Shown: one piece after another, positions 1 to 37,165 of the stretch | Layout of the letters: every line of letters starts with the position of its first letter | How positions within the stretch are numbered: the stretch's first letter is position 1 | NCBI GenBank assembly: GCA_031279675.1 | Contig: JAITIB010000038.1 | Coordinates: 1-37,165, forward strand | DNA length: 37,165 bases | DNA from: Puniceicoccales bacterium | GTDB taxonomy: Bacteria > Verrucomicrobiota > Verrucomicrobiia > Opitutales > UBA953 | Reading direction: 5' to 3' | Position numbers and translations under genes: made by a program | The notes under the pieces: model-generated | The model's input: only the letters and a program-made list of their open reading frames with translations | The model's database searches: none | Told to the model about the DNA's origin: nothing

Positions 1-2
1 TC

Positions 3-272
3 GCCACCGGCAGCCTGAACGCAAACAGCACGGCGGACATCGTTTACAACGGCGACTTGAGCGCCGGGAACGAGCTTGTGATCATCGGCGTGGCCGAGGG
101 CGTCCTGAAAAGCTGGAACCTCAACGGGACAGTAATCGATGGGAACTACGCGCTGACATCGGAGAGCGGCGGCTTCAGCATCACGCCCATTCCCGAACCC
201 TCGACCTACGCCTTGTTCGGCGGCCTCGGCGCGCTCGCCCTCACGCTCCTGCGGCGCAGACGCAAAGCTTGA
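3..272 (+). CDS. PEP-CTERM sorting domain protein, C-terminal part (5' end outside window)
   Basis: Frame open from window start; C-terminus PIPEPSTYALFGGLGALALTLLRRRRKA is a canonical PEP-CTERM motif + TM + Arg cluster. Confidence 0.85.
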   Translation, partial: ATGSLNANSTADIVYNGDLSAGNELVIIGVAEGVLKSWNLNGTVIDGNYALTSESGGFSITPIPEPSTYALFGGLGALALTLLRRRRKA

Positions 273-278
273 CAGACA

Positions 279-316
279 AAACAGGGGAGAGCTTTTGCTC
301 TCCCCTGTTTTTTTGG
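279..316 (+). terminator. Rho-independent terminator after the PEP-CTERM gene
   Basis: aaacaggggagagc-tttt-gctctcccctgttttttt: perfect GC-rich stem followed by T-run. Confidence 0.9.
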
Positions 317-460
317 GGAAGCTTTCAAGACAATTACCGAAATGGTGTGTATCCTGTGCGCAGTGACATTGTTGAGGTGATGATTTTTTACTTCAAAAAA
401 TTCTCCGGGCGGATAACAGCCCCGCGACGTTTTAGCATCATTTAACCGATTTCAGAAATC

Positions 461-2371
461 ATGAGTTCCGAAAACACCGCAGACGCCACCGCCACCACGC
501 ATAGTTTCCAAGCCGAGGTTCGCCAGGTCCTGGACATAGTCATCCACTCGCTTTACAAGGACCGGGACATTTTCATCCGCGAGCTTGTTTCCAATGCCTC
601 CGACGCGCTTGAGAAACTCCGGCACATCCAGCTCACGGAGAAGGATGTCCATCAGGCTGACGCCCCTCGTGAAATCACGCTCACGACCGACGACACCGCC
701 GGCACACTAACCATTCGCGACACCGGCGTTGGGATGACTCGCGAGGAGCTTGTCGAAAACATTGGCACGATCGCGCATTCCGGCACGAAGGCGTTCCTTC
801 AGGCGATCAAGGAAAAGGGGGGGGGCAACGAGAATTTGATCGGACAGTTTGGCGTGGGCTTTTTCAGCGTGTTCATGGTTGCCGGGCATGTCACTCTGCA
901 CACGCGCAGCTGGCGGCCCGGGGGCGAGAGTCTTTGCTGGGAGAGCGACGGGAGCGGCACCTACACGCTGCGTGCCGCGCACGCCCCCGAGGATCGCGGG
1001 ACGCGCATCACGATCAGGCTCAAGCCCGAACACAAGGAATACGCCACCGCGGATCGCGTCAAAAACGTCCTCGTGCGCTATTCCAAATACGTCCCCGCGC
1101 CGCTGAGTCTCAATGGCGAGAAGCTCAACACCCAGCAGGCGCTCTGGCTCAAGGGCAAGGCGGACATCAGTGTGGACGAATACAAGGAGTTCTACAAATT
1201 CCAGTGCCACGCGTGGGACGAGCCGCTCGACTGGCTGCACTTCAACGCGGACGCGCCGTTGCTCATCAACGCCCTGCTCTACATTCCCGGGAGCAATGTC
1301 GAGAAGAACGGCTTTTCGCGACAGGAGCCCGCGGTCGCGCTGCATTGCCGCAAGGTGCTCATCGAGGAGGCGCCCAAGGGGCTCTTTCCCGAATGGCTTC
1401 GGTTTCTCAAGGGTGTGGTGGACAGCGCCGACATTCCGCTGAATATTTCGCGCGAGACGATGCAGGACAGCGCGCTGGTGCAGAAGCTCAACCAGGTGCT
1501 TGCCAAGCGTTTCATCAAGCACCTTGAGGAGCTCGCCCGGCGCGATTCGGCGAAATACGAAAGCTTCTGGCGGGAATACAGCCGCAACCTCAAGGAGGGG
1601 ATCGTCACGGACGCCGTCCACCGCGACGCGCTTGCCCCGCTTTTGCGCTATGAGAGCAGCGCCACTGACGCGGGCAAGCTCACCACCCTTTCCGAATACG
1701 TTGATCGCATGAAGCCGGGGCAGAAGGAAATTTACTACCTCGCCGGGCCCGGACGGGACAGCATCGAGAGCGGCCCTTACCTTGAGGCGTTCAAGGCGCG
1801 TTCCATTGAGGTGCTTTATTTGACCGACGCCACCGACGATTTCGTCATGAGCCATCTCGGCTCCTACAAGGAGAAGCCGCTCACCGCCGCGGACCAGGCC
1901 GATCTTGACCTTGGCGAGGCCGACGGGACCACCGGGGGCGGGGCCCTTTCCGAAAAGCGCCTCAAGGGTCTTTGCGAGTGGATCAAATCCGAGCTCGGCC
2001 CGAAAAATCTCGATGCCGTGGAGGCTGGGAAACGCCTCGTCAACAGCCCCGCCGTCGCGCTTAACGCCGACAAGTTCATGACTGCCACGATGCGCCGCAT
2101 GATGCAGGCAATGGGCGGGAACGGGGGCGCGGACGCCACCCCGAGGATCAAACTGGAAATCAATCCGCGCCACGGCTTGATCCACAAGCTGGATGCGTTG
2201 CGCGACGGGGATCCGGCGTTTGCGAAACTCATCGCGGCGCAAATCCTGGACAACGCGCTGCTGTCCGCCGGGTTGCTGGACAATCCCCGTGGCATGACGG
2301 CGCGCATTTACGAAATCCTTGAAGGCGCCGCGGGCCGCGCCGCGGCAAACGGGAAGAGGGAGGAAGGCTGA
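461..2371 (+). CDS. htpG: Molecular chaperone HtpG (Hsp90)
   Basis: 636 aa; [72 protein letters not shown]-like (SRETMQDS) motifs of Hsp90. Confidence 0.97.
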
Positions 2372-2426
2372 CGGGGTGGCGGATTCCGCTTCCACTTGCG
2401 GGAAAAATGTTTTCCTTGCGCACCCG

Positions 2427-4013
2427 ATGAACAATTCCTGGCAACGTTTCCGGCAGCACTATTATCCATTCGACGGCGAGGGCTTTGCGCTCGACATCAG
2501 CCGCGTCCCTTTCCCCGACGATTTTTTCCCGGAAATTGAATCCCGCCTGCAGTCCGCCTACGTTGCGATGGACGGGCTGGAGAAGGGCGCCATCGCCAAT
2601 CCTGATGAAAACCGGAGGGTCGGGCACTACTGGCTTCGCGCCCCCGGGCTTGCGCCGGATCGGGCGCTCACCACCGAGATCGAACAAACGGTCGGGGCCA
2701 TCGAGGAGTTTGCCAAAAAAATCCACGGTGGCGTCGTGCAGGGTGGCGGTGGAAAGTTTGAGCACCTGCTTTGCATCGGCATCGGTGGTTCCGCGCTTGG
2801 CCCCCAGCTCGCCGCGCACGCGCTCTCGCGCCCGGGCGCGGACAGGATGTGCGTGCACTTTATTGACAACACCGATCCCGACGGCTTCGACCATGTGTTC
2901 GCCCGGCTGGAAAAAAAGCTCGGGCGCACGCTCGTCGTCGTCACCTCCAAATCGGGGGGGACTCCGGAGCCGCGCAACGCGATGATTGAGACGGAGGCGC
3001 GGTATCGTGCCGCCGGGTTGAATTTCGGGGCGCACGCTGTTGCCATCACCGGAGCGGGGAGCCAGCTCGACAAACACGCGGTGGCGGAAAATTTCCTCGC
3101 GCGTTTCCCCATGTGGGACTGGGTCGGCGGGCGCACCAGCGAGTTTGCCGCCGTGGGCCTGCTGCCCGCCGCGCTGCAGGGCTTTCCCATTCGCGAGCTC
3201 CTCGGCGGGGCCGCCGCGATGGATTGCCTCACGCGTTCGCGCGAGACAGGGCGCAATCCCGCCGCGCTGCTTGCCGCCTCGTGGTATTTCCTAACCAGGG
3301 GGCGTGGCGAGAAGGACATGGTCGTCATCCCCTACAAGGACCGCCTGCTCCTCCTCGCCCGTTATCTCCAGCAACTCATCATGGAGTCGCTTGGCAAGGA
3401 ACGGGACCTCGCCGGCAACATTGTCCACCAAGGTCTCTCCGTTTACGGCAACAAGGGCTCGACCGACCAGCACGCCTACGTCCAGCAACTGCGCGACGGC
3501 GTGGCGAATTTCTTCGTCACCTTCGTCGAGGTCTTGCGCGACCGCGACGGCGCCTCACCCGAGGTTGAGCATGGCATCACCAGCGGCGATTATCTTGAGG
3601 GCTTTTTCCTCGGCACCCGCGAGGCATTGGGCGAGAGCGGGCGGGCCAGCATCACGCTCACCATCGAGGAGGTGTCCGCGCGCACGCTTGGGATGCTCAT
3701 CGCGCTGTTTGAGCGCGCCGTGGGTTTCTACGCCAGCCTTGTCGGCATCAACGCCTATCACCAACCCGGGGTCGAGGCCGGCAAGAAGGCCGCCACGGAC
3801 ACGCTTTCCCTCCAGAGGCGCGTCGTGGCGCTCCTTGCGGCGCACCCGGGAACGCCTTGGACGGCGGAGGAAATCGCGGCAAAATTAAACCTTGAATCCC
3901 GGTGCGAACTCATCTTTAAGCTGCTGCAACACTTGGCGGCCAATCCCGTCAGGCGAATCAATAAACAAACCAAAACACCATTCCAACTCAGCACCTTCAC
4001 GCACGTCCCGTAG
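2427..4013 (+). CDS. pgi: Glucose-6-phosphate isomerase with C-terminal extension
   Basis: ATG at 2427 ([17 protein letters not shown]...); [41 protein letters not shown] typical of Pgi. ORF track start 2319 overlaps htpG and is probably too early. Confidence 0.93.
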
Positions 4014-4060
4014 ACGAGTCACTTATCCATAACAAACCGAACAACCAACAACCAGCCCCT

Positions 4061-5089
4061 ATGAACAAAACGCTCTCCGCCATCATCCGCATCCTGGCAA
4101 TCCTCGGCGCCATCGCCGCCGGTGTCGCCTGGTATTTCATCTACACGCAAAACATCAAGGTCGCCATGAAGCAGACGGAATGGCTGACTCAGGATCCCGA
4201 GCTCGGGAGCAAGGCCGGCAAGGAGTTTGTCGAGCGCATGAAAGTGCTGGATCCCGCCTTGAAAGATCTTCTCAAGGCCAAGCGCGACGAGATCACAAAG
4301 CTCACCGCCGACCTTGCCGCCGCCAACGCCACCATCGAGGCGCGCGACCGCACCATCAACGAAAAGAACGCTGAGATCAGCCGGCTCGAAAACGAGCGCG
4401 CCGAGCTCATCCGCAACCGTGACGAGCTCAACACCCAGCTCGCGCAGGCACGCGCGGAAGTTTCCCGCCTTCAGGGCGAGCTTGAGCGCGCCACCGCCGA
4501 CCTCGCTCGCAAGAACGAACAGATCAGCACCATGTTCACCAAGGAACAATACGAGGAGCAGGTCGCCGCGCTTCACAAGTCGGAGGACGAAAAGCAGAAG
4601 GCCACCATCCGTTACGCGAAGCTCCTCAACTGGGCGCAGAAGGAAACCGGCATTCTCGCCCCCTTCCCGCGCGATCTCTTCGCCCCCGAGTCCACCGAGA
4701 CCGACGGGCCCCGTGTTGGCGAAACACCCGCGAAGATCCCCACCAAGATCATCGCCGTTGACCGCCGCCGCGGTGTCGTCTCGATTTCCATTGGCCAGGA
4801 GGACGGCATATTCGCTCCCAATCAGATTTACGATGTGGATGCCAGCGGCGTCTATGTGGGCAAGATCCGCATCTCCGAGGTGCGTCCCGGCATGTCCGTC
4901 GCGAACATTCTTCCGGAGACGCAAATCAACCTCCTCTCCAAGGAGGCCACCATCCACTTGACTCGCGCCCGTGCCGTCACCTCCAAGGATGCGTTGAAGA
5001 AGCCCACACCGCAGACCGCTCCGGGTGTTGCCGCCACGCAGGAAACGCCCGTCGCTCCCGCGGCGCCGTCCGTCGTCACGGTGCGGTAG
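4061..5089 (+). CDS. Membrane-anchored coiled-coil protein, function unknown
   Basis: 342 aa; N-terminal TM (IIRILAILGAIAAGVAWYFIY), long heptad-rich central region, C-terminal beta-rich domain. Confidence 0.75.
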   Translation: MNKTLSAIIRILAILGAIAAGVAWYFIYTQNIKVAMKQTEWLTQDPELGSKAGKEFVERMKVLDPALKDLLKAKRDEITKLTADLAAANATIEARDRTINEKNAEISRLENERAELIRNRDELNTQLAQARAEVSRLQGELERATADLARKNEQISTMFTKEQYEEQVAALHKSEDEKQKATIRYAKLLNWAQKETGILAPFPRDLFAPESTETDGPRVGETPAKIPTKIIAVDRRRGVVSISIGQEDGIFAPNQIYDVDASGVYVGKIRISEVRPGMSVANILPETQINLLSKEATIHLTRARAVTSKDALKKPTPQTAPGVAATQETPVAPAAPSVVTVR

Positions 5090-5126
5090 TGCCGTGCCGA
5101 TAGCCCGAGTTTTGCATGTGCCTCCG

Positions 5127-5291
5127 ATGCGACCGGACCGATGTCTGATGGTGATTTTCGTGCTCGTGGCCGGTGTTCTTGCCGGTTGCGAGTCGTCGCG
5201 CCCGGGGCGGACCGTGCAACCTTGGAACCAGCCTCAATCGTGGGAGGGCTCGGTTCCCGGAATGAGCGGCATGGGCACCAGCAATCGTTGA
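5127..5291 (+). CDS. Small putative lipoprotein
   Basis: MRPDRCLMVIFVLVAGVLAGCESSRPG... lipobox LAGC; 54 aa; lies between the coiled-coil gene and rsmI. Confidence 0.55.
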   Translation: MRPDRCLMVIFVLVAGVLAGCESSRPGRTVQPWNQPQSWEGSVPGMSGMGTSNR

Positions 5292-5356
5292 GAAATGACC
5301 GGGGGCCCGGGGAGCTCCGGCCCCGGATTGTGTCCTGCCCGCGCGAGTTTGCTTGA

Positions 5357-6043
5357 ATGTCTGGAACACTTTACATTGTGGCCACCCCCATTGGCAACCT
5401 CGCCGATCTGAGCGGGCGGGCCTTGGCCACGCTGAGGGCCGCCACCTTGATTGCCTGCGAGGACACGCGCACATCCCTCAACCTCCTGCGCCATCACGGG
5501 ATTGAGAGGCCCTTGGTCGCCTATCACGAGCACAACGAGCAACAGTTTGCCCCCGTGCTGGCCGGTCGTGTGGCGGCGGGCGAGACCATTGCCCTCATCT
5601 GCGACGCCGGCACACCCACGTTGAGTGATCCGGGGTTCCGTGTTGTGCGCGAGTGCCGGCGCCGTGGTCTTGCCGTTGTCCCCGTTCCCGGGGCCAATGC
5701 GGTTGTTGCCGCGTTGTCCGTGTCCGGCCTGCCGACGCATGCGTTCCGGTTTGCCGGTTTTCTCGCGCCCAGGAGTGCCGTCCGGATCCGGTTTCTGGAG
5801 GGCATCCGTGACGCCACCGACACCGTGGCGCTTTACGAGTCCTGCCACCGTGTTGGGAAGCTGGCGGAGGAAATCCATGCCACGCTTGGCCCCGCGCGCG
5901 TGGTGTGTTTTGCGAGGGAGCTTACCAAGCTTCACGAAACCGTCCTGACCGGCACGATTGCGGATGTGTTGCCCCGGCTGGCGGGCAATAATTTGCGTGG
6001 TGAATTTGTTGTTCTTGTCGCGCCCGCCGGGTTTGCGCTGTAG
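5357..6043 (+). CDS. rsmI: 16S rRNA (cytidine(1402)-2'-O)-methyltransferase RsmI
   Basis: GTLYIVATPIGNLADLSGRALATLRAATLIACEDTRTSLNLLRHHGI, ICDAGTPTLSDPGFRVV: RsmI signature. Confidence 0.95.
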   Translation: MSGTLYIVATPIGNLADLSGRALATLRAATLIACEDTRTSLNLLRHHGIERPLVAYHEHNEQQFAPVLAGRVAAGETIALICDAGTPTLSDPGFRVVRECRRRGLAVVPVPGANAVVAALSVSGLPTHAFRFAGFLAPRSAVRIRFLEGIRDATDTVALYESCHRVGKLAEEIHATLGPARVVCFARELTKLHETVLTGTIADVLPRLAGNNLRGEFVVLVAPAGFAL

Positions 6044-6139
6044 CGGAATCCGGCATTCGGGGTGGAATCCTGTGGAATTTTCTTTTTGTTTCCGCGTTTC
6101 CCGTCCATTTCGCATCAAGGTTTTTCAATCCATATTCCA

Positions 6140-7696
6140 ATGAGCATCCCCAACGCCACCGCCACCCGAGGCACGGGCAACTACCGCTGGACGATCTGCG
6201 CCCTCGTGTTTTTTGCCACCACCATCAACTATCTGGACCGGAATGTGCTCGGCCAGTTGAAAGACACGCTTTTGCCGCTGATACGCTGGGAGGAGGGCAA
6301 TGTCATCCGCGCTGCGCTCGACACGCTTGCGGGGTGGGGGTGGATCAGTCCCTTTGACTGGACGAGGAACAGTGGCGACATTGAGTATTCGTGGGTGGTG
6401 AATGCCTTTCAGGTTTCCTACGCGGTCGGTCTTCTGGTCATCGGTCGTTTGATAGATCGGCTGGGGAGCAAGCGTGGTTATGGGGTGGCGCTCACGGGCT
6501 GGAGTTTTGCCGCCATCGGGCACGCGTTCTCCTATGGTTTTTTCTCGTTTGCCGCCTGGCGCGCCGCGCTTGGCCTCACGGAGGCCGGGAATTTTCCCGC
6601 CGCGCAAAAGGCCGTCACGGAGTGGTTCCCGAAGAAGGAGCGCGCCCTTGCCACGGGCATTTACAACAGCGGCACGAATGTCGGCGCGATCGTCGCCCCG
6701 CTTGTTGTCCCGCTTTTGGCCGGCTCGCTTGTCCTTGGGTGGAGCTGGCAGTGGGCTTTTGTGATCACCGGGGCCGTGGGTTTGCTTTGGCTGGTTTTCT
6801 GGTATCGCATCTACAAGACTCCGGGGGAGAAACTTGAGGAGGGGACGCTTTCCCGCGCCGAATACGATTACATCCACAGCGACCTTGACGAGCAGGTGGA
6901 GAATGCCGATGGAGCGGGGCAGGGGCGGGTGCCGTGGAAAAGGTTGCTGGGTTACCGGCAGACGTGGGCGTTCTTTTTCGGGAAATTTTTCACGGACCCC
7001 GTGTGGTGGTTTTATCTCTTCTGGCTCCCGGGATTTCTTTCCGACGAGAACAAGCGAAAGATTGCCGTGGCTTATCCCGACGGGCTGCCCGACGGGGTGA
7101 CGCTTGATGCCGTGCTGAGGGAGCTGCAAAATTTCACGAGTGTTTTTGGCGGGACGCCCGGGCTCGACAAACTCGGCGTCAAGGGTCTGGTCGTGTGGCC
7201 GGTTGCCGTTGCCGTCGTCTATACAATCTCCGTGGTCGGGAGTGTGTGCGGCGGTTACTTGCCAAAGCTTCTTGCCGACTCCGGAATCATGGTTGGGCGG
7301 GCGCGAAAGATGGCGATGTTTGTCTATGCGTTGATGCCATTGACGGTGCTTGCGGCGATGTGGCTCGGGGGTGTCAGCACTTGGCTGGCCGTGGGTGTGA
7401 TCGGGCTCGGCACGGCGGCGCACCAGGCTTGGTCGGCGAACATTTTCACGACTGTTCCCGACATGTTCCCGAAGAAGGCCGTTGGCTCCGTCACGGGCAT
7501 CGGCGGGATGGCGGGCACGCTCGGCAGTGTGATTTTCCAGCCCGTTGTCGGCCTCCTGCTGGCCCACTACAAGGCCGCGGGCGATCCGACGAGCGGCTAC
7601 GCCATTGTGTTTGGCTACTGTGCCGTCGCCTACATCGGCGCCTGGTTGGTCATGCACGCTTTTGCGCCGCGTTTTGAAAAAATCACTGACCTTTGA
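6140..7696 (+). CDS. MFS transporter (hexuronate/anion:cation symporter-like)
   Basis: ATG at 6140 (MSIPNATAT...YRWTICALVFFATTINYLDRNVLGQLKDTL); multiple TM segments; GLTEAGNFPAAQKAVTEWFPKKERALATGIYNSGTNVGAIVAPL motif of the ExuT/ACS family. Confidence 0.88.
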   Translation: MSIPNATATRGTGNYRWTICALVFFATTINYLDRNVLGQLKDTLLPLIRWEEGNVIRAALDTLAGWGWISPFDWTRNSGDIEYSWVVNAFQVSYAVGLLVIGRLIDRLGSKRGYGVALTGWSFAAIGHAFSYGFFSFAAWRAALGLTEAGNFPAAQKAVTEWFPKKERALATGIYNSGTNVGAIVAPLVVPLLAGSLVLGWSWQWAFVITGAVGLLWLVFWYRIYKTPGEKLEEGTLSRAEYDYIHSDLDEQVENADGAGQGRVPWKRLLGYRQTWAFFFGKFFTDPVWWFYLFWLPGFLSDENKRKIAVAYPDGLPDGVTLDAVLRELQNFTSVFGGTPGLDKLGVKGLVVWPVAVAVVYTISVVGSVCGGYLPKLLADSGIMVGRARKMAMFVYALMPLTVLAAMWLGGVSTWLAVGVIGLGTAAHQAWSANIFTTVPDMFPKKAVGSVTGIGGMAGTLGSVIFQPVVGLLLAHYKAAGDPTSGYAIVFGYCAVAYIGAWLVMHAFAPRFEKITDL

Positions 7697-7792
7697 GCGT
7701 GCCCTCCCTTTGGAGGGCGGAGGGACGAAAAATGCGGTTCGTGGAATCTTTTGTGTTGATTGTGCCGCGTGAATCCCCCTACCTTGCGCGCC

Positions 7793-8485
7793 ATGGACTT
7801 TACCCCCATTTTCTATCGTTTGGCCGCCCTGTGCGGAATGCTTCTTTTTCAGGCGTCCGCGCTCGCCCAGCAGCAACCTGCCGCCGCGGGCAGGGCGGCT
7901 GTCGAGGTCAAGGCTGTGCGCTTCGCCCAGACAAAGGTCAGCAATACTGTGCTGGTGCCGATGACCCGCGTGGAGGTGCAAATCCTCGCCAAGGAAAACG
8001 CGAGGCTTCTTGAGGATCCCAAGGCGATTGTCCCCAACAAGAGCTGGGTGGACAAGATCAAGGTCACTGTGACGATCGCCTACGAGCTGCCCGCAGCAAG
8101 AAAGGCGGCATCCGGTGGCGCGGCGGCCAGTTTGGAGGATCGGTATGCCTTCTACCGTTCCTCTGTCACCATCATGACGATGGAGAAGAACTCCACTGGT
8201 TCGGTCTTCTTCTATCTTCCGGGGGAAATCGTAAAGCGCGACCAGCTGAAGCAGGAGCCTTACGCGTATGCGATTGATTTGGAAGTGGACGGGACTTCCC
8301 TCCCGCCGTCCAAATCCAGTGTGAGCCGGCTTTTGCTGGCCGAGGCGCAATACAAGGCGTTCAAGGAAATGGCGGACCGTGGCGTGTTGAGCACCACCGG
8401 AGTTTTGCGGCCACAATACTTGGTGGCGACGGAAGCGCTGCCTGCGTCCACACCCACGTTGATACGCGAGGACGCCGCCCGTTGA
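7793..8485 (+). CDS. Amuc_1102-like pilus-associated protein
   Basis: Signal peptide (MDFTPIFYRLAALCGMLLFQASALAQQ); first gene of a five-gene locus ending in a secretin; order and features match the Akkermansia Amuc_1102-1098 type locus. Confidence 0.7.
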   Translation: MDFTPIFYRLAALCGMLLFQASALAQQQPAAAGRAAVEVKAVRFAQTKVSNTVLVPMTRVEVQILAKENARLLEDPKAIVPNKSWVDKIKVTVTIAYELPAARKAASGGAAASLEDRYAFYRSSVTIMTMEKNSTGSVFFYLPGEIVKRDQLKQEPYAYAIDLEVDGTSLPPSKSSVSRLLLAEAQYKAFKEMADRGVLSTTGVLRPQYLVATEALPASTPTLIREDAAR

Positions 8486-8534
8486 CGCACCCGCACGTTT
8501 TGTTCACCACCTTGGTCCCGCATATTCCCACCGC

Positions 8535-10283
8535 ATGAGCTCTGCAAATTCGATTGTCGTCAACTGTGGCGCGACCCATGTCTCCGTCTCCGTTTTTTCG
8601 GCGGGCGACGGGCATTTGAAATTGGAAAAATTTCTCGTCCAGCCGCTCTCCTACGATTACGCCAACGAGGCCGCGTGGCTTGATGTACTGACGGGGGCGT
8701 TGCGCGGCATTGTCCGCAGGATGGGACTTTCCGGTCCCGCGACGGTCATCGTCCCCGGTTACCAGCTCCTGACGAAGAATATCAAGGTTCCCCAGGTCGA
8801 GAAATCCCGCCAGCGCCAGATCATCGCATTCGAGGCCCAGAACAGTCTGCCAAACGCGAGTGAGATGGTGTGGGACAGCCAGATCATTTCCACTGACGGA
8901 GTCGAGGCCGAGGTGGCGTTGTTTGCACACCGTTCCAGCGATGCCGTGCGCTTCACCGAGGCAGTCCGCTCGACGGGTTTGAAGCCGGAGATCGTGGACG
9001 CGGCGACGTTGCTGGATTATCAGGCCTACCTGCTCTCCCAGCGCACGATCGAGGAGGAGGTGTTGCTGGTGAACATCGGGGCGCGCTCGACGAATCTCAC
9101 CTTCGTTTCCTCGTCGGGCTTCAGCATCCAGAACATCAGTCTGGGCGGCAATTTTCTCACGCAGACGCTGGCGGACAACCTTGGGCAGACTTTCCGTGTC
9201 GCGGAAGAGCTCAAGCTGCAGTATTTCTCGGGGCAAAAGCACGCCAATCCGGGCGACCCCTTGGCGGACACCCTGCGCACCAACGCCCAGACATTTGCGC
9301 GCCGGCTTGGGCAGGATATTTCACGACGCATCGTGAACTACAAGCGCCAGAATGCGGGCCGTGTCCCGGTTCGTTTGCTCCTGACGGGCCGTGCCTCGCT
9401 CCTGCCCGGATTGTCAGAGCACCTCTGCGACATTCTCAAGATTTCGGTGGATTACTTTGATCCGACCGGGACGTTGCGGATTGGCTCCCATGTCCATCCC
9501 GAGCTTCTTGACGCATTCCGCTTCCAAATGTCGGAGACCGTTGGGGGTGCCGCCCGCCTTGTGTTGCCAGAGCCCGTGGGGGTCAACCTCCTGCCCAAGG
9601 CGGTTGCGGAGGCGATGGAGTTCACCAAGAAAAAACCCGTCCTGCTGCTTGCCGCCTTTCTGCTCGCGGTGGCGCCGTGGCCTGTCGCGGTGCATTTCCT
9701 GAAAACCAACAAGGAGCTTTCCGGTCGCATCAAGGCGGTAAAGGCCGAGGGCGACAAATATATCGAAAACAGGAACACACTCGAGAGCGTCACCACCGAC
9801 GTTCAAAAAACTGCCGCTCATGTTGCCGCGCTCGCCCATGTCGCCGCCGCCCGCGAAAACTGGCGTTTCTTCCTCTTTGAGCTCCAGAACACATTGATTG
9901 AGAACACGCGGCACGCATGGATTGAGTCGCTTGTCGTGACGCGCCCGGCTCCCAAGCCCCCCGCGCGTGCCGCGGATGGCAAGCCTGCCGTCTCCCCCGC
10001 CCCCAACACTCCTGCCGCTCCCGGTAACGCGCCGGCGGTGAGCGTCTCCATCACGGTTCGTGTCTTGATGGACAAAATTGCGCCCGGCGCCACCTACAAC
10101 GCCGACGCCGTCAACCAAAAGTTCAAGGAAATTCAGGACAGCCTTCAGTCGCGTTCCACCTTCCTTGACGAAGACAAGGAGGGGCGCAAACGAATTGAGG
10201 CGCATGCCGCCGCCGGCACCGACGGGGCGAATCTTCCCAAGCGCACCTTCATCCTGACCATCAACCCCGCCAATCCTCTCTGA
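8535..10283 (+). CDS. PilM-like actin-fold ATPase fused to a PilN-like membrane/coiled-coil region (Amuc_1101-like)
   Basis: 582 aa; N-terminal IVVNCGATHVSVSVFS, KVPQVEKSRQRQIIAFEAQNSLP and LVNIGARSTNLTFV are PilM-like; TM at PVLLLAAFLLAVAPWPVAVHFL followed by PilN-like region. Confidence 0.82.
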   Translation: MSSANSIVVNCGATHVSVSVFSAGDGHLKLEKFLVQPLSYDYANEAAWLDVLTGALRGIVRRMGLSGPATVIVPGYQLLTKNIKVPQVEKSRQRQIIAFEAQNSLPNASEMVWDSQIISTDGVEAEVALFAHRSSDAVRFTEAVRSTGLKPEIVDAATLLDYQAYLLSQRTIEEEVLLVNIGARSTNLTFVSSSGFSIQNISLGGNFLTQTLADNLGQTFRVAEELKLQYFSGQKHANPGDPLADTLRTNAQTFARRLGQDISRRIVNYKRQNAGRVPVRLLLTGRASLLPGLSEHLCDILKISVDYFDPTGTLRIGSHVHPELLDAFRFQMSETVGGAARLVLPEPVGVNLLPKAVAEAMEFTKKKPVLLLAAFLLAVAPWPVAVHFLKTNKELSGRIKAVKAEGDKYIENRNTLESVTTDVQKTAAHVAALAHVAAARENWRFFLFELQNTLIENTRHAWIESLVVTRPAPKPPARAADGKPAVSPAPNTPAAPGNAPAVSVSITVRVLMDKIAPGATYNADAVNQKFKEIQDSLQSRSTFLDEDKEGRKRIEAHAAAGTDGANLPKRTFILTINPANPL

Positions 10284-10293
10284 ACGCACAAAC

Positions 10294-11361
10294 ATGAAAC
10301 AGTATCCTTTTTTTACAGCCATTTTCACCGGGTTGTGCCTTGCGTTCCTGGTTGGTGTGGGATTTGCCCTCAAAGGTGGGATGGACTATTCAAAAAACAC
10401 GGCGACGCTCGAGGGCAGCACGAACATTCTGGACGGAGTGCGGAACAACAAAGTCGCGCCCACCCGTGAGAATGTTGACGCCGCGCGGTCCAACCTTGTT
10501 GATCTGCAAAACAGCGAGCGCAATTTTTTCGAGACACTGAGGGGAACCCAGCGTTTCAGTCTTGATTCGCGCATTGAGGCGACCGATCTCGCCAGCAAGC
10601 TGCGTGAGTCCCGGGATAAGCTGCTTGGCGACATGAAGCGTGCCGATATTCGTCTCTATGGCAGGCAAGGCACCTTCGGGCTCGGTTTTCGTCGTTACGT
10701 TGACGCCACTGATGGAAATACCCCCCGCAAGCGCCTTGAGGAGATCGCCCTTCAGAAGAATGTCATCGAATACCTCATCGGCACGCTTATCACCGCCAAG
10801 GAGGGCGTGAAAAATCCGCTCATCCTCCAGTCCGTTTGCCGCGAACCCATTGAATTGTCCGTTGTCCGGGGTGTTGGCGCCGTTGCGCCCAAGACCAACG
10901 ATGACGAATTCATCCCTCCTCCGGAAGCAACCTTGCGTGCCGACAACGTTGCCAGCACCTATTACTTCCGTCTCGTGTTCACCGCGCGCACTGACGTTCT
11001 GCGCCGCTTCATCAACCACGTCCATGGCTCCGGCTATCCTCTTGCATTGCGCGAAGTGAAGGTCGAGCCGGCCAAGGCCGAGGTGTTGCTTGCCCCGCCG
11101 GCACAGCAGGGCGCTCCCGCTCTTGCTGAGGCTGGTGTTGGCAACCCGCCTCCGGCATCGACGCCCCCTTTCCCTGTTGCATCCCCGGCCTTGCCTGGGT
11201 TTTCCGGGACGGCATTGCCGCTGTCTGGAGCCTCCGGTGCCGTCGCCCTTGACCAGCAACCGGCCCCTGTTGTTGTCCGGGATGTGCCGAGTGAATTCAC
11301 CGTGTCTTTTGAATACATCATCCCTGTGCAACCGGCTCCGAGAAAAGCCGCCAACAATTGA
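10294..11361 (+). CDS. Amuc_1100-like (PilO-like) pilus protein
   Basis: N-terminal TM (FFTAIFTGLCLAFLVGVGFAL), coiled coil, alpha/beta domain, Pro-rich linker; position between PilM/N-like and Amuc_1099-like genes. Confidence 0.75.
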   Translation: MKQYPFFTAIFTGLCLAFLVGVGFALKGGMDYSKNTATLEGSTNILDGVRNNKVAPTRENVDAARSNLVDLQNSERNFFETLRGTQRFSLDSRIEATDLASKLRESRDKLLGDMKRADIRLYGRQGTFGLGFRRYVDATDGNTPRKRLEEIALQKNVIEYLIGTLITAKEGVKNPLILQSVCREPIELSVVRGVGAVAPKTNDDEFIPPPEATLRADNVASTYYFRLVFTARTDVLRRFINHVHGSGYPLALREVKVEPAKAEVLLAPPAQQGAPALAEAGVGNPPPASTPPFPVASPALPGFSGTALPLSGASGAVALDQQPAPVVVRDVPSEFTVSFEYIIPVQPAPRKAANN

Positions 11362-11382
11362 GTCGCCGAGAACACACAAGCC

Positions 11383-12348
11383 ATGAACAAACACTTTGAC
11401 AAATTGCTCCTCGCCTTCGCCCTCGTGTTTTTTGCCGCGGGTGTGGTTTGCGCCTTCCTGCTGGAAAAGTCTCAGCAAGAGGTGCCCAAGGTTGTTGCCA
11501 GTGCCCCGACGGGCGACTATTACGAGGAAATCTCTTTCCCTCAGCCCGGCATCCTTGACGAGTGGAGGGTGCCCTCGCATCCGCAGTATCCTGACGAGTC
11601 GCCTGACGAACCCACGCTTTGGAATTACGACATTTTCACCCCTGTGGAGATCACATGGAACCGTGCCGGGCACGCGTATGTTCCCAAGGGTGTGACGCAC
11701 GAGGATGAGCCGGAATTTGGGCTCAGGCTTGTTTCCTTCGCCCATCCCATTTACCGTCTGTCGCTGCAGGGATCCGTTGCGCCCGAGACCCAAAAGGCCG
11801 ATGAGAAAAAGACGGATGATCTCGAAATTCTCATCTACGATTCCGAGTTCAAAAACCAAGTCCGCACTCCCGCCGGGGAAATTTACGAGACCAAGGGCAA
11901 GCTCCTTCGTGTCCGCAAGGGGCAGGAGCTTTCAAGCCCCAACATAAAAATCACGGATTGCCAGCTCGCCACGGTTGATGGCGCGGATGGCACCAAGACC
12001 AAAAACCTCACGGTCACTGTTTTTGACAACGACCTCAACCGTGAGTTTCTCCTCACCACGCGTCCCTACGAGTTCACTGACATTACGAACCTCGTTTTCG
12101 CCCTTGAGTCCGATCCCGGCAAGACGTGGACACTGCACAAAGTCGGCGACAAAATCGAAGCGGAGGGCCTCGGAACATTTTCGATAAAAAGCATTGACTT
12201 TGAGCGCCGGCATGTGAGTGTGGAGAAACTTTACAAATCCGTTACCCGGGGAAAATCCAAGAAAACGCAGACCGTGACACTCCGGGTCGAGTCACCAAAG
12301 CAACCAACCATCGCACCGAAATCCATCGAAACAGCCGCTCAATCTTAA
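11383..12348 (+). CDS. Amuc_1099-like (PilP-like) pilus system protein
   Basis: N-terminal TM (KLLLAFALVFFAAGVVCAFLL); lies immediately upstream of the secretin in the conserved order. Confidence 0.7.
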   Translation: MNKHFDKLLLAFALVFFAAGVVCAFLLEKSQQEVPKVVASAPTGDYYEEISFPQPGILDEWRVPSHPQYPDESPDEPTLWNYDIFTPVEITWNRAGHAYVPKGVTHEDEPEFGLRLVSFAHPIYRLSLQGSVAPETQKADEKKTDDLEILIYDSEFKNQVRTPAGEIYETKGKLLRVRKGQELSSPNIKITDCQLATVDGADGTKTKNLTVTVFDNDLNREFLLTTRPYEFTDITNLVFALESDPGKTWTLHKVGDKIEAEGLGTFSIKSIDFERRHVSVEKLYKSVTRGKSKKTQTVTLRVESPKQPTIAPKSIETAAQS

Positions 12349-12390
12349 CCACTCACCCCTTGATTCTAACCACTCAACTTTTCACCCCGC

Positions 12391-15300
12391 ATGAATAAGT
12401 CGCTCCGTCTAAAAAAAGTCCTCGCCTCGATACTGGTTGCCGCTGTGCCAACCACTTTGCCTGTTGCCGTCGTGCACGCCCAGGAGGCCGAGGATGGTAA
12501 CGCACGCTTCACGAACCTCATCCTTGAGGCCTATTCCGCCCGAGACAAGGGCGACCTTGCGCTTGCCAAGGCAAAGGCGGAGGAAGCGCTGAAAGTCGAC
12601 CCCACCTCGGCTGCTGCCAAGGAGCTCGTCGCCGAGGCTGACAAGGCTGCCGCCGTCCCGCCGCCGCCTGCTGTCGCTCCTCAGCCTCCTCTCCCCCCGC
12701 CGCCGCCCCCGCCACTTGCGGTGCCGCCATCGCCCTCTGGAACTGCCGTCGCTCCTGCCACGCCACTTGATGCCGTTGCCAGCAAGCACGAGGCCCTCTA
12801 CACCGAGGTGCAGATGGCAAAAGTCGAGGCCGACCAACTCGCCCGCGCGGGCAGGTATGTCGAGGCGCTCCTTCTTCTCGACAACGCCGAGAAGGCGCTT
12901 CCGAGCAGTGCCGGTGCCCAGCCGGTAAAGGATAGCGTCATTGTGTTGCGCCAGCAAATCATCGCCCTGCGTGATCACGGAGGTCTCCCCCCCCGCGTGA
13001 CTGTTGCCGCCGAACAGCTGCTTTCGGATACCAAGGCCCGGAATGACCGCCTCGCCGCGGAAGCCCTCGCGCTTGCGGAGGATGCCAGGGGGCAAATCAG
13101 AAAAGGACTTTTTGACGATGCCCAGGCCACACTCACCAAGGCCTTTGCCATCATGCCCCCCAGCATCGCGCTGCAGGACAAGATGGAGGAACTCCGTAAG
13201 GTTCAGTCCCTCCTCTATCGTGTGCGCATGGAAATTGCCGTCCAAGAGCAGCGTGACATTAAGGCTGCCGAGCACTACCTCGGCGAGTATGTCCGCATCA
13301 ACGGCAAGGAAACCCGCGAATACTACCAGCTCGAAGCATGGCTGTCGGATATCAAGAAAGACCCCGCCTTCCGCAACATCACCGAGAGCAGCCCCGGCTT
13401 TGCCAAGGCCGAGCCCAAGGTCGAGGAGCTCATCATCAAGGGGCGTTCGCAATATCTTTACGGTGACTTCGCCGGCGCCAAGGCCACCTTTGGCGAAGTC
13501 CTCCTCTATCAGCCTCACAACACTGTTGCCAAGACCCATATCATCAGGGTCAACGAGGTCCTTGCGCGCTCCTCTTCGCTCAACCGCAATGTGACCCGCT
13601 CCAGCATGTTGAACGAGGTTGACGAGAAATGGAAATCCCCGGAGGTTTTCGACAAGCGTGACACGCGTTCCTTGGTGGATGAAAACGCCGTGGACCCTGT
13701 CCTTGCCCGGATGAGGCGCATTCACATCCCGATGATTACATTGCAGGACGCCCACCTGAACAAGGCCATAGAGCTCCTGTCGGAGATTTCGCAAACCTTT
13801 GATCCTGAGCGCAAGGGTGTTAACATGGTCACCTTCGATCCGGAGCAGAAAAATCCGCAGGTGCGCATCATCATGCGCAACGTTTCCCTTGACCGTGTCC
13901 TTGATCTTGTCACCAAGACCGTTGGCTTCAGTTATACCATCAACAATGGCATTGTCGAAGTCCGGCCCGATGTTGGTAGCAGCGAAGTCGAGACGGAAAT
14001 TTTCCCCGTCAATCCCACTGCGGTGACCCGCATGACGGGCCTTGGCAGTGGTGCCGCCTCAGGCGCGGGAAATTCGGCGCCCGGAGGTTTTGCTCCCGCG
14101 GCGGGCGCGACACCGATTGGCGGCGGAGCGAGCCCGCAGGAAGAGGCCATCAAGAGCTACCTCCAGCGCTCGGGTGTTTCCTTTGAGGTGAAGGACAGTG
14201 CCCTTGCCTTCGATGGAACCCAGATCATCATAACGCAAAACCGCCGCAATCTGGAACGCATTCGCAACATTCTCCGTCGTTATAATGACATCAAGCAGGT
14301 CCATGTTGACGTCAAATTTCTTGAGGTGATCCAGTCGCAACTCAAGCAGATCGTGAACAACTGGCGGATTGAGAGGACCAACGCCTTTGGCGTTAAGGAA
14401 ATAAGGTCGGACACGGGTTTGCGGAGTTTGCATTCGGCGTGGGGACCGGCGAAGGCGGTAACGCCGGGGGCGATTGTCACCACGCCTTCCTCCCTGGATC
14501 CCACCACCGGGCTCAATGTCTCGGGCGAGCCCATCACCCAGCCCATCACCACCTCGCCTCCCGCGATTTCCAATTCTTTGCTGGGCAGCGAGACGGCTGT
14601 TTTCGACGGTGTCATCGGCACCATTGGCAGTTGGGATCTGCGATACATTTTGCAGGCCATCGAAGCCAGCGAGGGTTCTGACATGATGGCGGCGCCCAGC
14701 CTGACCGTGCTTGATGGCAAGACCGCAACCATCCGCATTGCGCAAGCGCTCCGTTATCCTGAAAACTACGGGCAGACCCAGTCGCAGACCTCCAACAACG
14801 GTGGCAGTAACTACTATGGCGGCGGCGGAAATTCGTCCGTCACCATTACGGCGGGGCAACCCCAGGATTTTGTCACGCAGGACATCGGTGTGAACTTGGA
14901 GATAACTCCCACGGTGGCCAAGGAGGACGATACCATTTCGCTGACACTCAAGCCCAAGGTGGTTGATTTCGAGGGTTTTGTGGAATACGGCGGTGTCTCG
15001 GTTGCCATTGCCGGCAATACGACGGTGACGGTGCCTTCGGGCTTTTATCAGCCCGTGTTTTCGATTCGCGAGATCACCACTGACGTGACGATTTTCGATG
15101 GTTCGACGATTGTCATTGGCGGCTTGATGCGCGAGGAGGTGAAGACGGTTGAGGACAAGATACCCGTGCTGGGTGATCTCCCGTTGTTGGGAGCGGCCTT
15201 CCGCAGCAAGGGCAAGACTGTCACCAAGAAAAATCTGATGGTGTTTGTCACCGCGAACCTGATTTCTCCGGGTGGTGGCCTTCTCAAGAGGACAGAGGGA

Positions 15301-15417
15301 ACGGTTGGCCCTGCCACGGTTTACGCCAATCCGACCTTGCTTACGCCCGCGGGGGAAGTCCATCGCGTGGTCATTGAGTCGCGCACTTCACCGACGACGC
15401 CGCCGGCGGCGCAATAG
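12391..15417 (+). CDS. Type IV pilus-type outer membrane secretin (PilQ/GspD-like, Amuc_1098-like)
   Basis: 1008 aa; signal peptide, TPR-like N-terminus, Pro-rich linker, N-domains, and C-terminal secretin motifs (VTQDIGVNLEITPTVAKEDDTISLTLKPKV..., GSTIVIGGLMREEVKTVEDKIPVLGDLPLLGAAFRSK). Confidence 0.93.
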   Translation: MNKSLRLKKVLASILVAAVPTTLPVAVVHAQEAEDGNARFTNLILEAYSARDKGDLALAKAKAEEALKVDPTSAAAKELVAEADKAAAVPPPPAVAPQPPLPPPPPPPLAVPPSPSGTAVAPATPLDAVASKHEALYTEVQMAKVEADQLARAGRYVEALLLLDNAEKALPSSAGAQPVKDSVIVLRQQIIALRDHGGLPPRVTVAAEQLLSDTKARNDRLAAEALALAEDARGQIRKGLFDDAQATLTKAFAIMPPSIALQDKMEELRKVQSLLYRVRMEIAVQEQRDIKAAEHYLGEYVRINGKETREYYQLEAWLSDIKKDPAFRNITESSPGFAKAEPKVEELIIKGRSQYLYGDFAGAKATFGEVLLYQPHNTVAKTHIIRVNEVLARSSSLNRNVTRSSMLNEVDEKWKSPEVFDKRDTRSLVDENAVDPVLARMRRIHIPMITLQDAHLNKAIELLSEISQTFDPERKGVNMVTFDPEQKNPQVRIIMRNVSLDRVLDLVTKTVGFSYTINNGIVEVRPDVGSSEVETEIFPVNPTAVTRMTGLGSGAASGAGNSAPGGFAPAAGATPIGGGASPQEEAIKSYLQRSGVSFEVKDSALAFDGTQIIITQNRRNLERIRNILRRYNDIKQVHVDVKFLEVIQSQLKQIVNNWRIERTNAFGVKEIRSDTGLRSLHSAWGPAKAVTPGAIVTTPSSLDPTTGLNVSGEPITQPITTSPPAISNSLLGSETAVFDGVIGTIGSWDLRYILQAIEASEGSDMMAAPSLTVLDGKTATIRIAQALRYPENYGQTQSQTSNNGGSNYYGGGGNSSVTITAGQPQDFVTQDIGVNLEITPTVAKEDDTISLTLKPKVVDFEGFVEYGGVSVAIAGNTTVTVPSGFYQPVFSIREITTDVTIFDGSTIVIGGLMREEVKTVEDKIPVLGDLPLLGAAFRSKGKTVTKKNLMVFVTANLISPGGGLLKRTEGTVGPATVYANPTLLTPAGEVHRVVIESRTSPTTPPAAQ

Positions 15418-15436
15418 GTTTTGCAAATCAATCAGG

Positions 15437-15472
15437 CAGGGTGCGTTCCAAGGAGTGCGCCCTGTTTTTTTT
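15437..15472 (+). terminator. Rho-independent terminator after the secretin gene
   Basis: cagggtgc ... gcgccctg followed by tttttttt. Confidence 0.85.
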
Positions 15473-15533
15473 GCGAAGTGCTTTGGTGTGGACTTGGGGG
15501 ATGAGGAGCATTGCATGGGGGGGTATTTTTTGC

Positions 15534-16739
15534 ATGGAAACTTTTCCCGTTGATTTTCTTGAATGGCTGCTTGGGTTTTTGCCCGGTGATGCGCACTGGC
15601 TTCGGTGGATGGCGGGGGCCGGGGTTGCCATTGGGGCGATTCTGTCGGTTTTTGGGCTGACGTTTGCGTTTCTTACGGTGACGGAGCGCAAGTTGCTGGG
15701 GCGTTTTCAGAACCGTTATGGTCCGAACCGTGTCCGGGTGCTGGGGGTGCGGTGCTTTGGTTTTTTCCAGCCGTTTGCGGATGCGGTGAAGGCGTTGACG
15801 AAGGAGGATGTGGTGCCGCGCGGGGCGGACAGGGTGGTGCATTTTGTGGCGCCCGTGGTGGCGGTGGGTTTTTCGGTGCTGGGTTTGGCGGCGTTGCCGT
15901 TCGGGCGGGATTTGACGGTGTTGGGGGGGATGGATGCGTCGCTGGTGTATTTTTTTGCGGCGGGGGCCGGGGCGGAGTTGGTGGTGTTCATGGCGGGGTG
16001 GTCGAGTTGCAACAAGTATGCGTTGATTTCCGCGTTGAGGGCGCTTGCGCAGTTGGTGAGTTATGAGTTGCCGTTGTTGTTGACGGCGTTGGTGGTGGTG
16101 ATGTCCGCCGGGTCGTTGTCGTTGGTGGATGTGGTGGATGCGCAGGATGGGTGGTGGTTGGGGGGGCTGGTGCCGCAGTGGTTTGTGTTTACGCCGTGGG
16201 GTTTGACGGGGGGTCTGGTTTTTTACATTGCTGCGTTGGCGGAGTGCAACCGGTGTCCGTTTGATTTGCCTGAGGGGGAGAGTGAGATTATCGCGGGTTA
16301 TTTGACGGAGTATTCCGGGTTTAAGTATGCGTTGTTTTTCATGGGTGAGTATTTTGGGATGGCGGCGTTGTCGGGGTTGGGTGTGACCTTGTTTTTGGGT
16401 GGGTGGCAGGCGCCGTGCGAGTTTTTGCAGTTTGTGCCGTCGTTTGTGTGGTTTTACGTGAAGTTGGTCGGGGTGATTTTGAGTTTTATGTGGATGCGGG
16501 CGACGTTGTTGCGGTTGCGCATGGATCAGTTGATGAGGCTGGCGTGGAAGTTTCTGGTGCCGTTGGCGTTGGTGAATCTTTGGGTGGGGGTGTTTTGGGT
16601 GGGTTCGGCGGAGTGGGGTGTGTGGTGGGGGCTGCGTTGGGCGATGGGTTTTGGGGTGTCGGTGGGGGCGTTTGTCGGGTTGGGGCGTTTGTTGGGGGAG
16701 GGGTTTGCGCCGCGGCGTTACCGGTATGTGGCGGAGTAG
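15534..16739 (+). CDS. nuoH: NADH-quinone oxidoreductase subunit H
   Basis: TVTERKLLGRFQNRYGPNRV, FQPFADAVKALTKED, LAQLVSYELPLLL, LAECNRCPFDLPEGESEIIAGYLTEYSG: diagnostic NuoH motifs. Start could also be 15501. Confidence 0.93.
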   Translation: METFPVDFLEWLLGFLPGDAHWLRWMAGAGVAIGAILSVFGLTFAFLTVTERKLLGRFQNRYGPNRVRVLGVRCFGFFQPFADAVKALTKEDVVPRGADRVVHFVAPVVAVGFSVLGLAALPFGRDLTVLGGMDASLVYFFAAGAGAELVVFMAGWSSCNKYALISALRALAQLVSYELPLLLTALVVVMSAGSLSLVDVVDAQDGWWLGGLVPQWFVFTPWGLTGGLVFYIAALAECNRCPFDLPEGESEIIAGYLTEYSGFKYALFFMGEYFGMAALSGLGVTLFLGGWQAPCEFLQFVPSFVWFYVKLVGVILSFMWMRATLLRLRMDQLMRLAWKFLVPLALVNLWVGVFWVGSAEWGVWWGLRWAMGFGVSVGAFVGLGRLLGEGFAPRRYRYVAE

Positions 16740-16792
16740 TGGGAATTTGCGGCTTGCGGGAACCGGGGGTGTGCGTTGGTGTTCTTTTTGCC

Positions 16793-19246
16793 ATGGGAGT
16801 CGTATCCAGAGTTTTTTCGGTGTGTTTGTTTCTTGTCGCGGTGGCGTTTGCCGTCGTGCCCTTGGGGGTTGCGGGGGCGGAGTCGGCGGAGGGGCGGCGG
16901 TTGTTGGAGGGGCAGTCGTTTGTTTTTGTCACGCGTCATCAATATGCGAGCGGGCATCATAATACGGAGACGTTTTTTCCGGCGGCGGAGAATGAGCACA
17001 ACAGCGGGCGTTTTAATCCCGGGGGCGCGTTGCGGGTGATTGATTTCAAGACGGGGCGGGTGCGCACCTTGCTGGAGGTGAAGCGCGGGGTTATCCGTGA
17101 TCCCGAGGTGCATTTTGATGCGAGGCGGATTGTGTTTTCGATGCGGAAGGATGCGGCGGACAGTTATCATGTTTACGAGATCAATGTGGATGGGACGGGA
17201 CTCCGGCAGCTTACGTTTGCGAAGGATGTGGATGACATTGATCCGTTTTATCTTGCGGACGACCACATTGCGTTTTCGTCCACGCGCGAGCCGAAGTATT
17301 GCGGGTGCAACAAGCACATCATGGCGAATCTTTACCGGATGGAGCCGGACGGGGCGAACATTCATCAGATTAGCAAGAACACGCTTTTTGACGGGCATGG
17401 TGTGTTGTTGCCGGACGGGCGCATTCTTTACGATCGCTGGGAGTATGTGGATCGCAATTTTGGTGATGCGCAGGGGCTTTGGACGTGCAATCCGGACGGG
17501 ACGAACCATGCGCTTTATTGGGGGAACAACACGCCTTCGCCCGGGGGCGTGATTGATGCGCGGCCTTTGCCCGGGCATTCGAGTCGTGTCGCGTGCATTC
17601 TTACCTCGACGCATGACCGTCCGTGGGGGGCGCTTGCGGTGATTGACCGGCAGCTTGGGTTGGAGGGGCCGAAGGCTGTTTTGGGGATTTGGCCGGAGAG
17701 TGCGCGGAAATATGTTTGGGAGAGTGATTACGCGCCGCCCGGCGGGGGCTATGGGATCGACAATATGATGCGGCATGTGCGTTTGAAGTATGAGGATCCT
17801 TATGCGTTGAGTGAGCGTCACATTGTTTGTGCGCGGCAGATTGGGGGGCGCTCCGAGAAGACGGGGCTTTTTCTTGTTGAGCTTGGCGGGGAGGAGACGC
17901 TTTTGCACGCGGACGAGACGCACGGGTGTTACGACCCGCAGCCGATTGCGCCCCGGGCGCGTCCGCCGGTGATTCCGGCGCGGCGCGATTATACGAGTGC
18001 GACGGGTGCGTTTTACGTGCTCGATGTGTATGAGGGGACGCACATGAAGGGGGTGCGGCGCGGGGATGTGACCCAGTTGCGCATAGTTGAGGTGCCGGAG
18101 AAGCGTTTTTGGTCGCGCGGGCGCTGGTCCGGGCAGGGGAGTGTTTATCCTGCGATTGGCTGGGATGATTTTCAGACGAAGCGCATACTCGGCACGGTGC
18201 CTGTCAATGCGGACGGTTCGGCGTATTTTGAGGTTCCCGCGGAGAAGTTCGTTTATTTCCAGCTTTTGGACAAGGACGGGCAGTTGGTCCAGTCCATGCG
18301 CAGCGGCACGTATGTGCAGCCCGGGGAGAATGCCGGATGCATCGGTTGCCATGACGACCGGTTGGCGACGGCGACAGCTGTGCAGCGCGAAGCCCTTGCG
18401 CGCATTCTCCGGCAGAAGCCCGCGGTGCCTGTTCCCTGGCAGGGACAGGTGAAGGCGTTTGGTTACCGCGAGCACGTCCAGCCTATCTTTGACCAGCACT
18501 GCGTGCGGTGCCATCAACCCGGCAAGAATGGCGCCCGCAAACTCAATCTCTCCGGAGCCGCCGGGCAGGTTTTCAATCCCTCCTACGCGGAGCTTTGGGG
18601 GAAAAAATACATCAAGCCCGTGGGCGCCGGCCCCGCCCGCATTCTCCAGGCGCGCGAATGGGGATCGAGCCGCAGCAAGCTCATGGACGTCATCAAGCGC
18701 AACCATGCCGGCGTGAAGCTTGACGCGCGCAGCCGCGATATTCTCAACACATGGATCGACCTCAACGCCCCCTACTATCCCAGCTACGCCACCTCCTATC
18801 CCGACAATCCCTACGGACGCAGCCCGCTCACCGGAGCGGAGACCGCGCAGCTCAAGAAGCTTACCGGGCACGACATCGCGCCCAATCCCCCCGACCGGAG
18901 CGGGCGCATGTATGTGGACGATCCCGGGCAGCCTGACGGGCGCGAGCGCGCCCTGATGCGTGCCGCGACGCTGCTAAACTTTGACGAGCCCGCGAAAAGT
19001 CCCGTCCTTGACGGACTTCGGGAAAAAGCCCCCGAGAAGCACGCCGCGGCGCTCAAGATCCTCCAGACTGGCAAAGAGCGCATCGCGCAAAACGGCACCA
19101 ACGACCTCGACGGCTTCAAACCCTGCCCCATGGATCTCTGGCGCGAGGACAAATACCAACGCTCCCGCCAGCGCGAAGCCGCCAACCGCCAGAGCATCGC
19201 CACCGGGAAAAAGCGTTACGACGAAGGATCCCCTTCGGAAAAATAA
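16793..19246 (+). CDS. Secreted beta-propeller (PD40/TolB-like) di-heme c-type cytochrome-like protein, HzsA-like architecture
   Basis: Signal peptide at MGVVSRVFSVCLFLVAVAFAVVPLGVAGA; propeller-type repeats (YHVYEINVDGTGLRQLTF, NLYRMEPDGANIHQIS); two CxxCH motifs (CIGCH at 18338-18352, CVRCH at 18500-18514). ORF-track start 16403 overlaps nuoH and is rejected. Confidence 0.82.
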   Translation: MGVVSRVFSVCLFLVAVAFAVVPLGVAGAESAEGRRLLEGQSFVFVTRHQYASGHHNTETFFPAAENEHNSGRFNPGGALRVIDFKTGRVRTLLEVKRGVIRDPEVHFDARRIVFSMRKDAADSYHVYEINVDGTGLRQLTFAKDVDDIDPFYLADDHIAFSSTREPKYCGCNKHIMANLYRMEPDGANIHQISKNTLFDGHGVLLPDGRILYDRWEYVDRNFGDAQGLWTCNPDGTNHALYWGNNTPSPGGVIDARPLPGHSSRVACILTSTHDRPWGALAVIDRQLGLEGPKAVLGIWPESARKYVWESDYAPPGGGYGIDNMMRHVRLKYEDPYALSERHIVCARQIGGRSEKTGLFLVELGGEETLLHADETHGCYDPQPIAPRARPPVIPARRDYTSATGAFYVLDVYEGTHMKGVRRGDVTQLRIVEVPEKRFWSRGRWSGQGSVYPAIGWDDFQTKRILGTVPVNADGSAYFEVPAEKFVYFQLLDKDGQLVQSMRSGTYVQPGENAGCIGCHDDRLATATAVQREALARILRQKPAVPVPWQGQVKAFGYREHVQPIFDQHCVRCHQPGKNGARKLNLSGAAGQVFNPSYAELWGKKYIKPVGAGPARILQAREWGSSRSKLMDVIKRNHAGVKLDARSRDILNTWIDLNAPYYPSYATSYPDNPYGRSPLTGAETAQLKKLTGHDIAPNPPDRSGRMYVDDPGQPDGRERALMRAATLLNFDEPAKSPVLDGLREKAPEKHAAALKILQTGKERIAQNGTNDLDGFKPCPMDLWREDKYQRSRQREAANRQSIATGKKRYDEGSPSEK

Positions 19247-19253
19247 TCCCGCC

Positions 19254-19925
19254 ATGAACGCCACACCCTCCGGGCGCCGCGTCAAGCACCTGCGCTGGCC
19301 AATCCGGCTCGCGCTCCGCCCCCTCGCCCTCCTCGTGCGCCTCTGGCTGCGCACACTCCGCATCCACACCCGCCCCGCCGACCTCCGCGCATGGCACGAC
19401 GCCCCCCCCGGGCGCCTCGTCATACTCTGGCACAACCGCCTCCTCGTTGCCGCCGAGCTCCACCGCCGCCACAGCCCCCGCACCCCCATCAGCGGACTCA
19501 TCAGCGCCAGCAGGGACGGCGCCTGGCTCGCCACCTTTTTCCGGCTGCTCGACATCGGCGCCATCCGCGGCTCCAGCAGCTGGCGCGGCGCCCCCGCCAC
19601 ACGCGAGATCCTCCATCGCCTGCACGCCGGCGAAGACATCGGCATCACCCCCGACGGCCCCCGCGGCCCCTGTTACGACTGGAAACCCGGCTTTGTGCAA
19701 ATCGCCGCCGCCGCCCGCTGCCCCATCGTCCTCCTCGGCACCCATTACCACTGCGCCCGGCGGCTCGCCACCTGGGACCGCTTTTACATACCCGCGCCCT
19801 TTTCGCGCGTCGATCTCACCGTCGAAATCATCCCCGCAGACTCCCCCCTGCGCACCCTGCCCACCCCCGAACTCTCCGCGCACCTCCGCGAACGCCTCAA
19901 CGCGCTCACCGACGACAACGTCTGA
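19254..19925 (+). CDS. DUF374-type lysophospholipid acyltransferase family protein
   Basis: LVILWHNRLLVAAEL, SASRDGAWLATFFRLLDIGAIRGSSSWRGAPATREILHRLHAGEDIGITPDGPRGPCYDWKPGFVQIA. Confidence 0.85.
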   Translation: MNATPSGRRVKHLRWPIRLALRPLALLVRLWLRTLRIHTRPADLRAWHDAPPGRLVILWHNRLLVAAELHRRHSPRTPISGLISASRDGAWLATFFRLLDIGAIRGSSSWRGAPATREILHRLHAGEDIGITPDGPRGPCYDWKPGFVQIAAAARCPIVLLGTHYHCARRLATWDRFYIPAPFSRVDLTVEIIPADSPLRTLPTPELSAHLRERLNALTDDNV

Positions 19926-19929
19926 CCCC

Positions 19930-20697
19930 CTACACATTTGCCGCCGGCACCGCATTTTCGACCTCCTCCGGCTCCTCCCCCTGCGCCTTCCGCGCCCTGC
20001 GCGCCGCCGCCCGCTGCGCGATCAACGCATGGAAGTGTTTGATGACCCGGTTGAGCGCGCGCACGCCACTGTTCAACGACCCCGGCGCCACCAGCCCATT
20101 GCGCGTGTCCACACTCTGCATGAACTCCCGGTAAACCTCGTTCATCGCCCCCCGCGCCTTCCTGACACTGATCGTGGGCCGCGCCACCTTTTCCTCATTT
20201 CGCTGCATCGAGAGGCTCTTGTACCGCGCCTGCGCATCCCCCAGCATCCCCACCAGACCCGTCAAATCCAGCAACGCCACCTCCGGCGCAACATCCGCGC
20301 GGTGCAAATCACTGAGCAGATTATCGATCGTCCCCGTCCGCTGCGCCCGAGACACCCCCGTCAAACTCCCATAATGCGCGAGCAGATTGCGAAGACTCAC
20401 CGCCGCCGCGTGCCGCGCCGCGTCCGGATCGTGAAGACTGCACCGGATGCGCAGGATAAGATTCCTGTGCAACGCCGCCCGCATCCGGTCCGTCCCACGG
20501 ATATGCGCGGTCAACGCACTCTTGCGCACCACCTCAAGCGTGTGCAACAGCGTCTCAAAGCGAGATTTGAACACCGCCCACAACGGAGCAAAGTGCTCGC
20601 TCACCCCAAAGTTCTCCGCCGTCACAATGGTCTGGCTCATGAACGTATGGTATTCCTCGTTACGCAATGAAGGCAGATGGATCGTCTTTATTTGCAT
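19930..20697 (-). CDS. DUF6261-like protein, function unknown
   Basis: ATG at 20697 giving MQIKTIHLPSLRNEEYHTFMSQ...; mostly helical; the LRNEEYHTFM N-terminus and ...ARYKSLSMQRNEEKVARP... region resemble DUF6261 proteins known mainly from Bacteroidota (recognised from memory, not searched). Ends in a basic RAAARRARK then acidic tail. ORF-track start 20748 runs into the repeat region. Confidence 0.72.
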   Translation of the reverse strand: MQIKTIHLPSLRNEEYHTFMSQTIVTAENFGVSEHFAPLWAVFKSRFETLLHTLEVVRKSALTAHIRGTDRMRAALHRNLILRIRCSLHDPDAARHAAAVSLRNLLAHYGSLTGVSRAQRTGTIDNLLSDLHRADVAPEVALLDLTGLVGMLGDAQARYKSLSMQRNEEKVARPTISVRKARGAMNEVYREFMQSVDTRNGLVAPGSLNSGVRALNRVIKHFHALIAQRAAARRARKAQGEEPEEVENAVPAANV

Positions 20698-20780
20698 CGT
20701 ATCTCGCAGCTTGACTTGAACATGCGATTGTTTTTTGGGGAAAACCACGCCGTGGACAAGCCCTTTTTGAACTCAAAACG

Positions 20781-21149
20781 ACCTGCTCCTGCCGAGCACA
20801 TTCCAAAAATATTTTTTTCGCACCTGCTCCCCGCGAGCAACTCGCTCCCAAAAATAATTCGCATCCGCTCTTCCAGAGCAAGTCTGACAAAAAAATTATT
20901 GCCATTTGCTCGCCACGAGCAAGTCACTCAAAAATATAAGCGGCACCTGCTCCAAAAGAGCAAGTCCCGCAAATTTTTTACACCAACTTGCTCTCAGCGA
21001 GCAACTCTCCAAAAAATTTTGGCCACACTTGCTCGCCACGAGCAAGTAGCTTCCAATTCAAAATGGAATTTGCTCGCGGCGAGCAAGTCCAAAGCATTTC
21101 CAAAAGCTCCTTGCTCTTCGCGAGCAAGCATGTAAAAAAAATCCCCGCG
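20781..21149. repeat. Periodic array of nine 41-bp hairpin units (GCTC-N5-GAGC core with variable AT-rich segment)
   Basis: The TGCTC/CGCTC core begins at 20784, 20825, 20866, 20907, 20948, 20989, 21030, 21071 and 21112, exactly 41 bp apart each time. GCTC-N5-GAGCA is present in 9/9 units. Confidence 0.95.
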
Positions 21150-21190
21150 ACTTTCCCCCGCGAACGACAGTTCTGCAAACAAGGACGCGC

Positions 21191-21337
21191 CCAGTTATGG
21201 AGTGCGGGACTTCAGTCCCGCTTTGGAGCGGGGGATTCATCCCCCGCGTCCCCGGACAAGGACAACGCCCCGGATGGACAAACGGCGATGAATCGCCTTC
21301 GCGAAAGCGGCGATGAATCGCCGCACTCCATAACTGG
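21191..21337. repeat. 147-bp palindromic MITE/REP-like element
   Basis: Perfect 17-bp terminal inverted repeats CCAGTTATGGAGTGCGG...CCGCACTCCATAACTGG, with internal mini-hairpins gcgggacttcagtcccgc, gcgggggattcatcccccgc and two copies of ggcgatgaatcgcc. Confidence 0.85.
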
Positions 21338-21453
21338 ATGCACTCAGTTTGTCGGAGGGGCAAGGGTGTTGTTTTGGCAAGTGCGGATGCGTTTGGAGTT
21401 TTCCGATTTTTTTATTTGCGCGGCGGGTGTCTTTTCCGGCTAATGCGCGGGCT

Positions 21454-22089
21454 ATGATCTTACAGCATGTTGCCAAAGTTTCCATTAATCTGGGTGACTT
21501 CCCTTGGGTTGCCGTTGTTGCCTTGGGCGTTGTCCTGGGGGCGGTCCTGTGGGTGGTGGGGATTTATAACAACCTGGTTGCGTTGCGCAATCGGTTCGGA
21601 AACGCCTTTGCGCAGATTGATGTGCAGCTTAAGCGGCGTTACGATTTGATCCCGAACTTGGTGGAGACGGCGAAGGGTTACCTGAAGCATGAGCGCGAGA
21701 CGCTGGAGAGTGTCATCAAGGCGCGCAATCTGGCGGCGGCGGCGGCTGGGGCGGCGGCGGCGAATCCGGCGGATGGGGCGGCGGTGCGCGGGTTGGCGGG
21801 TGCGGAGTCGGGGTTGGCCGGGGCGCTTTCGCGGATGATGCTGGTGGTGGAGCAGTATCCGGAGTTGAAGGCGAGCGCGAACATGCTGCAGTTGAGCGAG
21901 GAGCTGACTTCGACGGAGAATCGTGTGTCGTTTGCGCGGCAGGCGTTCAACGACGCGGTGATGGCTTACAATACGGCGCGGGAGAGTTTTCCGGCGGTGG
22001 TGTTCTCGGGCATGTTCGGGTTCCAGCCGGCGGAGTTGTTCCAGATCGTGGACGCGGCTGAGAAGGTGGCGCCGAAGGTGCGGTTTTAA
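21454..22089 (+). CDS. LemA family protein
   Basis: YNNLVALRNRFGNAFAQIDVQLKRRYDLIPNLVETAKGYLKHERETLESVIKARN and NRVSFARQAFNDAVMAYNTARESFPAVVFSGMFGF. Confidence 0.94.
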   Translation: MILQHVAKVSINLGDFPWVAVVALGVVLGAVLWVVGIYNNLVALRNRFGNAFAQIDVQLKRRYDLIPNLVETAKGYLKHERETLESVIKARNLAAAAAGAAAANPADGAAVRGLAGAESGLAGALSRMMLVVEQYPELKASANMLQLSEELTSTENRVSFARQAFNDAVMAYNTARESFPAVVFSGMFGFQPAELFQIVDAAEKVAPKVRF

Positions 22090-23516
22090 GTCTGGGGGGC
22101 GGTGGCAAAGCGAGGGATGATGCCGCCGAAGGCGCCGTTGGTGAAGAAGACCACGAGTTGTGGCGTTTGCGTGGCGGCGGCGGTGGTGGTGGCTTTGCGC
22201 AGTGCGTCGAGGAGGGCTTCGTGGCTGTCGGCGGCGTGGGCGCGGCGTCCGCGGAGCCCGAGTTCGCGGGCCATGGCGTGGGTATCGAGGCGTTCGCCGG
22301 GGGGGAGTTTTTGGGCGGAGTGGACGGGGGCGAGCCAGATGCTGTCGGCGTGGGCGAGCGCGTCCACGAGGGCGCTTTGCATGAGGCTTCGCGTGGTGGT
22401 GTTGCTGCGCGGCTCGAACGCGGCGTGGATGTGGTGCCGGGGGTGGCGTTGGCGGAGCGATGCGAGGGTGAGGGCGAGGGCGGTGGGGTGGTGCGCGAAG
22501 TCTTCGAGCACGGTGAGGGCGGGTGTGTCGAGGAGTTGTTCCTGACGCCGGCGGACGCCTTGGAATGCGGCCAGCGCCGCCAGTGGCAGCGCGGCGGGCG
22601 TGGCGGGGTGGAGCAGAGTGGCGGCGGCGGTGGCGGCGATGGCGGCGTTGCGCGCGTTGAAGAGTCCGGGGGGCGCCCAGTGGATGCTGCCCCAGGGGGT
22701 GCCGCGCCAGGCGAGGGTGAAGCGGGCGCCGTCCGCGCCCTCGGCGAAGTGCGTGATCCGCGCGTCGTTGTCCGGGCCCGTGCCGACGCGGATGACGGGG
22801 CACCAGGTGACGTCGGCGAGGATGCGCGCCAGTGCCGCGTCGTCTCCGTTGGCGACGATGGCGCCGTTGCGGGGGACGACGCGCGTGGCGTGCGCAAAGG
22901 TGCGGAGCACGTCGTCGAGGTCGCGAAAAATGTCCGCGTGGTCAAACTCCGCGTTGTTGAGCGCAAGCACCGTGGGCAGGTATTGGATGAGTTTGCCGCG
23001 CTTGTCGAAGAAGGCGGAGTCGTATTCGTCGCCCTCGATGACGAAGGGGCCGCCGTCAACGCCCGCCGCCGCCCCCGAGGGCAGGTCGCGGGGGATGCCG
23101 CCGACGAGCCAGCCTGTGTCCGCGCCGGCGGCGCGCAGGAGCATGGCGGCAAGGCAGGTGGTGGTGGTCTTCCCGTGGGTGCCGCCGACGACGAGGTTGC
23201 GCCGCCGGTTCAAAAGCTGCGTGCGGAGCAGCTCGGGAAGCGACACGCAGGGCGTGCGCCGCGTTTCCAAGAGTTCCTCGATCTCGGGGTTGCCGCGCGA
23301 GGTGGCGTTGCCGATGACGACCAGGTCGGGGGCGAGCGCGGACAGGCGCGCCGCGTCCCAGCCCTCAAGCACGCGCACGCCCGCTGTGTGCAGGGCGGTG
23401 GACATGGGGGGGTAGGCGCCCGTGTCCGCGCCGCTGATCGTGTGCCCGAGCGAGCGCATGAGCAGGGCCGCGTTGCCCATGGCGGTGCCGCATATGCCGA
23501 GGAAGTAAATGTGCAT
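22086..23516 (-). CDS. mpl: UDP-N-acetylmuramate:L-alanyl-gamma-D-glutamyl-meso-diaminopimelate ligase
   Basis: [60 protein letters not shown]; Mur-ligase fold of the Mpl type. Confidence 0.9.
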
Positions 23517-23622
23517 GGGCGTGGACAATGGCGCGGGCGCGCGGGCGGCTCCAAGCAGAATTTGCGCGCGCGCGCGACGTTTGGCTTGTCGCCGCGAGCT
23601 TCTTCGCGCTACCTGCCTGCCC

Positions 23623-24243
23623 ATGTCCAACGAGAACAAGACATCCGGCGGCGCGGCTCAGAACGGGCGCGTGCTCAGGCGCGAAGTGAGCGCCACCGTC
23701 ATCCCCTCGGGCGATCCGGTGCTCCTGCCCGCCGGGACGCGGGTTGATATCACGCACCGGCTGGGGGGGAACTTCACCGTGGTGGGCGATGCGGGCATGT
23801 TCCGCATCAATGGCGCGGATGCGGACGCGATGGACGAGCCCGCGCCGGCGGCCACGGGCGCGGTCGGGGGGAGCACCGACGCGGCGGGTTCGCGCGGCAC
23901 GGCGGAGCACCGGGGGCATTCGGGGGCGCCGGACGAGGCGGCGCTCTGGGCGCAGCTCAAGGCGGTGTTCGATCCCGAGATCCCCGTGAACATCGTGGAC
24001 TTGGGCCTGGTTTACTCCCTGCGGGTGGATGCGCTCGGGGGCGCGGACCGCCATGGGGTGCATGTGGCGATGACCTTGACAGCGCCGGGCTGCGGCATGG
24101 GCCCCGTGATCGCGGAGGATGCGCGCAACCGCCTGCTTGCCGTCCCGGGTGTGCACGAGGCATTTGTCGAGATTGTGTGGGAGCCGCCGTGGACCTCGGC
24201 GATGATTTCCGAGGAGGGGCGGATGGAGCTGGGCTTGTTGTGA
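23623..24243 (+). CDS. SufT-like Fe-S cluster assembly protein (DUF59/MIP18 domain)
   Basis: [28 protein letters not shown] and [58 protein letters not shown]. Confidence 0.85.
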
Positions 24244-24265
24244 GGGGCGTGGAGCGCGTTTGAAG

Positions 24266-26638
24266 ATGGGCATTTCATTCGTCCAGGACATTGCCATTGT
24301 GCTTCTCTCCGCGGGGATCGCGGGGGTGATCTGCCGTTACGCCGGGCTGTCCGTCGTGGTGGGCTACCTGCTGGCGGGCATCGTCATCGGGCCCAACACG
24401 CCTGTGGAGATGATCACGGACGAGGCGCGCATCAACGACCTGGCGCAGGTCGGGCTCGTGTTCGTGATGTTTGCGATCGGGCTGAACCTGGGCCTGACGA
24501 AGCTGGCGCGCATGGGCATGGGCGTGATCGTGGCGACGGGGCTGGGCGCGGTGTTCGTGTTCATGTTCACGCAATTGCTCGGGCAGGCGATGGGCTGGGA
24601 TTACAAGCAGAGCCTGTTCGCGGCGGCGATGCTGATGGTGTCGAGCTCGGCGGTGATCGCGAAGGTGCTCCAGGAGTTGCGCCTCACGCACAACAAGGTG
24701 GCGCAGAAGGCGATGGCGATAACGATTTGCGAGGACCTGGTGGCGGTGGCCATGCTGGCGATCCTGGCCTCCGTGGGCGGGGGGGACGGGGAGGGGTTCG
24801 CGGGTGCCTCGGCGGTGGGCGGCATGGGGAGCGCGTTCACGAAGATCAGCTCGTATGTGATTTTGATCCTCGCGGTGTGCCTGCTGGTGGTGCCGCGGTT
24901 GATGCGCCGGCTCGACATGTCGGGGGACCCGGAGTTGCGCACGGTGGGGATCTCGGGCGTGCTCCTGCTGCTGGCGGTGTGCGCGGCGCAGGCGGGTTTT
25001 TCCACGGCGCTGGGCGCGTTCCTGTTCGGGGCGATCATGGCGGAGCTGCCGCAGCGGGACTTTATCGAGAAGTCCTTCGAGAGCGTACGGAGCATTTTCA
25101 GCAGCCTCTTCTTCGTCTCGATCGGGATGATGGCGAGGCCGGGGGATCTGTTCAAGGCGGAGGTGCTGGCGCTGGTGTGCGTGCTGGTGTGCTTTGCGAT
25201 GTTTGTGCGCCCGCTCGCGTGCGGGTTCGCGCTCATGCTTGTGGGCGTGCCGCCGCATGAGGCGCGGCGCGGGGGGCTGCTGCTCACGCCCTTGGGCGAG
25301 TTCACCTTCATCATCGCGCAGGCGGCGATCGCGGAGAGGATTTTCCCGGGATATTTTTACCCCGTGGCCATCGCGCTCTCGGTGTGCACGGTGCTTTTCA
25401 CGCCGCTCGTGAACCGGTTCGCGGACCCGATCCTTGCCTTTGTCTCGCGGGTGGAGCCGCGGTGGGTTGCGCGCGCCCTGCTCGCCTATCACGCGTGGCT
25501 GGCGCAGATGGGGAGGCGTTTTTCACCGGGGGAAAACACGTGGCGGTTTGTGCGCCCGCGCCTGGCGCAGATTGCGGGCGAGATGCTGCTGGTGACGGGG
25601 CTGCTGGTTTTTTCAGGCCCGTTGTTGGCGAAGATCCAGGGCTGGGTTGACGGGGCGGCGGAGGGGGGCGGGGAGGGCACGGCGTTGTTGTCGTGGCTGG
25701 CGGCGGGGAAGTCGTTGCAGTGGCTCTTCTGGGGCGTTGTCGTCGGTGTGGTGCTGATGTTCCTCCTGTCCGTCGTGCGCAATGTGTGGGCGACCACGCC
25801 GGTTCTGGCCAAGGGGCTCGCCTCGCCCGCGTTGCCGCGCAAGATGATCGCCCAGGGCTTCAACGTGGTGGCGCTCGTGGTGCTCGGGTGCTGGCTTTAC
25901 TCCATTCTGCCGTTCGAGCTGGAGGCCGTTTCGCTGGGTGCGCGCGTGGCCATCCTCGCGGGCACGGCGGCGCTCGTGGCGATTTTCTCACGGCGCTTGA
26001 TTTACTGGCACAGTGCCTGGCGCGTCTCGATGGAGGCGGTCTTGTCGGGTGGCGCGCCGGTGGCGCCGGACAATGCGCACGCGGTGGCGCGGCAGCATCT
26101 GGACTTGGGTCTGGAGGCCTGGGCCATCCATTTGCAGGACTGCGTTCTTCCGGACAACGCCGCCTGCGCGGGCAAGCCGCTTTCGGAGCTTGCCATCCCG
26201 ACGCGGTTCGGGGGCTCCATCATTGAGATTGAGCGCAACGGGCACAGCGTCCTCACGCCCAAGCCGGACATGCAGCTTTATCCGGGCGACAAGGTGCTGT
26301 TGCTGGGGAAGGACTCCGAGCTTGCCGCCACGCGCAAGTTCCTTGAATCGAGGGCTCCCCAAGCGCCGTCCGACGAGACTTTTAACAGCGTCGTCCTGGA
26401 GTCGTGCCATGTGCGCAAGAGCCCGCACTCGGGCAGGCGTCTCGCGGAGTTGGGGATCACGCAGGCGACCGGCGTGCGCCTCGTTGGCATCCAGCGCGGC
26501 GCGGTGCGCATCACCAATCCGACGGGCTCGGACACGATCGAGGAGGGCGACCACCTGTTGCTGGTGGGGACGTTGGAACAGTCGCGGCGTTTCGCGCGAT
26601 GGCTGGACGGTGGCGCCCGGGAGCCTGCCGGGAACTGA
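24266..26638 (+). CDS. Kef/CPA2-type cation:proton antiporter with two C-terminal TrkA_C (RCK_C) domains
   Basis: GLSVVVGYLLAGIVIGPNTP, GLVFVMFAIGLNLGLTKL, ALGAFLFGAIMAE; C-terminal repeats GKPLSELAIPTRFGGSIIEIERNG...GDKVLLLG and GRRLAELGITQATGVRLVGIQRG...GDHLLLVG. Confidence 0.9.
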   Translation: MGISFVQDIAIVLLSAGIAGVICRYAGLSVVVGYLLAGIVIGPNTPVEMITDEARINDLAQVGLVFVMFAIGLNLGLTKLARMGMGVIVATGLGAVFVFMFTQLLGQAMGWDYKQSLFAAAMLMVSSSAVIAKVLQELRLTHNKVAQKAMAITICEDLVAVAMLAILASVGGGDGEGFAGASAVGGMGSAFTKISSYVILILAVCLLVVPRLMRRLDMSGDPELRTVGISGVLLLLAVCAAQAGFSTALGAFLFGAIMAELPQRDFIEKSFESVRSIFSSLFFVSIGMMARPGDLFKAEVLALVCVLVCFAMFVRPLACGFALMLVGVPPHEARRGGLLLTPLGEFTFIIAQAAIAERIFPGYFYPVAIALSVCTVLFTPLVNRFADPILAFVSRVEPRWVARALLAYHAWLAQMGRRFSPGENTWRFVRPRLAQIAGEMLLVTGLLVFSGPLLAKIQGWVDGAAEGGGEGTALLSWLAAGKSLQWLFWGVVVGVVLMFLLSVVRNVWATTPVLAKGLASPALPRKMIAQGFNVVALVVLGCWLYSILPFELEAVSLGARVAILAGTAALVAIFSRRLIYWHSAWRVSMEAVLSGGAPVAPDNAHAVARQHLDLGLEAWAIHLQDCVLPDNAACAGKPLSELAIPTRFGGSIIEIERNGHSVLTPKPDMQLYPGDKVLLLGKDSELAATRKFLESRAPQAPSDETFNSVVLESCHVRKSPHSGRRLAELGITQATGVRLVGIQRGAVRITNPTGSDTIEEGDHLLLVGTLEQSRRFARWLDGGAREPAGN

Positions 26639-26648
26639 GCGCGTTACC

Positions 26649-28043
26649 TTACGCCTGTTGCAAGGCCGCCGTGATTGCGGCGCGAACGGCATCCGCGTCC
26701 GCCGGCAGCACCTTTTTCGCGATGCGTCGCAGCCTCAATTCGTCCAGTGCGGCGTGCGTGGGCTTTTCCCCGGTGATCTCGGCGATGATTTCCGGGAACT
26801 TTGCCGGGTGCGCCGTCGCGAGCACGACGGTGCGCATGTCCGGGCGCACGGCTGCGAACGCGCACGCGGTGTGCGGGTCGATCAGGCAGCCGGCGCGTTC
26901 GTAAGCGCCCTGGATCTGGAGGCGCAGCGCGGCATCGTCGCATGTCGTGGCGCGCAGCCCGGCCCCTGCCGTCCCGTCGCCGGGGGCGAGCGTGAGCGCG
27001 CCGTCGCGGCCCAGTGTTTCGAGCGCGGCGCGCAGGCGCGCGCCGTCGCCGTCAAAGTGCCACCATAGCCAGCGTTCAAAATTGGAGGCCTGCTGGATGT
27101 CCATCGAGGGCGCGAGGCTGGGTGTGACCGGGCCGGGGCGGTAAACGCCTTTTTGGAAAAAATCGGCGACGACGGCATTGACGTTCGTGGCGGCGCAGAA
27201 GCGCAGCCCGGGCACGCCCATCCGTCCGAGCATCCAGCCGGCGAGCACGTTGCCAAAGTTGCCGGTCGGGACGATGAATTCGAGCGGGTTTGCCTCGCTG
27301 GCGTTGAGCCTCAGCGCGGCGTCCAAGTAATAAACGCACTGCGCGAGGATGCGGGCGATGTTGATGGAGTTGACGGGCGTGAGGGCGTGCGCGGTGGCGA
27401 ACGGGGTGTCGGCGAGGATGGTTTTGACGATGGCCTGCGCGTCGTCGAAGCTGCCTCGCACGGCGAGGGCGTGGACGTGGGGCGAGCCTGTGCACGCGAT
27501 CTGGCGTTCCTGCAGCGCGCTGACGCGGCCCTCGGGGTAGAGGATGAAGCTGTGGATGCCCTTGTCCGCGGGCACTCCGTGGATGGCGGCGGAGCCGGTG
27601 TCGCCGGAGGTGGCGCAGAGAATGTTCAGGGGGCGGGCGGTGGCGTGGAGGTTGCGCGCGTAAAGCTGGCCGAGGAGCTGAAGCGGGAAGTCCTTGAATG
27701 CGAGTGTGGGGCCGTGAAAGAGCTCAAGGAGGTAAAGGGGGGCGCCGCCGCTGTCCTCCCCGTCCTCGCGGCCCAGTTCGGTGAGCGGTGCGACGGGCGA
27801 GGGAAAGCCGTCATAGGCGCGCTCGACGCAGTCGCGCAGCTCGCAGTCGGGGATGTCGGTGGCGAAGTGTGCAAGGAAGGCGTGCGCGAGGGTGGAGTAT
27901 CCGAGCCCGCGCCAGTCTTCGAGTTTCCCGGACAGGTCGGGCAGTGTTTCCGGGACAAACAGCCCGCCGTCGGACGCGATGCCCTTCATGACGGCTTCGT
28001 TGAATGTGGCGGTATCCCCGCCGCGTGTGCTGATGTATTTCAT
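26649..28043 (-). CDS. thrC: Threonine synthase
   Basis: MKYISTRGGDTATFNEAVMKGIASDGGLFVPE, FHGPTLAFKDFPLQLLGQ, CATSGDTGSAAIHG. Confidence 0.96.
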   Translation of the reverse strand: MKYISTRGGDTATFNEAVMKGIASDGGLFVPETLPDLSGKLEDWRGLGYSTLAHAFLAHFATDIPDCELRDCVERAYDGFPSPVAPLTELGREDGEDSGGAPLYLLELFHGPTLAFKDFPLQLLGQLYARNLHATARPLNILCATSGDTGSAAIHGVPADKGIHSFILYPEGRVSALQERQIACTGSPHVHALAVRGSFDDAQAIVKTILADTPFATAHALTPVNSINIARILAQCVYYLDAALRLNASEANPLEFIVPTGNFGNVLAGWMLGRMGVPGLRFCAATNVNAVVADFFQKGVYRPGPVTPSLAPSMDIQQASNFERWLWWHFDGDGARLRAALETLGRDGALTLAPGDGTAGAGLRATTCDDAALRLQIQGAYERAGCLIDPHTACAFAAVRPDMRTVVLATAHPAKFPEIIAEITGEKPTHAALDELRLRRIAKKVLPADADAVRAAITAALQQA

Positions 28044-28090
28044 GTTAATAATCGGGTGTTAATTTTGGGAAGGAAATGAATGTCGTCCGT

Positions 28091-29602
28091 TTATTGGACC
28101 AGTCCTCCGTCCGCCGCAACACTTCCCTTGCGGGCGGCGATGGCGTCGCGGTAAACGCCCTCGTAACGGGCCGCGGAGCGCGTCCAGGAGAAGTCCCGCG
28201 CCATTGCGTTGCGGCGCAGGCGGGCAAAGTCGGCGGCGTTGTCGTAATAGAGCTGGAGGGCGCGGATGATGGCGTTGCGCAGCGCGCCCGCGGTGGCGTC
28301 GTAAAAGAGAACGCCCGTGCCGGTGGCGCCGGCGGACGCGTCGGCGTTTGTGCGCGGCGGCATCCAGTCCTGGACGGTGTCGGCGAGCCCGCCGGTGGCG
28401 TGCGCGACGGGGAGTGCGCCGTAGCGCATGGAATACATCTGGTTGAGCCCGCACGGCTCGAAGCGGCTTGGCATGAGGAAGAAGTCGGACGCCGCCTCGA
28501 TTTGGTGCGCGAGCGCGTTGTCGAACCCGATCCGGACGGCGCACTTGTCCGGGTGGCTCCGTGCCAGCCACAGGTATTGTTCCTCAAGCCATTGCTCCCC
28601 TTTGCCGAGCAGGACGATCTGCATGTGCGCGCGCGCGAGCAGGTCGGGGAGGATCGTGGCGAGCAGGTCGAGCCCCTTCTGGTCGTAGAGGCGGGCGACG
28701 ACGCCGAAGAGCGGCACGGCGGGATTCTCCCGGAGGGCGAGCCGGCGTTGGAGCGCGGCCTTGCACACCGCTTTTCCGGAGAGGTCCGCGGCGGAAAAGC
28801 GGGCTGGCAGGTGCGCATCCGTTTCCGGGTTCCAGCTGGTGGTGTCCATGCCGTTGAGGATGCCGGAGAGGTCGGTGCTCCGGTGGCGCAGCACGGGGTC
28901 GAGGCCGAATCCGTGGGCGGGTGTCTGGATTTCGCGCGCGTAGGTGGGGCTGACGGTGGTCAGCTTGGTCGCGTGGTAGATCGCGCCCTTCATCAGATTG
29001 ATGCCGCCGAGGCATTCGAGATTGTCGGCGGTGTCCAGCCAGCCGGGCAGGTGCAGGTAGCGCAGGATGTCCTTCGGGGCGAGTCCCTGGTGTTGCAAAT
29101 TATGGATGGTGAAAAGCGTCGCGGCCCGCCCAATCGGCGTGGCGCGGCGCGTGGTGTTGAGGACGACGGGCGCGAGGGCGGCGGGCCAGTCGTGCGCGTG
29201 CACGATCCCGGGGATCCATCCTGTTTGCAGGCAGAAATCGAGCGCGGCGACCGTCAGGAATGCAAATCGGTAGGCGTCCGCCGGGAAGGTCGTGTAGATG
29301 GAGGGCGAGCCAAAGTGCGCGTTGTATTCAACGAGGTGGACGCGCGCCGCGGTGCCCTCGAACGGAGCCGTCCACACGCGGCAAAACAGGGTTTCGCGCG
29401 GCGAGAGGTGCACGGCCACGGGATGCGGATGCGGCGTCCAGCCGTTTTCCGTGGCGAGCGGGGCGGTGCCGTAGCGTGGCAGCACGATGCGCACGTCATG
29501 CCCGGCGCCCGCGAGTGTTTTGCCCAGCGAGGCGACCGCGTCCCCGAGTCCGCCTGTCTTGGCGAACGGTGCGAGTTCGGAGCTGAGCATGAGGATTTTC
29601 AT
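28091..29602 (-). CDS. glgA: Glycogen (starch) synthase
   Basis: MKILMLSSELAPFAKTGGLGDAVASLGKTLAGAGHDVRIVLPRY; FEPCGLNQMYSMRYGALPVAHATGGLADTV. Confidence 0.95.
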   Translation of the reverse strand: MKILMLSSELAPFAKTGGLGDAVASLGKTLAGAGHDVRIVLPRYGTAPLATENGWTPHPHPVAVHLSPRETLFCRVWTAPFEGTAARVHLVEYNAHFGSPSIYTTFPADAYRFAFLTVAALDFCLQTGWIPGIVHAHDWPAALAPVVLNTTRRATPIGRAATLFTIHNLQHQGLAPKDILRYLHLPGWLDTADNLECLGGINLMKGAIYHATKLTTVSPTYAREIQTPAHGFGLDPVLRHRSTDLSGILNGMDTTSWNPETDAHLPARFSAADLSGKAVCKAALQRRLALRENPAVPLFGVVARLYDQKGLDLLATILPDLLARAHMQIVLLGKGEQWLEEQYLWLARSHPDKCAVRIGFDNALAHQIEAASDFFLMPSRFEPCGLNQMYSMRYGALPVAHATGGLADTVQDWMPPRTNADASAGATGTGVLFYDATAGALRNAIIRALQLYYDNAADFARLRRNAMARDFSWTRSAARYEGVYRDAIAARKGSVAADGGLVQ

Positions 29603-30717
29603 CGGGGTGCGTGCGCGTTGCAAGGCGGACTCCCGCTTGCGTCCGCGCCTGCGGTGGCGTCCGCGGGAAGGGGGGGCATGGGCGAATCCGGGTCCTCGCC
29701 GTTGTCGTCAAAGTTGTGTTTTTCGGCGTGGAGGTGGCGCAGCAGCCCTCGCGGCGAGAATGTGTCGCGCACCGATGTTGCCTCGTAACCGCAGTGCACC
29801 ATGCAGTTGCGGCAGCGCGATTCCCCGCTGCGTTGTCCGTAGCGGTCCCAGGGCGTCTCGTCCATGAGTTCGCGGAACGTGCGCACGTAGCCGTCGGAGA
29901 GCAGGTAGCAGGGTTTTTGCCAGCCGAAGACGTTGTAGGTTGGCGTCCCCCACGGGGTGCAGTCGTAGTCGCGTTTCCCGAGGAGGAATGCGACGAAGTT
30001 GGGCGACAGGTTCAGTTTCCAGTGTTTTTTTCCGCGCGAGAATATTTTTTTAAACAGCAGGGTCGTGCGTTCGCGGCTGAGGAAAATCTCCTGCGAGGGC
30101 GCCTTCGGGTAGGCGTAGCCCGGCGAGACCATCATGTCGTCCACGCCCAGGCGCATCATCTCGTCAAAGAACAGCCGCACGCGGCGGGGGTCGGCGGAGT
30201 TGAACAGTGTCGTGTTCGTCGTCACGCGGAAGCCCAGTTTGACGGCCTTGGCGATGGCCTCGCTTGCGATCTTGAACGTCCCTTTGCGCGCCACCGCGTG
30301 GTCGTGCTCCGCCTCAAGCCCGTCCATGTGGACGGAGAATGTCAGCTGTTTGTGCGGTTTGAACGCGTCAATCTTGCGCCCGAGCAACAATGCGTTGGTG
30401 CACAGGTAAAGGTAGCGGCCCTGGGCGATCAGCCCATCCACGATCGCGTTGATTTCCGGGTGCAGCAACGGTTCCCCGCCCGCAATGGAGACCATGGGCG
30501 CGCCGCACTCCCGCGCCGCCGCGAGGGCCTGCGCGGGCGACACGCATTTTTTCAGGAGATGGTCGGGATACTGGATCTTGCCGCATCCCTCGCACGTCAG
30601 GTTGCACCGGAATAGTGGTTCCAGCATGAGCACGAGCGGGTAGCGGTTTTGCCCGCGGAGCTTTTTCCCCATAACGTAGGACGCCACCTTGAACATTTGC
30701 GAAACTGGGACTCCCAT
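29599..30717 (-). CDS. hpnH: Radical SAM protein HpnH (adenosyl-hopene transferase family)
   Basis: MFKVASYVMGKKLRGQNRYPLVLMLEPLFRCNLTCEGCGKIQYP (radical SAM CxxxCxxC), VSIAGGEPLLHPEI, LSDGYVRTFRELMDETPWDRYG, CRNCMVHCGYE. Start 30717 or 30696. Confidence 0.92.
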   Translation of the reverse strand: MGVPVSQMFKVASYVMGKKLRGQNRYPLVLMLEPLFRCNLTCEGCGKIQYPDHLLKKCVSPAQALAAARECGAPMVSIAGGEPLLHPEINAIVDGLIAQGRYLYLCTNALLLGRKIDAFKPHKQLTFSVHMDGLEAEHDHAVARKGTFKIASEAIAKAVKLGFRVTTNTTLFNSADPRRVRLFFDEMMRLGVDDMMVSPGYAYPKAPSQEIFLSRERTTLLFKKIFSRGKKHWKLNLSPNFVAFLLGKRDYDCTPWGTPTYNVFGWQKPCYLLSDGYVRTFRELMDETPWDRYGQRSGESRCRNCMVHCGYEATSVRDTFSPRGLLRHLHAEKHNFDDNGEDPDSPMPPLPADATAGADASGSPPCNAHAPR

Positions 30718-30896
30718 AAAAAGTGGGGGCAGGGTTCGCGAAAGCCCCCCCCCTGTCAAGCCATGCCTGCCCGCCGCCGGGGCCTGTCTTTCCCTCCATG
30801 CTTCCCGCCGTTTTTTTATCCTGTTCAAACTCCCCCCCGTCCCCATCCTCCCCCTTTCCCTTATTAACAAAACAACGACCCGAGCACTGCCACGCC

Positions 30897-31877
30897 ATGA
30901 AATCTGACGCCACCTGCCCCGTCCGCCACTTCCTCAAGGAAACCGACTTCACGCCTGTCGAGATCCAGTCTGTCTTTGCCACCGCCAGCGAAATGAAGGC
31001 CCGCCGTGGCGCCCCGTCCCCTGCGCGCCTCCCCCTCGCCCGCCAATCCTGGGGGCTGCTCTTTTTCAAAAAAAGCACCCGCACCCGTGTCTCCTTCCAA
31101 GTCGGCGTGCATGAGCTTGGCGGGCAGCCCGTGATGCTCAACGCCGATGAGCTCCAGCTTTCCCGTGGCGAGACCACCGCCGACACCGCCCGCGTCCTCT
31201 CGCGCTACCTCCACGGTCTTGTCATCCGTTGCTACGAGCACGGGCTCCTTGAGGAGGTCGCGCAACTGGGCACCGTCCCCGTGGTCAACGCCCTGAGCGA
31301 TTATCTCCATCCCTGCCAGATTTACACCGATTTCTTCACCCTTGCCGAACGCTGGAGCAACGCGACACCAGCGCGCCACCTTGAGTCGCTCAAGGGGCGC
31401 AAAATCGCCTTCCTTGGCGACACCGCCTGCAACATGGCCAATTCCCTCATCCTTGGCGGCGCCCTGCTTGGCGTCCAGGTCGCCCTCGCCGGTCCTTCCG
31501 GCTATGAGCCCGCTGCCGGGATTCGCGCCCAGCTCCAGCGCGACGGGCTCGCGCCCACCTGGCATTTCACGCAAGACCCTGTCGAGGCAGTCCGTGGCGC
31601 CGACATGGTCTGCACCGATGTCTGGGTGAGCATGGGCATGGAGTCCGAAAAGGCCGCCCGCCTGAGCCAAATGCAACCCTATCAGGTGAATGCCCCGCTC
31701 ATGCGCGCCGCCAGGCCCGGCGCCTATTTCATGCACTGCCTGCCCGCGCACGCGGGGGAGGAAGTTGCCGAGGAGGTCCTTGAAAGTCCCGCAAGCATTG
31801 TCTTTGATCAGGCCGAAAACCGCCTTCATGTCCAAAAGGCCATCCTTGCCCACCTCGCCCGTCCGCCCGCGGTTTGA
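30897..31877 (+). CDS. argF: Ornithine carbamoyltransferase
   Basis: FFKKSTRTRVSFQVGVHELGG, HPCQIYTDFFTL, GRKIAFLGDTACNMANSLILGGALLGVQVALAGP, FMHCLPAHAGEEV. Confidence 0.95.
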   Translation: MKSDATCPVRHFLKETDFTPVEIQSVFATASEMKARRGAPSPARLPLARQSWGLLFFKKSTRTRVSFQVGVHELGGQPVMLNADELQLSRGETTADTARVLSRYLHGLVIRCYEHGLLEEVAQLGTVPVVNALSDYLHPCQIYTDFFTLAERWSNATPARHLESLKGRKIAFLGDTACNMANSLILGGALLGVQVALAGPSGYEPAAGIRAQLQRDGLAPTWHFTQDPVEAVRGADMVCTDVWVSMGMESEKAARLSQMQPYQVNAPLMRAARPGAYFMHCLPAHAGEEVAEEVLESPASIVFDQAENRLHVQKAILAHLARPPAV

Positions 31878-31884
31878 CGACGAG

Positions 31885-31903
31885 GGCAAGATTTGGTCTT
31901 GCC
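31885..31903. other. Hairpin downstream of argF (no clear T-tract)
   Basis: ggcaaga-tttgg-tcttgcc perfect 7-bp stem. Confidence 0.45.
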
Positions 31904-31950
31904 TTCGCTCCGCCGCATGGTTCAAGTGTCGTCCCGATATTATTAGGCAA

Positions 31951-31988
31951 GGAATTACGACAATAAAGAAGGGAATTACGACAATGAA
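31951..31988 (+). repeat. 21-bp-spaced direct repeat overlapping the start of the PEP-CTERM gene
   Basis: ggaattacgacaataaa (31951-31967) and ggaattacgacaatgaaa (from 31972); the second copy supplies the ATG. Confidence 0.85.
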
Positions 31989-33177
31989 AATCCATGGATT
32001 CAGCCATGCCCTCCCCAGGGCATTTTTCCAAAGTGCGGGGAACCCCTCCCGCGTTAAACATCGTGTCAACGGTATCTCCCCGGCGCGCCATCAGGAAGGA
32101 GGCACTGCGGCAATGCTTGTCACAACCACCGTGGCTTTGCTCGGCGCCTTCGCTCCCCACGCCACTGCGGGTGGGCCGGGCAGTGGCCCGCTGGATGTTG
32201 CCGCGGGCACGACGACGGCAATCAACACGACCCAGGTGTATAATTCCATCGCAATCCACGATGGAAGTGCGCTGACGGTTGGCTCGGGTGGCAACGTTGA
32301 TGTTGCTGGCGGTATTTCATCCTCGGGGGAGCTCCAAGTCCTCGGGGGTGGATACTTGGAATCGGGGCCCGTTTACAACGGACACGCTTACGTGGGCACC
32401 CAACCCGCCTCCATCCTCATTTCCGGTGCCGGGAGCAAAATGGTGGTAAATTATTGGAGTCACGGCACTAATCCGGCCTCGCCCGGCACGGTACCCTATG
32501 ACGATGGAAGCATGTATGGCGGTCGTGATCTGCCCGGCACCATCACGATCTCCGACGGCGGGAAACTTGAGATACTGGGAGCGGGATGGGGAGCTGACTT
32601 CAGCAATTATGGTCCCCGTGTGCCCGGACTTTATCTTGGCGGTTCCCCGTGGGCGGCGATGTCGGTGGGGACGGCGGGCGAACTCAACGGGGACGGTGGT
32701 TTCATCCACAGCAACGTCTTCGTTTATGATCTCGGCATTGTTTCTCCCGGAGATCCCGGCGCGGCCAATTCCACGGGCACGATCAACATCACCGGGGGCG
32801 GTAACCTCACGTTCAATGGCGGCCAGTTCAACGTGGACGTGAAGAATCCAGGCGAGGGCGACCGGCTCAATTTTACCGAAGGGGGCAACCTGACATTTGC
32901 AAATCCCATCGTGCTCAAGCTCTGGCTCGCGCAGGAAGTCATCGACGCGGGCGTGTTTGACGTGAACGTGGTCATGGGCGCGGACAGCATCGTCGGGTTT
33001 GACCAAAGCCATGTCAGCGTGGCGGGTTTGGATTCAGGCTGGACCGTGGACTTCCTCGTGACAAACGGCACAGGCACGCTTCGGGGCACCTTCGTTCCCG
33101 AACCCTCCACCTATGCCCTCTGGGGTGGCGTCGCCAGTCTTCTTGGCGCGTTGTGCCTGCGCCGCCGCAAGCGTTAG
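31984..33177 (+). CDS. PEP-CTERM sorting domain protein with beta-helix-like surface region
   Basis: C-terminus FVPEPSTYALWGGVASLLGALCLRRRKR; Gly/Asn/Thr-rich beta-strand repeats (TINITGGGNLTFNGGQFNVDV). Confidence 0.88.
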   Translation: MKIHGFSHALPRAFFQSAGNPSRVKHRVNGISPARHQEGGTAAMLVTTTVALLGAFAPHATAGGPGSGPLDVAAGTTTAINTTQVYNSIAIHDGSALTVGSGGNVDVAGGISSSGELQVLGGGYLESGPVYNGHAYVGTQPASILISGAGSKMVVNYWSHGTNPASPGTVPYDDGSMYGGRDLPGTITISDGGKLEILGAGWGADFSNYGPRVPGLYLGGSPWAAMSVGTAGELNGDGGFIHSNVFVYDLGIVSPGDPGAANSTGTINITGGGNLTFNGGQFNVDVKNPGEGDRLNFTEGGNLTFANPIVLKLWLAQEVIDAGVFDVNVVMGADSIVGFDQSHVSVAGLDSGWTVDFLVTNGTGTLRGTFVPEPSTYALWGGVASLLGALCLRRRKR

Positions 33178-33205
33178 CCCGCCGCACACAGGTTCTTATT
33201 GAAAC

Positions 33206-33238
33206 AGGCCGGGGCATCCGCCCTGGCCTTGTTTTTTG
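33206..33238. terminator. Terminator hairpin between convergent genes
   Basis: aggccggggc-atcc-gccctggcct followed by ttgtttttt. Confidence 0.85.
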
Positions 33239-33245
33239 CAAACGC

Positions 33246-34121
33246 CTACTTGCGGGCAAAGAACGCCCTGATTTCAGGGATCAATTCCTCGCCCGCATCC
33301 TCCAGAAGATAATGCCCCGCGTTTGTGCAATAGCGCACGATCGCCTGCGGAAAGTGTTTCAGCCACGTGGCAAGAAAAGTGTCGTCGAAACAAAAATCGC
33401 GCCCGCCCCATGCCACCAGCGCCGGTTTCCCGCGCAATCTCTCAAGATTCGATTCCACCTCAAGCAACGCCGGCCAGCTCGGGTGTCCAGGCCCCAGCGG
33501 AATATCCTGGATGAACCGCGCCACGGCGGCGCGCTCCGCCCACGAGCCATAAGGCGCGAGAAATCCCGCCCTGGCCACGGCGCTCATGCGCCGGTGCACA
33601 GCCATGAATGTCGCCGGGCGCGCAAAGCCGTTCAATCCTCGCACAATAAACTCCCCCGCCCACGGGCACCGGCAAAGTGCGATGCGCCAGGGAATGCGGC
33701 GCGAGCGGAACGCGGCGGAATTGGTCACGAGCAGCTTCCCCACGCTTTCCGGACGCCGCCCCGCCACGCCCGCCCCGATGGCGCCGCCCCAGTCATGCAC
33801 ACCCAGGTGAAACTGCCCGACGCCAAGCCTGTCGAGCAGCCGCTCAATGTGCGCAATCCGGTCGGCAAGCCGGAAAAAACGGTTGGGCTTGTCCGAAAGC
33901 CCCATCCCAAGGTGATCCGGCGCAATGCATCGCAGCCCGTGCGTCGCCAGCGAGCGAATCAAGTCCCGCCAAAGGAACGACCACGAGGGATTCCCGTGCA
34001 GCAACACCACCACCTCTCCCCCGCCCCCCGTGTCCACGTAATGCATCCGGCCCTCGGGAAACTCAAGCCAGTGGGGCTCGAAGGGATAACAACTGCGCAG
34101 GTGGGCGGGGAAAAACATCAT
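33246..34121 (-). CDS. Alpha/beta fold hydrolase (haloalkane dehalogenase-like)
   Basis: VVVLLHGNPSWSFLWRDLIRSL, PDHLGMGLSDKP, FHLGVHDWGGAIGAGVA (nucleophile motif HDWGG), C-terminal NAGHYLLEDAGEEL. Confidence 0.87.
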   Translation of the reverse strand: MMFFPAHLRSCYPFEPHWLEFPEGRMHYVDTGGGGEVVVLLHGNPSWSFLWRDLIRSLATHGLRCIAPDHLGMGLSDKPNRFFRLADRIAHIERLLDRLGVGQFHLGVHDWGGAIGAGVAGRRPESVGKLLVTNSAAFRSRRIPWRIALCRCPWAGEFIVRGLNGFARPATFMAVHRRMSAVARAGFLAPYGSWAERAAVARFIQDIPLGPGHPSWPALLEVESNLERLRGKPALVAWGGRDFCFDDTFLATWLKHFPQAIVRYCTNAGHYLLEDAGEELIPEIRAFFARK

Positions 34122-34200
34122 CGTGGAAACGGATTGAAAATAAACGCCGAGGCAAAAACAAAATCCGGAAACGTCCACCCCAAAATCCACGCGCCCCTTT

Positions 34201-35412
34201 TCACACAATGTCCGCGGGATTCGCATGGCGCAGCTTGCGCGTCGCCAGCGCGCCCGCCACCATGCACATGGCGAGGGCAAGCGCGAACACCGCCGCAAGG
34301 TTTCCCGCCGCGATCTCGACGGGAATCCCGGCCATTGTGCGCGTCAGATGATAGAGGCCCAGCGTCAGCGCCACACCGGGCACAAATCCCGCGACAGACA
34401 GGATCACCGACTCCTGCAACACCAGCCGCACAAAGTATCCGTCCGAAAACCCCATCGACTTCAACGTCGCGTATTCCGGCAAATGATCGCTCACATCCGT
34501 GTAAAGAATCTGGTAAACGATGACCGCCCCGACAATCATCGCCACGAGCAGCGACGCCGTGATGACAAACCCGATGGGCGTGCGGTCCGACCAGTACGCC
34601 TTTTCCCGCGCCAGCGTTTCCTCCGCCGTGAACACGCGGACGTCCTCGGGGAGCATCGCGCGCAGCTGCCCGACGACTCGCGCCGCGTCGCTCCCCGGCT
34701 TGAGCTGGATGACGCCCGCCATCGCCTGCTCCGGCGACGCCCCGGCGAACGCGCGCAAAAAAGCGTCGCGGCTCGTTATCAGGTTCCCGTCAGCCACAAA
34801 GGTCGTGCCGATGCGGCACAGCCCGACAACGTCGATCCCCGCGTCGTTCAGCTCCGTGTGCACTCGCCCGTGCTCGCGCAACTCCTCCGCGAACGGACCA
34901 AAGTCCGGGTGTGCCAGCGCATCCATGAGCGCCGTGTCGCCGGGCGAGAGACTTGCCCTCTGCGCGTCAATTTCCCCGTCGGCGAACACCCGCTGGTGCG
35001 GCTCGAACGCCATCACAAACAAATCGCGCGACTTCCCCGTCCGGGGATTTTTCAACGGCAGCGGTGACATCCACAGCGGCAGCGCCGCCTCCACTTCCGG
35101 CAACGCCCGCGCACGCCAAAGCGTCGCCGTTGCAAACGTTCGCGGAATGCCGATGTATTCATACTGCGAGGAAAACATGTAAACATCCGCGCGCAGCTTC
35201 AGGAACGGCGTCAACACCTGCTGGAACAACGCCGAGTGCAGCCCCATCTGGAAAAGCATCATCGCCACCGCAAAGGTGATCCCAGCCACCGCCGCCGCAA
35301 AACGCTTTCGTTCCGCCGTGAGCTGAAGCCACGCAAGCGGGATCCCCAGCGGCACAATATGCTCGACCCAGGGCCGTCGCGACCCGGTGTCTGCGCCGGA
35401 CTTTTTTTTCAT
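34201..35412 (-). CDS. ABC transporter permease, DevC/FtsX-like
   Basis: LAWLQLTAERKRFAAAVAGITFAVAMMLFQMG; QILYTDVSDHLPEYATLKSMGFSDGYFVRLVLQESVILSVAGFVPG typical of DevC. An alternative GTG start at 35424 overlaps the upstream gene's stop. Confidence 0.88.
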   Translation of the reverse strand: MKKKSGADTGSRRPWVEHIVPLGIPLAWLQLTAERKRFAAAVAGITFAVAMMLFQMGLHSALFQQVLTPFLKLRADVYMFSSQYEYIGIPRTFATATLWRARALPEVEAALPLWMSPLPLKNPRTGKSRDLFVMAFEPHQRVFADGEIDAQRASLSPGDTALMDALAHPDFGPFAEELREHGRVHTELNDAGIDVVGLCRIGTTFVADGNLITSRDAFLRAFAGASPEQAMAGVIQLKPGSDAARVVGQLRAMLPEDVRVFTAEETLAREKAYWSDRTPIGFVITASLLVAMIVGAVIVYQILYTDVSDHLPEYATLKSMGFSDGYFVRLVLQESVILSVAGFVPGVALTLGLYHLTRTMAGIPVEIAAGNLAAVFALALAMCMVAGALATRKLRHANPADIV

Positions 35413-35420
35413 CGTGAAAA

Positions 35421-36746
35421 TCACCGGGTGCCCGCCCCCGCGTTTTCCTCGCCGCCACCAATGCGCACCAGCACCTGCGCCCCCGTGTAGGCCGCAAGCG
35501 CCGCGCCATCCGCCCCCTCGACCGCGATCTCCACCGGAACCACGCGCAAATCCTTGAATGCCACCGGGCTCTCGTCCGCCAGCGCGCCCGTGCCCGCGCG
35601 CAGCCCAATCCGCGCAACCCGGCCCTTGAACGCGTTCTTGAGCCCGGGAACCCGCACCACAGCGTGCGCGCCCACCCTCACACGCGCCAGATCCGGAACA
35701 CTCACTTCCGCCTCGACTCCCATTTCCCCAAGGTCCGCCACCTCCACGATCCCCGCCGGCCCAACCGCCGTGCCTGGCCGGGACACCACGCGCAGCACGC
35801 GCCCGCGCACGGGGGACTTCACACGCGTCAGCCCCAGCCGCGCCTCCGCAAGCGCCTCCGCCACCACCGCCTCATCCACCGCCGCCGCCGCCGCCGCGAC
35901 CTTCGTTTCAAACTGTTTTTGGACCGTTGTGCGCAACGCCTTCAAAATCCGGATTCGTTCCGCAGCCGCTGTCACCTGGCGCTCGATTGCGGACACCTCC
36001 GCCTCCTCGCGCTCCGCCAGCGCGTTCAACGCCTTCGCCGTGCCAAGCTTTGCCCGCAAAACCTCCGCCTCCCCCAACGCCGCGGCCATGCGCGCATCAT
36101 GTTCGCGCAACGCCAGCACCCGTCCCGCCCGCGCCTCCTCCAGCGCGGCCAGGGCAACGCGTTGGCGCGACCCGCTCGTCTCGTCCGACTGCACCTTCGC
36201 GGAAAAAACAGCCGCATCAAGTTTCGCCTCCAACGCCACGCGATCCGCTTTCAAACGCTCCAATGACGCCACCTGTGCCGCCAACGCCACCTCGCACTCC
36301 CTGACCCCCTCGTCCGGCAAACGCTTTCGGCTTGCCTGGGCGCGCGCCACCGCCAGCTCCGCTTCGGCTCCCGCGTGCGCAAACTGCGCGTCAATCGCCT
36401 GCAATGCAATTTCCCCGTCCGCCCTCGCCGCCGCCGCCGAAACGGACTCCACCTCCGCCCTCGCCGACGCCACCTTGGCCGACGCCTGCTTTAAAAGCAG
36501 CTTCGCGGGCGCTTCCGCGGCGAGAATTGCCACCACGGCGCCCGCCTCGACGACATCGCCTTCGGACACCATAAGCTTGCTGACAATGGGCATCCCCTGG
36601 TCGGACGGCGCGGCGAGCCTCAGCACGCGCGATTGCGGCACAACGCGCCCCTGGCAACCCACGGACGGCTCGGACGCGGACGCCTCCCTAAAAACGCAGG
36701 CAAGCGCAACGACAAGTGGAAAGAAACATTTCAATGATAATCGCAT
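35421..36746 (-). CDS. HlyD-family periplasmic adaptor, DevB-like
   Basis: Signal peptide MRLSLKCFFPLVVALACVFREASA; lipoyl-like motif VSKLMVSEGDVVEAGAVVAIL; long coiled coil; SPVRGRVLRVVSRPGTAVGPAGIVEVADLGEMGVEAEVSVPDLARV. Confidence 0.87.
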   Translation of the reverse strand: MRLSLKCFFPLVVALACVFREASASEPSVGCQGRVVPQSRVLRLAAPSDQGMPIVSKLMVSEGDVVEAGAVVAILAAEAPAKLLLKQASAKVASARAEVESVSAAAARADGEIALQAIDAQFAHAGAEAELAVARAQASRKRLPDEGVRECEVALAAQVASLERLKADRVALEAKLDAAVFSAKVQSDETSGSRQRVALAALEEARAGRVLALREHDARMAAALGEAEVLRAKLGTAKALNALAEREEAEVSAIERQVTAAAERIRILKALRTTVQKQFETKVAAAAAAVDEAVVAEALAEARLGLTRVKSPVRGRVLRVVSRPGTAVGPAGIVEVADLGEMGVEAEVSVPDLARVRVGAHAVVRVPGLKNAFKGRVARIGLRAGTGALADESPVAFKDLRVVPVEIAVEGADGAALAAYTGAQVLVRIGGGEENAGAGTR

Positions 36747-37165
36747 CGGAAAAACACCCGACCTCTGCCGAAATTCCCGCTCCCATGCGAGAACTTCTTT
36801 TGGACAGCTCGAATGGCGTCCATTTGGGGCGCGGGCGAAATCAAAGACAGCCTGATATTTGGTTAAAGCTACCGCGCGTCCAATTTTTCCCAATAATGGC
36901 CAAAATTCGATATGCGCGCGAAAGGATGTGGGGACGCGGTGTTTCGTCAAGGCAGATTGTGTGGATATTTTTTCATTATTTTCTTGGACGCTGCTTGACT
37001 TCGTGCGAGGGAAGTGTTCCCATTGCGCTCACTCAGTCGTGAACTCGCCCCGATATTACCAAACAGCCATTGCCTCTCAGCGGTCCGTACCGTTGGGGGT
37101 GTTGCGTGTGGGGCAGGGTAGGGGGGAGCCGCCCGCTCTCCATGGCACACAATCAATGCGGTGCG

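Follow-up and report, generated by a model that had tools for sequence, protein, structure and literature searches.

The window analysed here, a stretch of 37,165 nucleotides from a Puniceicoccales bacterium, carries a gene of the DUF6261 family and, immediately 5' of it, an array of short inverted repeats, which raises the question of whether the two are parts of one system and in what form the array acts. The original prediction proposed such a two-part system and named three options for the array: a long structured 5' leader, a regulatory operator array, or a separate non-coding RNA that is a partner of the protein. The gene occupies positions 19930 to 20697 on the minus strand, with its ATG at 20697 and its stop at 19930, and encodes a protein of 255 residues that is a true member of DUF6261 (PF19775), matching the profile with an E value of 6.4e-27 and 94.8 bits (curated cut-off 27), in agreement with the family, proposed as "DUF6261-like", and with the start position of the original prediction. 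The AlphaFold2 model, built on an alignment of 42 sequences, is all-helical and has no strands (mean pLDDT 93.4, pTM 0.75), which confirms with high confidence, as a prediction, the helical protein that was thought probable. The predicted structure has no recognisable DNA-binding fold, the comparison of two DUF6261 models with solved folds gave nothing below E 0.001, and a sequence search of solved structures with the protein found no relevant match. PADLOC, NCBIfam and PHROGs offer no credible family for the protein, and neither nuclease and transposase profiles nor toxin-family profiles match it. The basic C-terminus, from which nucleic-acid binding had been argued, is a peculiarity of the window protein (pI 10.2) and no family trait, the family being on average mildly acidic (mean pI 6.4 over 43 members), and the argument does not generalise.

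DUF6261 is rare and patchy, and it is often multi-copy where present. It is found in 2 of 60 near relatives, the window's own genome included, in 4 of 295 genomes of the phylum (3 of them above the curated cut-off) and in 5 of 297 Bacteroidia, the centre genome included, with 16 matches in a congener (G005) and 3 to 20 per genome in eleven Bacteroidota genomes. Viral contigs and plasmids contain none, and the phage records with the domain are two short unannotated human-faecal contigs. Among the neighbours of ten DUF6261 genes, those with a recognisable family are mutually unrelated, and DUF6261 therefore has no conserved operon partner. No paper that ties DUF6261 to repeats was found in the open-access literature.

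The array is built of nine 17-bp dyad sites, TTGCTC-N5-GAGCAA, located by pattern search at 20783 to 21127 (no strand assigned), which start at 20783, 20824, 20865, 20906, 20947, 20988, 21029, 21070 and 21111, in exact steps of 41 bp. The inner GCTC-N5-GAGC units (n = 9) run from 20785 every 41 bp to 21113 with zero exceptions. When up to two mismatches are allowed, the 17-bp pattern has 11 matches in the window, 9 of which are the array, against 1.74 expected, and 0 of 100 shuffles reach that number. A tenth in-phase dyad of other sequence, CCACG-C-CGTGG, is read at 20745 to 20755 on the gene side (no strand assigned), and its centre at 20750 is exactly 41 bp from the centre of the first unit at 20791; the degenerate unit suspected near 20740 is thus real, having kept phase and symmetry and not sequence. 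The linkers between the sites (20800 to 21110, no strand assigned) are variable and rich in A/T tracts, and because loops and linkers vary from unit to unit the exact spacing is not merely the result of recent duplication. There is no clear gene between the array and position 21191, as had been noticed, and the next gene is LemA, from about 21457. A palindromic, MITE-like element is present at 21191 to 21332, with the flanks CCAGTTATGGAGTGCGG and the exact inverse CCGCACTCCATAACTGG, and a related sequence sits between array and gene at a locus of the congener (L005).

The association of gene and array extends well beyond the window. About 110 DUF6261 genes (112 distinct open frames) from Verrucomicrobiota and Bacteroidota were surveyed, and in 88 of the 105 with enough upstream sequence the strongest self-similarity by autocorrelation is at 40-44 bp or double that distance, compared with 53 of 451 control windows whose maximum falls in this band; 60 of the 105 upstream regions are above the 99th percentile of these controls. 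At a fixed threshold, which was applied to the 87 genes with at least 1 kb of upstream sequence, a 40-44-bp array is found upstream of 70 genes and on either side of 75, six genes having a downstream array and five of these only a downstream one. The same threshold is passed by 19 of 949 windows of Draconibacterium orientale, cis arrays included, and by 2 of 178 windows of a congener without DUF6261. Twelve of the 87 loci have no array at the threshold, four of which show weak 42-43-bp periodicity. Short or broken dyads are frequent in the arrays, which makes a strict palindrome-chain detector less sensitive than autocorrelation; it places 42 of 106 beyond the 99th percentile of its controls. 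Four further genomes, held out, gave a clear array at 11 of 13 testable loci, one extra locus being masked by N. The two outcomes that were to make the linkage coincidental, homologues generally lacking arrays and arrays occurring as widely without the gene, are both contradicted by these counts, and the proposed two-part arrangement is supported. At one locus (L039), array and DUF6261 gene are separated by an ORF that by eye resembles the GxxExxY family.

Some of these genomes do have tandem repeats of similar period elsewhere, so the arrays could be thought merely common near DUF6261 genes. This coincidence is refuted by the survey and retains practically no credence, since 70 of 87 genes stand against about 2% of control windows, the held-out loci agree, and the half-sites of arrays in trans match those of the cis array.

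The arrays have a constant geometry and a variable sequence. The period is 41-43 bp across unrelated sequences, and each array has about 4-10 dyad-symmetric sites of roughly 17-18 bp. Over 83 arrays, complementarity about the best centre averages 0.69, compared with 0.53 in column-shuffled arrays, and 69% of the 83 are individually symmetric at p < 0.05. Around the same axes the symmetry carries on in the linker, where it peaks at 0.327 (against 0.25), and only at the exact half period. The dyads are locus-specific, for example TTCCGCG-N3-CGCGGAA, TTTCCGC-N4-GCGGAAA and CTTGCGACCCGGGTCGCAAG, and vary among paralogues, while period and symmetry persist. The more similar two proteins are, the more similar their arrays tend to be (Mantel r 0.32, p 0.001), with alike arrays mainly above a protein similarity of about 0.6. 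One array (L042, in G351) contains two palindromes with the inner arms GCATC..GATGC and GCGGC..GCCGC and a common outer arm, a mixture that is possibly a specificity change in progress.

Arrays with the half-sites of a cis array are also dispersed in the same genomes, as far as samples and pattern searches, on which the genome-wide array counts rest, can tell. The window genome, in which one DUF6261 gene was found, has three nine-unit arrays with a common half-site: that of the window, one on contig C96 (7286-7630), between apparently convergent genes, and one on contig C103 (5894-6238), 3' of a serine acetyltransferase gene. All 27 units have an unchanged TGCTC/GAGC core around a variable loop, and at one linker position, 18 bp away from the dyad, 96% of them have T. 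A two-unit pattern has 23 matches in this genome and 0 in 8 congeners. A search of G005 with one cis half-site gives 63 occurrences, compared with 3 of a control pattern, on about 17 contigs and at multiples of 42 bp; in D. orientale one such half-site occurs 10 times against 2 for the control and recurs at three other array-like places. Ten trans arrays were compared (five from D. orientale, two from the window genome and three G005 copies of one family), and for nine of them the best match is a cis array from the same genome, whereas the tenth, from D. orientale, is closest to one from a related species, D. aestuarii. The copies of the G005 array family share a leader of about 200 bp and a tail of about 60 bp at many loci with unrelated flanks and are up to about 95% identical, and because of these near-identical copies, with leader and tail amid unrelated flanks, the family is inferred to have spread recently. 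This conservation was found in one G005 family, other families not being covered. The trans arrays of the window genome, and largely those of D. orientale, have half-sites in common but little of the linker sequence, which gives them the appearance of old arrays maintained by selection and not of recent copies.

Other arrays of the window genome were noticed beside these. A second 42-bp family, around CCTTCCCCCnTTCCAACGGCGATAAAACCGGCAACGA, abuts both trans arrays (5608-5888 on C103 and about 7640-7900 on C96), and no cognate DUF6261 gene for it was found in this roughly 80% complete genome. A third array, of 41 bp, with AAGGAGCGCGGGAATTTTTTTTGCTCCTTCTTACACGTTAGA, is located at 4095-4270 on contig C16, at the contig end.

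Double-stranded DNA sites bound by DUF6261 dimers are favoured over an RNA leader, in the absence of binding data, and the regulatory operator array is the best fit among the three options first considered. The reasons are the lack of a G.U preference, the arrays that lie downstream or far away, the period that equals four turns of B-DNA, the equal folding of both strands, and the array periods of D. orientale, which over 1.46 Mb cluster near 21 bp (14), 42 bp (18) and 63 bp (4), with 1 in other bands. If the array were instead transcribed as a chain of hairpins that partners the protein, as a 5' leader or as a separate RNA, or acted as single strand, complementary arms and stable folding would be accounted for, and the window array does fold far better than its shuffles, but it does so on both strands equally (z -9.5 and -8.8). 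The 86 within-array cells with changed yet complementary pairs do not settle the matter, since they fit hairpins or a dimer with altered specificity alike. RNA stems in gene sense should tolerate G.U over A.C, and while the window array's own stem mismatches in that sense are mostly of the G.U type, across 84 arrays G.T mismatches number 82 and A.C mismatches 106 (p 0.09), so there is no sign of RNA pairing and no positive support for a separate RNA partner. A leader is further disfavoured by the five genes with downstream-only arrays, the intervening ORF of L039 and the distant arrays, and any hairpin RNA by arrays in trans and between convergent genes, by half-sites that are fixed while loops vary, by a period in DNA helical turns and by an Rfam scan of the window without a match. 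An RNA partner thus appears improbable, though it is not ruled out.

What is observed is that genes and arrays are linked, that the sites are dyads at a fixed period, that cis arrays match trans arrays in three genomes, and that protein and array diverge together; these observations are best joined, with a confidence only a little above even, in a mechanism in which DUF6261 genes anchor two-part loci and a DUF6261 dimer binds its own phased dyad arrays in cis and in trans. Binding and function are unproven, and the support for binding is only indirect, consisting of the half-site identity between cis and trans arrays and of the co-divergence. Each DUF6261 gene would have a private family of intergenic arrays, one in cis and the others dispersed, whose half-sites the dimer is inferred to recognise. 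Dimers may load cooperatively along one face of the DNA and would at the cis array control their own gene and at the dispersed arrays regulate, organise or mark, the role of bound arrays being undetermined. As a protein diverges, both half-sites of all its units would change symmetrically, so that paralogues of the same genome would become mutually orthogonal. Autoregulation with action at dispersed sites is the first choice, and it has weak points: certain trans arrays are flanked by convergent genes, where an operator would hardly be expected, and the Bacteroidetes promoter motif (-7) is not enriched between array and ATG. More broadly, and held only tentatively, DUF6261 would represent a new class of proteins that bind arrays sequence-specifically and build phased nucleoprotein assemblies at private sets of chromosomal addresses, with orthogonal pairs of paralogue and array and with arrays able to spread.

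The main rival of autoregulation takes this spreading as the function itself, the arrays being non-autonomous dispersed elements which DUF6261, with host factors, mainly copies or maintains and does not use for gene control; it is compatible with DNA binding and differs in the main function. It is modelled on the REPtron, which consists of a TnpA-REP (RAYT) gene, encoding an HUH nuclease with a catalytic tyrosine, and of cognate dispersed REP/BIME palindromes preceded by a conserved tetranucleotide, most often GTAG (PMC8266576). DUF6261 loci have this layout and meet the criterion of a gene adjoining its own family of palindromic intergenic repeats, with dispersed cognates and families that differ by paralogue, and the G005 copies indicate recent copying, to which the patchy distribution in Bacteroidia and in the phylum and the 3-20 paralogues per genome may be added. 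The HUH criterion is not met, however, since the protein is modelled as all-helical, has neither that fold nor a catalytic motif and matches no nuclease or transposase family, and the sites are strictly phased dyads of about 17-18 bp every 41-43 bp. A tetranucleotide of the REPtron type is not evident in the 27 units of the window genome, without a systematic test, terminal inverted repeats and target duplications were not seen, and the trans arrays of the window genome, and largely those of D. orientale, with little linker sequence in common, look old. Spreading as the main function is therefore considered unlikely, though clearly less so than the RNA partner, and regulation by bound dimers remains preferred.

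Other known systems resemble the DUF6261 loci in part. Phased arrays of operator or centromere-like sites are bound by dimeric proteins, and type III toxin-antitoxin loci have a repeat array 5' of a small gene for a ToxN-fold endoribonuclease. The former share helically phased dyads and an array adjacent to the gene whose product presumably binds it, whereas DUF6261 has no known DNA-binding fold and occurs as 1-20 paralogues, each with its own site, binding being inferred. The latter likewise have tandem repeats directly 5' of a short gene, but the ToxN criterion is not met by an all-helical model without a toxin profile match, and DUF6261 arrays are also downstream or in trans and lack a wobble signal. 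In Bacteroidota, the intergenic BrickBuilt and MITE464/PgRS elements of Porphyromonas gingivalis have internal 23-nt or 41-nt tandem repeats and 10-20 copies per genome, BrickBuilt also having a leader and a tail; terminal inverted repeats, a criterion of this type when shared with an insertion sequence, are reported for these elements, and no partner gene is described (PMC4596501). Internal repeats with a conserved leader and tail are met in one G005 family, while dyads, half-sites and paralogue-specific families are undescribed for these elements (PMC4596501). No inverted ends are seen in the alignments of G005 copies, the ends not being sharply bounded and no insertion sequences having been compared. 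These P. gingivalis minisatellites may be relatives of the DUF6261 arrays. Because the known kinds fall short on those defining features that were tested, the system is rated as new in kind, its biochemical role being undetermined.

DUF6261, a family without known function, gains a strong partner in a DNA array that changes in sequence with the protein and keeps its geometry. If the pairing is direct, one genome could contain as many as about 20 orthogonal protein-DNA address systems, which would help in studying the evolution of DNA recognition, and a partner gene would be in place for a class of phased tandem repeats found in Bacteroidota and Verrucomicrobiota, similar-looking examples being so far described only as gene-less minisatellites. 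Away from DUF6261 genes, D. orientale also has intergenic direct-repeat arrays of 21-bp period, at 42421, 1119589, 3609140, 4014336, 2502430 and 287695, which may mark the ends of IS21- or Tn7-like elements or belong to another phased system, and several of these 21-bp-period arrays flip orientation midway.

Follow-up and report, generated by a model that had tools for sequence, protein, structure and literature searches.

Sequence comparison across Bacteroidota and the phylum of the window (the window being the whole 37,165-nt stretch of DNA analyzed) establishes that DUF6261 genes form one genetic unit with tandem arrays whose period is exactly 41 or 42 bp. Such a period equals four helical turns of DNA, and this geometry outlasts the sequence that carries it. 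What might such arrays be for? The explanation that we favor, with a probability of about one half, is that DUF6261 acts as a symmetric oligomer that binds the arrays, both at its own promoter and where they are dispersed through the genome.

The array in the window and its neighboring gene

The array consists of nine 41-bp units at positions 20781–21149 (no strand assigned), and its delimitation draws on the sequence itself, pattern counts, and the conservation of stem and length. Each unit is a palindrome, (ACTT)GCTC-N5-GAGC(AAGT), plus an A/T-rich spacer. The original prediction had described nine units with exact 41-bp spacing, which re-reading of the sequence bore out, and Tandem Repeats Finder (TRF) gives a period of 41 for the window. 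The motif that it had named, GCTC-N5-GAGCA, is present 17 times when both strands of the window are counted, always within the array; in shuffled versions of the window, the expected number is 0.44 and the maximum is 4. The spacers are related to each other, reading roughly AAGT-N4-AAAAATTTTT with an A/T-rich middle, and this shared consensus indicates that the units descend from one another rather than being independent, guide-like inserts. A degenerate tenth unit (CTTTC...GACAG; 21150–21190, no strand assigned) sits in the same 41-bp register. Its register and motif were judged by eye, as was its resemblance to units that flank a second array in the same genome, on contig C103.

Next to the tenth unit, at 21191–21337, is an element of 147 bp bounded by terminal inverted repeats CCAGTTATGGAGTGCGG...CCGCACTCCATAACTGG. 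The element begins exactly one 41-bp step past the last array unit. One of its ends is also found near a third array, on contig C96 (L005:7044), and nowhere else in the 310 kb of the genome scanned.

The coding neighbor of the array, which the original prediction had left unnamed, is a DUF6261 gene (PF19775; 19930–20697, minus strand, ATG at 20697) encoding a protein of 255 aa. The protein matches the Pfam family with E-values of 6e-27 to 8e-27 and scores 94.5 bits, where the curated cut-off is 27, placing it within DUF6261. The array lies directly 5′ of this gene, 84 bp from the start codon, and the intervening 83 bp (20698–20780, no strand assigned), identified by position, are presumed to be the promoter/5′ region. 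DUF6261 is single-copy in this genome. The window protein is basic, with a pI of 10.2, whereas the family median is only 6.9. Its AlphaFold2 model is all-helical (pLDDT 83.7), as is that of a Prevotella homologue (pLDDT 74.7), and two residues, D70 and R73, are invariant across 33 homologues. Foldseek searches of PDB and viral libraries returned no relative at E ≤ 0.001, with coiled-coil noise only, and profile searches of PDB sequences likewise returned no relative. Sequence and structure searches revealed no recognizable DNA-binding fold, and Pfam searches no match to a transposase, HUH, or nuclease family. The scanned neighbors in the window are LemA, an HZS_alpha-domain protein, a secretin, and a Na/H exchanger; none is a ParA/ParM/TubZ protein or a replication initiator. 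Pilus genes of the Amuc_1098/1100/1101 type, recognized in the window by family matches below the curated cut-offs, point tentatively to a verrucomicrobial host.

Pairing of DUF6261 genes with phased arrays

The pairing emerges from searches in both directions. In one, three-unit GCTC arrays were sought in 85,000 species. The matches listed, which are a lower bound, include exact 41-bp arrays in many Bacteroidota, among them Phocaeicola abscessus, Segatella baroniae, Prevotella oulorum, Hoylesella marshii, and Imperialibacter. Several of these arrays lie directly 5′ of a DUF6261 gene. In the reverse approach, DUF6261 genes were gathered by protein family and their flanks were then read for arrays. 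A tandem array accompanies nearly every gene and is seldom anywhere but on its 5′ side. Among 74 such loci, a period of 41 is found upstream in 39 and a period of 42 upstream in 24, while 4 have a 41- or 42-bp period downstream. With a longer stretch compared and 46 periods tested, 41 or 42 is the top upstream period in 65 of 76 DUF6261 regions, where about 3 would be expected (p of about 1e-76 if all periods are taken as equally likely and relatedness is disregarded, the loci not being independent by descent). In downstream flanks, the same periods rank first in 8 of 73 cases, close to chance. Proximity tells the same story: 59 of the 62 arrays within 600 bp of a DUF6261 gene have a 41- or 42-bp period, and the remaining 221 kb contain 2 arrays. 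There are exceptions, with the array lying downstream at four DUF6261 genes and several genes having no array.

The pairing extends to genomes that were found through the protein only. Arrays of 41 or 42 bp lie beside most DUF6261 genes in other families of the window’s phylum, and beside about 5 of 8 genes in other members of Hoylesella’s phylum. The twelve Bacteroidota genomes richest in loci were reached via their GCTC arrays, such that their copy numbers are biased by ascertainment towards array carriers; most DUF6261-linked arrays in these genomes have palindromes quite different from the GCTC core. Exact 41-bp GCTC-N5-GAGC arrays are also found in Planctomycetota, Terrilactibacillus, Virgibacillus, and Polyangia (L105, L087, L128, L099). 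No DUF6261 gene lies within the 8 kb examined at these loci, which appear to be other 41-bp repeats.

Within the genus of the window genome, the distribution is very patchy. The original prediction had named the lack of such an array in related strains as counting against it, and the comparison gives a mixed picture: most congeners have neither the gene nor a GCTC array (DUF6261 is absent from seven of them), and one sister genome, G006, has 16 matches to DUF6261 and a degenerate 42-bp array at two of the four loci read. The window DUF6261 clusters with those of G006 with 100/98 support. An empty-site comparison was attempted in the congeners, which show about 70% identity at lemA and share no upstream synteny, and hence no insertion boundary can be read.

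Conserved geometry and changing sequence

The genome from which the window derives (1.57 Mb in 134 contigs, 80% complete) contains two further nine-unit 41-bp arrays with the GCTC-N5-GAGC core, at C96:7284–7652 and C103:5892–6260. Alignment of the 27 units of the three arrays yields 391 substitutions over 24 comparisons of adjacent units, yet none of the eight stem positions differs and no indel occurs. With this many substitutions, some indels would be expected if there were no selection on length. The suggestion that spacing is under selection is therefore strongly supported, all the more so given the 41- or 42-bp period beside DUF6261 in distant taxa. The invariance of GCTC/GAGC across the three arrays suggests that, in this genome, the sequence itself is read. 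Could the arrays instead be neutral minisatellites that lie near DUF6261 by chance? The Bacteroidota arrays are homogenized by what looks like slippage-like turnover, as a minisatellite would be, but this explanation is strongly disfavored and has next to no likelihood in our estimation: a single period class spans phyla, the arrays are nearly exclusive to DUF6261 flanks and genomes, the dyads are conserved, and diverged arrays have no indels.

The C103 and C96 arrays, which stand apart from any DUF6261 gene, are composite, in that their flanks carry units of unrelated sequence in steps of about 41 bp (L006:5646–5891 and 6261–6383; L005:7140–7230 and 7632–7908). Directly after the array and its flank, the end of the C103 contig (L006:6384–6534) resembles, by eye, a fragment of an IS5-type transposase. 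A 21-bp palindromic unit, GGGGGAACTCCCCCAAAGGCT, also forms arrays of its own (L359:17357–17679 on G000:C98 and L357:1–145 on G000:C94). Since 21 bp is half of 42 bp, these may be half-period versions of such arrays.

The symmetry of the arrays goes beyond the palindromic core. A second, weaker dyad lies at exactly half the period (20.5 bp where the period is 41 bp, 21.0 bp where it is 42 bp), with pairing of 0.37 and 0.42, respectively, versus about 0.24 elsewhere. The array thus reads almost alike on both strands, and a dyad recurs roughly every two turns of the helix. Stem mismatches comprise 57 G-T and 57 A-C variant types, meaning that there is no strand bias, and compensating changes within arrays show no excess (14 vs. 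13.9 expected). These observations bear on the possibility that the array is transcribed and that processing of a leader 5′ of DUF6261 yields RNA hairpins or guides similar to those of TIGR or CRISPR systems. A hairpin formed by one RNA strand should favor G-U pairs, and so the lack of G-T bias argues against an array of RNA hairpins; by contrast, it is what would be expected for a double-stranded DNA site. The array strand does fold better than shuffled sequences (z = −9.9), but this is expected of any palindrome. In TIGR systems, stem-loop arrays can likewise accompany a small helical protein (PMC12045711), but the second dyad makes the arrays described here strand-symmetric, no covariation is seen within them, and in most species the units are homogenized, such that they would not encode diverse guides. 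Database comparisons point the same way. There are no Rfam matches over the window, no match between the variable segments and 50,697 phage records, and no PADLOC match to cas or other defence genes in six neighboring window proteins. Pfam gives no Nop family match in the window DUF6261 at E ≤ 5, and neither Nop, Prp31, nor IS110 is among the listed DUF6261 structure matches. Of the options originally proposed, the hairpin RNA array thus finds no backing in strand bias, compensatory changes, or Rfam, and the guide array fares no better, with a single spacer consensus and no phage, defence-gene, or Nop-domain match. A CRISPR or other guide array was rejected on these grounds, and the transcribed-array explanation as a whole is very unlikely.

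While the geometry is fixed, the sequence is not. The array sequence turns over quickly, and the 41- or 42-bp period, the palindrome, and the second dyad persist. Pairs of DUF6261 proteins with 82–85% identity can have unrelated arrays. Where two changes occur in the cores of related arrays, symmetry is kept in 45 of 66 cases, with one third expected (members of a family are not independent), suggesting that cores change symmetrically and are homogenized along each array. Three other associations were considered and set aside. Covariation of array and protein sequence is weak (Spearman 0.15, Mantel p 0.001) and driven by close pairs. The choice of 41 or 42 bp is not inherited with the protein, with nearest neighbors sharing a period in 34 of 56 cases, near chance. 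A link between an even or odd palindrome center and a 42- or 41-bp period is a trend only (p = 0.056).

One way to account for free sequence within fixed geometry is structure-specific recognition, with DUF6261 or another factor reading cruciforms extruded at regularly spaced palindromes, such that any palindrome would work if symmetry and phase are kept. The cores, which are free but symmetric between arrays, are consistent with this idea, as are the unrelated arrays beside near-identical proteins and the persistence of period and dyads. On the other hand, the stems are short, often 5–8 bp, and poorly suited to extrusion, the invariant stem in 27 units at three loci of the window genome points to reading of the sequence, and there is no compensatory excess within arrays. 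We consider cruciform recognition improbable.

Dispersed arrays, candidate mechanisms, and known systems

Many arrays are solitary. A 1.2-Mb sample of H. marshii contains 47 arrays with these periods (38 of 41 bp and 9 of 42 bp) versus 15 for all other periods from 25 to 70, and most H. marshii arrays lie a long way from the nearest DUF6261 gene. The first 800 kb of this genome contain 29 arrays; in 400 kb from three genomes without DUF6261 there are none, as against the roughly 15 that the density in H. marshii predicts. Many solitary arrays are intergenic, with an excess in convergent gaps (14/33 vs. 65/321, p = 0.007). They fall into families with common spacers and differing palindromic cores, and some families include a DUF6261-linked member. 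In H. marshii, distinct cores outnumber DUF6261 copies. Homology between arrays of the same family mostly stops near the array edges, and no consistent terminal inverted repeat or target-site duplication was established around the arrays. One solitary H. marshii array (L115) has a transposase-like ORF nearby.

These dispersed copies raise the main rival to DNA binding, namely selfish dispersal in the manner of REP/RAYT elements. DUF6261, directly or with host enzymes, would propagate and expand the arrays; solitary arrays would be non-autonomous copies; and the 41- or 42-bp period would reflect the copying machinery rather than regulation. Several features fit this proposal: the many solitary arrays per gene, the homology that ends near array edges, the intergenic sites with their convergent-gap excess, the fast sequence turnover, and the multi-copy, patchy occurrence of DUF6261 (one Prevotella has 23 matches and one congener has 16, with none in most other congeners). 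Against it, DUF6261 has no transposase, HUH, or nuclease family match and is seldom carried by plasmids or phages, target-site duplications were not established, and the old arrays in the window genome have preserved both length and stem without exception, which needs ongoing constraint. On balance, selfish dispersal seems unlikely, albeit worth taking seriously.

How would binding by DUF6261 work? First, the all-alpha protein would form a two-fold symmetric oligomer on double-stranded sites. Second, a strong dyad every four helical turns, together with the weaker dyad at the two-turn midpoint, would generate a regular nucleoprotein stretch on one face of the DNA. Third, binding upstream of its own gene would make DUF6261 autoregulatory. 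Fourth, binding at dispersed arrays would be an action in trans, which may serve to insulate gene ends, organize DNA, or maintain the arrays. A single DUF6261 protein would thereby act on all three arrays of the window genome, which have one invariant core in common. We infer binding, autoregulation, and trans action at solitary arrays from the features listed here. Those in favor of binding are the pairing itself, the dependence of arrays on DUF6261, the constraint on length and stem, the dyads, the lack of strand bias, the symmetric core changes, and the basic window protein. Those that count against it are the lack of a DNA-binding fold, the median pI of 6.9, the surplus of cores over DUF6261 copies in H. 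marshii, and the downstream or absent arrays. Unrelated arrays beside proteins with 82–85% identity are awkward for a strictly sequence-specific binder; given the fast turnover of units, specificity must either evolve together with the protein or depend mainly on geometry and symmetry. Of the three options in the original prediction, putative operators on one helical face fit best, given the two-fold symmetric sites, the half-period dyad, the four-turn spacing, and the position 5′ of one gene. A bolder proposal, which we make tentatively, is a new class of genome-wide DNA-organizing or self-spreading system, with fixed geometry and symmetric cores that are exchangeable as array-specific addresses. 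A gene family of up to about 20 copies would then maintain dozens of dispersed nucleoprotein arrays.

Why does the pairing matter? DUF6261 is a multi-copy family annotated without a function, found in oral and gut Bacteroidota and beyond, and the pairing gives it a first function hypothesis. The phased, rapidly evolving array offers a clean experimental handle on the protein. It is unusual for geometry to be conserved while sequence changes, and this has a bearing on the ways in which bacterial repeats are built, homogenized, and spread. The open literature searched contains only incidental mention of DUF6261/PF19775 and nothing equivalent to 41- or 42-bp palindromic arrays in Bacteroidetes. 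Hence, the pairing of DUF6261 with a phased palindrome array is apparently undescribed.

Several known systems share parts of this architecture. REP/RAYT systems (REPtrons) also combine a gene adjoining palindromic repeats with many dispersed, gene-less intergenic copies, and such copies are found here too (two in the window genome, 47 in 1.2 Mb of H. marshii). However, RAYTs belong to the HUH tyrosine transposases and a GTAG tag marks REPs (PMC3733652), whereas only DUF6261, which has no such domain, adjoins these palindromes in place of a Y1 (HUH) transposase, and its arrays have a fixed helical period of 41 or 42 bp. The BrickBuilt MITE minisatellites of Porphyromonas gingivalis are likewise intergenic tandem-repeat elements in a Bacteroidota genome; they have 23-nt repeats, ISPg-like terminal inverted repeats, and no associated gene family (PMC4596501). 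TIGR-Tas systems also place tandem palindromic units beside a small protein gene, but Tas proteins carry a Nop domain and TIGR arrays give rise to strand-specific dual-spacer RNAs with box C/D (PMC12045711), while DUF6261 has no Nop match and its arrays are strand-symmetric and mostly homogeneous. A palindrome-like repeat and a spacer of constant length are also features of CRISPR arrays, but the spacers of DUF6261 arrays share a consensus, and neither a defence-gene match in the scanned neighbors nor a phage match was found. Iteron and centromere arrays, such as RepA iterons, ParR-parC, and TubR-tubC, are tandem sites in helical register. DUF6261 differs from their binding proteins in having no homologous binding domain and no motor or replication partner among the scanned neighbors, and its arrays are chromosomal and multi-copy, with a sequence that turns over while the period is kept. 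Nevertheless, DUF6261 arrays are also tandem, in helical register, and 5′ of a gene, and this likeness suggests that the gene product may bind the array and regulate its own expression.
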